Shown here: piece after piece, positions 1 through 64,000 of the stretch | How positions within the stretch are numbered: position 1 is the first letter of the stretch | Layout: every line of letters starts with the position of its first letter | Source: an uncultured Scytonema sp. | GTDB lineage: Bacteria; Cyanobacteriota; Cyanobacteriia; Cyanobacteriales; Nostocaceae | DNA: 64,000 nt | Assembly (NCBI GenBank): GCA_937873135.1 | Contig: CALMVQ010000362.1 | Coordinates: 1 to 64,000 of the forward strand | Direction of reading: 5' to 3' | Translations under genes and position numbers: made by a program | The notes under the pieces: model-generated | The model's database searches: none | What the model was told of the DNA's origin: nothing | The model's input: the letters and a program-made list of their open reading frames with translations, nothing else

Positions 1-503
1 CCCTTGATTCACTTTTTCCGAGTTTATTCGGTAGGTGCAAGATATAAGCTAACCCAATAAAACTCAATTTCTACCTGTTTAAGAGATTTTTTCTTACGTC
101 GAACTCAAATTAAGTGCATAAATTGATTTCACTGAAACCTATAAGGATATAGATAAAGGGTTTTAGTTTGAGCCGTTGCTTGGCATTACACGCTCCTGTC
201 TTCTAAATTTATTAAAATTACGTGGCTTAAGTCTGAACCTCAGTTTTGAAAATGCTATCACCATTCAAAAACGGAATTAGTATCATATGAGTTTCAATAC
301 TACTTGGTTGAGAAAATAAAGTAGAATGGAACCCTTGAAATATTGTGGTCTCTGATGACCAAAAAGGGCTTAAATGAGCTGTATTGCAAGTTCATTGACT
401 ACTATAAACTCACCCTTAAGAAATAATGTGTGCAGATCCAGTTTCCTTCATTACTCCTATTCACGCACATTTCGTTTACCTTATCAATGCGTAAGTTTTA
501 GAT

Positions 504-3329
504 ATGATTAGTCAAGTTTCAGAAAAAAAGATGCATTCGATCAGGTGGCAGCTTGCAGTCGGCTGGTTGATATTAATATTCTCATTATTCTACGATCCAA
601 TTTCACCTTGGTTGACATATCCTAGTCATCTCATCAGTCCATTTCATCTTCATCCGGAGAAATACCTTGATCCCACAAATTGCGTCAAAGTACAGGGAAT
701 ATGTCTAACACAACAGCCTTATGCTCTGGGAGCACGCATCTTCTGGGCAATGATAGTGCCCATCAGTATTATAATTTTGCTGGTGTTTGGTCATGAATTT
801 TGGCGGCGGGTTTGTCCATTGTATTTTTTCTCCCAAATTCCAAGAGCATTAGGCATCCAACGCCAGCGTAAAATTGTGAACCCAAGCACGGGTAACATCC
901 GTTATGAATTGGTAGGTATTGAGAAAAAATCTTGGTTGGGACGCAATTACTTATACTTGCAATTTGGTTTACTCTACTTAGGTTTCAATATCCGAATCCT
1001 GTTTGTGAATAGCGATCGCCTAGCGCTGGGCGTTTTCCTGCTATTGACAATCGCTTCTGCCATAGCTGTGGGTTTTCTGTTTAAGGGGAGAAGCTGGTGT
1101 CAGTACTTTTGCCCAATGGCACCTGTACAAATGTTTTACACAGGTCCACGAGGCTTACTCGGAAGCGACGCTCACCTGAAATCAGCACAAAGTATCACCC
1201 AGTCTACCTGTAGGACAGTTGATAGTTCAGGCAAACAAAAGAGTGCTTGTGTCAGTTGTCAATCTCATTGTATCGACATTGACGCAGAGCGCTCTTACTG
1301 GGAGGGCATAACCAGAGCAGACCAAAAGCTAGTTTTCTACGGTTACTTTGGTCTGATGTTAGGATTTTATTTCTTCTACTTTTTGTACTCTGGCAACTGG
1401 GAATACTATTTCTCAGGCGCATGGACTCATGAATCCGGACAGTTACACACTCTCTTCAACCCAGGATTTTACATCTTTTCACGCCCAATTCCCATCCCCA
1501 AATTAGTTGCAGCTCCGCTAACTCTAGCTGTTTTTACTGCTGCTAGCTATTTTGGCTTTGAGCTACTAGAAAAAGCTTATAAAGCTTATCTGCAACGCCA
1601 AAACAAATACATCAACTCAGAACAGGTTCTGCACGTCTTATTTGTCTCATGTACCTTTATATCTTTCAATGTCTTTTTTTTGTTTGGCGGTCGCCCTAAT
1701 CTCAACTTACTACCAAACTGGGCGATCCTAATCTTCAATGCGTTGGTTGCGCTCTTCAGTGGTACATGGCTGTATCAGAGCCTAGAACGGAGCAAAGAGC
1801 GTTATTTCCGTGAAAGTCTAGTAAGTAGTTTGCGTCGGCAGTTGAACAAGCTAGCACTAGACTGGTCAAACTTGTTAGAAGGTCGCTCACTGCAAGACTT
1901 GCTACCAGATGAAGTGTATGTTTTGGGAAAGGTACTGCCTAATTTTCACTCTTCAGATAGAGTACAAGTTTATAAAGGAGTTTTGCTTGAAACCTTAGAA
2001 AAGGGAAATATCCACTCTGCGGAAAGCTTGTTTGTTCTTAACGATATGCGTCACCAATTGAAAGTCACGGACTCAGAGCATGACTCTATTTTGGAGGAAC
2101 TTGGGGTGGAAGATGTTAGCCTACTCGATCCACAAGTTCAACTCAACCGCGAAAACAAGTTGCGGCTTGATAGCTATCAACGTGCCATAGAGTTGCTGTT
2201 GTTGAAATCGCTAGAAAGTGGTATACCCCAGACAGAAATCCTCAATGTCAAGCAAAAGGAAATTCTCACATTGAAAGAGGAATATGCCATTACCATAAAT
2301 GAACATCAGCAACTCTTAGCTTCCATGTTTTATCAAGACGCTTCAGTGCATAAGATAGCTGAAAGCCTCTTAGCGCAGCTGTATTCTTTGGTTATGGGCG
2401 AGCGAATGCTGTGCGCCTTAATGCCCAACCCGCGAGCATCTGTTTGTCTTTTGCTACAACTCACTTTACAGCAGAAGGAAAAACTCATAACTGCTCAGTT
2501 ACTAGGTGTTCTCGAAATGTTGGGAGATTCTCCTGACGCTTTTAAGATTGCAGGTTCAATTAGCTCTGTTGCGCCAAATGCGATCGCACAAATTCTAGAC
2601 TCCAAGGAGGAGTACTCAAAATGGCAAAAGTGTTTAGATCCTAGAGTTATCAGTTCATTACAACAAATACAAGACCAGTTAACTCAGCCTGTGTTATCAT
2701 CAACACAGGTTGAGTATGCTACCATGACTCGTGAGGCAATAATCGATCTCCTGTTCCTCCTCTTACAAGACAATGATCCCCTAGTGCAAGCTGCCAGTCT
2801 TTATGCTCTGCATCAGTTATATCCTTTTATCGGCTTTCAGCAAGCAAGTCAACTACTAGACGTTAGACCCAATAAAAATTGGCTCTTATACAAAACAGCT
2901 CAAAGAATTGTTAGCCAGAATCAGCATCAAAATCAGCCTGTTTATGTACCCACCCTGATTACTCAAGTCAAAGCAATAAAATCTACAAAACGGCTAGTTT
3001 TTCAGCAGATCACAATTCGAGTCGGACGAGGAGATGAGAACGATATCGTGATTTCGGATGATCGCATTGATCCGCAACACGCTATTTTTTCTTTGGATGA
3101 ACAAGGAGTTATTGTTCAAGATTTGGGAAGCAATAAAGGTTTACGCATTGGCCACGATTATATTCGGAATCAGCATAAGCAACTGAACCCGATCGATATT
3201 GTTCGCTTTAGCAGTGGAGATGACTTACTCATTCTTGTACAGTGGAAAATGCAACCCTTGCAAAAAGCGAAAATCAGAGGATGTTTAAGAAGCTTAGAAG
3301 CTGATGTCATACATGAACTTCTTGCATAA
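504..3329 (+). CDS. Membrane 4Fe-4S protein (NapH/polyferredoxin-like) with C-terminal FHA domain
   Basis: 941 aa ORF; multiple TM segments; Cys motifs CQYFCPMAP and CVSCQSHCID; C-term VGRGDENDIVISDDRIDPQHAIF...DLGSNKG is FHA-like. Confidence 0.8.
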   Translation: MISQVSEKKMHSIRWQLAVGWLILIFSLFYDPISPWLTYPSHLISPFHLHPEKYLDPTNCVKVQGICLTQQPYALGARIFWAMIVPISIIILLVFGHEFWRRVCPLYFFSQIPRALGIQRQRKIVNPSTGNIRYELVGIEKKSWLGRNYLYLQFGLLYLGFNIRILFVNSDRLALGVFLLLTIASAIAVGFLFKGRSWCQYFCPMAPVQMFYTGPRGLLGSDAHLKSAQSITQSTCRTVDSSGKQKSACVSCQSHCIDIDAERSYWEGITRADQKLVFYGYFGLMLGFYFFYFLYSGNWEYYFSGAWTHESGQLHTLFNPGFYIFSRPIPIPKLVAAPLTLAVFTAASYFGFELLEKAYKAYLQRQNKYINSEQVLHVLFVSCTFISFNVFFLFGGRPNLNLLPNWAILIFNALVALFSGTWLYQSLERSKERYFRESLVSSLRRQLNKLALDWSNLLEGRSLQDLLPDEVYVLGKVLPNFHSSDRVQVYKGVLLETLEKGNIHSAESLFVLNDMRHQLKVTDSEHDSILEELGVEDVSLLDPQVQLNRENKLRLDSYQRAIELLLLKSLESGIPQTEILNVKQKEILTLKEEYAITINEHQQLLASMFYQDASVHKIAESLLAQLYSLVMGERMLCALMPNPRASVCLLLQLTLQQKEKLITAQLLGVLEMLGDSPDAFKIAGSISSVAPNAIAQILDSKEEYSKWQKCLDPRVISSLQQIQDQLTQPVLSSTQVEYATMTREAIIDLLFLLLQDNDPLVQAASLYALHQLYPFIGFQQASQLLDVRPNKNWLLYKTAQRIVSQNQHQNQPVYVPTLITQVKAIKSTKRLVFQQITIRVGRGDENDIVISDDRIDPQHAIFSLDEQGVIVQDLGSNKGLRIGHDYIRNQHKQLNPIDIVRFSSGDDLLILVQWKMQPLQKAKIRGCLRSLEADVIHELLA

Positions 3330-3855
3330 CCTACTGGAGTTTAGACTAAAAGTCGGTACTCACTCCCATAACAGTTCAAATGTACTAAAAGGCGAAACTT
3401 GAGTATAGGTATAAAAAAACGAAGGGGAGACTGTGGTTGTTGCAGGCATCCTGGCAACGTTCGCCATAACTCCGGCACGGATGGTCGAGCGCTCCTCATG
3501 TGCGTTGAGCGCTACTGGGGTGTGCACACCATCCACTGCTCTCGGAGGAAAACATGCTTGCTTATTCAGGGGCGATCGCAATTAGGTAGTCAAAACTCTG
3601 GGTTGAGTAGCAAAACATGTTTATTCAGGGGCGATGGCAGGCGGATGGTTAAAACTCCAGTAAAAAAGAAAAAGCGGTCAGCCATGTTGAACTGATCGCA
3701 AATTGGTCAATGCTGATAAAAGGAAAAAAGTACCAGTTTGACTATGACATTAGATAAGCGTAAAACTTTTCCGTTCTGGTGTGTATACGCTCCTGGGTAA
3801 AGCCAAAGAGTAACTGCTCACCGCAATCGAGCTTGACTAATGAAAATGGTGTATA

Positions 3856-4673
3856 TTGACTACTATGACCCCAACTGCCAAGCTATTAACCGACCCACAA
3901 TTCGCCAGCACCGAAATGATTGAGATGGCAACTGCGGTGTTGACAATAGGGGAGTGGCTAGTCAAACAACAGCAACAATTGAAGAGCGCACAACAGCAGT
4001 TGGAAGAACAACAAAGGCAAATCGAGGCACTACAGAAGGAGAATGAGCAGTTAAAGGACTCGCTGCAAAAGTTGAAAAATCGTTCGTCTGAGAATAGTTC
4101 AGTTACTCCTTGTGCGGATTTAGTCAAGAAACCCAGCGACAAGAGCAAGCGTACTAGAGGCAAAAAACGTGGTCCAAGGTATGACCATCCAGGCAAAACA
4201 CGCAACGGATTTGGAGAACCAGACCGAGTAGAAAAGCTAGAACTCAACAGTTGTCCTGTTTGTGGTGCAGAGGTTGATGTCGTGGAAGATGCGCCCAAAA
4301 AAGTTATCAAGTGGTAGAGTTGGTAGACCAACCTGTAGAAATTAGGGAATACCACCGAGATCAGTATCAGTGTCCAGAGTGTGGATGGTCTGGTTATGCT
4401 CCAATGCCACTAGGAGTAAAAGAAGGATTTAGCTACGGCGTTTGTCTGTGTAGTATAATTGGTTGGCTCGGATATGGTGGTAATCTGACTTGGCGCAAGC
4501 AAAAATACTTTATCGAACATGCTTTGGGTATCCCCATCTCCCAAGGAAGTCTGGCAAAAATGCAGCGCTGGTTTAGCGAAAGCCTAAAACCCAGCTACGA
4601 GCAATGGCTAGCCTATGTAAAACAGCCAGGAGTCAGATGTGTTGATGAAACAACATACTTCTTCCTGGCTTAA
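3856..4673 (+). pseudogene. IS66-family transposase N-terminal remnant, frameshifted and 3'-truncated
   Basis: ORFs 3856-4317 and 4311-4673 are consecutive parts of one IS66 transposase (coiled coil, CPVCGAEVD and CPECGWSG zinc ribbons) in two frames; DDE core missing. Confidence 0.8.
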
Positions 4674-4890
4674 ATGCAATACCCGTGAATGAAATCAATC
4701 GGAGCCAGAAACCCTGGTTATATAAGGGATACAAGTTTTAGGTTCCGACGGCAATTATTAAACCACACAACTGGTTCTATTGGAGACTGGGGCGATCGCG
4801 CCATCATTATTAAGGACTAGCTCAACCAGCCCAATACCATTCTTGACTGACAGTCAGACAGACTGGTGAGGAGCGCTCTCTCACGTTGAT

Positions 4891-5622
4891 TTAATACGAA
4901 TGAGTTTGAAGCCAAGTTGCAATCGAAGGTGTTTTACTTACTATTGAATGTAGCGCATTAAGTTTTGGATATGGCTTAAGCAGTTCTTTTGGGGGTCGGA
5001 ATGGTCCATAAGGCTCTGGTATGTAATACCATGTAGATGGAGTCGTCCAAAGTTTTGCAGTTTCATCCAATGTACATAGAATATCAAGCACTGCTAAGTC
5101 AGCCCATGTTAGTGATGGACCAACAAGAAATGGAGAGCCAGTGTTGCTTCCAATCAGGAACTCAAACCTTCTAAAGTGCATGGGCACAGTTACGGCGAAG
5201 TACTCATTGAGCCGCTCCACTATCACCGACACATCCCTCATTTCCATGATTAATCGGTCATTCTGTACAATGCGGTCAACATAGCATCCATACAAAAGGT
5301 CTAGCAGGTCTCTCCATGCATCAACTACCATGTCCGATATGGCAGCTTGCACACTATCTGATGGGTACAATCCAGCTTCTTTTGCAGCATACCGAGCGAT
5401 GGCGCATGATTGACCTATTATGGTGTCACCAACTTCAAGAGTAGGTAACTGGTCGAAGGGGAGTTCCCCACTGTCCCTTTCCCGTGCATATTCTTGGAAC
5501 GATATTGTTCTATCTTCAAATAGAACACTACCATAAATGAAGATGAGGCGTGGAAGTTCAGCTCTGCCCTTCCCATCATCAAAATATCGTAAGATTGGAC
5601 GCGAATTTGTCATTGTTAGCAA
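4891..5622 (-). CDS. Glutathione S-transferase, sigma-class-like
   Basis: 243 aa; N-term LRYFDDGKGRAELPRLIFIYG...LPFDQLPTLEVGDTIIGQSCAIARYAAKEAGLYP is characteristic of sigma-type GST. Confidence 0.8.
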   Translation of the reverse strand: MLTMTNSRPILRYFDDGKGRAELPRLIFIYGSVLFEDRTISFQEYARERDSGELPFDQLPTLEVGDTIIGQSCAIARYAAKEAGLYPSDSVQAAISDMVVDAWRDLLDLLYGCYVDRIVQNDRLIMEMRDVSVIVERLNEYFAVTVPMHFRRFEFLIGSNTGSPFLVGPSLTWADLAVLDILCTLDETAKLWTTPSTWYYIPEPYGPFRPPKELLKPYPKLNALHSIVSKTPSIATWLQTHSY

Positions 5623-5720
5623 TGATGTAATAGGATGTCTGAAAAGTCGGCAATTGAGTAAAAAAAGCTCTCAGGGAATAAGCTGTTAATTAAGTAAACA
5701 CAACAGCACTACTGAGAGAC

Positions 5721-5984
5721 ATGGGTAAATTATACTCCACCAACCTGACCCAAGACCAATGGGAACTGATTGAACCTTTAATTCCAGCACCATTACCTGG
5801 TGGTCGCCCAAGAGAAGCGAAGATGTGTTCGGTACTTAACGCCATTTTTTATGTTCTGTACGAAGGGTGTCGATGGCGTGCATTACCAAGTGACTTTCCT
5901 AACTGGCAAACAGTTTATACTTACTTTCGTAATTGGCGACTTGATGGAACTTGGGTAAGAATACATGACAGATTACAGGAATGA
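5721..5984 (+). pseudogene. IS5-family transposase N-terminal fragment
   Basis: LTQDQWELIEPLIP...GGRPREAKMCSVLNAIFYVLYEGCRWRALPSDFPNWQTVYTYFRNW; catalytic C-terminal part absent. Confidence 0.85.
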
Positions 5985-6375
5985 ATGGACGAGAGTGGCA
6001 AAAAACTCTTTTCTTCTCTACAAAATTCACGCGATACGGCTTAAGCCGTGGCCAAGGGCATCGCATCTAAGAAATATTTGAGCAACTTACATTTGAACAG
6101 GTAATTTCTGTTTCTTCTTACAACTTTATATTGGAAGCCCTATTCTATGCAGCTTCACATTAAATCAGTATTAAATCAATTGCTATTTTTAAGCACCCTT
6201 TTTTTTATCCCAGAGGAAGTCAAATTTTCAATATTTGATTTATTTGTTTTTCTAATTCCTCAAATTAGTGATCGCTCTTGAAGAAAAAAAATTGGCTTAA
6301 TGATTTAATCCCTTGGTGATTTTGTGGGCATTTATATCTTATGTTTTAGATGTAGACAAAATTGTCAAACATCTA

Positions 6376-6849
6376 CTAATTACGGGTTTTCAAAGTTAGA
6401 AATAGACCAATGAGACACAAAAATATTCCCACCAAATTCACTTTAGAAATGTCTTCTTTTAGTAAAATATTTCCAAGGGGAATAAGAACAACAGTTGCAG
6501 CAACTGTGGAGAAGACTCCGGCAATACTTATCTTCCACCCAGTTCGATAAACTAGTAAAAAACCTAGTTCGACAATAACCAAAGTAATCCCTAAACATGA
6601 GGGCAATAGTAATACATCTTTGATAGAAGAAATCTCTACAGAAATGAGGAAGCAAATAGAAGTACAAATTAGAGCAGCCACAAAGTAAGCTATAGCCAAA
6701 ATGAGAAATGGACTGATTGAGGTCGGTTGCAGCTTCTGAGCTAGCTGGTATAAGACGACTCCCAGAACAGTTATAAACATGGAGTAGATAAATCCAGGCA
6801 ATGTTTGAACCCTGCTTTGTTTGTATTTTTCTAGAGGAGGTACGACCAA
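6376..6849 (-). CDS. Small multi-TM EamA/DMT-like membrane protein
   Basis: 157 aa, about 4-5 TM segments, C-term IPLGNILLKEDISKVNLVGIFLCLIGLFL like EamA half-transporters. Confidence 0.5.
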   Translation of the reverse strand: MVVPPLEKYKQSRVQTLPGFIYSMFITVLGVVLYQLAQKLQPTSISPFLILAIAYFVAALICTSICFLISVEISSIKDVLLLPSCLGITLVIVELGFLLVYRTGWKISIAGVFSTVAATVVLIPLGNILLKEDISKVNLVGIFLCLIGLFLTLKTRN

Positions 6850-7079
6850 GATAAAGCGTAAGAATTCAGGAGTCAGAATAGTTAAAGAATCAGGCGAACA
6901 TTTGATGAATTGAATATATCATTATTGGTATATTCCTTACAAATTTTGAATTCTGATTTTTAGGTGCTAAATTCTTACGATAAAGCTTCAAATGAAACTA
7001 TAGCATTTTTTTCAGTCAAATCTTCATGTACACAGATTGCAGACATAGTTGGATAATTTATAGGTTTGTGCTATTAATC

Positions 7080-7960
7080 GACTCAAACAATTTCGCCGCA
7101 TCGCCACTCAAGACGAAAAGCTTGGTGTAAATTACACAGCAATGTTAACGATCGCCTCCATTGTGTTGTGGTTATAGTTTCAAAACACGCCCTAGTGTTG
7201 GTAGCAGATAAATCGAACGAAATTACTGCAATTAAGCGCGTTATTAGAATTATTAGACATTGCCGGATGTATTATTACAATTGATGCAATGGGTACGCAA
7301 ACATGAAGCTCGCGCCTTGGAAGCTTCCCCCGGCAGACTTCACGGCGATTGCATCTCAAATATTTAATGCCAAGGCAGATTATGTGTTAGCACTTGAAGG
7401 TAGTCACCCGACACTTCATGCACAAGTTAAAGACTGGTTTGAGCAACGTTTGCTTCTGGGTTTTGAAGGGATTACCAATAGTTACGACAACCGAGTCGAA
7501 AAAGGTCCAAATCGTATCGAAAAGCGCCAAATTTGGTGTGTTCCCCTCTCTCAACTACTACCTCTACATAATCAAGATTATTGGGTTGGGCTTAAATGTG
7601 TAGTTATGGTTGTGCGGGTGCGACATTTGTGGAATAAAACAACCCGCGAAGTGCAATTTTATCTAACTAGTTTAGAATGCGATGCTCGCTTTCTTAGGAC
7701 AAGTCATCCGCTTCCACTGGGGCGTTGAGAATGGTTTGCATCTTCGTTTGGACGTTACGTTTCATGAAGATGCGTGCCCTTGTCCGTACTGGTCATGCTC
7801 CACAAAATTTGTCGTTGCTGCGTCGAATTGCACTTAACGCTTTACCTTGTTGCAATCGCTGAGAGCGTAGTAATCGTCAAAAATCAAATCGCGCCACTAT
7901 GGATAACAATTATATGTTAACGATTCTTGCCGCTTGTTTATCTCATCATGATGATGCTTC
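7080..7960 (+). pseudogene. Degenerate ISAs1-family transposase
   Basis: In several frames: 'IIRHCRMYYYN*CNG/CIITIDAMGTQT', ADYVLALEGSHPTLHAQVKDWFEQ, then VRTGHAPQNLSLLRRIALNAL and KSNRATMDNNYMLTILAA; multiple frameshifts. Confidence 0.75.
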
Positions 7961-8029
7961 AAAACCTTCTTGTCAATAGGGTTTGAAATGCGCTTACCCT
8001 GTTCATTCAAGAGGTAAAAGCACACCTAC

Positions 8030-8917
8030 TTACCCCCCAAGCTGTTGTTGAATGTTGAGTACCTGTTGAGATGCTATGATTATAGCTGACAGCTGAGACT
8101 CGCTCAATCCGTTATTGGCAGCCTTTATAATCATCCTGGCTAGTTGCTCTGGCGTTAAGTTTTTGATGCTAATTGCCATTTCCGCGATCGCTGTATCCGA
8201 TGTGTGATAGGAAATAGCAACTTGATTTTCGATGCTTGTTAGTGCCTGTATGGTGTCGTGATGATGTATATCTTCATTATTAGTTGCAATCTGCTTGTTT
8301 TCAAACGCTATAAAAGGCAGTGATTCTTCTGATAATAGCCATCGCGTCTCTGTCTGTGCTTTTTTTTCAGTCAAATCTTCTTGTCTAGACAAAAACGCCG
8401 AAGCTTCATAATGTGTAGGTTCTATAACCTTAACTGCTTCGTCAGATTTAAGCTTTGTTGTTTTTCTGTGTTGAGAGACAATTACCTTAGCCTTAGTATA
8501 GCTGATGTTCTCGCCATTAGAAGCGCGTTCTAGGACTTCAACTCTTGCCTCTTTAGGTGTAGAAGGGGCAGCGATTAGATAGAGAGTTGAAGCAGTGATA
8601 TTTAGATGTGTAAAATTTACGCATTTGAACTGGTCTGCAACCTGCATAAATTTAGTTGCGGCTGATATACTCCAATTAAACTCAAATTCAAGCCAATTTC
8701 TGAAGTTTCCATGTCCTAGATGCTGCTTCACCTCAATTAGCTTCTGTCCAATATCGACAATATCTTGAGAATTACGGCGCATTAGCGTCTTAATTTCGTT
8801 GGTCCGCTGTTGAACAACTCTTCGCGTTTGGGCTTCTAAAAGACCATATTCAAAGTTTAGAGTTTGCTGAGTTGACAACTGGTCTAACAGTGCGGATGGT
8901 AAATCATCATGATTCAT
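8030..8917 (-). CDS. DUF3102-domain protein
   Basis: 295 aa; IVDIGQKLIEVKQHLGHGNFRNWLEFEFNWSISAATKFMQVADQF motif. Confidence 0.75.
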   Translation of the reverse strand: MNHDDLPSALLDQLSTQQTLNFEYGLLEAQTRRVVQQRTNEIKTLMRRNSQDIVDIGQKLIEVKQHLGHGNFRNWLEFEFNWSISAATKFMQVADQFKCVNFTHLNITASTLYLIAAPSTPKEARVEVLERASNGENISYTKAKVIVSQHRKTTKLKSDEAVKVIEPTHYEASAFLSRQEDLTEKKAQTETRWLLSEESLPFIAFENKQIATNNEDIHHHDTIQALTSIENQVAISYHTSDTAIAEMAISIKNLTPEQLARMIIKAANNGLSESQLSAIIIASQQVLNIQQQLGG

Positions 8918-9357
8918 ACAGTACTAACTCTGTTTTTTAATGGTGGTAGCATTTTGAGAACTGAAGTTCAGACTCAAGACACATGATTTGATGAAGTTAG
9001 AAGACTACAGAAAGTTTAGTCAAGCGACGGCTAAAACTAAAACCTTTCATCTATATCTGGCTCATATCTATCTATGTATAGGTAGTAGTGAAATAAAGTT
9101 ATTCATTGAGAGCGGTAAAACAACCAAAACTACGTATCAAGTCTTTATCTTTATCTACAGAAACACCTACTTAATAGACAATTCCGGAAATAGTCAAATT
9201 CTTACTATCACTACCTGATAAAGTGCGATCGCCCTCTTCGGTAGGTTGGCACAAGAAAACCTAAATATAGGACTACTATTTGATTTTTGAACAGATACGT
9301 AGGGTGCCCCCGATCTGAATCCTTACGTTTACAAATAGGCTGTTGCATGGCAAAACC

Positions 9358-9427
9358 CCAAGTGTCCTAGCAGGAGGACTATCGCTACCGCCCAAAAACG
9401 AAATGTTTGCACTGCTTCTCAACGTTA
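9358..9427 (+). pseudogene. Short duplicated fragment of CHAT-domain gene
   Basis: Near-identical to ~14798-14867 within the downstream CHAT ORF (SVLAGGLSLPPKNEMFALLLNVK vs SVLAGGLSLPPRNEMFAPLPNVK). Confidence 0.85.
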
Positions 9428-9429
9428 AG

Positions 9430-9827
9430 GATAAAGGGTGTTTAAACATGAACTGTCCGCATTGTGGCTCCACCCATATCCGTAAAACTGGAATGAAAAG
9501 AGGTAGATATAATCACATCTATTGTGATTGTCGTCAGCAATTTATTTAGGATTATGAGCGTTCTAAAACAGAAACCAACGAGAAGACAGCAGGAGTGCCT
9601 TCGTATGTATGTCAATGGCATGGGCTTTAAAGGATGTTTTAAAAGTCGAAACGGGTTAAAAATCATGCGAGTCATCGAACCGTAATAGGTATCATCGCAA
9701 TATAAATAAAAGTCTGTCCTGTTTGTCAGGTGATAAAATTAACCCATCCGTTTTTCAGGACTCCTTTACTTTATGGGGCAACAGTATATACATCAATGAG
9801 GATAAGTTAAGGAAAGTTATGGATCTA
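9430..9827 (+). repeat. IS1-family remnant, copy A of long direct repeat
   Basis: Encodes MNCPHCGSTHIRKTGMKRGRYNHIYCDCRQQFI and MYVNGMGFKG (IS1 InsA-like); second copy at 16360-16747. Confidence 0.8.
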
Positions 9828-9970
9828 TAGCGCTTTTCATTTGAATCACATACATTATAATAGGGCAAGCGCTCTTACTTAAGAAATTCCAAGTTTCTGG
9901 CTTTGCACACCAACCTAGTATCCTTAATTGAGGATTCAAAGCTAAATTTCCTTTTCAATAGGAGAATGCA

Positions 9971-12661
9971 ATGTCTTTTGGCTCTATGCGTTTGTACTGG
10001 TTGCAAAGTCTAGGAATTGCGATTGGGAGTGCGATCGCCTTATATACAAATAGCTCGATTGCCCAAATCACTCCAGATCGCACTCTGCCAAATAGTTCCA
10101 ACGTGAGATTAGAGGGCAACACGAGAATTATTTCCGGCGGAACGACAAGAGGCGCTAATCTGTTCCACAGTTTTTCCGAGTTCTCTGTTCCCAGTGGCTC
10201 AACAGCTTTGTTCAATAATGCACTGGATATTCAAAACATTATTAGTCGAGTCACAGGAAAGTCTGCCTCTGAGATTGATGGTTTAATCAAATCTAACGGC
10301 ACAGCCAATCTGTTTCTGATTAATCCGTCGGGGATTATTTTTGGTAAAGATGCTAGTTTGAACATCGGCGGTTCCTTTGTTGCCACAACAGCCAATGCCA
10401 TTGGGTTTGGCAATTTTGGATTTTTCAGCGCCTCGAATCCAGAAGCACCTTCACCTTTGTTAACAGTAAATCCAAATGCCTTATTATTCAATCAAATTGC
10501 AGTAGCACCGATTCAAAATAACTCAACTGCACCAGCAGGAGTAGATCCTGCTGGATTTAATGCAATAGGTCTACGTGTGCCTGATGGTCATAGTTTGCTA
10601 CTGATTGGTGGTAATGTCAATATAGATGGCGGGCAACTGAATGCTTATGGTGGTCGAGTTAAGTTAGGAGGATTGGCAGCCCCAGGAACTGTGGGGCTAG
10701 ATGTGGATGGCAACAATTTGAGTTTGGGCTTTCCTGCTTCTAGTACACGAGCAGATATATCTTTGACTAATAGCGCTGCTGTATATGTAGAAGCGAATGG
10801 TGGTGGTAGTATTGCAGTCAATGCTCGCAATTTAGAAGTTTCGGGCGGAAGCCTACTGAGTGCTGGTATTGGGCAACGCTTAGGATCAGTAGGTAGTCAG
10901 GCGGGAGATATTATGCTCAATGCCACAGGGGAAATAAAAGTTGTAGGGAGCGGTGTTTTCAATGATGTGGAACCGCAAGCAATCGGCAACGGGGGAAACA
11001 TTAATATCTCCTCTGGTTCGTTTTCCCTAACTAATGGTTCTCAACTTTCTGCCAGTACCTTTGGACAAGGGAATGGGGGCAGCGTGAAGATTGATGCTAC
11101 GGGATCTGTGACCGTTGACAACAGCATTGTCAGAAGTAATGTAGGTGAACTTATCATTATATCTGAAGGACTTGGATTCTTATTCCCAGGGGTGGGCAAC
11201 AGTGGTGGCATTAGCATCGACACTGGATCACTCACCGTTGCTAATTCTTCTGAACTTAATTCCAGCAATGTTTTCGGAATGGGTAGGGCGGGCGATATTA
11301 CCATCAAAGCCCGCGATTTAGTTCTATTTAATAATGGGTTTGCATTTAGCAGATTGGAAAAAGGAGGGAGAGGTAGGGCTGGCGATATTCACATTACCAC
11401 AGATGGGTCTGTCTTAGTGACGGGTATCCCTTCAAATGTTGCCGATGAAAATATGGGTCAACTGGTGTCCGCCACTTTTGGAGAGGGGGATGCGGGCAAT
11501 ATAATTATCACAGCTGGTAAGAACGTCTCGTTTGATGGTAGAGGCAGTGATATATTCACTCTTGTGGCTTTCGACAGGGGGGTGGGCAATGCGGGTAACA
11601 TCATTATCAACAGCAAATCCCTCTCGGTTCTTAATGGTGCTCGATTGACTTCTAACACAGAAAACCAGGGAAATGCAGGCAATATCAATATTACTGCCCA
11701 CGATACTATTAAAGTGGATGGGATGAGCAATGGTCCTCCCAGTCAAATAGCTACCGGTGTAAACCCTGGAGCTAGGGGTAATGGAGGGTTGATTAATCTC
11801 AACACTGAGGCTCTTTCGATCACCAATGGTGCTGTTGTGAATGCTAACAATCGTGGAATTGGTGCGGCTGGTAACGTGGAGGTGAAAGCTGGCTCTATTC
11901 GTCTGGACAAAAAAGCCAATATTGGCGCTGATACTACAGCAGGGCAGGGAAATATCAACCTGAACGCTCGTGATTTTTTGCTGTTGCGTCGTGGTAGCAC
12001 GATTACAACCAGTGCCACTGGCACAGCTACAGGGGGCAATATTACTATTAATACTAACAATCTAGTTGCTATCCCAGAGGAAAATAGTGATATCAGAGCC
12101 AATGCACTTGAAAACTTTGGAGGTCGCATAAGCATCAATGCTGTAGGTATCTTTGGTATTCAGTTTCGACAACAAGACACACCATTCAGCGACATTACGG
12201 CTAGTTCTGCCCTTGGTCCACAATTCAGTGGTACAGTAACTATTAGCACACCTGAGGTCGATCCTGTTCGGGGATTAGTACAGCTGCCCACGGTTCCAGT
12301 AAATATCCCTGGATTAGTTGCCTCTAACTGTGCTACTTTTGACACAGGAGGCAGTAGCTTTACCGTCACCGGGCGCGGTGGACTACCCATCAGTCCTACT
12401 GAGCCGTTACAAGATTCAGGTACTCTATCAGCTTGGGTGAGGTTAAAAACACAACCAGAAAACTCAGCCTATACAAATACTCAGCCACAACCAACAGCAA
12501 TTTCAAATACTACTAAAGTTGCTAAAGCGGCAACTCCAATTGTAGCAGCTACTGGTTGGGTCAAAGATCGTAATGGAAACATACAGTTAGTCGCACAAGT
12601 GCCTCAAGTCAATCCTGAGATCCCTTGGCCAACACCTGCAACATGTCCTGTTTCTCAGTAA
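9971..12661 (+). CDS. Filamentous-haemagglutinin/two-partner-secretion domain exoprotein
   Basis: 896 aa; N-term signal then ITPDRTLPNSSNVRLEGNTRIISGGTTRGANLFHSFSEFSVPSGSTALFNN, NPSGIIFG; beta-helix repeats. Confidence 0.92.
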   Translation: MSFGSMRLYWLQSLGIAIGSAIALYTNSSIAQITPDRTLPNSSNVRLEGNTRIISGGTTRGANLFHSFSEFSVPSGSTALFNNALDIQNIISRVTGKSASEIDGLIKSNGTANLFLINPSGIIFGKDASLNIGGSFVATTANAIGFGNFGFFSASNPEAPSPLLTVNPNALLFNQIAVAPIQNNSTAPAGVDPAGFNAIGLRVPDGHSLLLIGGNVNIDGGQLNAYGGRVKLGGLAAPGTVGLDVDGNNLSLGFPASSTRADISLTNSAAVYVEANGGGSIAVNARNLEVSGGSLLSAGIGQRLGSVGSQAGDIMLNATGEIKVVGSGVFNDVEPQAIGNGGNINISSGSFSLTNGSQLSASTFGQGNGGSVKIDATGSVTVDNSIVRSNVGELIIISEGLGFLFPGVGNSGGISIDTGSLTVANSSELNSSNVFGMGRAGDITIKARDLVLFNNGFAFSRLEKGGRGRAGDIHITTDGSVLVTGIPSNVADENMGQLVSATFGEGDAGNIIITAGKNVSFDGRGSDIFTLVAFDRGVGNAGNIIINSKSLSVLNGARLTSNTENQGNAGNINITAHDTIKVDGMSNGPPSQIATGVNPGARGNGGLINLNTEALSITNGAVVNANNRGIGAAGNVEVKAGSIRLDKKANIGADTTAGQGNINLNARDFLLLRRGSTITTSATGTATGGNITINTNNLVAIPEENSDIRANALENFGGRISINAVGIFGIQFRQQDTPFSDITASSALGPQFSGTVTISTPEVDPVRGLVQLPTVPVNIPGLVASNCATFDTGGSSFTVTGRGGLPISPTEPLQDSGTLSAWVRLKTQPENSAYTNTQPQPTAISNTTKVAKAATPIVAATGWVKDRNGNIQLVAQVPQVNPEIPWPTPATCPVSQ

Positions 12662-12671
12662 GGTGTGAATT

Positions 12672-15398
12672 ATGCGAAAACTTCAGATGATTAAGCTTGT
12701 AGCTAGTACAAGGAGTCAGAAGTCAGGAGTCAGAAGTCAGGAGAAAAAATACATATATAAACTAGGTTTTACCCTGTTTCTAACTGTCTGGTTATTTCTG
12801 TCGCGCTGTGCTAGATTTAGTTTGAGAAATGTCATCTTGTTTACTCTGGCAAGTTTATTAACTATTATCCCCAGCACATTCGCTAAACAACTAGAAAACT
12901 CCCCGAGCAAAATTTCCGCCCAAACCATCCAATCCCCAGTTACTACACCACAGCAACTTCTTGAGCAAGGAGAAGCACTTTATCAAGCAGGACGCTTTAG
13001 CGAAGCAGCAACTATTCTACAACAAGCTGTCCGTACTTATCAACGAGAAAGTAACAACCTTGCACAAGCCGCTGCACTCGCTAACCTCTCCCTTATCTAC
13101 CAGCAACTTGACTTGTGGAAAGAAGCCTATGCAGCTATTAACAGTAGCTTGAAGTTACTTGGCTGGGATGATGCAAATCAAAAGTTAAATGTCAACCATC
13201 CAAAGTCCGAATTATTGTCAATTCTCGCACAAACTCTCAATATTCAGGGGGGATTGCAACTGGCACAGGGACAAGCTGATGTATCTTTGAAAACATCACA
13301 GCAAGCAGAGCAAATTTGGCAGAAATTGGGTGACAGTGCCGGAGTAACGCGCAGCCGAATTAACTCTGCACAAGCTTTACGAGTTTCTGGTTTTGATCGT
13401 CGTAGCTTCGCGATCTTGAATGAAGTCTCTCAACAGTTGCTTTCCTCACCTGACTCACTTGTAAAAGTCACGGCTTTGCGTGCTCTTGGAAATACCCAGC
13501 AACAATTCGGGTACTTAGAGAACTCCAGAAAAAATTTAAACCTCAGCTTACAAATTGCCCAACGTCTACAAATGGCGCAAGAAATTAGCCTGAGCGAATT
13601 GTCTCTTGGTAATACTGCTAGAGCATTAGGTAATATAGAAGATGCTATAACTGATTATAAAAATGCTGCTACAGGGCCAAACCCACTCACCAAAGTACAA
13701 GCTCAAATCAATCAGCTCAGCTTACTAATCGAGAACGAACACCTAGCAGAAGCAAAAACATTAATACCCACAATCCAGGCTGAACTCGCTAATTTACCTA
13801 CAAATCAAGCTGGTATTTATGCCAGGATCAATTTTGCTCGCACTTTAACCAAAATTGGGAGCAAGAAAGACATTGCAGAAATTCTGGCAACCAGTGTTCA
13901 ACAAGCCAAAACAATAGGCGATCGACGTGCAGAATCCTATGCGCTAGGCAGCTTGGGAGAAGTTTACGAGCAAAACAATCAGTGGCTTGAAGCGCAGGAT
14001 TTGACGCAGCAAGCATTGTTTCTCGCTCAAAAAATCGATGCCTCAGATATAGCTTATCGTTGGGAGTGGCAGTTAGGACGCTTGCTCAAAGCACGAGGAG
14101 ATATTCAGTCAGCTATATCTGCTTATGATGCGGCAGTCACAAGGCTTCAGTCTCTTCGCCGCGATTTGGTGGCAGTTAACCGAGAAGTACAGTTTAATTT
14201 TCGTGATAGAGTAGAACCCATTTATCGGGAGTCTGTAGAGTTACTTTTACAACAGAAAGGACAAGAAAAGCCCGATTTAGACAAAGTACGTCAGCGAATA
14301 GAAGCCTTGCAAGTAGCAGAACTCGACAACTTTTTCCGAGAAGCTTGCTTGAGTAACCAATTTGTGGTAGTAGACAAAGTAGTAGACAGTGACAACCCAA
14401 ACACTGCTATTTTTTACCCGATTATTCTCGATAACCATTTAGAAGTTATTCTCAAACTTCCCAACCAACAGTTGATGCATAAAACTTTTACAGTCAACCG
14501 TCAGGAAGTCGAGCAAGTCATTACAAAAATGCAACAGACGATAGTCGAACCCGACGCTAATCAGAAATTTCAAGTCGTTTCTCAACAGCTTTATAACTGG
14601 TTAATTAAACCAGTTGAAGGTGATCTCAAAAAGAGTCAAGTAAATACTCTAGTCTTTATCCCAGACGGGTTGTTGAAAAATATTCCGATGTCTGCATTGT
14701 ATGATGGCAAAGAGTATTTAGTCCAAAATTACGCTGTAGCTGTTAGCCCTGGACTGCAACTATTTACTCCCAAACCTCTAGCACAGAAAAAATTAAGTGT
14801 CCTAGCAGGAGGACTATCGCTACCGCCCAGAAATGAAATGTTTGCACCGCTTCCCAACGTTAAGGTTGAACTGGAATCAATTCAGCAATCGGGTATATCG
14901 ACAACTACATTATTGGATGAAAAATTTAGAAGTATGACTTTAGAAAAAGCCATCAACGCTCAACCTTTTAAAGTTGTTCACCTGGCAACTCACGGGCAAT
15001 TTAGCTCTAAAGCGAAAGACACTTTCATCCTAGCAGCCGATGGACGCATCAATGTAAGTGAATTCGATAGTTTGCTCAAAAGTAGAGAGCAAAAACGAAC
15101 AGAGCCAATTGAATTACTTGTTTTGAGTGCTTGCCAAACAGCAGCAGGAGATAACCGTGCGGCATTGGGATTAGCAGGAGTTGCCCTGCGTGCCGGAGCG
15201 CGGAGTACTTTAGCGTCCCTGTGGCAAATTGGCGATAACTCTACAGCCAAGTTTGTTGAGGAATTCTACCACCAGTTAACAGATGGTAAAAGTACGGCAG
15301 TAGCTTTACGCGAGGCTCAATTAAAACTGCTCAAAATGAATGAATACAACCGTCCATTGTACTGGGCACCCTACGTCCTAGTTGGTAATTGGTTGTAG
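12672..15398 (+). CDS. TPR-repeat CHAT-domain protein
   Basis: 908 aa; TPR repeats, then VVHLATHGQF and LLVLSACQTAAGDNRAALGLAGVALRAGARSTLASLWQIGD (CHAT His/Cys motifs). Confidence 0.93.
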   Translation: MRKLQMIKLVASTRSQKSGVRSQEKKYIYKLGFTLFLTVWLFLSRCARFSLRNVILFTLASLLTIIPSTFAKQLENSPSKISAQTIQSPVTTPQQLLEQGEALYQAGRFSEAATILQQAVRTYQRESNNLAQAAALANLSLIYQQLDLWKEAYAAINSSLKLLGWDDANQKLNVNHPKSELLSILAQTLNIQGGLQLAQGQADVSLKTSQQAEQIWQKLGDSAGVTRSRINSAQALRVSGFDRRSFAILNEVSQQLLSSPDSLVKVTALRALGNTQQQFGYLENSRKNLNLSLQIAQRLQMAQEISLSELSLGNTARALGNIEDAITDYKNAATGPNPLTKVQAQINQLSLLIENEHLAEAKTLIPTIQAELANLPTNQAGIYARINFARTLTKIGSKKDIAEILATSVQQAKTIGDRRAESYALGSLGEVYEQNNQWLEAQDLTQQALFLAQKIDASDIAYRWEWQLGRLLKARGDIQSAISAYDAAVTRLQSLRRDLVAVNREVQFNFRDRVEPIYRESVELLLQQKGQEKPDLDKVRQRIEALQVAELDNFFREACLSNQFVVVDKVVDSDNPNTAIFYPIILDNHLEVILKLPNQQLMHKTFTVNRQEVEQVITKMQQTIVEPDANQKFQVVSQQLYNWLIKPVEGDLKKSQVNTLVFIPDGLLKNIPMSALYDGKEYLVQNYAVAVSPGLQLFTPKPLAQKKLSVLAGGLSLPPRNEMFAPLPNVKVELESIQQSGISTTTLLDEKFRSMTLEKAINAQPFKVVHLATHGQFSSKAKDTFILAADGRINVSEFDSLLKSREQKRTEPIELLVLSACQTAAGDNRAALGLAGVALRAGARSTLASLWQIGDNSTAKFVEEFYHQLTDGKSTAVALREAQLKLLKMNEYNRPLYWAPYVLVGNWL

Positions 15399-15460
15399 TA
15401 GGGGCGAACGGCTGAGAGCCCTTACGGCTTGCCCTTACTACTCGCCCCTACTGTTCACCC

Positions 15461-16348
15461 TTACTGGCGGTTTGGTGAATTTACTAAAGGAGCCATAGCA
15501 ATATTACCCAAATTGACAGATTGCAATAAACTTTGCCAATCTTCTTGAATAGATGCATCATTAGAATTAGAAAGGCGTATTTGTGCCAGCATAGTTAAAG
15601 CGTCAAACCAAATACCTTCTTTCGCATAGATTACAATCTTTTTTTGGGGATCTGCTGCTGCCAATTGCTGCATTACACGAGAATCTAAATTGACTCTTTG
15701 AATGTCTCCTTCTACGTACACGGGAACACTTGCTGTCTGTTGGCAGTGGACTTTTAAATACCAGTGATATGTTTTACCTACTTCTAAGGGTGTCACAGTA
15801 TTAGGGAGAGGAATACCAATGACACCGGGCTTTGGCGGTAGGGCGATCGCATTTCTATAAATATCCTTTCCCATACTATTCTGCACGATAAATTCACTGC
15901 TTAGGTTAGCCAAATCTTGAGTGTAGGGAACGTAAAACCAAAATGTTGGTCGTTCAGATGTGGTTGACGCCCCTACAATCCCGATCATTGATTCGTCTGT
16001 TTGTTTGCCAACCTTTTGTACCCCTTGCAATGGTACTAAGGCAGTGAGTGCAGTTGAAACCGCAGGACAATTATCTCGGCTACCCATTCCTGCCCTACGC
16101 CCAGATATAGGACTTAACTGAGGCGGTATTTTTGGTAAAACAAAAATTGGTCGAGAGGTACTTTGTTGAGATACACCTCCGCTTGCTTGTGCAGGCTGCT
16201 TAATAGTTCTTGGTTGTTGAGTTTGGGCTGTTACTTGTGCGGGATGTTGGATGGGGAAGCTCAAAATTAGAGCAATTGTTGAAATCCATTTGATTGACAA
16301 GGTACGGTTTCTACTTATGGCTATCTTCATCATCAGGGGGCATTGCAT
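15461..16348 (-). CDS. DUF928 domain protein
   Basis: 295 aa; signal peptide; CPAVSTALTALVPL, PTFWFYVPYT, PLEVGKTYHWYLKVHC motifs. Confidence 0.85.
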   Translation of the reverse strand: MQCPLMMKIAISRNRTLSIKWISTIALILSFPIQHPAQVTAQTQQPRTIKQPAQASGGVSQQSTSRPIFVLPKIPPQLSPISGRRAGMGSRDNCPAVSTALTALVPLQGVQKVGKQTDESMIGIVGASTTSERPTFWFYVPYTQDLANLSSEFIVQNSMGKDIYRNAIALPPKPGVIGIPLPNTVTPLEVGKTYHWYLKVHCQQTASVPVYVEGDIQRVNLDSRVMQQLAAADPQKKIVIYAKEGIWFDALTMLAQIRLSNSNDASIQEDWQSLLQSVNLGNIAMAPLVNSPNRQ

Positions 16349-16359
16349 AATCAGGTATG

Positions 16360-16747
16360 AATAAAGGGTGTTTAAACATCAACTGTCCGCATTGTGGCTC
16401 CACACATATCCGTAAAAATCGAATGAAAAGAGGTAAACATAATCACAACAGATGTGATTGTCGTCACTAATTTATTTAGGATTATGAGCGATTTAAAACA
16501 GAAAGCAACGAGAAGACAGCAGGAGTGCCTTTGTCTGTATGTCAATGGCATGGATGTTTTAAAAGTCGAAACGGGTTAAAAATCATGCGAGTCGTGGAAC
16601 CGTAATACGTATCATCGCAATATAAATAAAAGTCTGTCCTGTTTGTCAGGTGATGAACTCAACTCATCCGTTTTTCAGGACTCCTTTACTTTATGGGGCA
16701 AGAGTATATACATCAATGAGGATAAGTTAAGGAAAGTTATGGATCTA
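16360..16747 (+). repeat. IS1-family remnant, copy B of long direct repeat
   Basis: Aligns with 9430-9827 over nearly its whole length; differs by substitutions and a 10-bp deletion (catgg-gctttaaagg-atg). Confidence 0.8.
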
Positions 16748-17166
16748 GTTAAGTTGAATTTGTTTGAGAAGTTACAACATTATCTTTCAAGATTTTTTGC
16801 AATTCTTTAACTGCGTTGCTAGTGGAACCGAGTTGTAAAGTGGATTGGGTTGGTTGATTTGAGACGCCGTTTGCATTTTGAATGCCTCTAATTTCTTTGT
16901 GTTCTGAATTAAACTTCAATTAGAGGATGAGGCATTTCGGATCGCGAGGGTACTCTTTTAGGATATTTTCAGGAGGAAGTAATTCAGTCATGCTGCTATG
17001 CTCCCACACGCTATATCGTGGGATTAAAATAAGGACGCTTTATATAAGTGTGTTAAGCAAAAAAACAATGGATGAAATTATGGAGGAACTTATAGTTGAG
17101 TGGCTTAGAAAAATAGAAAGTATTCCGCCTAACATAATTAAAGAGGACTAAAAAGAGGTTACATAT

Positions 17167-17784
17167 ATGACTCAAGCCCCACCAAAACTAGTAACCTTTG
17201 ACGAGTTCATTGCTTGGCATCCAGATAATGTACAAGCTCGATATGAATTGCATAATGGAGTAATTATTGAGATGCCTCCACCCACGGGCGATCATGAAGA
17301 AGTTATAGGTTTTTTAGCTGCACAGCTAACACTTGAATTTACGCGGTTACGGCTGCCTTACTTTATACCAAAAACCGCGTTTGTCAGAATGCCTGAAAAT
17401 AAATCGGGGTATGAACCAGATATAGTGATAATTAATCGCCAGAATCTTGTAAATGAACCATTATGGAAAAAGGAATCAACTCTTACCCAAGGGGCATCAA
17501 TTCCGTTGGCGGTTGAAGTTGTTAGTGCCAGCTGGCGTGATGATTATGCTCATAAACTTATAGATTATGAAGCTTTGGGTATTCCTGAGTACTGGATTGT
17601 GGACTACTTAGCTCTAGGTGGTAGACGGTTCATTGGAAATCCCAAACAACCAACTATCTCGATTTACTCTTTGGTTGAGGATGAATACCAGCTAAATCAG
17701 TTTCGATTTAATGACTACATCCAGTCACCCATATTCTCAGAGCTCACCTTAGCTGCTCAACAGATTTTTCAAGCTGGAACTTGA
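17167..17784 (+). CDS. Uma2-family (DUF820) PD-(D/E)XK nuclease
   Basis: 205 aa; TFDEFIAWHPDNVQARYELHNGVIIEM, YEPDIVII, LAVEVVS, GIPEYWIVDY. Confidence 0.9.
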   Translation: MTQAPPKLVTFDEFIAWHPDNVQARYELHNGVIIEMPPPTGDHEEVIGFLAAQLTLEFTRLRLPYFIPKTAFVRMPENKSGYEPDIVIINRQNLVNEPLWKKESTLTQGASIPLAVEVVSASWRDDYAHKLIDYEALGIPEYWIVDYLALGGRRFIGNPKQPTISIYSLVEDEYQLNQFRFNDYIQSPIFSELTLAAQQIFQAGT

Positions 17785-17868
17785 CATTGATTGGTATAGC
17801 CTTCACACGAGTTTGATAGTGGATATGCCGTAAGTTAATCACCAAGAAGGAGGAAAAATTGATCATCC

Positions 17869-18297
17869 TTACCCGCAGCGCTCATCCAGATATTTTAGGA
17901 AAGAATTAACACCCAGCAGTTGGATGCCATAGGCTACCATGATTGTCCTCAACGCATCATCAGCACGAAAATCATCATCCCCAGTCACAATCATCTCTGC
18001 TTCGCCATCAATAGCCGTAGCAAGCACAGGTAAATCTTTGAAATCTCGACAATTAGGAGGAACCGTTTCCAACTCAACCCATATTGCTCGATGCTGCAAC
18101 TGATATTCAAGGCGGATAGCTTGACTTGCGTCAATTCGTTCTCTTAAGCGGGGGCGATTCCAGACTAGATGGAGTTCTTCCATGAGGGGTTGGCTCATCA
18201 CCAACTGAAATTTGTCCTCAGTGAATGCTTCTAAAACAGGCAATGTAACTCGCCCTTTCAGTAAAATGCGAATCCAAATGTTAGTGTCGATAAACAC
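17869..18297 (-). CDS. PIN-domain putative toxin
   Basis: 142 aa; FIDTNIWIR and DLPVLATAIDGEAEMIVTGDDDF PIN motifs; GTG start lies at a chimeric junction. Confidence 0.8.
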   Translation of the reverse strand: MFIDTNIWIRILLKGRVTLPVLEAFTEDKFQLVMSQPLMEELHLVWNRPRLRERIDASQAIRLEYQLQHRAIWVELETVPPNCRDFKDLPVLATAIDGEAEMIVTGDDDFRADDALRTIMVAYGIQLLGVNSFLKYLDERCG

Positions 18298-18306
18298 CGA
18301 ATCAGC

Positions 18307-18495
18307 TTTGTTGCGGCAACGGCGGTTTTTGATGACCCAAACCGCATTGATGAGGACAGCACAAAGCCAGAGTATGGCGAGGTACGGACGAAAACAATAG
18401 GGCTGATTGAAGGCGAATTAATCATTGTGGTTATCCACACTGACACCAGAGCAGAAACGGCGGATTATTTCAGCAAGGAGGGCAAGGAAAAATGA
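18307..18495 (+). pseudogene. BrnT-like toxin, 5'-truncated
   Basis: Manual translation FVAATAVFDDPNRIDEDSTKPEYGEVRTKTIGLIEGELIIVVIHTDTRAETADYFSKEGKEK*; stop overlaps next start as ATGA. Confidence 0.75.
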
Positions 18496-18917
18496 GCGAG
18501 AAAAATACTATCACAGTTGAACGCCTTTCCGATGGGCGTGTTGTTCAGGTGATGCCTGATGGCTCAAAGCGCCTTTTGCCGGATGAAACCGATTGGGTAC
18601 GGCTCCGTGCAATGACCGAGTCAGAAATCGAAGCGGCCGCCGTGGAAGACCTTGACAATCCGCCTCTGACTGACGAGGAACTGAAGAAATTCAGGCGCGT
18701 TCCTGACCTCAAGGAAATTCGGCAAAAGCTTCACATGACACAGGAGCAGTTCGCAACGAAATTCCATGTTCCTTTGGGCACGTTACGGGATTGGGAGCAA
18801 GGGGCTAAATATCCCGATACGGCAACTCGGTCGTATCTCCGTGTTATAGAGAAAGTTTCATCCTTTCTCTTTAGCTTACTTAGCAGCAACAGCTTTGACA
18901 AAAAAGGCAGACGGTAA
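18492..18917 (+). CDS. HTH (XRE-like) BrnA-type antitoxin, C-terminus apparently replaced
   Basis: 141 aa; IRQKLHMTQEQFATKFHVPLGTLRDWEQGAKYPDTATRSYLRVI; last ~20 aa derive from a dispersed repeat. Confidence 0.75.
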   Translation: MSEKNTITVERLSDGRVVQVMPDGSKRLLPDETDWVRLRAMTESEIEAAAVEDLDNPPLTDEELKKFRRVPDLKEIRQKLHMTQEQFATKFHVPLGTLRDWEQGAKYPDTATRSYLRVIEKVSSFLFSLLSSNSFDKKGRR

Positions 18918-19400
18918 ATATCAACCAAAAAATGAAGAACCCTAATCAATTTATATACAGGGTTTATGGAAATGGTATTACAAATGAAAAATGATAAACG
19001 AAACTAAGCAACTCTATGCAAACAATCGGCGACACCAGAACGCCATGTAAATTCAAAAAGTTTTCCGTGAAGAATGAATTCACTGTTGGCTCATCGGCAA
19101 GATAGTAGATAAAAAAATATTTGTATCATAAAGATATCTCATTCGTTACACTTCTGATGAAGAGTGGCCAAAGAAGTAAGAATTGCTTCTTTCTGATCCT
19201 TTAAAAAGCCTTATTAATCGGCTGCAATGTTCTTAGATTACAGACGATTTTTATATGGAATTATATGATAGTGCGTTAAATCCAGTTAACACACTACCAA
19301 GTATAGCATTTTGTCCCTGAAGCGAGTTTTACATTCAAAATAAGAATCCTTTGTGGAAAGAGAAGCGCTACTTACAAGAGTTACATCGGCGTTCTGCTGA

Positions 19401-19718
19401 CTACAGTACTTCTGACTCTTCTTGTCCATGATAGTAGTCTTGAACACATTTACTAGTCGCTGCTAGCATTGCGTCGTGACCTTCAGGACTTAGCTGTGGG
19501 AACGCTGACCTGACGCTACTGAGATAATTTTTAAAATCGCTGTTACCGGGATTGAATAACTCTTGCCCGATTATGAGTGCAGCATAAGTTTCAGACATCT
19601 TAGTGCTAAATCCGTGGTCGGTGAATCCATCGATGATGTAGCGATATAGCCAGTTAGCATCAGGATCGTTTTCAATCAATTTAGAAGCGGCAGCCATGAA
19701 GTCATGGTATTCAGTCAT
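19401..19718 (-). CDS. Hypothetical protein
   Basis: 105 aa coherent ORF with charged, globular-looking composition. Confidence 0.45.
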   Translation of the reverse strand: MTEYHDFMAAASKLIENDPDANWLYRYIIDGFTDHGFSTKMSETYAALIIGQELFNPGNSDFKNYLSSVRSAFPQLSPEGHDAMLAATSKCVQDYYHGQEESEVL

Positions 19719-20367
19719 TAGGTTTACTCCAATGGTAGTGTTGACTTTGCGAAGTTAACCACTCTTCAGTTAAGCACACAAAACACAGATAAGGTTCCAA
19801 TTTCATAGAATTATAAACTTTCACTCTTGTTTCTGAGTCAGTTTGGAATTTGGATAAAGAAGCCAAAGAATCTTTCAGTTTACTGTGGTGGAGGATGTTC
19901 TCTATTTTTCGGTATTCTTTATCCTAGAAGTTATCGGTTTTCTGTATTCGGTGTGACTTAGCTGCGAGCGCGCTTAGCTTATTGCGGATTATTCTCAGGG
20001 TGATTCAAAAAATCACCAAAAGGCTAGGTGTATAAAATCCGCAGGCTTCCCACGCTCAAACAAAAGGGGTGGTTGAATTGGCGATCGCTGAGTTACAAGG
20101 GCCGAGGTATTGAAACTATTTTTCTCTGCCAAGATGGTCAAATTCGCGGTCACCTCCAAGGGCAATTATCCCACCAACCCAACGATTCGCTTCGCTCAAT
20201 ATCGTATGATTGAAACCTCCTTTTGCATGGCACTGATACAGAAATTTGCGCTCGGTATTGATTGAAAAAAGTCATTGTTTCCGAAACAGTCACACATGCA
20301 ATTGTATTTAACTATTGTACCCAAGCATTGGTGGAAGCAAGACTTTCACTGTTTAAGAGTAAAACAA

Positions 20368-20799
20368 ATGACAAAATTCACGCAAAAATCACTCTTGCTC
20401 TCGACTACTTGTTTATTAGTTTGTGTGGCAGCAAGCTTGTCTAACCTTTCAATCGCTTTAGCCCAACATCAAACTCAAAATAGCCGTACATCTGGCAACG
20501 ACACCATTGCCAAGTTTGAGTGCCGGGGTTTCAGTCGTACCATTTTTAACATTACTTTAAAGAAAAACAAAACCTACACTGTTCAATTACGTCCGGCTCA
20601 GTCTACAAATTCACCTCAAACCTTCACTGGTGCTAGATATGTTTCTTTCCGTAACGGCTTCCGGTTTCAAACTGGTAAACTGAAAAATCAGTCTATTGTG
20701 CGTCAACAGAATAATATCTACTTAGTAGCAACTAAAGATGAGGCTCGAGCGGCGGAAATTGCAGCTGCTGATGGAGCGGCTTTCTGCACGCAACAATAG
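20368..20799 (+). CDS. Hypothetical secreted protein
   Basis: Internal ATG of ORF 20275-20799 gives a signal peptide MTKFTQKSLLLSTTCLLVCVAASLSNLSIALAQ. Confidence 0.55.
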   Translation: MTKFTQKSLLLSTTCLLVCVAASLSNLSIALAQHQTQNSRTSGNDTIAKFECRGFSRTIFNITLKKNKTYTVQLRPAQSTNSPQTFTGARYVSFRNGFRFQTGKLKNQSIVRQQNNIYLVATKDEARAAEIAAADGAAFCTQQ

Positions 20800-21205
20800 A
20801 AAATTTAAATCGTGACACAGACTCAGCATTCATACCAGGTATCCGAAAGTAGTCGCCTATATGTAGTTCTTGGAAAATGATATTCTTATCATCTTTTTTC
20901 TTTAGCTTAGTAGCAACAGCTTATACATAAAGGCAGAGGGCAAAAGGTAAATATCAACCTGAGAGCGCTGAAGCGCAACTACGAGCCTATCTTTTATTAA
21001 CAAGTAATTAAATGGACATTGACTCTGTGCATTTTAGTTCAAGAATTACACTGTGGCAAAGTAGAGCTACCCCAAGCTTGAGAAATAACTTTTTCAAGAC
21101 GAGATTTCTCAAGTAATTAACCGGATTTGATATTACTGGTTGATAGTTGGGATCAAGCGCTTGCTCCCAACTATCAACAGAATTCAAAGATTTTATATTT
21201 TGATA

Positions 21206-22555
21206 TCAAGACCGCAACTGGCGCTCAAGCACTAAGTGGAAGTGCCGGATACGGGACTCCTGATATCGCGAGAGCGTAACCCCTGACCTAGCGGACGCCT
21301 TCAAACCTCGTTGGACACGGCGCAAGTTTGAGCTATCCTGGTCGAGGATTGAACCAAGTGCTCCTAACTCTGGCGCGTTAGTCCAGCTATCTTCTGGTGT
21401 CAGCCAGTGAGTTTTAGCTGCGCTTGGACGCTTCCCTTCCGGGTAAGGCAGGAGCATGAACACCTCCATAATACAAGAGTCGGGATCGTTACCGTTGGGT
21501 CGGAACCTGAACTGTAACGGCGTTCCTACACCTGCCCACGGCATGAAGTTGGGGAAGATGAAGTACTCAATAGCATCGAGCATCTCAGTATCAGACACAG
21601 CCGAGCAGTCAACGCCTGTCCCATCGCTCACTCGCTGTCGGGCAGCCTCAGCTGCGTATGTCCGTGCCGTCATAGAGTTAGGTAAGTGCACCGTTGCTGG
21701 ATCTTTTCCCCCAAACGCTGCCATGGCCTGAACTACTTCTTGCTGATCCGCCAGGCGACCTAAGTGTGGACTCTGCACCGCGAACGGTGTAATCATGCGG
21801 CTGTGACGCCCATACACGTCGTACTGGGAATTGGCGTCGCCAGTGAACTTGAGAATCTGCGGGTGAGTTGCCACCGAGTGGTATGCCTCAATGAACGCCT
21901 CGAGCGTGACTTTCCAGTTGGCAGGCATCACCTTAGCTACATGTACAGCTGTATAACGCTCTTCAAGGGGAAAGTGCTTGAAGTGTTCGGGTATGTTCTC
22001 CAGGTAGGTTTCCAGTGGCTCACACTCAAGGTCGAAGTTGACAAACACAAAGCCCTGCCACGTCGCTACCTTTACCTCGGGCAGACGGAGGGCTTCTGAG
22101 TCTAAGTGTTCAAAATCCCATTGGCAAGGAATATAAGCAAGTGTGCCGTCAAGTTTCCATGTCCAACCGTGGAACGGGCATCGAAACGCTGGGACTTTGC
22201 CATCACTAACTAGTAGCTGCGTTCCCCGGTGCAAGCAAACATTGTAGAACGCTCGGATCTCGCTCTTTGCGCTGCGCACTACAATCAGTGAAAGGTCGGC
22301 GATATCATACACCACGTAGTTACCGATTTCAGGGATCTCCTCCTCGCGGCAGGCCCACTGCCAAACCTTCTTCCAGAGCTTTTCGACCTCGAGGTCGTGG
22401 TACTGTTTTGAGAAGAATACCTCGCGCTCTACGTCAGCGACTCCAAGATCGGCTGCTGACTCCTCAAGCAGCACAGGCGGCACCTGCCTAGTATCGGTTC
22501 GCAGCAGTTCGGAGACTGTCTGCATCTCATACTGGGTGAAGTCAACGGTAGTCAT
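21206..22555 (-). CDS. Aromatic ring-hydroxylating dioxygenase alpha subunit (Rieske oxygenase)
   Basis: 449 aa; Rieske CLHRGTQL...CPFHGWTWKLDG and iron site EAYHSVATH. Confidence 0.93.
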   Translation of the reverse strand: MTTVDFTQYEMQTVSELLRTDTRQVPPVLLEESAADLGVADVEREVFFSKQYHDLEVEKLWKKVWQWACREEEIPEIGNYVVYDIADLSLIVVRSAKSEIRAFYNVCLHRGTQLLVSDGKVPAFRCPFHGWTWKLDGTLAYIPCQWDFEHLDSEALRLPEVKVATWQGFVFVNFDLECEPLETYLENIPEHFKHFPLEERYTAVHVAKVMPANWKVTLEAFIEAYHSVATHPQILKFTGDANSQYDVYGRHSRMITPFAVQSPHLGRLADQQEVVQAMAAFGGKDPATVHLPNSMTARTYAAEAARQRVSDGTGVDCSAVSDTEMLDAIEYFIFPNFMPWAGVGTPLQFRFRPNGNDPDSCIMEVFMLLPYPEGKRPSAAKTHWLTPEDSWTNAPELGALGSILDQDSSNLRRVQRGLKASARSGVTLSRYQESRIRHFHLVLERQLRS

Positions 22556-22664
22556 AGCATCCTCCCCTTAAGTTCTCATTTCAATCTCCAAGAGCGGAGA
22601 TTTAGCTTATGGGAATATTGTAGAACTTACGCATTGATAGAACGCTGACTCTGTACATTTTAGT

Positions 22665-23771
22665 TCAAGAATTACACTCTGGCAAAGTAGGGCTGCCCCA
22701 AGCTTGGGGAATAACTTTTTCTAGACGAGATTTCTCAAAACGACTGATCGCAAACAAATCTTTTGACTCACCTGCAAACATCTCAGTTGGATCGCCAATT
22801 GTCAATGCTGCCAAATATCCGGATGAAATAACTACTTTCTTTACCCTGGAATCATAGTTACCGTAAGGATAAGTAAAATAAATAATAGGACGATTCAATT
22901 TAGACTCAAGAATCTTCTTAGATTCCATGACTTCTTGATCAAGTTGTTGATCTGATATTTTTGTGAGGGCAGGATGAGTTTTACTGTGGGAAGATATTGT
23001 AATTAGTGGATCATCAGCCATACTTCTCAATTGTTGCCAAGTAACATGAGTACGACCAGCATTAACTCCTACACTGCTTGTATGAATAGCAAAAGTTGCC
23101 GGATATTTGTATTTCTTTAATAGAGGATAAGCATATTCGTATTGTCCACCGTAACCGTCGTCAAATGTCAATAAGATAGGTTTTTCTGGTAATGGACTTC
23201 CTGTTCGTAAGTGAGCTATTAGCCTAGTTAAACTTATAGGAGTCATATTATTGGATTTAATTAGTTCAAAATGTTGACTTAACTCTTGGGGTGTCAAATC
23301 ATAAATTACTACTTTTTTTGGGATAATATCGTGATACATAATGATAGGAACTCTCGCTTTCACAGCAGCTTGGTGTATTGTCGGTAAAGGCTCGGCAGGC
23401 AATGTTAACACTTGATTGTTTACAGCCGTATTAAAGAATATTTCTGAATTAGATAAGACTTGATTGCTTACAGGATCCAGTTCCCTACCTAGATTTTTAT
23501 AATCGCTACATACTTGTTGATTATTAGGCTGTTTTAAGGAAACACTTATAGTTGGTGATGTCTGAAAATAAAAACGAGTCAATTCAGTGGCGATCGCCCT
23601 GTACGAACTCAAAATAAAAACAAAAGCTGTGAATAAAACTGCAATTCTAAATACATAAAACTTTCTTTTACTTTTTGGCAGCATTTGTTTCAGTAGATTA
23701 CCAAAGGTTTTTTGATAGTTGTATAGCTCAAAAATCACCACCTGATATGGTGAGTGATATATTTGATACAA
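22665..23771 (-). CDS. Polysaccharide deacetylase (NodB domain)
   Basis: 368 aa; VPIIMYHDI, PILLTFDDGYGGQYEYAYPLLKKY, ISSHSKTHP, FTYPYGNYD. Confidence 0.92.
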   Translation of the reverse strand: MYQIYHSPYQVVIFELYNYQKTFGNLLKQMLPKSKRKFYVFRIAVLFTAFVFILSSYRAIATELTRFYFQTSPTISVSLKQPNNQQVCSDYKNLGRELDPVSNQVLSNSEIFFNTAVNNQVLTLPAEPLPTIHQAAVKARVPIIMYHDIIPKKVVIYDLTPQELSQHFELIKSNNMTPISLTRLIAHLRTGSPLPEKPILLTFDDGYGGQYEYAYPLLKKYKYPATFAIHTSSVGVNAGRTHVTWQQLRSMADDPLITISSHSKTHPALTKISDQQLDQEVMESKKILESKLNRPIIYFTYPYGNYDSRVKKVVISSGYLAALTIGDPTEMFAGESKDLFAISRFEKSRLEKVIPQAWGSPTLPECNS

Positions 23772-24117
23772 TTATATCAACTTAACGGAACTTAAACATT
23801 TTTGATGAAGAAATAAGCCTTAAAACCTTACAGGGCAAGGGAAATACACCAAATGCCTAAAAATGCCTAAAACCCATATATATCAACAAATCAGGTAAAA
23901 CGATGTCAACGTCTCTCTGTATATACATTTGAGGTTCAATTCTTGCTATTTTTAGTCTAAGTCCCATTAACATTAAATGTCCTAAGGGAAAATTCGGAAC
24001 ATATTTTTATTGAATTTAGTAACTGTGCAAGTGATTGTACTGAACATCAAAAGCCAAAGACTCTCTGCAAGTAATATGCTTACACGACTTGTCGCTACCT
24101 TGACTTTGCCTCTGCTG

Positions 24118-25173
24118 CTATCTTTTACAATAGATATCTCCATAAATGATGTAAGGGCGTTCTGTGTAGGGTACAGCCGTTCGACCAATCATTTCTGCAG
24201 GCTCATAACCATAGATGTTTTTCACTGCCACATTCACAAAAGTCCAACATCCGTGGGTATCTACTGACCATATCATGTTCTGGGACGTCTCAACCAAGTG
24301 ACGGTACTTATTCTCACTCTCCTTTAAGGCACGTTCTGCTTGTATACGCTTGATGCCCAAGGAAATATCGTTGGCAGCCAATTGCAATGCATCTAGGGTT
24401 GATTGTGTCAAGGTGTGACGGGCAAACATGGCAATGACGCCAATGAGATTGCCGTCCAAAATCAGGGGATATCCTGCAAAAGCAACCATACCTTCCTGCT
24501 TGGCCCATTCTTGATTGCTGACACGCGGATCGCCTATGACTTTATTCGTCAGGTGAGGTTGACGTTCTTGGGCAATTAATCCAATTTTGAACATCCCTAC
24601 AGGAACACGACTGTGGGGACCATTAATATGAGTGTACATTCCGGAGCTAGCTTGCAGTTCCAGTACGTTTTCAAGGGGATTCAGCGTCCAGATACGAGCA
24701 AAGGCAGCATTAACGTGCTTGACTAGAGCATCAGTACAACGTTTAAGAATTGGCTGTATTGTCAGATCTTGGGTGATAGCAGTGTTTATTTCAACATGAA
24801 AAGCTGCTAAAGATACTTTTTCCGCGAGTTCAGCTTCCATCTGCTTTTGCTGTGTCAAATCGCGAATAGTCCCAACTAAGAAATGATCACCAAGCTCATC
24901 CTTAAACAAATCTTTTCTTGTCAATATCAAGTGTGTTGCGCCATAAGAATCTGTAAAAAATTCCTCATTTTCAGCAGTTATACCTGTAGTGAAAACGAGT
25001 TCATCTTTTTCCCAAAACACATCAGCTTCCGCTTGGGCAAACAAATCGTGGTCAGACTTGCCAATTAATTCTTCTCGGCTCTGCCCAACGAAATTACAGA
25101 AGGCATTGTTAACTAGTATCCACTGATGTTGGCGGTTTTTGACAAAAATTGGGTCAGATATACTGTTGATCAT
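24118..25173 (-). pseudogene. PAS-GAF-PAS sensor protein fragment lacking an output domain
   Basis: 351 aa PAS/PAC, GAF, PAS order; opens abruptly inside the first PAS and ends mid second PAS with no histidine kinase or GGDEF domain. Confidence 0.75.
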
Positions 25174-25683
25174 CTACAGCAGAAAAGTCATTGAGAAGTT
25201 TTGCGGCGGCAGACATTCTTTTTGCGACAAATTACTGATGTGATTGTAATTATTCATACAGTATTTATACTTGACATCAAGCTAAACAAAGACTCTCAAG
25301 CCAAGTAGATGTTAGCCTTAACCACATTTATTATTCCCAGAATCTTTACCGATTTCTCAGGAGCATCTCAATTTTGCCTAAAAAAGTAAGGCTGTTGTGA
25401 ATCGATTGAGTGATCTCGTCACTCACTGGATGACACTCAATAAAATTCTCTGCTTGACTCACATACATGAGCTATGATGTTGCAGCTGATCCACTCCATG
25501 CCCTTGGTAAACTGGTTGGCAGTCAAAAGGAAGTTTGGCAGACATGCCATACCATGCTTTACTTGCTAATGGGATGTCTTGCTATCAGTGCCGCATCTCC
25601 CGTTCCTTGCTCTGTTGCTTTAGTCGATCACATCACCGTTACGGTTCCAGTTAACGAATTCCCTACCAATATTGCCGCACACT

Positions 25684-26010
25684 TGCCGAATTCTACAATT
25701 TGGCTGAACCTGGGTATACTCGACGTTCTACAGTGCCAGTGTTATGGGACAAAGAAACAAAGACCATCGTCAATAATGAGAGTGTAGAGATTATTGTCAT
25801 CCTCTCAGAGTTTAACGAGTTCGCCAAAAATCCTACACTTAATCTCTATCCAGAGGAACTCAAGGAGAAGATTGACTGGTAAAATGAAAAAATTTACAAC
25901 AGCGTCAACAACGGCGTGTACCGTTGCGGTTTTGCACAGACCCAAGAGGCTTACAATCAAGTCTGCGATGAACTGTTTGCCACTCTTGATGAGATTGACA
26001 AGCCCTTCGG
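25684..26010 (+). pseudogene. Glutathionyl-hydroquinone reductase (ECM4/YqjG-like) fragment
   Basis: AEFYNLAEPGYTRRSTVPVLWDKETKTIVNNESVEII...EKIDW*NEKIYNSVNNGVYRCGFAQTQEAYNQVCDELFATLDEIDK with in-frame TAA at 25880-25882. Confidence 0.75.
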
Positions 26011-26088
26011 GCAAGGCAGAAGGCAGGAGGCAGAGGGCAGAAGGTAATGTGATGGATTATACTGTGAGGTTATGCCTTCTGCCCTGCC

Positions 26089-27180
26089 TTGCCCAAAACG
26101 GGTCCATGCGAACGTATTTATTCGGAACAAAAAATAAAATCTGTTGCGAGACGCGAAGCGCGAGAAACTTTCTCGTCTTTGCTCGAATCCCCTATCAGCA
26201 TTACTACAAAAAATCTCTCACTACGTGATGGCGCTATATTAACTGCGGGTACTCTTGGACAAGGAAATGCAGGCACAATTAATATTAATGCCACTGACTC
26301 TGTAACAATTTCTGGGACTGCTTCCATTAGAGGCAGCACTCTTGTTGGTCAAAGTACAGTAATTCCCAGAGATATTAGTGGTGTGTTTGTTCAATCAGAA
26401 AGTAAAGGAAGGGCAGGAGATATTATAGTTACCTCTCCAAAAATTAACTTGGACAACCAAGGAAGGTTGATTGCAGAATCTCAATCAGGTAATGGTGGCA
26501 ATATCAACTTACTTGTAGGAGACTTAATGCTGCTGCGTAGTGAGAGTAAAATCTCTACGACTGCGGGTACTGCACAACAAGGTGGAGACGGTGGTAATAT
26601 CACTATCAATTCCCCGTCGGGCTTTATCGTTGCCATCCCTCAAGAAAATAGTGACATCACCGCCAATGCTTTTACAGGTTCTGGAGGTAGAGTTAACATT
26701 ACAGCAAGTGGCATTTATGGCATTGAGTCTCGCCTAGGCCCAACTGAGCTTAGTGACATTACTGCTAGTTCTAAACTTGGGGTACAAGGCACTATAGGAA
26801 TCAAAACGCCCAATGTTGACCCGAAGCGAGGATTATTGCAACTGCCCGCAGGTTTGGTAAATACTCCAAGGCTGGTTTCCTCTAAATGTGCAGCTTTTGA
26901 CAATAAGGGTAGCGAATTTATTGTCACCGGACGCGGTGGTTTACCTATGGGCCCTGACGATCTTCTTAGTAATGATGTTGTTTGGACTGATACTCGCTTG
27001 AGTACGACTACAGCACAAAATCAATCCAGGACACCTGCGGCTAAACCATCAAAACCAGAAGCTGTAGAAATTGTGCCTGCTACGGGTTGGGTGTTTAACG
27101 GTAAAGGGGAGGTAACGCTTATTTCTTCTGCGTCTGAGGCTAATAGTTTGATGTCTGTTCCTAGTTGTGCTAAATATTGA
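26089..27180 (+). pseudogene. FHA-type exoprotein C-terminal fragment
   Basis: GNGGNINLLVGDLMLLRSESKISTTAGT...NSDITANAF...VDPKRGLLQLPAGLVNT...CAAFDNKGSEFIVTGRGGLP parallels the C-terminus of ORF 9971-12661; TPS domain missing. Confidence 0.85.
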
Positions 27181-27427
27181 ATATTTTTTTGCCTCACCCG
27201 GAGGCGCACTCAGTAAAAATTAACTGAGCAAGCTGCTGTACAGCCATCAAATGGTCTTTTGTATGGTAGTTTAAATTTCACAAACTACCCCATAGTAAGC
27301 GGTCTATTGCTTGCCCTTATATTTGGCGATCGCTATCTTGTAATAGAAGAAACAGTAAAACCGCAATCCAAGCATAAGCCAATGAGAGCGTTCATCACCC
27401 ATCGTGATGTCTTGGCTGATGAACGAG

Positions 27428-27730
27428 TCAGATGTTGTATGCACTTACTTTGCAAAGTTGCTGAAAGAATTGCGATAGTTTCGATAGTTTTATGTTAATT
27501 TCAGCTTGATAGGGATCTACCTGGCTTTTAACGATGTACCCGAAAAGGCACACATAGCCTCTTGCTCCCGTGCTATCACCGAAAAGATGATAGTCACGTT
27601 CATAAGGAGATTCGTGACAGTAAATCAAAACTTTTGGTTCTGTTTTCTTTTCAGCAGAAGAGAAATCTTTATCAGGGACAACAGGAGTGTACAGATACTT
27701 TTCTCCTGGTACCAAATTAGTCGGATTCAT
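27428..27730 (-). CDS. Hypothetical protein
   Basis: 100 aa; coherent ORF MNPTNLVPGEKYLYTPVVPDK... Confidence 0.45.
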   Translation of the reverse strand: MNPTNLVPGEKYLYTPVVPDKDFSSAEKKTEPKVLIYCHESPYERDYHLFGDSTGARGYVCLFGYIVKSQVDPYQAEINIKLSKLSQFFQQLCKVSAYNI

Positions 27731-28117
27731 TTTTATGACCTTCCTAAAACGAGGGTTGGCAAAGATCGGTTGTCATGATAGAAATAGCAGAGGTTACGTA
27801 TCAAGCTCTCTAGGAACCCGTTAATTAGTCATTCTGGATGTCTGGTGCAAACCTATGAAGTAGTGGATTGTTCTTTCTGGAATGATTCCATCATCCAGGC
27901 TAAAGATGATTTGTGTCTGAAAAAAATCTTAAGAAAACTGAATAAAAAGTGAGATTTGACGTTTAATTATAAAAAAACTCCCCTAAACGGAGGAGTCATG
28001 GTCTCAAAAAAACCACTCAAATGCCTACTATATAGTCTTTTTTCCATGATGCCATCACCCGTCTACAGCAACAAAATTTGCAGCTTCTCCATATATGCAC
28101 TCATAGAGCCAAAAAGA

Positions 28118-28615
28118 TTAATCTGTGCCAGCCCAGGTCCAAGTGGGATTACCAGTATTGACACCTTTTTTGATAATAACACTTGTAAAACTGTTAGCAT
28201 CGCTGATGCCAGTCATATCTAAAATCAAAAATACTTTACCGCCAGTAAACCGCAAACGTAGGTGAGATTGAGAATTAAATATTTCTTTACCCTCTTTAAC
28301 AATGCGACCAGTTGCCTTACAGTTGCTGTAAGCAGGTTTTAAGGTTGCTACCCAAGTAACACTAAAGGGATCGGTAGAAGCGATTGTAAAAGGTCCGGCA
28401 AAAGATTTTAATTTTGCTTCACCGTTGATTGTATAGCCCCCTTCATAGTAAGGGGCGTTCTCTTCTGTCATAATCACTTTTTGAGGACAGTATGCCTGTG
28501 GAGTATCTGATGATTTAAAAATGCCAAATTCTACTTGGGCTGCTTGACTTGATATTCCTGAAGACAAAACGAAAATCACTGTTCCTAAATATATACAGGA
28601 GTGGTTGCTAGTCAT
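28118..28615 (-). CDS. Hypothetical secreted protein
   Basis: 165 aa with N-terminal signal-like segment. Confidence 0.55.
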   Translation of the reverse strand: MTSNHSCIYLGTVIFVLSSGISSQAAQVEFGIFKSSDTPQAYCPQKVIMTEENAPYYEGGYTINGEAKLKSFAGPFTIASTDPFSVTWVATLKPAYSNCKATGRIVKEGKEIFNSQSHLRLRFTGGKVFLILDMTGISDANSFTSVIIKKGVNTGNPTWTWAGTD

Positions 28616-28792
28616 TTCTACGTGTATTTGAGTTATTTGTATTTAACCAGCAATTTAACTTATTAGTGTTGAGCATGACAAGTCAAATTTACACTTCCCA
28701 ATATCCTTAAAAACTCGGTATTTGCCGTTTAAAGGCATATTATCTACAACTTCATGACACTATCCCTCTAAGTGGAATTATTGCAACAACAG

Positions 28793-29284
28793 TTATTGAG
28801 AACCCTCAGCTTTTTCCACGCTGATAATTGCTGAGCCACTATCCAATACATTTGTGTCCAAATTTCTTAATTCTAAATTTGAATTAGCTACCCCTTTTAA
28901 ATAAAAATCATTCTCACCAGTAAGGTTCCCTTGACCAACATCAAAAGCACCAGATAAAGATTTTGTTTTTGAATTAAAATTAAATTCTAAATATGAATTT
29001 ATGCCTTTTTCATTTCCATTTTCCATATTAATGTAAGTTTTTAACAACTTGTGATTTGCATCAAAGAAAGAAATCTTCAGAAAATCTAGATTCTCATCTG
29101 TAATGGTTGAAGTATTTTGTGTTTCATCGTAGCTAAATGAGCCTTCAACAGAATAACCTGCATTACCTTTCCAGTTGAAGTCGAATGTCACTGCTTGAAC
29201 TGGTTTTGCTCCTATGACTCCTATGAGAACAGCGATCCCGATGACAACGGTAAACAAAGTTTTAAGCTTAGGCATTATTTCCAT
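28793..29284 (-). CDS. Hypothetical secreted protein
   Basis: 163 aa with signal peptide LFTVVIGIAVLIGVIGAKPVQAVTFDFNWKG. Confidence 0.6.
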   Translation of the reverse strand: MEIMPKLKTLFTVVIGIAVLIGVIGAKPVQAVTFDFNWKGNAGYSVEGSFSYDETQNTSTITDENLDFLKISFFDANHKLLKTYINMENGNEKGINSYLEFNFNSKTKSLSGAFDVGQGNLTGENDFYLKGVANSNLELRNLDTNVLDSGSAIISVEKAEGSQ

Positions 29285-29695
29285 TTCTATTCTCGCTTTT
29301 TAGTAATCTCATTTACTACAAATATTCTTAGCTTATCCGAGAATTGAAAAATTTTTCCATCATTACTCCAATGAAAAAAATGTTGTATGATTTAGCACTA
29401 TATATTACCTGCATCTTTGCCTACTTAATTGAGTGGTAGTCTTGTGAGAAGTTAGTAGCATTTAGCCTCTAATCACCATTTGAATAAGTATTCATTATGT
29501 ATTTATATTAACAGCGCTTCAAGTATAAAAATCTTAAACCTTTTGATATAAGTATTGAAAAGCAACGATAGCTTAAAATGTCGGTGTTCTCATCTCACAG
29601 GCGCTTCCTCCGCTATAACAACAACTTTCACAAATGTATTAGATCGTGACAGAACATTGCTATAGTAGTGATTAAATTGTCAGTAGTACTTAGCG

Positions 29696-30661
29696 ATGAG
29701 CGCTCGCATTCTGAAAGCCACAAGGGAAACAGTGCATCTAGGTGGTTTCTCGCAGCATCTAGAACCAGCAGTGATGATTGACTCTGGTGACACAATAGAT
29801 GTGGAAACTTACAGTGGGTATTATGTTCATCAGCAAGCACCACGGGAGTTTCTCACGCCAGAATTTCTTGACATTTGTCACAATTTGCCTATGGAAAGGA
29901 AAGTAGGTGGGGGACCTCATTTGCTAACGGGACCGATATATGTGCGCGGGGCAGAACCTGGGGATGTATTGGAAGTAGAATTAGTAGCTATCAAACCCAG
30001 TCTACCTGTAGGCTTCAATGCTATTCGCGCAGGTTGGGGAGCATTACCAAACCAGTTTCATCAGCCTGTTCTGAGATTTATTCCTCTCGATTTGGAAAAT
30101 AACATTGCAGAATTTCCTGCAAACAGCGGCATAAAGATTCCTCTCAAACCCTTTTTTGGTATTCTTGGAGTCGCTTCACGAGAAACGTCCCAAATCTCAA
30201 TTCCTCCTGGGTGCTATGGTGGCAATATCGATAACCGAGAACTACAAGCAGGTTCTAAAATATTTTTACCTGTATTCGTCACTGGCGCTTTGTTTTCTAT
30301 CGGTGATGGGCATTCAGCACAAGGGGATGGTGAAGTTAATGTGACAGCAATTGAAACTTCTATGAACGGGACTATTCACCTCAAAGTTCGCAAGGATTTA
30401 CAACTCACAACACCAATTGCTGAAACTCCTACAGATATCATCACAATGGGGTTTGCTTCAACTTTAGATGAAGCACTAGAAAAAGCTTTAAATAATATGA
30501 TAAATTTCTTAGAACGCTTTGCAAATTTATCATCAGAAGAAGCTTATGTGTTATGTAGTTTAGCCGTAAACTTCCGGATTACTCAAGTTGTGAATAGTCC
30601 TCAAAAAGGCGTTCATGGAATGCTGCCAAAGTCAATATTTTCACAGAAAATCGGTTTATGA
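29696..30661 (+). CDS. Acetamidase/formamidase family protein
   Basis: 321 aa; HLLTGPIYVRGAEPGDVLEVE, GCYGGNIDNRELQAGSKIFLPVFVTGALFSIGDGHSAQGDGEV. Confidence 0.93.
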   Translation: MSARILKATRETVHLGGFSQHLEPAVMIDSGDTIDVETYSGYYVHQQAPREFLTPEFLDICHNLPMERKVGGGPHLLTGPIYVRGAEPGDVLEVELVAIKPSLPVGFNAIRAGWGALPNQFHQPVLRFIPLDLENNIAEFPANSGIKIPLKPFFGILGVASRETSQISIPPGCYGGNIDNRELQAGSKIFLPVFVTGALFSIGDGHSAQGDGEVNVTAIETSMNGTIHLKVRKDLQLTTPIAETPTDIITMGFASTLDEALEKALNNMINFLERFANLSSEEAYVLCSLAVNFRITQVVNSPQKGVHGMLPKSIFSQKIGL

Positions 30662-30787
30662 TGAGTTGTCAACAAGCCACCACTAACTGCTAAGGCAGTA
30701 TAGTGAGGGCTTGCAAGAGTCTTAGTGATGAGCCTTCCTTGTGCTGTCATGAGCGATCATGCCACATCACTTTGATAATAGGAAGAC

Positions 30788-31234
30788 TCAATTTTTATTG
30801 GCAAAGGTACCGTATATGTCATGTTCTCTCTCAATGAAGATCATAGACAATGCCTGATAAGCTTCTGTCCAAGCTGCGATCACGGATTCAGTAGCTGCTT
30901 CCCCCAATACATCTTTAATCGCTTGCAGTAAGCACTCTCCTACAATCGGATATTCTTCTGGTAACACATTGGTTTTAACATGCCGATGGGCAATCCTTTC
31001 TACCATGACCTTCAGCGCTGGTAAATTGTCAATTTGAGTGGCATAGCTATAAACTGCTGTAGCCAACTTTGCAGGCTGAGAACCATTTGCTTGTGCAGAC
31101 ATATCAAACTGTTCTTTAACCTCTGGGTACTTATGAAACATAATTTCATACATTCGACTTGTGATTTGCTGACCGTGCTTTTTCAAGCTAGGTGCTGTAG
31201 ATTTAACAATATCTATCGTTTGTTGGCTAATCAT
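30788..31234 (-). CDS. Single-domain bacterial haemoglobin (Vitreoscilla-haemoglobin type)
   Basis: ORF 30788-31291, likely start at internal ATG: MISQQTIDIVKSTAPSLKKHGQQITSRMYEIMFHKYPEVKEQF...IAHRHVKTNV. Confidence 0.9.
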   Translation of the reverse strand: MISQQTIDIVKSTAPSLKKHGQQITSRMYEIMFHKYPEVKEQFDMSAQANGSQPAKLATAVYSYATQIDNLPALKVMVERIAHRHVKTNVLPEEYPIVGECLLQAIKDVLGEAATESVIAAWTEAYQALSMIFIEREHDIYGTFANKN

Positions 31235-31468
31235 AGTTTTTTTCACCCCAATTATTTTTGAATAATACCAATTTAATGCTTTGAACAACAAGTTACTATG
31301 AGCTAGCTCATACTTCCAAGGTAAAAAGAGCGTGATTCCGTTGGCGATACGGATGGCAGCCGTTGCCTTCTCTTCTCAGTTAATTCTTTGAATGCGACTG
31401 CAATAGCACTCGGGTCAACACCTTGGTTATGGTAAAGGTCCTTAGTATCAAAAATTGGTTGTATAAAG

Positions 31469-33491
31469 TCACCAAACTCCTTGGCTTTGCCGCTGTCTTA
31501 GTGCATCTAGAAACTGAATCACAAATCCCTCAAGCCTTCTATGTTTAATCGGCTCAATAAACTTATCAAACGGATTGAGTATTTTTATTTTTCCATCGGG
31601 TAGTGATTTATAATTTATTCCTTTTACTTGTTCTAGATATTTCAATGCCAACATCAAGCTAAAAGCATTAGGAATTTTACAGCTAGAACTCATGGATTCA
31701 TCTATACCCATAGCCAATAAAGAACGACGGAGAACGGTATCATCATCTCTGGAAACGTCGCTAAATCCAAAAGCATTCTCAGTGTTAGGTAAATTTCCTA
31801 ATGCTTCGCTTTCATTAATATTTTTACTGGTGCTGCATGTCAAGTATAATTTAGAGTTTTTCTCCAATATTTTTTCTAATTTTTGTTTGTATATTTCTTT
31901 ATCTGGTGTGTCTAAATCTTGAACTAAGCCGATAAATTGAGGTTGATATTTTTGGATTTCACCTACAACTTGCTTCAGGGTAGAAACAGTTAGTGAAGAT
32001 TTTTTATCTCCTTTTTTCTGCTCATGTTCGTATTTAATACCATCCGCATCAACTTCAACAACCACAATGCGATTGTCTTCTGGTTCATCGGGACGCGATC
32101 GCATCATCTGGTCATAGGCTTTTAACTCTAGAGGTTGTAACCAACCTAGATGACGCATCCCCAAAAAAGAAGAAGCTACCAGGAAAGTTGTCATCAGGGC
32201 AGTTTGAACTTTGGGAGTATCCCTGTGTCGCGATCCGAATTCATCACCCTTTGGAATTAAAAATTTGCCTAGAAATAGAATACCTGCTGCTGAGTTAATT
32301 TCTCGGAGAAGTAGCCAAATAACTGGTATACTACTAAGCCGCAAGTTTGATACAGGTGATTGGTGAGTATTACTGTGTGGAATTAAAGTTAGTGGTTTAC
32401 AAGCAGGATTTTGAAAAATTACAGGGAGCCAAGTAGCACAAGGAAAGTCACTCTCCATACCTTGTAAGCGTTCCCGTGCTTCTCGCACTGCTAGATACAA
32501 TGACTGACCACGACCAAAAGCCGTCAGAAAGTGCTTCAGAAATTCTTGGGCAACCAAATCTGGAATTGACTTTTGCATTACAATCATTTGGGGAATATTT
32601 ATTTCGCTTAATTCTGCGGCTAGTCCTAAACCATCGCAAGAGTTGAAAATTGCTAAGGAGAGTCCTTTTTCTATAGCTTTTGTGATAGCTAATTTTAAAT
32701 GTCCAATACTTAAGCTTTCGTTTTCATTAATTTTAATTGAACCTTTATTAGCATCATCCTGAGTGTGGCTATGTCCAGCAAAAAATAATATATCCCAGTT
32801 TTGTTCCCACAGCTTATCGTTGTAGTTGCTTCCGAGTCGTTTCTATTAAAAATTCAATCGTAGCATCTGGTAATTGCTCTTTTAATATTTTCTTGTCTTC
32901 TTCAATATCAATTTCCTTGCTGCCACCTCCCTTGCGATCGCCCAAAATCGCTAATATTTTTAGTTGACTTGTCGTCTCTTTATATACAACTTTCTTATAT
33001 TTGATTGGACTCAATGCTATTTCTGCGTTTTTCTAGCTTTGCGTTAATAATTTCCATGAATTCCAAGGCAAGTTTCGCAGCAAATTATTATCTGTTTGTA
33101 AGATAATTCTAATTTTTTCGTCAGGCTTGACTTCTGTTAAAAACTCTTCTTTAATATCCTTAAAAGGTTTTGATTCTAACCAATCATTTAAAGTTTCGCT
33201 TAACTTTTCTGCTGCTTGCTGACATTTATCTCTAGGATCGGGAATATAATCGCTACCTATTTGTTGTATCTCAGCAGATGCATGTTGTATGCGAGTGTTA
33301 TGGTTTGGAGCGCAATAAGAGTCATAGCTTTTTTTCCAGTGTTGATAGCTTTCCTCAACTTGGGGTGCGGGAGGTAGTGTACCGGAGACTCTTGTGCTAG
33401 CTTGTTCTCCTTCTTCTGCAATTTGCAATCTCACAGAAAATCCCTGCTTAAAATCGCCTTCCCCTAGCTCTAGGACAACTAACTTATTCAT
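31469..33491 (-). pseudogene. CHAT-CHASE2 fusion protein, broken
   Basis: Consecutive segments 33491-33033, 33014-32814 and 32820-31469 form one protein; in-frame TAG near 33033 (LLTQS*KNAEIALSPIKYKK) and frameshift near 32820 (RKQLQR* vs YNDKLWEQNWDILFFAGHS). Confidence 0.8.
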
Positions 33492-33849
33492 CGTTGTAAC
33501 TTTGGTGTAAATTGATTTGCCAGCACACTAGACTATCACTGAGCATCATCCCACATGAGAATTATGGCTGTAAAGCGATCTTAATCTTTTTGTAACAAAA
33601 ATATCTTGGCGAAGATATAGCTACTTGATTGATGGACAATTACTGAGTTGTTAATATTACCTTTAGAGAAAGGTAAAGCTAAAGTGCGATCGCATCTCAA
33701 ACGCTAGGGATTGAAGGTGCGATCGCGTAAGTAGGTACTATAATTTCAAGGTATGTAACGAAATGTAAATTTAGTTACAACTCTCTTCCCTTCTGCCTTC
33801 TGCCTTAGCTCAACGACAATTTTTCATGCCCACCTACTTATACGATAAA

Positions 33850-34840
33850 CTACTTGACAATAGCGCGATCGCGCTTATATACCCAAACTGCGCTCAATCC
33901 GAAAAATCCAAAAGCCCAAATTAACCACAGCAAATGTAAGATAACTCGTGGGCCAGAATTTGATTGCGCTATCGATAAAACCAATTCTTTATAGTGATAA
34001 AAAGGCGACAGGGAAACCAAGTCCTGCATTAACTCAGGCTTAAATGGTAATGGAACACCGCAAGCAAAGGGAATAATAAACAGAGATAAACTCAAAATTG
34101 AATCAGCACTTTTAGGATGGAGCAAATATCCGAGTTCCAAACCCAGAATTGCAAAAGGTGTAATCCCAATTATTAAACCGAGAAAAACAGATAGATATAA
34201 ACCCAAGCTTGCATGAATTCCTAATTGCCAATATCCCAAAATAAAAACTGAGAAGATAGCAACAGCGCAAACAATTAGTAAGCTAGTAATCTTGGCTGCT
34301 ATGTAAACGACAGGAGGTAGAGATGTGGTTTTTAATAACTTAAGCCATCCTTCCGAACGTTCGATCGCCACACGTTTACCCAGTCGTTCGATCACAATGG
34401 TAAACAAGATAATCCCACACAAATAAATTAACTGGTCTATGGTTACTTGTTCTGGTTGGAATCCTGGCTGTAATTTTAGTAATGGTACAAATCCGACAAT
34501 ACTTAACGTTCCTAGCAAAAATGTGGGTGTACGTCGCAATTGGGTTGTGGTAAGGGAACTCACTACAAATACTAAAAAAGCAGAAGTCATTTCCTCTCGT
34601 AACAAGGAAGAATGTAGCAACGATAGCAACTGCTACAATTCCAAGTAAAGCTGATTGACTGAAAGAAAATGGAAGTTTAGAAGATTTGACAGTTACAGAA
34701 ATTCTTTCCTCATCGTTACCTGTATTATTGAGTTGTTCATCGATAGTTTTAGAATTTTCGATTTCAGAATTAGACGAAGCTTGGGTTATATCTGAATATT
34801 TTTCCTGTTTTGATTTGTGAAATATGGGTTTCATTTGCAA
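33850..34840 (-). pseudogene. ABC-2-type permease, possibly frameshifted from an N-terminal segment
   Basis: ORF 33850-34629 is a multi-TM ABC-2 permease; ORF 34376-34840 supplies LPFSFSQSALLGIVAVAIVATFFLVTR that would continue into EEMTSAFLVFVVSSLTTTQLRRTPTFL near 34590. Confidence 0.55.
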
Positions 34841-34879
34841 AGTTACTCCTTAATTGAGAAGATTGAAGATTAGAAAGAA

Positions 34880-35329
34880 TTAAAACAATGTATTAACGGT
34901 TTTAGCAGCTAGCCATGCAAGCATCCCAAGTCCCGCAGCAATTGGTATGGGAACACCTAAAGCAGCTTCTTGATAACGCTCCTTTATGCCATTGTAGAGA
35001 AGACTTGCTAGCATGGGCCAAGTATCTACGATCGCATCGCATGTCTGCTCATCGAGATTACTTAATAACTCGTCAAAAATATGCTCAAAACTGGCAGCTA
35101 CCCAAGCAGAATTTTCGGTCCGAGGAATAATGTATACAACACAAGCAGTGTCTTCATCTATTGGGTATTCGCATTCAAGATAAGACTTGCTAGTCTCAAT
35201 CCCAATCTCATCTTCCCTAGAAGTTTTTCGTTGATCGATAAAAGATCGCATCGTAGTACCTTTGTATTTTATATGCGTCAATGGTAATTTTGATAAAGCG
35301 ATCGCACCTGTAATTTTTGGTGTGTGCAA
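34880..35329 (-). CDS. Hypothetical protein with C-terminal hydrophobic segment
   Basis: 149 aa (possible start at internal MRSFIDQRK); C-term VPIPIAAGLGMLAWLAAKTVNTLF. Confidence 0.5.
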   Translation of the reverse strand: MHTPKITGAIALSKLPLTHIKYKGTTMRSFIDQRKTSREDEIGIETSKSYLECEYPIDEDTACVVYIIPRTENSAWVAASFEHIFDELLSNLDEQTCDAIVDTWPMLASLLYNGIKERYQEAALGVPIPIAAGLGMLAWLAAKTVNTLF

Positions 35330-35362
35330 TGCGATCGCTTTTAGATATTGATATCGCTTGTC

Positions 35363-36292
35363 TTAATTGGCTTTTAGATATCGAAGGACGCTTGATTCTT
35401 TTCCGTTCCCAGTGTTGATTAATTTATAGAAATACATTGAAGAACCAGACCCTTCGTATGTAAGCGTAATCACTGAACCAACCTTTGCTCCAATTAAGTT
35501 GCTGTACCACACAAAGTATTGGTTGCCGTTTCTCGATTGAATCAATATTTTGTATGCAGCTTTCGCAGGGTCCCACCCGAATGCTTGAACCAAAGTAACA
35601 GGTGCTGATTCCACAGCATATGCAACCTCGGTAGTCAGTAGCAAAGAAGATGTTAATAGCATAATACGAATCATGGCAATGTAAATAAAAGTCTCCGAGG
35701 TTTCTGGTAGGCGTTCATAATCTTTGCTTAAGCGCCGACACCAATTCAGCCAACCAAAAGTTCGTTCTACAACCCAACGCTTAGGTAAATGGACAAAACC
35801 TTTTTTTTCCAAAGGTCGAAGAACAATTTCAACAATCCACCGAAACATATCCATTACCCATCGCATAAATTCTTCTCCCCGATATCCTCCATCCATCCAA
35901 ATGGTGTGCAGACGCTTTACCCGATTTCCCGTATCATGAACTCGTTTAAGGACTTGTCTAGCTCCTTGGCGCTCTGGAAGACTTGCAGATGTAACCAAAA
36001 CCCGTAAAACTAGTCCTAGTAAATCCACGGTTAAATGTCGTTTACGTCCGTGTATCTTTTTACCTACATCATAACCTACTTCTTGGGAAATCATCGTTGC
36101 TGTTTCTACTGATTGGCTATCTACTGCTGCCTCTGATGGGCTAGGTTCACGTCCGGCAGCTACTCTCACCCACTGGTAAAGTTTGTCGTGTACCTTTAAC
36201 AAGCGTGCCATCCTGACGCCATGCCCGGAAATAGCCATAGACTGTTGACCACGGTGGAAAATCTCCGGGCAATGCACGCCACGTACATCCAA
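35363..36292 (-). CDS. IS5 transposase ORF-B fused in frame to a small secreted protein
   Basis: Transposase C-term [15 protein letters not shown] runs directly into [54 protein letters not shown]... Confidence 0.7.
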
Positions 36293-36520
36293 GGCACAGT
36301 ACGTACAGAATCGCGTTCATTACAGCATACATTGCTGTAGTTCGAGGACGACCACCGGATTTTGCTTCGGGAAATAGGTCAGCGATTAATTCCCACTGTT
36401 CCCACGTTAGATCATTCGGGTATGATTTAGTCACTTGCGATACATCGTGCTGATGTCTACAAATTTCAGCATAAGCCTTGTGAGCTTTCTTACAATAGCC
36501 CCCCACTTTTAAAACATCCT
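35640..36520 (-). mobile_element. IS5-family element with two overlapping transposase frames
   Basis: ORF 36147-36506 (N-term) overlaps ORF 35363-36292 (DDE part: [42 protein letters not shown]) in another frame; similar ends agaagatgttaata / taagaggatgtttta. Confidence 0.75.
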
Positions 36521-36558
36521 CTTAGGAGCTGCAATCATGAATTCATGGAAAGCATCAC

Positions 36559-36915
36559 CTATTCAAACAGAATTTTGCGAATGCGGAATTTATTTTTCAT
36601 CGCAATGACAATTTTGCCATCCAATAAATCTTCTGAGTGTAATTTCAGCGCATCCATCAACAATGTTTTTCTCTGTTCACGAGGTAAATTCTCTAATCTT
36701 AAAATCCCGCAATGGCTTTTTCTCTGTTGCCAGATCATCTGTTCAAAATCATTATCTGTTGTCACGATAATTCTGCCTGATACTACTGCCCAGTCTAAAA
36801 TCTTCTCATCTGACATTTGAGGATCAGTATCCGTCACGTAAATCACATCATGACCCATTTGTTTTAACCAATCTCCCAGAGTCCGACTAGCATTAACATC
36901 AATTAAGAATTTCAT
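36559..36915 (-). CDS. DUF5615 PIN-like toxin
   Basis: 118 aa; MKFLIDVNASRTLGDWLKQMGHDVIYVTD...DEKILDWAVVSGRIIVTTDNDF. Confidence 0.9.
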   Translation of the reverse strand: MKFLIDVNASRTLGDWLKQMGHDVIYVTDTDPQMSDEKILDWAVVSGRIIVTTDNDFEQMIWQQRKSHCGILRLENLPREQRKTLLMDALKLHSEDLLDGKIVIAMKNKFRIRKILFE

Positions 36916-36922
36916 AAATAGT

Positions 36923-37174
36923 TTAAGACGCAGCCAATCTGTCTAAAACTTCTTCTTGAGAGACTAGTGAATAAGCATAGAACAAAGCTGCTTGTATATC
37001 TTCTGTTTCTAATTCCGGATAATCTTCTAAGATTTCTTGTTGACTAGCACCTTTTGCTAGTAGCTCTAAAATCATCGCTACTGATATTCTTAGACCTCGA
37101 ATGATTGGTTTTCCTCCTAAAACGTTTTTGTCAAATGTAATTCTTTCTAGTAAATTAATATGGTTCATACTCAT
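36923..37174 (-). CDS. DUF433 antitoxin
   Basis: 83 aa; ITFDKNVLGGKPIIRGLRISVAMILELLAKGASQQEILEDYPELETEDIQAALFYA; adjacent to DUF5615 toxin. Confidence 0.92.
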   Translation of the reverse strand: MSMNHINLLERITFDKNVLGGKPIIRGLRISVAMILELLAKGASQQEILEDYPELETEDIQAALFYAYSLVSQEEVLDRLAAS

Positions 37175-37595
37175 TAACTAACACAATAGTCAACATTCTA
37201 ACTTTAATTAAGAGGAAATAGGGAACTCTTAGCAGGGAGCCAAAACTTTGATAGTTTACGAAATGCCATAGAGCATGTACTACATTTAGTGTCCTAACCA
37301 ATCTGGCTACTGCTATAAAAGCAAACTACCACTTGAGAAAGCCTCATTGCGGCACAAATACCCCAATGCAGTTTGGAATGCTGCTGATTATTGAGATGAT
37401 GCTCCACTAACAGCAAATTACAAACCAAATCGCATTGAAATCTACTATGCCGATAATGCCGATACCCCCCACATCCAGAGTGAAAATGCTGAGGTGCAGT
37501 ACATCAACTTACCGCCAGACATGGGACAGTCCCAGGTGATTCAAGGAAAGGATTGATGGCCCTTCAGTAAATCTCAGCAGATCAACAAAGAGGTA

Positions 37596-38192
37596 TTACA
37601 CATTAGAGAGCTTAAAAACTCCGCCGTTGCTAACAGGAAGGTTGTAGGTAGTTTGGTCAAGTCCAACTCCGGATGGGTTATCATCTAAAGTTCTGAAGAA
37701 GGTTCCGCGCTGTTCAGGGTTAACTAACAGAGTTGCTGTGTCTGATCCTGAGAGGGAGGACAAGAAGATTTCGACATATCCACGAGCTTCAAAGTTTGCC
37801 TCTTTAAGCATCTCAGGTCGGTTAATAAAGTCAGGCTGCAACACAAGTAAGCTAGTAGCATTTTCAGGAATGGTGAAGGTCAGTCGCGCTTTGTTGTTCT
37901 GTGGAACAATTTCTGGAACCAGTGTTGCTTGAGGATTATTTGGGAAAATATTCTGCCCTGAAATATCAACAGCATCAATGAATTCATCAAATGATGTAGG
38001 ACGTTCTGAAGGGTCATCCAGCTCAGTAGGAAATTTGATTGTAAAGACTAGAGATACGGTGACAGGGAAGAAATTAACGTTGGCGATCGTCAGAAAGTAG
38101 CCTTGAATTGCTGTTCGGCTAATTGCATCAAACCCACCAGGAATTCTTGGAAATTGAGGCTTAAGCAGAACTTCAAAAGTAGAAACAAGCAT
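37596..38192 (-). CDS. Hypothetical protein
   Basis: 198 aa coherent ORF, beta-rich appearance. Confidence 0.55.
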   Translation of the reverse strand: MLVSTFEVLLKPQFPRIPGGFDAISRTAIQGYFLTIANVNFFPVTVSLVFTIKFPTELDDPSERPTSFDEFIDAVDISGQNIFPNNPQATLVPEIVPQNNKARLTFTIPENATSLLVLQPDFINRPEMLKEANFEARGYVEIFLSSLSGSDTATLLVNPEQRGTFFRTLDDNPSGVGLDQTTYNLPVSNGGVFKLSNV

Positions 38193-38349
38193 GTTTTTTG
38201 GTTCTCAATCGACTTATGAACTACTTTTAATATATGTAGACGCTATCAACTTATGCACTAACGGACTGAGTACGTGAACCCGTTAGACTTATAGTGCTCA
38301 AACGGGACGAGTCGCACTACCGAGTATGAAGTATAAATGCTTATTAAGC

Positions 38350-38459
38350 TTAGGTATTACTTATGGGAATTAAACTTTCACAGTCGATAGTTCCAACAGC
38401 AATCGGTTCCAAACAGTATAAAATACTACGTTTTACTATGTCCGGGTTGTACAAATCAT
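38350..38459 (-). pseudogene. tniQ/tnsD-like 5' fragment
   Basis: Minus-strand reading RSILYCLEPIAVGTIDCESLI resembles the TniQ N-terminus; start ATG overlaps the tnsC-like stop (ATGA), then frame slip and truncation. Confidence 0.55.
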
Positions 38460-39085
38460 AATGGGGATATGTTAATTTGTCTCTCTGCATTTTCTGTCCC
38501 TATTGAATCTCGTGTAGGCTTGCGAATTCCCACCGATTTCTTCCGTTTTTTTGGCTGAATGACTTGAGATTTTGAATCAGAATTTAAACTGTAATTTTGT
38601 TTGGATATAGGTGGACAACGTAAACCTAAGTCTTGATATAACTCTTCAATTTTGCCTTCAATTGAAGCATATCTAGCTTCTCCTTCTTTAATATGTTTGA
38701 GAATATTTCGACATTGACCAACTGATAAAGCTCTTTTTTCTAAATGCTTAAGCATCACAGTAGAAGCATTTTCGTTTAATGCCTCTGCCAGAGCATTTCT
38801 AGACCAATTTTTGAGGATACCAACACATCCCAAACTACGTGAATATAGGTATTCCCAATGTGATAAAAAGTCTGGAGGCTCTCTTGTTGGTATTTGACAC
38901 TGAAAATTCCAGATTATGCTCTGCCAAATTTCTCTATCTTCTGTAAATTCAGCATTATAACGGGGAAGATGAATATAAATACTACGTCTACTTAATTGGT
39001 CTCCTACATCATGAAGGGTTAGTAAATCATAAGTGCCAATTAATCCATGTAAAACTTGAGTAATATTGGCTAAAGATTTGAGTAA
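38456..39085 (-). pseudogene. tnsC/tniB-like AAA ATPase, 3' portion only
   Basis: In-frame reading LLKSLANITQVLHGLIGTYDLLTLHDVGDQLSRRSIYIHLPRYNAEF...PPDFLSHWEYLYSRSLGCVGILKNWSRNALAEAL...; Walker motifs absent. Confidence 0.75.
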
Positions 39086-39089
39086 TTAT

Positions 39090-39218
39090 TACACCTAGAT
39101 TACGCCCTGATGCTGAAACATACTGAATTTTAAAAGGAGGTGGTTGGTCGTAATATTCTAAAACATCAGATCTATGTTCCAACTGATATATAAAAGGAAG
39201 TTCTACTTTGTGAGATTC
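39090..39218 (-). pseudogene. tnsA-like internal fragment
   Basis: Minus-strand ESHKVELPFIYQLEHRSDVLEYYDQPPPFKIQYVSASGRNLGVI, a TnsA_N-type motif block; continues from N-terminal part at 44792-44616. Confidence 0.75.
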
Positions 39219-39282
39219 AAAAAAAGTAATACAAAAAATAAATAAACAACAACAACAACAGCGAAAGATTTTTGTTACGTTA

Positions 39283-40407
39283 TTGAAAAATAGAACAATA
39301 CATTTTAAAACTGTCTATAACGTAACCATGAATTTGACATTGCAAAAAGGCATTGATCCTTTTTCGGGAAAAACTATATGGGTGATGTTGGATGCAGATT
39401 ACCAAGTGGTGGAACCTATCCAACAGTACCTGACCTATTTATGCGGAACTAAATCTCCCAAAACGGTCGAAACATATGGATATGGATTGAAAGCATGGTG
39501 GGAATTCTTATCACTGAGGCAATTAGACTGGACAAAAGTTGAACTATCGGATCTCGAAGAGTTTGCCTATTGGTTGCGCGTTGGAGATTTCCATAAAATC
39601 GTCTCAATGCAACCCGTACAAGCTTTGCGTTCAGAGCGTACTATCAATCTCGTAATTACTGTGGTAAAAACTTTTTACGAGTATCACATTGCTGCTAAAA
39701 ATATCGATTACCAACAATTTGATAAAGTTTTGGCGACGACCAGTAGAACTCGTAGGGGTTTACTAGCTGGCATCGCCAAATCAAAGCCAACAAGACAAAA
39801 ACTTGTCAAACTTAAAGAACCAAAAAAATTCCCTGGATGCTTGAGTGACGAACAGATAGAGACGCTAGTTAAAGCCTGCCATCGCCTGAGAGATAAATTA
39901 ATCATCTTGATGCTGAATAGTACGGGAATGAGAAAAGGAGAATTGTTGGGGCTATGCCATCAAGATATAGGAGATTTTGACAACCACACGATTAGAGTAG
40001 TACAAAGACCGAATAACCCTAATGGTGCAAGAGCTAAAGGAGTTGAAAGGGTAATTCCTGTCCTGCAAGAATTACTGCAACTCTACAACGAGTACTTGAT
40101 TCACGAATACCCAGAAGTGGAATCAGACTATGTATTCGTCAATATTTGGTCAGGAGAAATCGGGATGCCAATGAACCCTACGGTTCTAAACACCATGTTT
40201 TCTCGATTGTCTTTAAAAACCGGAATAAAAGTTTACCCGCATCTGCTACGCCATTGCTATGCAACCCGTCTTCTAAAATCTGGTATGAGCGCAGATAGGG
40301 TCAGACATCTGTTAGGACACACTTCGGTTCAGACAACGTTAGATGTATATTCTCACGTGGTCAACGAGAAAGATTTATTAAAAGTAGTCAGACAAGAGGA
40401 GGAATAA
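39283..40407 (+). CDS. Tyrosine recombinase (TnpA-like)
   Basis: 374 aa; TGMRKGELLGL, HLLRHCYATRLLKSG, LLGHTSVQTTLDVYSH (R-HxxR-H-Y); start codon position uncertain, ATG at 39328 is an alternative. Confidence 0.93.
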   Translation: MKNRTIHFKTVYNVTMNLTLQKGIDPFSGKTIWVMLDADYQVVEPIQQYLTYLCGTKSPKTVETYGYGLKAWWEFLSLRQLDWTKVELSDLEEFAYWLRVGDFHKIVSMQPVQALRSERTINLVITVVKTFYEYHIAAKNIDYQQFDKVLATTSRTRRGLLAGIAKSKPTRQKLVKLKEPKKFPGCLSDEQIETLVKACHRLRDKLIILMLNSTGMRKGELLGLCHQDIGDFDNHTIRVVQRPNNPNGARAKGVERVIPVLQELLQLYNEYLIHEYPEVESDYVFVNIWSGEIGMPMNPTVLNTMFSRLSLKTGIKVYPHLLRHCYATRLLKSGMSADRVRHLLGHTSVQTTLDVYSHVVNEKDLLKVVRQEEE

Positions 40408-40409
40408 GA

Positions 40410-41873
40410 ATGGGTGAAATAAAAGAAATTAAAACTGCTCAAGCTATAATTCAAAATAAAGAATCCTTACATCTTTTAGCCAATCCTATATTCCAAAAGG
40501 ATACTTGGCATACTATAGATGATTTGGGATTATCTGTTAACCTACATAGAAGAAGATTAACTTTAGACTTTCAGGGAATTTTACAGGATTGGTTAAGAAT
40601 CTTAGTAAAAATTTATATATTAGTCAGAAGTCAATTAAATTTATCTTCTGAATATCTAGCCCATGAACTTAGTAATCTTAATAAGTTTTCTCGATTTTTA
40701 GAAATTAGCTCAATCAACGGTCATGAGCAAATCAATAATCAAGTGTTTCAGGATTTTGATGATTATCTTCATAAACTTAACTTAGCTAAAAGAACAATTT
40801 CTAAACATTACATAACCTTAAATAGTTTTTTTAATGTATGCCGATTAGAAGGTTGGTTAGATATTAATACTTATTGGTTTGAAGGAAGACGCTTACCTTA
40901 CAGATTTATCAGCAATGATGAAATTGACTATATTCCTGAAGAAGTCTGGAATCAATTAGAGCAAAATTTACATCATCTTCCTGAATCGATACAGAGAATG
41001 GTATTAATTATCCGAACTACAGGGATGAGAGTTGGAGAGCTTCTTAATCTGCCACTTGATTGTCTAAGAAAACGAGGTGGTCAATGGCGTTTACGTTTTA
41101 CTACTGAGAAGTATAAGATAGACGACGAGTTGCCTATCTTACCCGAATTAGTAGTGATTATCAAACAACAGCAAACATACATAAGAAAACATTTAAAAGA
41201 TAATTATGATAAATTATTTTGTAGTAGTCGTGGCAACAGGCACGGTTTTATGCCTACCTCAAGAGTCATGAATGTTAGTACCTTTAATTGTTATTTAAAT
41301 AAATTAGCTAGCTCATGTCATATTTGTACTCATTCGGGGGAAATCTGGCATTTTAAATCTCATCAATTCAGGAAGACTATCGGCACAGTTCTTACTAATG
41401 CGGGAGTGAGAGATTTAATTATCCAAAAATATCTAAGACATCGCTCCCCTGATATGCAACGTCATTATACTCACCTACTTAAACAAGTTTTAGAATCTGA
41501 ATATAAAGACTTAATGAGAGAAAAATCTTATGTTGATATTACTGGGAGAGTAGTTGCCAATTATAAACCTAGAAATCCGATGACCGAGCTAATGCGCCGC
41601 AAGATGTATCAGATTACAACACAGTATGGTGAGTGCCACCGCCCGACAATTAAAATACCCTGTCAAACAGTAAATGCTTGTTGGCAATGTGAACATTGGC
41701 GTACTTCAACTGATGATTTACCTTATCTTGAGGAAGATATAAAGCAAATACAAGAAGAACTTAATATTACTGAAAAGCTGGGTTTGGTTAGACAGCAACA
41801 GGGATTAGAGAATGATTTTCAAAATTTGAAAGTGAGGATAGAAGGATTAAGAGGAATAGATGAACAAAATTAA
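40410..41873 (+). CDS. Tyrosine recombinase (TnpB-like)
   Basis: 487 aa; TTGMRVGELLNL, SHQFRKTIGTVL, RHRSPDMQRHYTH; Cys-containing C-terminal region. Confidence 0.92.
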   Translation: MGEIKEIKTAQAIIQNKESLHLLANPIFQKDTWHTIDDLGLSVNLHRRRLTLDFQGILQDWLRILVKIYILVRSQLNLSSEYLAHELSNLNKFSRFLEISSINGHEQINNQVFQDFDDYLHKLNLAKRTISKHYITLNSFFNVCRLEGWLDINTYWFEGRRLPYRFISNDEIDYIPEEVWNQLEQNLHHLPESIQRMVLIIRTTGMRVGELLNLPLDCLRKRGGQWRLRFTTEKYKIDDELPILPELVVIIKQQQTYIRKHLKDNYDKLFCSSRGNRHGFMPTSRVMNVSTFNCYLNKLASSCHICTHSGEIWHFKSHQFRKTIGTVLTNAGVRDLIIQKYLRHRSPDMQRHYTHLLKQVLESEYKDLMREKSYVDITGRVVANYKPRNPMTELMRRKMYQITTQYGECHRPTIKIPCQTVNACWQCEHWRTSTDDLPYLEEDIKQIQEELNITEKLGLVRQQQGLENDFQNLKVRIEGLRGIDEQN

Positions 41874-43644
41874 TTGGAGGCAAGATTATCGGAGAGAGTT
41901 TGTATGTCCAGCTTGCTCACATAGCGGGATGAACTTAGCTGGAAAATACAAATACAAACAGCTTTTTCGTTGTCCAAACTGTGGTAAGCATGAAGGACAA
42001 TTTTATACCTTTAAATCTTATGAGTTTAGGTCAACAGTTAACTGGCGCAGAGATTACAAAGTTGGTGAATTTGCTTGCCCTAATCCTAATTGTGATGTTC
42101 AAAATGTAGTTCCAATTGGACGGAACTCTAACAAACAAGAGTTTATCTGCCAAGTTTGTAAAACTACAGCCTTTGAATCAATTGATCTTAGTAACAGAGT
42201 TGTTAGTCGCCTTAGTGGAAATCCAACTGCTATTAAACCGTTTAAATTTGAGGATGATGTCTGGGACTTAAGAGCAATTAATGTTAATGTTAGACCAGGA
42301 ATCGCTCAGTATAGCATTACCTTTAGTAAAGTCAAGCAAAGTTGGTTAAAAAATTTAGTAAAACAATATATTTATGATTTATGTAAAGCCGAAAAATCTT
42401 GTTCGATGGTCAATCAACGTTTACTGGGATTACGTTATTTCTCTCATTATCTTGATGAGAAAAATATTAACGCTCTTGACAAAATAAATCGAGATATTAT
42501 CCATGATTTCCTCAATTGGTTATCTGGTCAAAAAGTAGGAAGAACTGCTTTGAGAGATCGGCTAGGTGATTTGAGAAGTTTTTTCAATTTTGGCTGGGTC
42601 AAAGGACTCTTTAATGTCAATCAAGATATTATCCGTGATGAAGATTTTCCCAAAGTTCATAAAAAAAATATAGAATGTATTTGTCTAAGTGTTCGAGAAA
42701 AAATCGAGCAGAACTTACATTTACTTCCAGAATCCATTGCTCGAATGTGGATTGTAGCTTTCTTTACTGCCATGCGTCCTAATGAATTAGCCTTGTTGAA
42801 AAAAGATTGTTTAATTCAAGAAGGCGAACAATGGAAAATTATTTGGCAACGACAAAAAACAAATGATTGGCATGAAGTTCCCGTTACTAGAACTATTGCG
42901 AAAATCGTTAGAGAACAGTTTGAATATATTCAACAGCTTTTTGGAGAACAATGGGATTATCTTTTCTGCCATTATCAAGGAATATCTCAAACAGATCCAT
43001 CACATCCAAAACTGAAACCTGTCAAAAAAATCATTCCCGTTGATAGCCCTTTATACAAAGCTATTAATTGTTTGATAAAGCATCTCGATATTCGAGATGA
43101 AAATGACTTCTTAGCTAAATTTAGCCCTAAATTACTACGGACTACTCGATTAACCCAACTTTTTGAACAAGGACATGACCTAGCTGTCGTGAGTTCCTGG
43201 GCTGGACATAAACATTTAGCTACCACCAGTACTTACTACACTCATGTTAGTTGCTCCCTGATAGAAAAAGAAGCAGGACACATACAGAAAGCTTTATTCA
43301 ACGTTGATGGTAAACCTCTTTACTACGAATCCATGCCTAAAAGCTTTTGGGAAAATCCTACCGCCCATCAATTAGAACTTGCTGGTAATCATATCAACAC
43401 GCCTATCTATGGATATTGCGGCTTACCCTTGAACCAACGTTGTGACAAATTTAGAGCCTGCTATACCTGCTCTCACTTTGTAGCTACACCCGAAAAACTG
43501 TCCCAGTACATTCAAGTCCGCAATGAACTTAGAGCTAAAGAAACTAGAGCTTTTACTAATGGGCATGACGTGCTTGTCGAACAATTCGGACAACAAGCTG
43601 ACCTGCTAGACAAGATTATCGTATCATTACAGGAGGTGGCATAA
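41860..43644 (+). CDS. Third tyrosine recombinase with N-terminal zinc-ribbon-like repeats
   Basis: 594 aa; CPACSHSG...CPNCGKHEG...CPNPNCD...CQVCK; catalytic region FTAMRPNELALLKKD, KLLRTTRLTQLF, WAGHKHLATTSTYYTHV. Confidence 0.9.
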   Translation: MNKINWRQDYRREFVCPACSHSGMNLAGKYKYKQLFRCPNCGKHEGQFYTFKSYEFRSTVNWRRDYKVGEFACPNPNCDVQNVVPIGRNSNKQEFICQVCKTTAFESIDLSNRVVSRLSGNPTAIKPFKFEDDVWDLRAINVNVRPGIAQYSITFSKVKQSWLKNLVKQYIYDLCKAEKSCSMVNQRLLGLRYFSHYLDEKNINALDKINRDIIHDFLNWLSGQKVGRTALRDRLGDLRSFFNFGWVKGLFNVNQDIIRDEDFPKVHKKNIECICLSVREKIEQNLHLLPESIARMWIVAFFTAMRPNELALLKKDCLIQEGEQWKIIWQRQKTNDWHEVPVTRTIAKIVREQFEYIQQLFGEQWDYLFCHYQGISQTDPSHPKLKPVKKIIPVDSPLYKAINCLIKHLDIRDENDFLAKFSPKLLRTTRLTQLFEQGHDLAVVSSWAGHKHLATTSTYYTHVSCSLIEKEAGHIQKALFNVDGKPLYYESMPKSFWENPTAHQLELAGNHINTPIYGYCGLPLNQRCDKFRACYTCSHFVATPEKLSQYIQVRNELRAKETRAFTNGHDVLVEQFGQQADLLDKIIVSLQEVA

Positions 43645-43646
43645 CG

Positions 43647-44540
43647 ATGGGCACAGAACAAACTAGGGAAGCTCGGATTAAAACCCTAACACAAACTCAG
43701 TTAGTCCGAAAACTTGAAACCCTAGAAAAAGTTAACTTTGCTATTGAGCGACTCCAAAAACTAGGGGTTAAGGTTAACTTTCGCACTGTTGCTAGAGAGG
43801 CGTCAGTTAGCGTTCAATACCTTTATAAATATTCAGATCTCAAAGAGCGTATCCACAACATTAGAACGCAGCAAACTCAAATATCATCTGTTCCTGTCAA
43901 TCAGCCACATGTGACAGCTAAAGCTCATTCTCAGTTTGTTAGCCGTCTCAAACAGAGAATCCAACAATTAGAACTTGAGAATAATGAACTTAAGCGAAAA
44001 AATGAAGCTCTCGCTGGGCAAGTTTATCGGGTACATTCTTTGCAAGAGCAAGTCGAGCGACAAAAGGATATGATTGGCTCTCTCGAATCTCGTTTGAAAC
44101 AGACAATAGAAGCTTTTCAACAATCTAAAGTTGTTCCTCTTACTAGTCCGTCAAAATCTCAGATTAGTGAGCAAGTATTGATTCAATTGGAAGCGGTCGG
44201 AATTCGGTTAAATTCCACATTAAGCAAGATAATTAAGTCGTCTTCAGAAGAAAAAGTTCTAGATGCCATTAATGCTTACAAAGAAGCTCTCGCCACAGGT
44301 AATATCGAACGACCTGGAGGATGGTTGAAAAAAGCGATACAGTTCGGTTGGAAGCCGAATGACTCGGTGCAAGCTAAATCTGAATTAGAAATTTTTAATC
44401 AATGGTTTCCATTAGCTAGTAATAAAGGATTAGTCATGGCCAGTCAACAAACCCAAAATGGTATTGTAGTGTTTACCAATCATGGCGATTGGATATCATT
44501 TGTAGAAATGTTATCCAAATATCCGTTAGAAACTCTCTAA
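43647..44540 (+). CDS. DUF6262 / TnpC-like coiled-coil transposition protein
   Basis: 297 aa; N-term helical region FRTVAREASVSVQYLYKYSDLKERI then long coiled coil; last gene of recombinase operon. Confidence 0.75.
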   Translation: MGTEQTREARIKTLTQTQLVRKLETLEKVNFAIERLQKLGVKVNFRTVAREASVSVQYLYKYSDLKERIHNIRTQQTQISSVPVNQPHVTAKAHSQFVSRLKQRIQQLELENNELKRKNEALAGQVYRVHSLQEQVERQKDMIGSLESRLKQTIEAFQQSKVVPLTSPSKSQISEQVLIQLEAVGIRLNSTLSKIIKSSSEEKVLDAINAYKEALATGNIERPGGWLKKAIQFGWKPNDSVQAKSELEIFNQWFPLASNKGLVMASQQTQNGIVVFTNHGDWISFVEMLSKYPLETL

Positions 44541-44615
44541 ATTCTCGTTGTAGAAAACGTAAACAATGAAAAAAGCTTTGCTCAGTATACGTTGTAAGCG
44601 TTATGTATTACATAA

Positions 44616-44792
44616 CTCGAACTGAATAGTTTGACCCATTTTTTCACTACAATAATTCCCACAAACATTGCCATAATTCCCTTGTACTCGGCGAGATGGT
44701 GGTACTTGGCGAATCTGAGCTATAAGAGAGCGGGTACTTTGGGCAAGTCTTTTTTGACTGCACCATTGGTCAAACTCTTCTTCTGTGAGCAT
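44616..44792 (-). pseudogene. tnsA-like 5' fragment
   Basis: MLTEEEFDQWCSQKRLAQSTRSLIAQIRQVPPSRRVQGNYGNVCGNYCSEKMGQTIQFE then element-derived LCNT*. Confidence 0.75.
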
Positions 44793-44836
44793 TGATTGGT
44801 TAGAGTTTGGAACTTCAATTTAGTTTACCGGATTTG

Positions 44837-44962
44837 TGTCCATTTTCTTCTGACATTTTGGGATTATGTCCATTTTCTTCTGACAAAATTCCGCTCGCTG
44901 TATTAATTCCTTAACGAAGTTATAGGTCTTTCAGCTTACGATCTGTCCAATTTCTTCTGACA
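44837..44962. repeat. Tn7-like transposon end: three 19-bp repeats
   Basis: TGTCCATTTTCTTCTGACA at 44837-44855 and 44867-44885, TGTCCAATTTCTTCTGACA at 44944-44962; outermost copy ends ...TGACA (5'-TGTCA on minus). Confidence 0.8.
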
Positions 44963-45023
44963 AACCTGGCCAAAATCTTCTTCAAGTCACAGGCACAAAG
45001 GAGAGATAAAACTCCGCCCCTAT

Positions 45024-46076
45024 TCACTCTCCCCAGCGATGCCAGGAGCGAAAATTTGCGCCGGCACTTACAGCCAAGCCAATTTGGTGCTGTGACGATA
45101 GCTCATCATGCCCACCTTCGTTAGCGCCAATATAGTACATACGAAAACTACCATCGTTCGTTGGCACTACACAAGGTGTACCGATTGCTCGTGCATCCCA
45201 ACGACCAGAACCCTTTTCGGCATGGGAAAACACGGAGCCTCCTGGTTGGTCGCCTTGATCTTTTTGCCAATGAATACCGTCGTCAGAAATGGCTAGACCA
45301 ATGGAGTGATAACCACTGTTGTTGACACCTTCGTAAAACATGACGTATTGTCCATTTATTTTGAGGACATTGCGCGTACCAATGCCTCTTTCATCAAAAC
45401 TTCCAGACTCACCAGATCCCAAAATCTGACCGACTTTCTCCCAACGTAAACCATCTGTAGATACAGCTAAACCTACTAAGAATCCTTTGTCCAGGTTTAA
45501 GGTGTGGTAGTACAATTTCCAAGTTCCATCATCATCAGGTAGTACTTGGGGCCACGCACAGAACAATGCATCAAACTCCCCCGCTTTACCCAAATCTAGC
45601 AAAGCTCCTTGATAAGTACCTTCTATCCGTACCCAATTCATACCATCACGCGAAATGGCACAACCAGGGCGCATATTTAACCCTTTAGCTTTAGACTTTC
45701 CCAAATCAACAACCGTAGCGTCTCCGCCGAAGTACCACATCCAATAAAGATTATTGTGAAAGAATACATTGCTCACACCAACATGGGCTGAATCAAACCG
45801 ACTAGGATCTGGGTGAGGTTCAAAGACAGCGCCCATAGTTAATGGTCCTTGTACGCGTTGCCAACGAATGCCGTCAGTAGAAATTGCTAAACCACAGCGA
45901 CCAGTAGGCAAATTAATTTGTCTATCAAAGGAGGCATCCCGACCGTAGTACCACATTTTCCAAGTTCCATCAGCACAATGCAAGACATGTGGCGAAGAAA
46001 CCCGTTCAGAGTCCCACCACCCGAATGGTCCTGGTGTCAAGACGAGTCCTGGTTGATTGATGTGCTCGTGACTCAT
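45024..46076 (-). CDS. Glycoside-hydrolase-like five-bladed beta-propeller protein (GH43/GH32 superfamily)
   Basis: 350 aa; repeated WKMWYYG, LYWMWYFGGD, WKLYYHT, YVMFYEG, FRMYYIGAN and DG(I/L)RW motifs. Confidence 0.8.
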   Translation of the reverse strand: MSHEHINQPGLVLTPGPFGWWDSERVSSPHVLHCADGTWKMWYYGRDASFDRQINLPTGRCGLAISTDGIRWQRVQGPLTMGAVFEPHPDPSRFDSAHVGVSNVFFHNNLYWMWYFGGDATVVDLGKSKAKGLNMRPGCAISRDGMNWVRIEGTYQGALLDLGKAGEFDALFCAWPQVLPDDDGTWKLYYHTLNLDKGFLVGLAVSTDGLRWEKVGQILGSGESGSFDERGIGTRNVLKINGQYVMFYEGVNNSGYHSIGLAISDDGIHWQKDQGDQPGGSVFSHAEKGSGRWDARAIGTPCVVPTNDGSFRMYYIGANEGGHDELSSQHQIGLAVSAGANFRSWHRWGE

Positions 46077-46310
46077 AATCTACAATCCAACTTTACGTAT
46101 AAGTTACCATAGATGGGCTTTTCGTCCGCTCAAGCAATAGTCAGGTTGAGCAAAAATTTCCGATTTTTTACTACTTGTTTGTAAATCAAATAGGATTGCT
46201 ATATTCCCTTTACAAGAACTGGAGCTTACAAGTCATAAAGTAGAATATTGCTCCGAATAGCTATTAAAAGATTAGATAAAGAGGAGTGAAGGTTTCTTTA
46301 ATGGTAGGGT

Positions 46311-47306
46311 TTACAGAAATTTGGAGCCGTTCATCGAACAGTCAAACAGGTGTAGCCCGAACTTTTGGGAGAGTTCTTCACAGACTTTAATTCCCCGAAC
46401 ACTATTACCGTTCGCATCAAGTAAGGGCGAGTAGACTCCAATACCCATAAGATTTGGAACTACGACGATAATGCCACCACAGACGCCGCTTTTTGCTGGT
46501 AGACCGACTTTGTACACCCACTCTCCGGCAAAATTGTACATGCCACACGTATACATTACACTGAGGATGTCTTTGATGTAACATTTCTTGATCGCCTGCT
46601 CTTTTGTAATTGGGTTGAGGCCCTTGTTGGCAAGTGTTGCAGCCATCACTGCTAAGTCCTGGCAATTAACCATGATCGAACACTGCTGGAAGTAAAGATC
46701 GAGCGCCTCGTCAATTTTTTCGTCTATCATGCCAAAGTTGAGCATCAAATGTGCGATTGCCCGATTGCGATGTCCAGTTGTTCGCTCTGACATGAACGTT
46801 GATATGTCAACGAAAATATCATGACCAATATATCGCTGGAACATTTCTAGCATACTGTTGAGCCGTTCGGTTGGACCAGAACCCTTAAGCAAGCTTGTCG
46901 TGGCAATCGCCCCGGCATTAACCATAGGGTTGTAAGGTCGCTTTGAGCGCTCATCAAGAACGATCGCGTTGAATGCGTCTCCCGTTGGCTCAACACCAAC
47001 TTTGGTCAAGACGTAATCGCGTCCGTGTTCCTCAAGCGCGAGTCCATACACAAATAGCTTTGAGATTGACTGGATTGTGAATAGGCGATCCTCATCGCCC
47101 ACCTTGTAAACCTGACCATCCACAGTCATCACGCAAATGCTAAACAAGTCCGGGTTGACTTTTGCCAGTTCGGGGATGTAGTTGGCTAAGGCACCGTCTC
47201 GCAGTGGCTTGTACTTGAGATGCAAGTCGTTAAGAAAGGATTGAAGTCCTGATCGGAGAGCATTCTCCTGGTTACTCACGGCTTCAGTATCATCTTGGTT
47301 TTCCAT
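46311..47306 (-). CDS. glsA: Glutaminase
   Basis: 331 aa; [54 protein letters not shown]. Confidence 0.93.
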
Positions 47307-47864
47307 GATCAGATGCGTACAAAGTTTGGGGAATTGGCTATAAGGAATGATAAAGTAATGAAGTACGCAAAAAATCTGTCTTTCTCCTGAGTAGCTAACA
47401 AACGGAGTAATTCGGAGTACCTCAGCTACGCCAGATAGAGCCTTGAAATATAGGCTACGCTCCTTGGGTCACAACCTCAATAGGATTCGCTAGTCTTAAG
47501 CGGTTAGGAGAGGAATATTTTTACTCTCACATCATGTCCGGTTGAACACTTGTAAGAATGTTTGTAGAGCCTATCTTTTATTTATCCCTATAAAGTCACT
47601 CTCAAAGGAAGGCAATCGCGCTTATGCCTCATCAGGCAATCAATACAAGCTATTCTATTAGAAAAAAATAGGTCTTGTATTTGTTATTAGAAAAGAATCG
47701 CGCGATACGCCTTTAGGCGTCTGCCCTTTGGGCAATCACTTGCTATACAAAAGCTCTAGAATTCAGAAATGACAAGAGTTTTCGGAGAGTGACAGAAGAG
47801 AGTTATAGCGCTTCTCGTTTAAGTCACATACATAATTTTCTCAGCGATCTTAGCATGCACCCCT

Positions 47865-47903
47865 CTCCCAAACTTGGGAGAGGGGTTGGGGGTGAGGGCG
47901 AAA
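47865..47903. repeat. Cyanobacterial palindromic intergenic repeat
   Basis: cccctctcccaaacttgggagaggggttgggggtgaggg. Confidence 0.75.
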
Positions 47904-48105
47904 ATCTATGAGACACATCTGAGAATCGCTATATAAATAATTTGTCCGTCGAATCACCCATCATACAATAACCCCACCCCTCTAAGCGGTTCAGTATTAA
48001 CAGGAATTATGACTAATCAACGCGACATCACATCACGCCCATAACCCAGATACCTGTAATCTTTACAAAGACTGACAGTCTTTCGATGAACTATATCTTG
48101 AAGTT

Positions 48106-51015
48106 CTAATCGTGCTGCATTGCTTGGCTAATAGCATCCAACAAAAACAAACCCAGATCTTTATGCAAGCCTGCATTCTGAGAAAGACACCCTATTGAAT
48201 GCAGACATCTTGGACAACCTGTTTCACAATTGCATTCTCCTGCTAATGCAGACGATGCTGTGGCAAACTTGGGTAAGTCGTCAAACAGAGCTTCTGCTGC
48301 CCCATTACCACCTGCACAAGTGTCAAAAAAGTAACTAAGCGTTCTTCCTTCTTTTTGCGTAACGATGCCATCCACATCAAGGCTGGAGGATAAAACCACC
48401 AACGGTACAGCTTTAATTATTTGGTGTTGGATGCTATGCAGTCCGATAAAATCAGCAGTACTACTCCACAAAGCTTTAAATTTTTCGGGAATTTCGCCCC
48501 CTGTAGAGGTGATGATTTCTTTTTTGTAATAATTTACTTGGGTAGAGAGTGCTTCAAGCAGTTGTTTATTGAGTTCCACCACTACGCAAGGTGCTTGATA
48601 TTTGGTAATGTATGGTTCTGAGAAGGTAACTTCTGATTGAAGCTTGATCACTTCAGCACTCTTCAGGGGACGTTTACATGAGGGACAAGTTTTCCCTTCT
48701 AGTGGTTTTTTATGGTTACGGCAGTTGACGTTTGTACAAGTCATTCCGTAAGTGCGCTTCTGTAGGCGATAACCTGTAACAGCTGTCGTAATTTCTCCCC
48801 AAACCAAGGTTAAACGCACCCTTCCATCTTGAATATTGGTAGAAATAATTTTATGTTCTCCAAGCTTGGAAAGTGGTTGGATATCTAATTCTGACTCAGC
48901 TTCAGTAAATAAATCAGTATCTTTACCTAAAAATGCCAGTACCGCTTCTCCCTTCTGTTCATCCAGACTTTCACTGCGGTAAACTGTTAACTCACCGCTT
49001 TCATCTTGCACCATATATATTGCCTGAGGAAACACCTCTCGATGGGCAAGAGGGAGGGACATACTTTCTAAAGTTTCCCGAGAATGCTTGTCAATTAAAG
49101 AAATCGAAGTTTGAGTACTGCTTCTCAGATTAATGTCTTTATGTGGATAACCTTGTCCCCATAGCTTGCCTTTAGCGCTGAGGAAAAGTTTATTTTGTTG
49201 TAATAATGAATCTGCAATGACACTGGCAACAGTCCCAAATCGGCGGTTAAGTTCCTTTAACGAGACGCCACTTTCTATGCAACCGCACTCTAAGTGTTTT
49301 CCTAAAATTGTCGGATAATCTGGGTTAAAAGCAGCACGCTCTACTTCTCCTGACAGCAACTGTTCTGAATGCTGGGCGTAAAATACATCAATGGGGTTTT
49401 GTGCCAATGGTAGATAAATCACAAGCCCGTGCTGTTTGCGTCCGGCTCTACCGACTCGTTGCCGAAATGACATCAAGCTCCCAGGAAAACCACGGATTAA
49501 ACAGCAATCAAGTTCAGGTAAATCAATGCCTACTTCCAAACTCGATGTAGAAATAATCACCTTGATTTGTCCCGTCTCTAGCTTGTGGATAATTTCCTGA
49601 CGGTGATCGCTCCTTAAAGAACTATAAAACACCGCTACCTGGTTTACCAGATAACTAAGTCCGAGGCGTTGCGTCTCACGTTGGATTAATCCCAACAAAC
49701 CTTTGACAGCAGCGCGGGAGTTGCAAAAAACAATCCCACTTAAATTTTGTTGCATCCAAGCAATAACAATTTTACCAGCATCGACATTAGCTGCACTGCT
49801 TGGTGCAAAAGACAACAAGGTACGTCCCTTTGATGGGGCACCACTGTGTTGAATTAGGTGCATTCTTTGGGGTTGGTGAGTCCGAACGCTTAATCGCAGT
49901 GCCATTTCCTGGGGATTGCCAATTGTGGCGCTAGAACAGACAAATTGCAGCGAGTGGGAATCACCACCTACTGCATCGACGGCTAACAGCAACCGCCGCA
50001 TCAGATTGGCAAAGTGTGCGCCAAAAGCACCAACATAAGTGTGTGATTCATCAATAACACAATAGCGTAATTGTTTGAGAAACCGACGCCACCCTTCCCC
50101 TTCTTCTCGCCGTCGCACGTTGTAAAGATAGTGGTGGAGTAAATCAGGACTAACCGCTAGTATATTTGGAGGATTGGGGATAAACAAGCGCTGCCGTTCA
50201 GAGACTGGTGTATCGCCTGTCATCAGTGCGAGTTTAATGGGGGTATTAGGCAATGCCTCACAGAGCGATCTTAACTTTCGCATCTGATCAAGGGCTAATG
50301 CTTTAAGTGGGAAAATATACAGTGCTGTTGTTTGCGGCTTTTGGATGCATGACTCTAGGATCGGCAGGTTATAACACAGCGTTTTACCTGAAGCTGTCGG
50401 TGTGGTGATGCTGACGTCGTAACCAGCACGTAGTTTTGTCAGTGCTTCTAACTGATGTTTGTAAATATTATTGATTCCAATCTTGTGCAGCCCTGAGCGC
50501 AAAACAGGTGGTAAATCATCGGGTATGGGGTAGATAGTTCCTTCGGTGGAATTTTTGACATCCACTGCCTGAATCGATGCGGCAAATTCTTGGGCGATCG
50601 CACGAAATGCTAAGGAGGGAATTTCTTGGATGCGTTCTGAAATTGCTGCGTCAAAACCAGTGGCTTCTGTAAAGCTTGTGCTATTCGCCAAGGTACTGTT
50701 GCTTGCTAGGATGATTTCTTGAGTAACCGCATCTTCCCAATCTGCAAACTGAGTTGGGTTGACCTCTTCAACAAACTTTACAATCAACCGCTTGCCCAAT
50801 ACCGCCATAACTTCCCCTACCCCATGACTGGTAGAGTATATATGCTTACCCGCAGTCAGCCATTCGGGGGGTTCTGGCACTGCACTGTGTGCGGCGCGGA
50901 TAATGGCGGCGTAGTCAGTGGGTTTGTTGTTCACTTGGCAATAACTTTTGTTGCTATCTCCGCCACTATAGCAATCTGTAGAGGATTCAAGGGAGAATAA
51001 CATGTTTGTTACCAA
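48106..51015 (-). CDS. DEAD/DEAH helicase with C-terminal DUF1998 (YprA/MrfA-like)
   Basis: 969 aa; TPTASGKTLCYNLP, DESHTYVG, VIISTSSLEVGIDLPELDC, QRVGRAGR; C-term Cys cluster CNCETGCPRCL. Confidence 0.93.
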   Translation of the reverse strand: MVTNMLFSLESSTDCYSGGDSNKSYCQVNNKPTDYAAIIRAAHSAVPEPPEWLTAGKHIYSTSHGVGEVMAVLGKRLIVKFVEEVNPTQFADWEDAVTQEIILASNSTLANSTSFTEATGFDAAISERIQEIPSLAFRAIAQEFAASIQAVDVKNSTEGTIYPIPDDLPPVLRSGLHKIGINNIYKHQLEALTKLRAGYDVSITTPTASGKTLCYNLPILESCIQKPQTTALYIFPLKALALDQMRKLRSLCEALPNTPIKLALMTGDTPVSERQRLFIPNPPNILAVSPDLLHHYLYNVRRREEGEGWRRFLKQLRYCVIDESHTYVGAFGAHFANLMRRLLLAVDAVGGDSHSLQFVCSSATIGNPQEMALRLSVRTHQPQRMHLIQHSGAPSKGRTLLSFAPSSAANVDAGKIVIAWMQQNLSGIVFCNSRAAVKGLLGLIQRETQRLGLSYLVNQVAVFYSSLRSDHRQEIIHKLETGQIKVIISTSSLEVGIDLPELDCCLIRGFPGSLMSFRQRVGRAGRKQHGLVIYLPLAQNPIDVFYAQHSEQLLSGEVERAAFNPDYPTILGKHLECGCIESGVSLKELNRRFGTVASVIADSLLQQNKLFLSAKGKLWGQGYPHKDINLRSSTQTSISLIDKHSRETLESMSLPLAHREVFPQAIYMVQDESGELTVYRSESLDEQKGEAVLAFLGKDTDLFTEAESELDIQPLSKLGEHKIISTNIQDGRVRLTLVWGEITTAVTGYRLQKRTYGMTCTNVNCRNHKKPLEGKTCPSCKRPLKSAEVIKLQSEVTFSEPYITKYQAPCVVVELNKQLLEALSTQVNYYKKEIITSTGGEIPEKFKALWSSTADFIGLHSIQHQIIKAVPLVVLSSSLDVDGIVTQKEGRTLSYFFDTCAGGNGAAEALFDDLPKFATASSALAGECNCETGCPRCLHSIGCLSQNAGLHKDLGLFLLDAISQAMQHD

Positions 51016-51099
51016 TGGCTAAACATGCTCATCTGTCCACCTGATGGTTGACTTCGCTTCAGATGCTTTGCTGGCGTTCATAGATAAAGTTGAGCTATA

Positions 51100-52569
51100 C
51101 TACGCACGCACAACTGTGATGGAACGTCCATTTTTTGTGGTTGTAATTTGTGTTTTTAAACGTTCTTCTATTGATGGTGCCTTAGAACGTTGATCAAAAA
51201 TAATTAGCCAACCAAAATTTACTCCTAAGCGTGCTAAGTAAGAGTCTAACTGTTCAAGACCGTCTTCAAGCGGGTCTCCTTTTTTAGGATGCCAAACTTT
51301 TAACTCGATTCCTAAAGTTAAGTTTCCATATCTGAGACACAAGTCCATGCGATCGCGTCCAATTGCGTATTCGCGTTCGAGTGTCCCACCTCCGTTGACA
51401 ACACGATGCAAAAACGCCATTAGTACTATATGTGCTGCTATTTCGTGGTATGCGGCACTACCTAGTAATGGTTCACCATGTTGACGCCAAAATGCTATGA
51501 AAGCTTGCAATAAGACATCGGTATCTATTTCACCATTTGAAATTAACCAACTGGGACTAATGTATGGTAAAGAATCTTGAGTCCCTTGGACTAAAACACG
51601 GGGAATCACCTCGCGATAAATAGGATTTGCAATCGTCAATCCTGCCGCAGGATCACGTCGCAATAAACCTAAATCAATCAAATATTGTCGGTCATCGGAT
51701 GGTGTATCTCCTAATGTAAGTCCAGCAAGAATTGGTTCTATAATTGCTTTTGTTCTAGGTTCTCGAAGTCTTTCGGCGAGAGAATCAAGATGTGTGTCTT
51801 GACGTAGAATGAGTATTTCCTTGGCTTTTAAAATATGTTCCTGTGTAATTGCGATACTTCTATCTTTTACCATTTCTTCTACAACTTCTTTCGCTAAAGC
51901 ATTCACTAACCAAGGCTGCCCTTGAGTTAATTCAAACGCTGTCTCAATAGCTTCTGTTGCAAAAAGTTGTCCGGTGTCTTCGGTATGTTGTTGATATAGT
52001 TCTCCCACCTCAAGGGCATTAAAATTTCTCAATGTTATTGAACTAACTTTGATATTAAAAAGACTCGATGTATTTAATCTTTCACTTCCGCCTGAAGCAA
52101 CTTTATAGTCTCGGACATCTCGCAAGCCAATCAGCCCTATAGATAATGGAAAGTTCTTAGGGCGACCGCGATAGCCATCACGTAACTGCCGTAGAAATGA
52201 AATTAGTGTTTCATCCTGCAAAGAGTCAATTTCATCAATTAACAACACCAATGGTCTCTTAGCTGCTTGTGCCCAAGCCCTTAAACTAGCTCTAATCCTC
52301 TGTCCTGGTTCCTGATAATGCCAAGTTGGAGGTTGCAAGTCTTGGGGCAGGGAGTCCGCAATTGTATCGCGCCAAGTAGGAAGTATCGCCAATTCTGCGG
52401 CACCTGGATCATGACTATAGGGACTTCCCACTTCCGCCGATACCATGACTGCCGCATAGCGACCACTATTCGTTAGTTGAGATGCACCACAGTTAATTTC
52501 CAGTCTTGGGGAAGCGCGAGGTAACCGAGTGCGATCGCCGTTCTCGATGATTGGTTTTTTGCAAGTCAT
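51100..52569 (-). pseudogene. AAA-like ATPase with 5' end (Walker A) replaced
   Basis: 489 aa; LTNSGRYAAVMVSAEVG...LVLLIDEIDSLQDE present, but no GxxxxGK[ST]; first ~30 aa of unrelated composition. Confidence 0.65.
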
Positions 52570-52632
52570 ACCAGTAGCTAGAAATTTGTTAATATTTTTG
52601 ATAGTGCATAAGTTGATTTTGCTGAAACCTGT

Positions 52633-52743
52633 ACTTAATTAAGGATTCCAAGCTGAATTTCCTTTTTTATAGGAGAGTGCAATGTCGGAAGTATCTATGG
52701 GTTTGTACTGGTAGTAAAGTCTAGGAATTGCAATTGGGAGTGC
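52633..52743 (+). pseudogene. Duplicated 5' end of FHA-type exoprotein gene
   Basis: Aligns with 9923-10032 (leader, start codon, signal region); TAG stop after MSEVSMGLYW. Confidence 0.85.
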
Positions 52744-52833
52744 TAACGCGACAGTCAGATTCGTAAACTTTAAGCTTGAACAAATCTTAAAGTTGCAGTT
52801 CTGGAAGTAGTTGAATTTACAAGCGAGGATATC

Positions 52834-54441
52834 ATGACTCAATATGATTATATTGTGATTGGTGCGGGTTCAGCAGGCTGCGTTGTCGCTAACCGGATGA
52901 CACAAAACAGTGAAACAACCGTGTTATTACTCGAAGCTGGCAATCCAGATACTCAACCAGAGATTCAAATCCCGTTGGAATCCCCCAACGTACCCGGCTC
53001 GGAGGTGGACTGGGGATATTTCTCTGAACCAGAACCGTACCTCAATAATCGCAAAATCTTTTGTCCCCGTGGCAAAGTCTTGGGTGGCAGCAGTTCGATT
53101 AATTCCATGATTTATATCCGGGGCAATCATCATGATTATGACCACTGGCAGGAATTGGGGAATCCTGGTTGGTCGTACCAAGAGGTATTGCCCTATTTCA
53201 AGAAATCTGAGAACCAGCAACGCGGTGCCAACGCATACCATGGGGTTGATGGGGAGTTGAGCGTGACCGATCTTCAAGAAAGTACTGTGGTATCCCAACG
53301 ATTTGTAGAAGCAGCCGTGGCAATCGGATATAATCACAATTCTGATTTCAATGGGATACAGCAAGAAGGTGCAGGACTTTATCAGTTGACGGTCAAGGAT
53401 GGTAAGCGGCACAGTGCTGCTGCTGCATTCCTGGTGCCAATTCTCAAGCGTCCCAATTTAACAACGATGACAGGAGCGTTGGTGATTCGGTTGTTGTTTG
53501 AGGGAATTCGCATTGTTGGGGTGGAATATATGCACCAAAGAACCCTGCATCAAGCCAAGGTTAATAAAGAAGTGATTTTAAGTGCTGGTGCATTCGATTC
53601 GCCCAAGCTGCTGATGCTTTCCGGTATTGGTGATGCAGAACACCTGCAAGCAATGGGGATTCCTGTCGTCGTTGATTTGCCAGGTGTCGGTCAAAACCTT
53701 CAAGACCACTTTCTCGTTCCTGTGGCACACCAGATAACTGCGGCGTTACACCCGGCAATTACCAATCCTGTGGCACACGAGGTAATTGCGGCCTTCCACC
53801 CAGCAATTACCAGTAATGGTAACGCTGAAGCCGGATTGTTTTTGCATACCGAAGGTAATCTGGATGCCGCGCCAGATTTACAGTTTTTCTTCGGTCCCAT
53901 TCTGTGGATATCTCCAGGCAAAGCCCTCTCTGGTTTGGGATTCACCGTTACAGTCAGTTTGACTCATCCCCAAAACATTGGGAGTGTCAGTTTGCGTTCG
54001 CCTGAGCCCAAAGATCCACCGATTATTCGGATGAACTTTCTGCAAAGTCAATGCGATGTGCAAAAGGTCCTTGAAGGAGTTAAAATAATGCGCAAATTGT
54101 TTGATACAAGTGCCTTTGATCAGTTTCGAGGTGAGGAAATCGGTCCCGGTGCTGACGTGACTAGCGATGAAGCACTCTTCGATTACATCCGGGAAGTTTG
54201 CATTACAGGGTATCATCCTGTCGGCACTTGCAAAATGGGAACTGACCCAATGGCGGTTGTCGATCCCGAACTCCGGGTACGCGGTGTTACGGGGTTGCGG
54301 GTTGTTGATGCATCAATTATGCCAAATCTGGTCGGGGGAAATACGAACGCACCCACCATTATGATCGGCGAAAAAGGAGCCGATTTAATTAAAGTTGCTC
54401 AAGGCGTTTCACAGCAAGTAGCTTCCTCTTTGGCAAACTAA
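52834..54441 (+). CDS. GMC-family oxidoreductase (choline dehydrogenase-like)
   Basis: 535 aa; YIVIGAGSAGCVVANRM, GKVLGGSSSINSMIYIRG, GYHPVGTCKMG, NTNAPTIMIGEKGADLI. Confidence 0.95.
   Translation: MTQYDYIVIGAGSAGCVVANRMTQNSETTVLLLEAGNPDTQPEIQIPLESPNVPGSEVDWGYFSEPEPYLNNRKIFCPRGKVLGGSSSINSMIYIRGNHHDYDHWQELGNPGWSYQEVLPYFKKSENQQRGANAYHGVDGELSVTDLQESTVVSQRFVEAAVAIGYNHNSDFNGIQQEGAGLYQLTVKDGKRHSAAAAFLVPILKRPNLTTMTGALVIRLLFEGIRIVGVEYMHQRTLHQAKVNKEVILSAGAFDSPKLLMLSGIGDAEHLQAMGIPVVVDLPGVGQNLQDHFLVPVAHQITAALHPAITNPVAHEVIAAFHPAITSNGNAEAGLFLHTEGNLDAAPDLQFFFGPILWISPGKALSGLGFTVTVSLTHPQNIGSVSLRSPEPKDPPIIRMNFLQSQCDVQKVLEGVKIMRKLFDTSAFDQFRGEEIGPGADVTSDEALFDYIREVCITGYHPVGTCKMGTDPMAVVDPELRVRGVTGLRVVDASIMPNLVGGNTNAPTIMIGEKGADLIKVAQGVSQQVASSLAN
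53719..53814 (+). repeat. 48-bp tandem duplication within GMC oxidoreductase
   Basis: PVAHQITAALHPAITN / PVAHEVIAAFHPAITS; copies 53719-53766 and 53767-53814. Confidence 0.9.
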
Positions 54442-54686
54442 CACAGCGAACGCAATCACCTGGACTCACAAAACAAAGATTCAGAAAATCTCTGGCGTTG
54501 CATAATGGCGGTATGAATTTATTTTCTCTCAAAATCCCAGCTTTTCCTACTTTTCCTACTTATTAAAAATTAAAGATTATTCACATTAATAATAACTGTG
54601 AAAACTCCGGTCAAAAAATCACTTGATAAATTCATCACTTAGTTTTATTGTAATTTACATACTGTGAATTTAAACTATTAAAAATT

Positions 54687-56699
54687 GTGGTAGAAACTAA
54701 TAACTCTGCTAACGGCTCTGTTACACAAAAAGATGATTATCCTGGACGTGCCTACTATATCCGGCACGGTGAAAGCACCAGCAACGAACGCAACATTTTT
54801 GCCGGAGTACTCGATGTTGACCTTACGGCATTTGGTAGATTGCAGGCACGCCGTGCAGGCATTGACATTAAGAAAAAAGGTGTCAAGTTTGATGCTGTAT
54901 ATGTCTCTCATATGAGACGGGCGCGGCAAACTTGTGAAATCGCCCTTGCTGAAAGTCAGGCGCTGAAGTCGCCCGATACTCTTGTTGAGATCGACCATCG
55001 GATTAGCGAGAAATCGTTTGGCATTTTTGCCGGTCGTAACCTAAATCTGCTTCGTCTTGCCCTTGGCTACGAAGGCTTCGAGGAAATGTTGCATTCTCAT
55101 AACGAAGCACCTCCGGCTGGCGAGAAGATTTCACAAGTTTACGGACGTGCTGCTTCTTTTTATGAGGAGCGGGTTGTACCGCACTTAAAAAGAGGTGAAA
55201 CTGTTCTAGTAGTCTGCCACCAATATGTATTGGAGCCTTTAGCACTTTATTTAAGTGATTTACCACCTACTGCTTATAAGCACTTGAAACTCCCCAACGG
55301 CAAAGCTCTCAGTGGTGAGGAGCTAGTCAAGTTTCGCAACAAGGAATCAGGCGGTGCAGCTTCAATGCGTAAACAGATCAACGATCTGTCAATTATGTGG
55401 GCAATTTTGATCTATGCTGCTGCTTTCTTACTGGGAAGCTTGGTAAAGGCACTTAGCGCCTCCTCTGTTGGAATTCCGTCAGAGCTATTTCGAGGGATAA
55501 TCGTTGCCTGTCTTGCAGCTTCAACGTTTTATACTTACCTGGACATTGACTTTGCAGCGAGTAAACGCAAAGTAACTTCAACTGTCAAGTATATAGTCTA
55601 CGCCTGGATGTTGGTCAGATGGGTAGTTGGGCTACTTTTAATATTTTCTGGAATCTTGTATCAAAGTCCCGGCGATTTGTACAAAGTTATGTGGGTGCTT
55701 TTTTGGATGGTGCCACCCGCCCTTACTTCCCCAGTTTTATCGGTACTTTGGGGGGGTAATCTTTATCCGTCGGCTATCTTATCAAGGATGTTATCAATTA
55801 TCGCTCCAGTTGCATTGATTATTACATTTGGCTTAGCAAAACAATTACCTATTAACAGTTCAAGCCTGATATTTTTCGGTGTCATTCTAATTGTTGGTTT
55901 GGCTATACCGGGAGCGATCGCCCAGTTTTGGCGTGACAAATCTCCTGTTGAATCAAACCACCACAGTAAGAACTGGAAATTTATTGGAGTGCTTGCTGTC
56001 GCATTAATGGCTTTGGCAACTGGGTTTCAGTTTACTCCACCAACATTCCTCAGCGACATATTTTCCTCAACGGATGCGAACCGATCGCTAGCCTGTCTGC
56101 AGCAACTGGCAGTGGCAACATTAGTCTTTATCTTAATACGCGTCTTTGCCGTATTAACGTCGGTCTTTTCAAAAGGCAAGCTTAACAAGGCAGAAGCTCA
56201 GGATGCTTATATCCTGCTTGTTAATCCAAACTTTTTCCTTTGGGCAGCTCTTTTCCTCGGAGTTAGTGCAAATGCAAATCCGGAAGCCGTAAAATATGCA
56301 ATTTTTTGGGCAGCACTGGGGTTCTTCTGCATACCACTCATCGAGCAGATATTGTTGATGAATTCATTTAGTAATGAATTATTGCGAGAAACACTGCGTT
56401 CTTCGAGAATGGCAACAGAAGATATTAGAAAACTTTTCCAGCAATTGGATACAGATGGAAGTACTGCACTTGATAAAAACGAGATTATGGAGCTTTTAGG
56501 TCGAATTGAAGATATGACAACAGGCGAACGCAGTTCTGAAGATATCAGGAGGTACGTCACTGATTATCTTTTCGCCACTCTTGACAGCGATAAAAATGGA
56601 ACAGTCAGTATGGAAGAGTTAGAAGAGTATGTATCAACTTACGGGTTAGTTGCTAACCTTAACGTTATCTCTGCTGCTGCATCCCCGGTAGCAATATAA
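54687..56699 (+). CDS. Histidine phosphatase - multi-TM - EF-hand fusion protein
   Basis: 670 aa (GTG start); YYIRHGESTSNERN phosphatase motif; many TM helices; C-term EF hands DTDGSTALDKNEI and DSDKNGTVSMEEL. Confidence 0.88.
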   Translation: MVETNNSANGSVTQKDDYPGRAYYIRHGESTSNERNIFAGVLDVDLTAFGRLQARRAGIDIKKKGVKFDAVYVSHMRRARQTCEIALAESQALKSPDTLVEIDHRISEKSFGIFAGRNLNLLRLALGYEGFEEMLHSHNEAPPAGEKISQVYGRAASFYEERVVPHLKRGETVLVVCHQYVLEPLALYLSDLPPTAYKHLKLPNGKALSGEELVKFRNKESGGAASMRKQINDLSIMWAILIYAAAFLLGSLVKALSASSVGIPSELFRGIIVACLAASTFYTYLDIDFAASKRKVTSTVKYIVYAWMLVRWVVGLLLIFSGILYQSPGDLYKVMWVLFWMVPPALTSPVLSVLWGGNLYPSAILSRMLSIIAPVALIITFGLAKQLPINSSSLIFFGVILIVGLAIPGAIAQFWRDKSPVESNHHSKNWKFIGVLAVALMALATGFQFTPPTFLSDIFSSTDANRSLACLQQLAVATLVFILIRVFAVLTSVFSKGKLNKAEAQDAYILLVNPNFFLWAALFLGVSANANPEAVKYAIFWAALGFFCIPLIEQILLMNSFSNELLRETLRSSRMATEDIRKLFQQLDTDGSTALDKNEIMELLGRIEDMTTGERSSEDIRRYVTDYLFATLDSDKNGTVSMEELEEYVSTYGLVANLNVISAAASPVAI

Positions 56700-57108
56700 T
56701 TTGTGAGGCAGGGCAAACGCATCTTAATTACTGTACGTTCGCTCATTTTTAACCGCAAGATTTAATTAAGCCTTACAGGGCTTGTAATCCAGGCGATGAA
56801 ATCGATTCAGGCATTTTTGGAGCGCACAGAGCTTTTGGCCATTTTATGATTTATAGTATCCCTATGCCTTAAATAGTCGCCTCTGGGAGCATAGCTGTGA
56901 TGGTCCTAAATTTTACTGACAAATCATGGTTTACTTAAAAATACCCTTTTTCCTTTTACATTCAGGCTTTAATTCCCCTCCGGATCTTAAAATAAGCGAA
57001 CGCACAGTAATTACAGTAATTCTCAGGTAAATCGACCACAGATTATATCAAAATCTTGAAGACTGTTAGATGGCACCCTAGTCAACGAACCAGTACTTCT
57101 AACTAATA

Positions 57109-58249
57109 TCAAGTTCGGTTAATCACTAATTGTTAAACCGCTAACTTCGGCCACCAATGAAAGCAGGTAATACCTTGAATCAAGTCTTTTAACTCAAGCA
57201 GGGCTTGACAACGTTGAAAAAGTACCTCTTCCAATTCATTGAGATTCTCATGCATATTCATTTGCAATCGGCTCATTGGTCAGAGGCCAGAGCCGTTCGT
57301 GCCGTTTGTAATTCTGGGGAATGGGAAGGCATGAACTCCAAATGAATACCCTCGGGAATCACAACCAAATCGCTGGTGTGCCAACCGGCTTGATCCATTG
57401 CCAGGACAATACGCTGATTCTTGCCTACCCCAAAATGTTGAGCAAAATCCGCCAAAACCTTAGTAAACAATTCAATATTAACTTTGGGCAGAATCCACGC
57501 CTTAGTTTCTCCAGACTCAGGATGGACAAAACCATCTAGCCACAACCATTGGAAACGCCAGTTGACATTGGCTATGGGCTGCTGTCCAAGTTCAACCCAT
57601 ATCCGACGCTTTCCTTGGTTTAAGACCTAGACGGTGTTCATCCATTGCCCAAAGTTCCACCGTCGCTTGTGGATGGTCTGCTTGGATTTTCGCCGCCACG
57701 GTCGTCAGTTTTTTTTCCATTCTTCAAGCTCTACTGGGTCAGCTTGATCATGGCTTGAACGAGGAACTCGTAGCCGGAAGGTCATTGCTCGCAGATACTC
57801 CCACCCACGATGTCGATCTACTGGGCGCTCAATTAACTGACTAATCCAATCAGCCACTTTGCGACCGTTCCAGAATCCTCCATCAGGGGCAAGTCCTTGT
57901 AGAGCAATCCATAGTTGGGCTTGTTGCACATCATTTAACAAGGTTTCACCACCGGGATTTTCATGCCGCTTATCCCCCAGTGCTATTGGTCCTAATTGGT
58001 TGTATCGTCGCGCCAAGATGCGAATCCAGTTTACGGAGTACCCTGTCACCTCTTGCACAAAGGCGGTAGTTTTATCCTGCGCTAATAACCATATTATTTG
58101 GTAATGACTACGCTCAACTGGATCTTTGGCTTGTCGGTAGTGCTGTTCTAGTTCTTCTACGCTTAAATGAGCTTGCAAGCTAAGTCGCTTCGGCATTTTT
58201 TCGGGGATTGCAGATTCTAAATATACAATTAGTCTACACCCGAACTTGA
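57109..58249 (-). mobile_element. IS630-family element with decayed transposase
   Basis: ORFs 57705-58283 and 57273-57545 are parts of one IS630 transposase; inverted ends TCAAGTTCGG / CCGAACTTGA; TA at both flanks. Confidence 0.85.
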
Positions 58250-58252
58250 TAT

Positions 58253-59326
58253 CAATCAGTAAATCCGACCATAAGTCAAGCAAATAGCCTGATTATGATT
58301 CCCACAGGTGGTTCATCAGGGAAGATTCGCTTTGCGATGCATACTTGGCAGACTCTCATGGCATCAGTGCAAGGCTTTCGAGAGTATTTCCAGCTTAGGG
58401 AAGTTAACTCTATATGTGTGCTGCCACTGTATCATATTAGCGGTTTGATGCAATTTATGCGTTCTTTTTCATCCGGTGATCGATTCTTGATTTTACCATT
58501 TAAAGAACTAAAATCAGGTAAATTAACTAATTTTGACCCACAGGAATTTTTTATATCCTTGGTACCGACACAATTACAAACTATACTTAATGATTCTCAC
58601 TTGACGGCTTGGTTATCTCGATGTTATACCGTTTTACTTGGTGGTGCGCCTGCTTGGGATGAACTATTGGAGAAAGCAAGATTTCATAATATTAGACTTG
58701 CTCCTTCATATGGAATGACTGAAACAGCTTCCCAGATTGCTACCCTGAATCCAGCCAGCTTTCTCAATGGCAATAAAGGTATTTACCAAATTCTACCACA
58801 TGTAAATCTAAAAATTTGTAATGAAAAGGGAAAATGCTTAGATTCTCAACAAACAGGTTTTATTGCTATTTCTAGCCCATCATTGGCGCTTGGTTATTAT
58901 CCTGAACCATTTTCTTCTTCAGGTGTTTTTTATCCAGACGATATTGGTTTTCTGGATGAAGAAGGTGTTCTCCAAATAATTGGACGTAGCAGCGATAAAA
59001 TAATTACTGGTGGAGAAAATGTTTTTCCCTGTGAAATAGAAACTGCTATTAGATCCACTGGAAGAGTGAAAGATGTGTTTGTAGTTGGCAAAGCAGATAA
59101 CTATTGGGGACAGATTGTTAGTGCTGTTTATGTGCCGACAAATCTAGATATTTCTCCTCAACAACTACGACAGGCACTTATTGGTAAAATAGCTCATTTC
59201 AAAATCCCTAAATTATGGCTAAAAATTAAAGAGATACCTAGAAATGAACAAGGTAAAATTAATCGCCAACAAATTCAGGAATTATTAAGCCAACATCAAT
59301 CAGAGCTAGTTATGCAACACGACTAG
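58253..59326 (+). pseudogene. menE: 2-succinylbenzoate-CoA ligase (MenE-like), 5'-truncated
   Basis: SLIMIPTGGSSGKIRFAMHTW...LAPSYGMTETASQIATLN...GRSSDKIITGGENVFPCEIE; N-terminal third absent upstream of IS630. Confidence 0.8.
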
Positions 59327-59395
59327 TAATGCTACGTGGAATTAATTATGAAAAAAGCTTGAATAGCAAGCGATAAGCAATTACGAATGGTCGCT

Positions 59396-60063
59396 TTAGA
59401 GATTGAGCATCTGTAAATGTTTGTGTATGGGTGCAATGGTATTTGCCGTCATCATTCCACTGGCGGCGACTGCTGGCAAACCAATGCCGGGAAAGGTTGA
59501 GTCTCCACAGCAGAGCAATCCGGGTATGGGTGTGCGAGGACTGGGAAACAAACCAACTCCGGCACGAATAGCTGGGCCATAAGATCCACGATGGCGTCGG
59601 AGATAACGTTCGTGTGTTAGGGGTGTACCAACTAACGTTACGTCGCATCGTTGGCGAATATCTGGAATAATTCGTTGTAGCGCTTGCCACATAACTTCTG
59701 CACGCAAGCTTTTTTGTTGTGCATATTCCTGACTCCGACGATCCATCCCCGTCCAGAGTAGAGTGAAGGACCTGAATCAAACTTAAATCCATTGCGTTCA
59801 AAAGCGTGTGCCGCACCACTGGGGATAGAGTGACTTTCACAGACGATAACATCAAAACCATATCGTGCTAAAAGCGCAGCACAACTCAAGCCGCCGATCC
59901 CACTACCAATGACGACTATATCTGTTTGTTCAGAACTCAAAGTGGATGCTGTCATAAGTTTATTGTAGCTCATTGTATGGTTGAGAGCTAGTTGTGAGAG
60001 CGTCAAATTCGAGCTTCGGGTGAGTAATGGTGAATCAACCTGGTAATATAAAACATTACCCAC
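59396..60063 (-). pseudogene. Carotene-isomerase/phytoene-desaturase-like FAD protein with internal deletion
   Basis: N-term DIVVIGSGIGGLSCAALLARYGFDVIVCESHSIPSGAAHAFERNGFKFDSGPSLYSG is joined near 59750 out of frame to C-term MDRRSQEYAQQKS...GLLCCGDSTFPGIGLPAVAASG. Confidence 0.85.
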
Positions 60064-60288
60064 TATTTAATATCTTAGATCGTTAGTGTTCTTGTTTGAG
60101 ATTTTCAAGTATTGACATAATTCGCTTGTTGTGGTGAGAGGAAAATAGCTGAATGCGACTAGTAATTGCTTGAGCTCTAAAAATTAGACATAGGAGTGAG
60201 AGTTAATTATGCGTTCGTTGAAATCTTTGGTATGGGCGAACAGCCGTTCGCCCCTACTCGCACAATTTCAAGGTGAATATCAAAAACA

Positions 60289-61482
60289 ATGCATCTCAAC
60301 TCTCCAAAATCTGATCGCTTCAATAATATTGGGCTAAGAACCGTTTTGATTCTGACAGTTGCTAGTGGTGTAACTATTGCCAATGGTTACTACAATCAAC
60401 CACTATTAGCACAGATTGCTCGTAGTTTTTCAGTTTCCGTTGAAGAAGTAGGGCTGGTTCCGATGTTCTCACAAGTTGGGATTTCACTGGGAATTTGCCT
60501 GCTGCTTCCCTTAGGAGACATTGTGGAATGTCGGCGGCTGATGGTGATCATGCTGGGAGCTACAACTTGTGCTTTAGTTGCAGCTGCAGTGGCACCAAAC
60601 ATTCATTGGCTCTATGCTGCCAGCTTTTTGACTGGTTTTACAACGCTAGTACCTTACTTGATTCCTCCGTTGGCGGCACACTTAGCAGCTCCCCACGAGC
60701 GAGGAAAGATTATTGGAACAGTAGTCAGCGGTATCTTTTTTGGCATACTCTTGGCACGTACAGTTAGTGGTTTTGTAGGTGCCTCTTTGGGTTGGCGAGC
60801 AATGTACTGGATTGCGAGCATTCTCATGATTGCCACTGCACTAATTCTTGGCAAATTTCTACCGAAAAGACTACCAGTGTCTACTATGTCCTATCGGCAA
60901 CTTTTGCGATCGCTCTGGCAATTGATGTGGGAGCAACCCCAGTTACGTCAAGCGGCAATGATGCAAGCATTGGTTTTCGCCACATTCAACGCATTTTGGA
61001 CAACGCTGATATTTCTTCTGGAAAATCCCCCCTATCACTATGACAGTCAGGTTGCCGGGTTATTTGGTTTGGTTGGTGTCGTTGGAGCCAGCATGGCACC
61101 ATTAGTTGGTAGATTAGCAGATCGAAAGGATACCAGATTCACATTAGGGCTGGCGATCAGCATTACCATCTCATCGTGGTTTGTCCTTGGTTTATTTGGG
61201 CATCAACTCATGGGTTTAATTGTGGGAGTCACCTTGTTAGACATCGGTATACAATCAAGCCATATCTCTAATCAAGCGCAAATTTTTGCTTTATTACCAG
61301 ATGCTCGCAGCCGCGCTAACACCGTTTACGGTGTCACTTGTTTTATCGGTGCGGCCGTTGGTTCTTCTCTTGGTGCTTATAGTTGGAGCGTATGGCAGTG
61401 GCACGGAGTGTGCGTATTAGGATTGTCCATGTCAATTCTTGCCGCGATTATTTACTTTACTGGGCGTCAAGGTTTAGAGTAA
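60289..61482 (+). CDS. MFS transporter
   Basis: 397 aa, 12-TM-like; NGYYNQPLLAQIARSFSVS, GRLADRKDTR. Confidence 0.92.
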   Translation: MHLNSPKSDRFNNIGLRTVLILTVASGVTIANGYYNQPLLAQIARSFSVSVEEVGLVPMFSQVGISLGICLLLPLGDIVECRRLMVIMLGATTCALVAAAVAPNIHWLYAASFLTGFTTLVPYLIPPLAAHLAAPHERGKIIGTVVSGIFFGILLARTVSGFVGASLGWRAMYWIASILMIATALILGKFLPKRLPVSTMSYRQLLRSLWQLMWEQPQLRQAAMMQALVFATFNAFWTTLIFLLENPPYHYDSQVAGLFGLVGVVGASMAPLVGRLADRKDTRFTLGLAISITISSWFVLGLFGHQLMGLIVGVTLLDIGIQSSHISNQAQIFALLPDARSRANTVYGVTCFIGAAVGSSLGAYSWSVWQWHGVCVLGLSMSILAAIIYFTGRQGLE

Positions 61483-62660
61483 ACTCGTCCTTTCCAAGCA
61501 CCGCCTTGCCCTTGCCAGTGACGCCAAGCTGAGTCTATCGTCATTAAATTATAGAGAAGGGCGATCGCAGGTAAGCAGCAGGCTAACCAAAGGGGACACT
61601 TGTAAAAGCGGATAGTGGGTAAGTAAGCAAGTGTCATTAGCAGCCACCCCATAAAACCTGTTGCTGCCAACAACCAATTGAACGTCAAACTACCAAAAAT
61701 CACAGCTAAAGGAGGAATGAGATAAATCAGTGTCATCCCCAACAAAGTTCCCAGCAAAAGCAATGGAGAATAGTTCAACTGTGTAAAAGCTGTCCGGGCA
61801 ACCATATCCCAAATAGTATCAAGATTTGGATAGGGTCGCAAGCTGTGAGTCAAAGCGCTCAATCCCAGCCAGATGCGCCCGTGAGGAGAAGAGCTCCCTC
61901 CCTTAACCGCCATACCCAAGGCACAGTCATCAATTAAAGCTTGGCGAACGACTTGAATACCACCAATTCGAGCTAAAGCTTCAGGGCGAATTAGGATACA
62001 GCCTCCAGCCGCAGCTGCAGTGACTTTACGGGGATCGTTAACCCAACGAAAAGGGTAAAGTTTCTGGAAGAAAAAGACGAAAGCGGGGATCAATAGTTGC
62101 TCCCAAAAACTTTCACACCTAAGTTTAACCATAACTGAAACAAGGTCTAAATCCTCTTGCAACGCTTTAGTTACCAGTCGGCGGAGATTGCTAACGTCAT
62201 GCTCAATATCTGCATCTGTCAGTAAAAGATACTTTGGTGCTTCTCTTGACGTATTAGTCAGTTTTTCTACTGCCCGAATCCCTTGTTCAATTGCCCAAAG
62301 TTTACCCGTCCAACCAGGCGGTAGCGTTTCTGCTGCCTGGATATGCAGCTGTTCCTCTTTCGCTAACTCTTGTGCTGTTTCTTGTGCAACTTTACTGGTG
62401 CCATCCGTACTACCATCGTCTACTAAAAATATGTTGAAACCGCCGGGATAGTCTTGAACGAGGAGCGATCGCAGGGTAATGGGCAACAATTCAGCTTCAT
62501 TACGTGCTGGAATCACAGCACAAACAGCAGGAAAATCTGTTAATTTTGTTTCTCCCACTTCTAATTGCTGATCTACCCGCCAAAATTGCCCTCGCAAACT
62601 GAGTAATCCTATCCAAATTGTTAACGATAAAAGCGTTAGACCTAATTCAATTTCACCCAT
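61467..62660 (-). CDS. hpnB: Hopanoid-associated glycosyltransferase HpnB-like (GT2)
   Basis: 397 aa; CAVIPARNEAELLPITLRSLL, FLVDDGSTDGTS, LLTDADIEHDVSNLRRLV, AAAAGGCILIRPEAL. Confidence 0.85.
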   Translation of the reverse strand: MGEIELGLTLLSLTIWIGLLSLRGQFWRVDQQLEVGETKLTDFPAVCAVIPARNEAELLPITLRSLLVQDYPGGFNIFLVDDGSTDGTSKVAQETAQELAKEEQLHIQAAETLPPGWTGKLWAIEQGIRAVEKLTNTSREAPKYLLLTDADIEHDVSNLRRLVTKALQEDLDLVSVMVKLRCESFWEQLLIPAFVFFFQKLYPFRWVNDPRKVTAAAAGGCILIRPEALARIGGIQVVRQALIDDCALGMAVKGGSSSPHGRIWLGLSALTHSLRPYPNLDTIWDMVARTAFTQLNYSPLLLLGTLLGMTLIYLIPPLAVIFGSLTFNWLLAATGFMGWLLMTLAYLPTIRFYKCPLWLACCLPAIALLYNLMTIDSAWRHWQGQGGAWKGRVYSKP

Positions 62661-62958
62661 AGTTTTAAAATTAATTATTATACATTGTTATCTAGGCAAG
62701 GCGAACAGCTTGACTCCTAAGATACACATTTTATAACCCTGACACAGCAAGAGTTTTGGTATCTCCAGCAAAATGTGCTTCTTTCTTTTTTCACTAGCGA
62801 TGTCTGACGACAAGTCGCTAAGAGCGCCTACGCCACTAGTTGGAGGCTCATATCTTGCACCTGGAAAGAGCGAATGTCAATTCCAAGACTTACGTGCTAG
62901 TACGTCACGGCGTAAATAAGGCAACCATTTAAAATCCCTAAAAAGCAGATTCCATCAT

Positions 62959-63006
62959 ACTTTTGACTTTTGACTTTTGACTTTTGACTTTTGACTTTTG
63001 ACTTTC
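62959..63006. repeat. Heptanucleotide short tandem repeat
   Basis: (cttttga)n about 6-7 copies: acttttgacttttgacttttgacttttgactttt. Confidence 0.92.
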
Positions 63007-63489
63007 GCCTTGCGGTACTAGTTCTCTTAGGCGTTCAATGTCCTGTAAATTCAGGTACAATTACCCAGTGTGGAAATATAGTCAGGAGATGCGATTTCTG
63101 CGGCTTGTCCCCAATCAGGTAAATTTGTAAGTGCGATAGGATGTGCGCCGTTGCAACGCATCGCTGTGGAAGTTGCGCCCAGTGTGCCAAAACATAAGGA
63201 TTGAGGGATAATACTAACCAACGATAAACCCCTAAAAGTGTTCCGTCCTGGCCAGATCCAGTTGGTGTCATTGGGTGCATGTATCTGTATGCTAGTCATA
63301 AAGGCATATTCATATTTATGAGGAGCAAGATTTTTCCTTACTGAATTTTACAAAAAATCATGCACTTTTCCTATGATTTCTTACGAAAACAGTGCTAAAA
63401 GGGGTCAGGGAAGCGATCGTACTTGGAGTAGAAGCGAGTAAAATACTTAATAAGAACTTAATTCCATATTGAATTAAATACCTCATTAT

Positions 63490-63840
63490 ATGATTAACCT
63501 CGAAAATATTCACCCCCTTACAGACTTCAAACGCAACGTCAAACAGTTTATCGAACAAATTAAAGCGACAAAATCCCCACTGATACTTACAGTTAATGGC
63601 AAAGCAGAAATTGTCATTCAAGATGCGAGCAGCTTTCAGGAGATGATGCGACGCTTAGAAAGTTCGGAAGCAGAAGTACGCAAACTCAAGTTAGAAGCAC
63701 TACAGCGCGATATCGCTCTAGGTGTAGAACAGTTACAGAATGGACAATATAGAGAATATGATGACGAGTCTTTACCAAGTTTGCTGCAAACCATTAAAGA
63801 ACGAGGACGACGCAAACTTAACCTTGAAGAAGCTCCATGA
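63490..63840 (+). CDS. Phd/YefM-type antitoxin
   Basis: 116 aa; HPLTDFKRNVKQFIEQIKATKSPLILTVNGKAEIVIQDASSFQEM. Confidence 0.88.
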   Translation: MINLENIHPLTDFKRNVKQFIEQIKATKSPLILTVNGKAEIVIQDASSFQEMMRRLESSEAEVRKLKLEALQRDIALGVEQLQNGQYREYDDESLPSLLQTIKERGRRKLNLEEAP

Positions 63841-64000
63841 ATCGTTACAAAATTTCTCAACTTGCAGAACAAGACTTGGAGGATATCTGGGTTTATCTTG
63901 CCCAAAATAATCAAATTGCTGCGGATCAGCAAATTGCTAAAATCTTAAATCGGTTGCCAATTCTAGCTCAGTTTCCAGATATCGGAAAAATGCGAGAAGA
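63837..64000 (+). CDS. RelE/ParE-type toxin, truncated by window end
   Basis: MNRYKISQLAEQDLEDIWVYLAQNNQIAADQQIAKILNRLPILAQFPDIGKMREE; start overlaps antitoxin stop (ATGA). Confidence 0.88.
   Translation, partial: MNRYKISQLAEQDLEDIWVYLAQNNQIAADQQIAKILNRLPILAQFPDIGKMRE

Follow-up and report, generated by a model that had tools for sequence, protein, structure and literature searches.

Among Tn7-like elements of the TnsAB-fusion type are the CRISPR-guided transposons that today serve to insert genes. The described systems that come closest to the element reported here are GInt, SE, Tn554 and TnsF/Tsy. GInt has four essential genes, three of them coding for integrases, and is characterized by 6-nt staggered cuts, imperfect direct repeats and circles (PMC5385486). 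For SE and Tn554, 6 bp of a donor site travel with the element to its next position (PMC10214605), and the TnsF/Tsy layout combines N-terminal zinc fingers with a tyrosine-recombinase domain (PMC10293859). In the open-licence literature searched, neither tnsA nor tnsB turned up as the target of an element of this kind. The element that we describe is of the already known Tn554/GInt/Tsy kind, but its tnsA/tnsB target seems unreported in the literature searched, and target and outcome together seem not to have been described before.

The DNA analysed (the window) is a stretch of 64,000 nucleotides from an uncultured Scytonema sp. We consider it likely that it contains a Tn554/GInt-type element, site-specific for the sequence TTYGAR of tnsA, which by recombination between element copies now joins the start of one Tn7-like transposon (A) to the tail of another (B). 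The features of the locus are the following (A and B mark the lineage to which each remnant is assigned):

31340-44991, no strand: 13.6-kb island including all parts, absent at the same locus in the congener G001
38338-38362, minus: stretch of 25 nt in tniQ, AAGTAATACCTAAGCTTAATAAGCA, with 76% likeness to the R1-side end, possibly the scar left by the end of a second element
38366-38490, minus: tniQ, N-terminal part, lineage B, 71% amino acid identity to the TniQ of L049
38456-39079, minus: tnsC, C-terminal part, lineage B, 81-83% (DNA) and 85% (amino acids) to L047/L049
39080-39215, minus: tnsA, C-half, lineage B
39216-39221, minus: 6-bp core, R1 side, TTTGAA, Phe-Glu on the coding strand (plus strand TTCAAA)
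39222-39233, plus: R1-side end AAAAGTAATACA, followed by a conserved AAACAACAACAAC tract, kept in relatives
39328-40407, plus: R1, TnpA-like tyrosine recombinase, about 359 aa, 37% to Tn554-family TnpA (E=7e-79)
40410-41873, plus: R2, TnpB-like tyrosine recombinase, 487 aa, R-H-R-H-Y complete (TnpB, E=5e-40)
41860-43644, plus: R3, large TnpB-like tyrosine recombinase, 594 aa (Pfam Phage_integrase, 5.9e-15; TnpB, E=3e-24)
43647-44540, plus: D4, DUF6262/TnpC-like accessory protein, 297 aa (Pfam PF19776, 6.6e-10)
44604-44615, plus: D4-side end TGTATTACATAA, conserved in at least seven family members
44616-44621, minus: 6-bp core, D4 side, TTCGAG, Phe-Glu on the coding strand (plus strand CTCGAA)
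44622-44792, minus: tnsA(B), N-half, codons 1-57, lineage A
44834-44855, 44864-44885 and 44941-44962, minus: three TGTCAGAAGAAAWTGGACA repeats found by repeat search, putative TnsB sites
44965-44991, minus: end of Tn7-like transposon A, TGTGACTTGAAGAAGATTTTGGCCAGG, beginning with base 44991 and differing at one position from the 29-bp terminal inverted repeat of L046

The insert extends from 39222 to 44615 (5,394 bp) and has four plus-strand genes. An earlier note on this DNA had described four recombinase-type genes between the tnsA pieces; the four genes are there and three code for recombinases, but the fourth, D4, is a TnpC/DUF6262 protein, 34% to the Tn554-family TnpC, which itself scores as DUF6262. 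In an alignment of R1 with nine relatives, the R-H-R-H-Y residues are invariant. R3 has N-terminal zinc ribbons, as judged from a zinc-domain match, and a Lys in place of the His of HxxR. With TnpA-, TnpB- and TnpC-type genes in one operon, the insert is, as far as its sequence tells, a tyrosine-recombinase transposon of the Tn554/GInt type, R1 being TnpA-like, R2 and R3 TnpB-like and D4 TnpC-like. The element terminates 75 bp past D4. Longer family members have a complete dnaB-type replicative helicase gene directly after D4 (L035, 6444-7766, among others).

Like GInt (ginABCD; Bardaji et al., 2017, PMC5385486), the element combines three tyrosine recombinases, all in the same direction, with a small fourth protein, and it has imperfect direct repeats, a 6-nt exchange, site specificity and one recombinase deviating from the canonical catalytic residues, a likeness drawn from the published description of GInt. 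Unlike GInt, which carries cargo after ginD and an AT-rich 3′ end and targets the ends of host genes, the window copy is without cargo (relatives have dnaB) and lies in a conserved motif of a transposase gene. Tn554 has counterparts of R1 (its TnpA), R2/R3 (TnpB) and D4 (TnpC) and likewise produces no simple target duplication, but it has no second TnpB-like recombinase, its TnpC is of 121 aa against 297 in D4, and its target is radC instead of tnsA/tnsB. As to Tsy/TnsF (Faure et al., 2023, PMC10293859), shared traits are a tyrosine recombinase, a zinc-finger tyrosine recombinase and an accessory protein, as well as insertion into the codons of a conserved catalytic motif (Walker B of comM for Tsy). 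Tsy elements are defined by a YRec, an HTH protein and a TnsF-like protein inserted in comM; here the target is tnsAB, there is no GIY-YIG nuclease, the accessory protein belongs to DUF6262 and R3 is TnsF-like in layout only. That layout, N-terminal zinc fingers plus a tyrosine-recombinase domain (PMC10293859), could be read to mean that the recombinases are TnsF-like target selectors of the Tn7-like element itself and not a separate element. TnsF is, however, an inactive recombinase located within the Tn7-like operon, whereas the genes of the insert lie on the strand opposite to tnsAB, are bounded by their own ends and cores and code in R1 and R2 for complete catalytic residues; moreover, the same module is found in tnpB, in a group II intron reverse transcriptase gene and in other genes without a Tn7 core. 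We therefore rejected the TnsF-type explanation, which we find hardly credible, on account of these ends and of the other hosts.

Relatives in many cyanobacteria share the D4-side end, and their R1-side end is close to WAAAGYAATACA or TTATNTNATACA and is again followed by the AAACAACAACAAC tract. The two cores of the window differ only at two wobble positions, and the same holds for the core versions TTCGAG, TTTGAA and TTTGAG overall, whose differences are confined to wobble bases; in L035, TTCGAG stands at the R1 side. In genomes with several copies, the 6 bp outside the ends vary while the ends stay fixed, as in Calothrix PCC 7716 (CTTTGG and GTTTGG; L131/L148) and in C. parasitica (GGTGTG, GGTGCG and AATGCG; L135/L136/L138). 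Insertion is hence site-specific: it involves a core of about 6 bp in two versions and does not simply duplicate the target, as in Tn554 and GInt.

The host of the insert is an eroded Tn7-like core, in which tnsA with the nested tyrosine-recombinase element is followed by remnants of tnsC and tniQ. The earlier note is correct on this structure in outline, but not on its origin. The two tnsA pieces that it had recognized on the minus strand (44792-44616 and 39218-39090) lie at those places and are N- and C-portions of one block conserved in dozens of cyanobacterial TnsA/TnsAB proteins. They match in their own genome with E=8e-36 and 5e-25, and once joined they match 30 of 100 relatives with up to 71% identity (E=8e-45) and 51 plasmids, mostly annotated as 'TnsA endonuclease N-terminal domain'. 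Whereas BLAST-type comparison supports the TnsA_N-like character proposed for the joined block, the Pfam TnsA_N model matches neither the spliced block nor any sequence across the whole genome, which is a limit of that model. The tnsC C-terminus and the tniQ start are likewise where they had been placed, with matches in L047/L049 and in L049, respectively. As for a tnsB gene, previously taken as lost, intact homologues are TnsAB fusions of about 910 aa followed by tnsC and tniQ. The intact relatives L046 and L051 have the TnsAB fusion, TnsC and TniQ, while the window has only remnants of each. L051 TnsAB aligns end to end with the solved PDB chain 9bw1_M (860 aa, E=0, 1121 bits), which we take to be the TnsAB of AvCAST (type I-B1, CAST I-B1). 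The window copy is hence of the same host gene family as the TnsAB-fusion Tn7-like transposons, in the form of a broken chimera. Since the host gene is a fusion, no separate tnsB is missing; instead, one deletion has fused the region around codon 102 of tnsA with the C-terminal half of tnsC, at about 39080. Close relatives (L047 and L049) have deletions that are similar to that of the window yet different.

In L049 (G023:C36, 2901-5645), an internal deletion leaves one 915-aa frame that runs from TnsA through the beginning of TnsB into TnsC, the greater part of which is kept; the deletion in L047 is of the same kind, but different. Elsewhere in the genome of the window, an N-terminal piece of tnsA has survived in degraded form, interrupted by two stops (L003/L045, G000:C156, 3790-3954). 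Inspection of the ORFs adjoining the window copy revealed no cas genes.

The intact relative L046 (805-5758) has 29-bp inverted ends and a 5-bp duplication, CTTGA. The segment 44616-44991 is 79% identical in DNA to L046 over 376 bp, through the transposon end. The Tn7-like end is at 44991, and not at 44962 as first thought. The three TGTCAGAAGAAAWTGGACA repeats next to it are probable TnsB binding sites. Repeat and pattern scans of the window revealed no second Tn7-like end.

The insertion falls in the Phe-Glu codons of TIQFESH, and no other invariant stretch of TnsA is longer than this motif. Besides the window, three divergent tnsA genes from two other genomes (L034, L036/L037 and L038) show the junction CARTTYGAR|TTATGTARTACA, one of them in G049 (L034) and two different ones in G039 (C128 and C131); in G039:C205, the matching other element end is joined to a tnsA C-half. 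By describing the insertion merely as a split of tnsA, the earlier note had missed this recurrent, sequence-specific target. The N-half of the window shares 42-53% identity with the other three interrupted N-halves, two of which are close to intact genes (L034 to L027, 86%; L036 to L023, 76%), the best for L038 being 54%. Taking into account this divergence and the nearness of L034 and L036 to intact genes, the tnsA insertions look like separate events, and not like a single inherited one. TTYGAR (Phe-Glu) of TIQFESH thus appears to be the attachment site in TnsAB-fusion transposons of the AvCAST type. No further exact junction was found in 391 sampled genomes of the order; matches with one mismatch in other genomes were set aside, as a reversed control pattern was about as frequent. 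The tnsA-targeting clade is known from three genomes only, of which two or more are drafts. The tnsA elements of the window and G039 are sisters in the R1 tree (96/82), and the tnsB element lies elsewhere. In the D4 tree, the window pairs with G049 (99/98), and the G039 tnsA element groups with Calothrix L148 nearby and is not placed tightly with that pair. From the G049 element (L034), only D4 and one end are present; the place of R1-R3 is occupied by an IS-type transposase gene and other genes (G049:C10, 7642-9349).

In 9bw1, the Glu located five codons downstream of the insertion site is replaced by Ala (HRVELP to HRVALP; VEL to VAL), as is the Asp of HIDHT; these two would be catalytic residues of TnsA and TnsB, respectively. 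We had considered the Glu of FES as the TnsA catalytic residue, and dropped it because the residue replaced in 9bw1 is the Glu five codons on.

The earlier reading that a simple insertion split one tnsA, under which the halves would differ through uneven divergence only, agrees with the in-frame joining of the halves at TIQFE^SHK, but it conflicts with the comparison of each half with intact genes. The N-half is 80% identical in amino acids to L004 and 51% to L005/L007; the C-half is 93/90% identical to L005/L007 and 55% to L004. DNA follows the same pattern, the segment 39218-38366 being 81-87% identical to L047/L049 and its tnsA part 85-87% up to the deletion point. As the switch from lineage A to lineage B occurs at the insertion codons, we regard a single split gene as very improbable. 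The two halves derive, on the evidence of these alignments, from two different tnsAB genes, one (A) providing the N-half and the transposon end, and the other (B) the C-half, tnsC and tniQ.

The most probable account is that Tn7-like transposons are parasitised by a site-specific element and that the chimera was left when two of its copies, one in A and one in B, recombined. The A and B transposons would have stood side by side, each with an element copy at the same codons, and homologous recombination between these copies, the simplest route, would have deleted the intervening DNA. The chimera could alternatively be an assembly error or be older than the insertion. Two tnsAB genes might have recombined at TIQFESH, or the element recombinases might have acted on the sites of two transposons: the breakpoint falls both on the recombinase core and in the best conserved stretch, and only a single element copy is present in the genome. 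Such a history would require, however, that breakpoint and target coincide by chance, or else that different attL and attR sites recombined between molecules, a reaction that to our knowledge has not been described for the family. We consider this explanation rather unlikely. Misjoining of two element-bearing loci through the repeat is improbable. The assembly is a draft of 383 contigs, in which a 5.4-kb repeat can mislead short-read assembly, but it is 98% complete and contains no other good tnsAB half, the complementary C-half of A and N-half of B not being found elsewhere in it. Furthermore, the flanks of the locus are neighbours in congeners: window positions 31332 and 44996 lie within about 140 bp of each other in G001 (L208), and the segment 31340-44991 is therefore a local island.

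By analogy with GInt, SE and Tn554, the four proteins of the element would act all together on a circular intermediate. Strand exchange would take place across the 6-bp core at the element ends (R1 side WAAAGTAATACA; D4 side TGTATTACATAA), so that each insertion would keep two core versions, that of the target and that of the donor; the predicted circle junction is TGTATTACATAA-6 bp-AAAGTAATACA. The insertion cuts tnsAB ahead of every predicted TnsA catalytic residue, and the host transposon should therefore be off. Exact excision would restore the tnsA frame, because both cores read Phe-Glu; this reversibility is putative, and some GInt and SE elements do not restore the empty site.

Targets of the family extend beyond tnsA. 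In G039:C205, the same tnsAB gene carries a second, separate family element whose core lies just before the HIDHT of TnsB. With both flanks available (L124, 10361-19387), another element is inserted in tnpB, just after the RuvC Asp of AGFDF^G (OrfB_IS605 and TNB domains). With one flank, elements are found in a group II intron reverse transcriptase gene (L128, 1-2793; RVT_1 and GIIM), in a CoiA-like gene (L130), in sigma-70 region 2 with a weak match (L137) and, by eye, in a TnpB-like gene at WIGVDR without a Pfam match (L132, 1-1177); the other family targets are without a Pfam domain. An alignment search of viral contigs with R1 gave one distant recombinase only, and a single pattern match in these contigs, L219, was rejected as unrelated DNA. 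These targets suggest that the family prefers conserved motifs of mobile-element enzymes. We propose tentatively, as a view that may well prove wrong, that this cyanobacterial transposon family consists of parasites of other mobile elements, in which each lineage would recognise the DNA of a conserved, often catalytic enzyme motif (TIQFESH of TnsA, HIDHT of TnsB, the RuvC Asp of TnpB, group II intron reverse transcriptase), disable its host on entry, perhaps restore it on exit and reshuffle hosts by recombination between copies. A natural, recurrent and codon-precise parasite of a transposase gene would be one limit on Tn7-like transposons of the TnsAB-fusion type. The element also offers recombinases with a new, defined target, a testable case of mobile-element parasitism and a route to joining the halves of two transposases.

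Within the island, tniQ breaks at about 38365, and the 25 nt resembling the R1-side end come next. The motif AAGTAATAC occurs in the window only there and at 39224, and the likeness is equalled by about 0.0005 of 90-nt Markov shuffles; as a lead only, these 25 nt may be the scar of another element. On visual inspection, two adjoining small genes at 36559-37174 (118 and 83 aa) resemble a DUF5615/DUF433 toxin-antitoxin pair. At 35363-36506, the island also includes an IS5-type transposase in two frames, one of them fused to an unrelated C-terminus.

Follow-up and report, generated by a model that had tools for sequence, protein, structure and literature searches.

What are the three 19-bp repeats that lie beside an interrupted tnsA gene in this Scytonema contig, and what element did they once serve? 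The window, by which we mean the whole stretch of 64,000 nucleotides that was analysed, belongs to a genome of 9.6 Mb available as a draft of 383 contigs. The comparisons described below make it very probable that the repeats are TnsB recognition sites 2 to 4 in the right end, with four sites in all, of a Tn7-like transposon, and that this element is dead, having been broken by a recombinase insertion, with relatives that occur as gene-less miniature copies (MITEs).

The repeats and the right-end array

Exact 19-bp copies of TGTCCATTTTCTTCTGACA were found on the plus strand at 44837-44855 and 44867-44885, and one of TGTCCAATTTCTTCTGACA at 44944-44962, in agreement with the coordinates given by the first-pass annotation. 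As it had also proposed, they lie upstream of the tnsA start, about 45-170 bp from position 44792. No further match with three mismatches or fewer occurs in the window, and dinucleotide shuffles gave a mean of 0.06 repeat matches, with none of 100 shuffles reaching three. A genome-wide motif search, proposed as a check, found exact copies only at these three places, and matches with 2-3 mismatches were no more numerous than those to a reversed-pattern control. The alternative of a dispersed repeat unrelated to tns genes therefore fails, since the motif is not dispersed in its own genome; in other genomes it does stand away from tns genes, but there it belongs to the termini of miniature forms of this element. 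A pattern scan of public genome contigs returned ten single matches, in unrelated taxa. The reading of the repeats as a surviving Tn7-like end is borne out by three other genomes (G089, G036 and G205), in which the same array adjoins tnsAB, and their putative role as TnsB-type sites is consistent with their position, conservation and family.

The array contains four sites, all annotated on the minus strand. The repeat at 44944 had been taken for the outermost one; that place belongs to a fourth, divergent copy, the terminal TnsB-type site at 44965-44991. This site reads TGTGACTTGAAGAAGATTTTGGCCAGG inward, has its right edge at 44991, and shares its terminus with G036, Nostoc sp. C057 and 23 MITEs. 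The second site (TTTGTCAGAAGAAATTGGACA, 44944-44964), the third (44867-44887) and the fourth, innermost one (44837-44857) contain the 44944-44962, 44867-44885 and 44837-44855 repeats, and their mean column conservation in relatives is 94%, 97% and 92%, respectively. When two intact elements were aligned with 23 miniature copies, conservation reached 92-97% in the columns of the sites, compared with 64% just inside the array. This supports the assignment of the three repeats as the inner three of four predicted TnsB-type sites at the tnsA-side end.

The window holds only the right array. In the relatives, the left end has a terminal site and, for the most part, two inner sites; arrays of four right and three left sites are found in the intact elements and in most MITEs. 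As the sequences show, the inner sites of the left end (TTGGAAGGTAAAGTTGGACA) share their strand with those of the right end, and inversion is confined to the terminal sites. Between sites 2 and 3, a non-repeat stretch at 44900-44926 (right-end positions 66-92, CTTATAACTTCGTTAAGG...) is about 90% conserved in elements and MITEs, and is possibly a host-factor site or a promoter.

Element edge and empty sites

In G089, all five copies agree base for base as far as ...CTTCTTCAAGTCACA and diverge from the very next position. The element terminus is ...CAAGTCACA, which in the window ends at 44991. The edge is placed at this position because the G089 copies diverge after ...CAAGTCACA and because homology to a same-genus genome resumes at 44996. 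The transposon/chromosome boundary predicted at about 44962 was thus 29 bp too far in. In published Tn7-like predictions, the outermost recognisable site lies a median of 12 bp off the true boundary (PMC8649781). Going by the 5-bp duplications of intact relatives and MITEs, the expected slot of the target duplication is GGCAC at 44992-44996; its partner copy in the window cannot be recognised, the other end having been lost.

Empty sites were compared in two same-genus genomes, G085 and G047, which lack the insert, so that 44962 does not lie within a conserved locus, an outcome that would have told against the first-pass annotation. Homology of G085 to the window begins at 44996 and runs outward, and in neither genome does the insert follow the globin-side flank, which extends to about 31332-31343. 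The native right-flank gene (45024-46076, minus strand), which encodes a glycosidase/phosphorylase-like protein of 350 aa, is 97% identical in both; the left-flank gene (30788-31291, minus strand), which encodes a globin-like protein of 167 aa, is its close neighbour in G085. These observations support the sequence outside 44991 as native chromosome. In the transposon-free genome G085, an insertion of about 140 bp flanked by repeated CACTCCC lies beside the native flank (L103, 717-900).

No partner left end of subfamily 1 or 2 was found in the window, and neither a second copy nor a MITE of the element in its own genome; as had been suggested, only one end survives.

Intact relatives

A family search with the 59-aa TnsA piece identified intact relatives in G089 (five copies, 95% identity) and G036 (80%), which define subfamily 1. 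In these elements, which are about 4.95 kb long, the only encoded proteins are TnsAB (a fusion, about 850 aa), TnsC (383 aa) and TniQ (259 aa). Both thus carry adjacent genes for a DDE-type TnsB, TnsC and a TnsD/TniQ protein, as expected of a Tn7-like element; the window retains only tnsA and tnsC pieces, tnsB and tniQ being absent. The G036 element (L056, 805 to 5758) has 29-bp inverted termini and a TCAAG target duplication, and lies inside a gene that is photolyase-like, as named from its reading frames. A copy of intact length on plasmid p057_H of Nostoc sp. C057 is flanked by a CGATC duplication, and 5-bp target duplications of this kind also surround 16 of 23 MITEs.

Among solved systems, the G089 proteins match those of the type I-B2 CRISPR-associated transposon (CAST), with E values of 3e-204 for TnsAB, 3e-98 for TnsC and 8e-27 for TniQ. 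Neither Cas effector genes nor a CRISPR array accompany them in the intact 4.95-kb relatives. What is delimited here is the edge of a minimal Tn7-like element with close kinship to the transposases of CRISPR-associated transposons. In an intact element, by analogy with the family, the TnsAB fusion would be expected to bind the arrays at both ends, with TnsB cutting and joining the 3' strands and TnsA cutting the 5' strands; insertion would then leave a 5-bp duplication, such as the relatives display.

The tnsA and tnsC remains and the recombinase insertion

The minus-strand frame from 44792 begins MLTEEEFDQW and is a TnsA N-terminus; over 59 aa it shares 95% identity with TnsAB fusions of intact elements. 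This subfamily 1 piece (codons 1-59, 44616-44792, minus strand; 95% to the TnsAB of G089 and 80% to that of G036) breaks off at codon 59 (...TIQFE), cut at a Phe-Glu codon pair. The glutamate of this pair is, we presume, probably the catalytic glutamate of TnsA, as in Tn7.

At these codons a Tn554-like element of 5.4 kb has entered tnsA (39222-44615, plus strand), as delimited by the junction sequences, with TTYGAR-type cores at 39216-39221 and 44616-44621. It encodes three tyrosine recombinases with Pfam Phage_integrase matches, of 374 aa (39283-40407, 4e-31), 487 aa (40410-41873, 3e-18) and 594 aa (41860-43644, 6e-15), followed by a DUF6262 protein of 297 aa (43647-44540, 7e-10), all on the plus strand. 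Three Phage_integrase proteins together with DUF6262 are the gene content of a Tn554-like element, in which the DUF6262 protein presumably occupies the position of Tn554 tnpC. With TTCGAG and TTTGAA as its junction cores, the insertion could fit the 6-bp core exchange of Tn554. The target of Tn554 is radC; here it is the conserved Phe-Glu codon pair of tnsA. An independent relative in G037 (L107, G037:C205, 10816 onward), with a 72% identical TnpA, occupies the same codon of another tnsA. An element that targets the Phe-Glu codons of tnsA would be a transposon of transposons. G037 also has a second such element, in tnsB, which includes a DnaB-like helicase gene. As for tnsA being a general target of recombinase elements, 29 TnpA loci were examined; only that of G037 (72% identical) clearly shares this target and the others lie elsewhere, so the idea was rejected.

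On the far side of the insertion tnsA resumes with Glu-Ser-His at the insertion codon (39080-39221, minus strand). This continuation belongs to subfamily 2 (93% identity to G019, 90% to G118, 57% to subfamily 1) and is fused, through a deletion, to the C-terminal part of tnsC (38456-39079, minus strand), which is likewise of subfamily 2, has about 86% protein identity to G118, G139 and G018, runs contiguously with G118 DNA, and is about 41% identical to the tnsC of G089. Subfamily 2 DNA extends to 38369, the deletion having removed the entire tnsB. The own genome has no other tnsC (E 1e-25) and no intact tnsAB. The window element, which has lost tnsB, tniQ and its left end, is a dead relic. 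L168 (G019:C423) is a subfamily 2 Tn7-like relic with internal deletions of its own across tnsAB and tnsC.

Origin of the chimeric locus

Compared with subfamily 1, tnsA shows 95% identity ahead of the insertion but 57% beyond it; compared with subfamily 2 (the G019/G118 type), the values are 51-54% and 90-93%, respectively. Judged by these identities, the locus is a chimera of two Tn7-like subfamilies, since tnsA and tnsC on the far side of the insertion are from a different one. The most economical history that we infer is recombination between two copies of the inserted element: two recombinase-interrupted Tn7-like elements would have occupied the same intergenic region, and loss of the DNA between the two recombinase copies would have joined their halves.

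Two other origins were weighed. The draft state of the assembly (383 contigs) and the switch of subfamily exactly at the inserted element would fit a misassembly uniting two loci across a repeated recombinase element. This is quite unlikely, because the inserted element is single copy in its own genome, the remainder of tnsA1, tnsB, tnsC1 and the N-terminus of tnsA2 are found nowhere in the assembly, and both flanks come from one native intergenic region in relatives. The chimera might instead be older than the recombinase element, if recombination in the conserved QFESH region came first; this region is well conserved between the subfamilies, which makes homologous exchange possible. We regard this order of events as unlikely, though with a better claim than misassembly: the coincidence of switch point and insertion codon would have to be chance, and the relatives compared include no insertion-free chimera. 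Recombination between two inserted copies is preferred, and on that reading the locus illustrates how recombinase insertions can shuffle Tn7-like elements.

About 7 kb (31343-38369) separate the element from the globin side, between genes that are close in the genus. To judge from the sequences, this stretch contains remnants: of a CHASE2-type protein, of an ABC permease, of an IS5-like transposase (at 35363-36506) and of a pair resembling DUF5615/DUF433 (at 36559-37174). Beyond it, 126 bp at 38370-38495 are identical to contig C233 of the own genome, and 98 bp at 38488-38584, overlapping these by 8 bp, are 97% like contig C163 of the own genome.

Gene-less miniature copies

With the transposon end of the window as DNA query, many matches were seen to stop near base 160, with an inverted terminus within about 400 bp. 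Among 23 sampled gene-less elements of about 400 bp in other Nostocaceae, 22 measure 376-424 bp and one, of 295 bp, reaches a contig end; 16 have perfect 5-bp duplications. They carry no tns gene and have the same first ~160 bp as the transposon end in the window. One is in the same-genus G047, and several are on named Nostoc and Tolypothrix plasmids. These miniature relatives are short and non-coding, with both ends and duplications, features that apply to them and not to the transposon end in the window; by this organisation, the ~400-bp elements are Tn7-like MITEs. A common target sequence around them was rejected, only a weak A/T preference being seen within the duplication. They are presumably mobilised in trans by the intact relatives.

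Both ends of a minimal Tn7-like element thus occur naturally as gene-less elements of about 400 bp, and in these natural mini-elements it is evolution, not deletion, that defines the minimal ends. In the open-access papers searched, Tn7-derived MITEs were not found described.

A shared GA-to-TC change in the sites

The site-variant scan scored right-end sites, whereas left-end sites were read from the alignment. After TTTG/AATG, the dinucleotide is GA in 68 scored right-end sites, TC in 5, GG in 4, and AA and TT in 1 each. Three of the five TC sites are the window's inner sites, and six of the differences of the window's four sites from the majority are this change of GA to TC, two per inner site. 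TC also occurs at single left-end sites of a few MITEs. This shared change in sequence hints at a possible shift in end specificity, for which selection by a changed TnsB and copying between sites are candidate causes, and it provides a testable case of co-evolution between transposase and site. We tentatively propose, with more doubt than confidence, a two-layer system in Nostocaceae, in which minimal TnsAB-TnsC-TniQ elements mobilise Tn7-like MITEs in trans and end sites shift their specificity, end lineages parting from the original transposase.

Rival readings of the repeats

Lying about 45-170 bp before the start of tnsA, the repeats might also be taken for regulatory operators through which the gene is autoregulated. 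That they are operators instead of end sites is very improbable, since the repeats and the terminal site are kept in MITEs without any gene and arrays stand at both ends of intact elements; beside end recognition they may serve an additional regulatory role. Still harder to credit is the idea that a MITE, and not a full element, left the end seen in the window. MITEs do share the first ~160 bp, and one is found in the same genus (G047), but homology to intact elements continues unbroken for 375 bp (91%), past the beginning of tnsA and as far as codon 59, into a part that MITEs lack. The end of a full Tn7-like element remains our reading. A relic end of this kind is ordinary; what lends it interest is the family of MITEs, the recombinase element that targets tnsA and the change shared by the sites.

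Comparison with known systems

Like Tn7 and Tn7-like elements, the family has TnsA, a DDE-type TnsB, TnsC and TniQ-family proteins, TGT ends and a 5-bp duplication. The relatives have four sites on the tnsA side and three on the other, as reported for the right and left ends of Tn7 (PMC8649781). They differ from Tn7 in the fusion of TnsA and TnsB, in their length of about 4.95 kb without cargo, TnsD or TnsE, in the same strand orientation of the inner sites of both ends, and in occurring as MITEs.

By sequence, the solved TnsAB, TnsC and TniQ nearest to the G089 proteins are those of the type I-B2 CAST (PDB 9bw1, 8fcu), to which the I-D CAST is related (PMC10293859). Unlike CASTs, the 4.95-kb elements are without Cascade genes, CRISPR array and TnsD, and have one short TniQ only.

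The miniature copies resemble prokaryotic MITEs, such as the cyanobacterial Nezha (PMC10969869), in being short and gene-less, with inverted termini, target duplications and autonomous relatives alongside. Their ends, however, are Tn7-type multi-site arrays and not simple IS-type inverted repeats, and a review of prokaryotic MITEs (PMC10969869) treats Tn7 solely as a site-specific transposon, without naming it as an origin of such elements.

The insertion in tnsA shares with Tn554 and recombinase-in-trio elements the consecutive tyrosine recombinases, the DUF6262 protein, and an insertion point at one set codon of a conserved gene, with no long duplication produced. It is distinguished from Tn554 by its three recombinases of 374, 487 and 594 aa and by its target, which is tnsA (in G037 also tnsB) and not radC.
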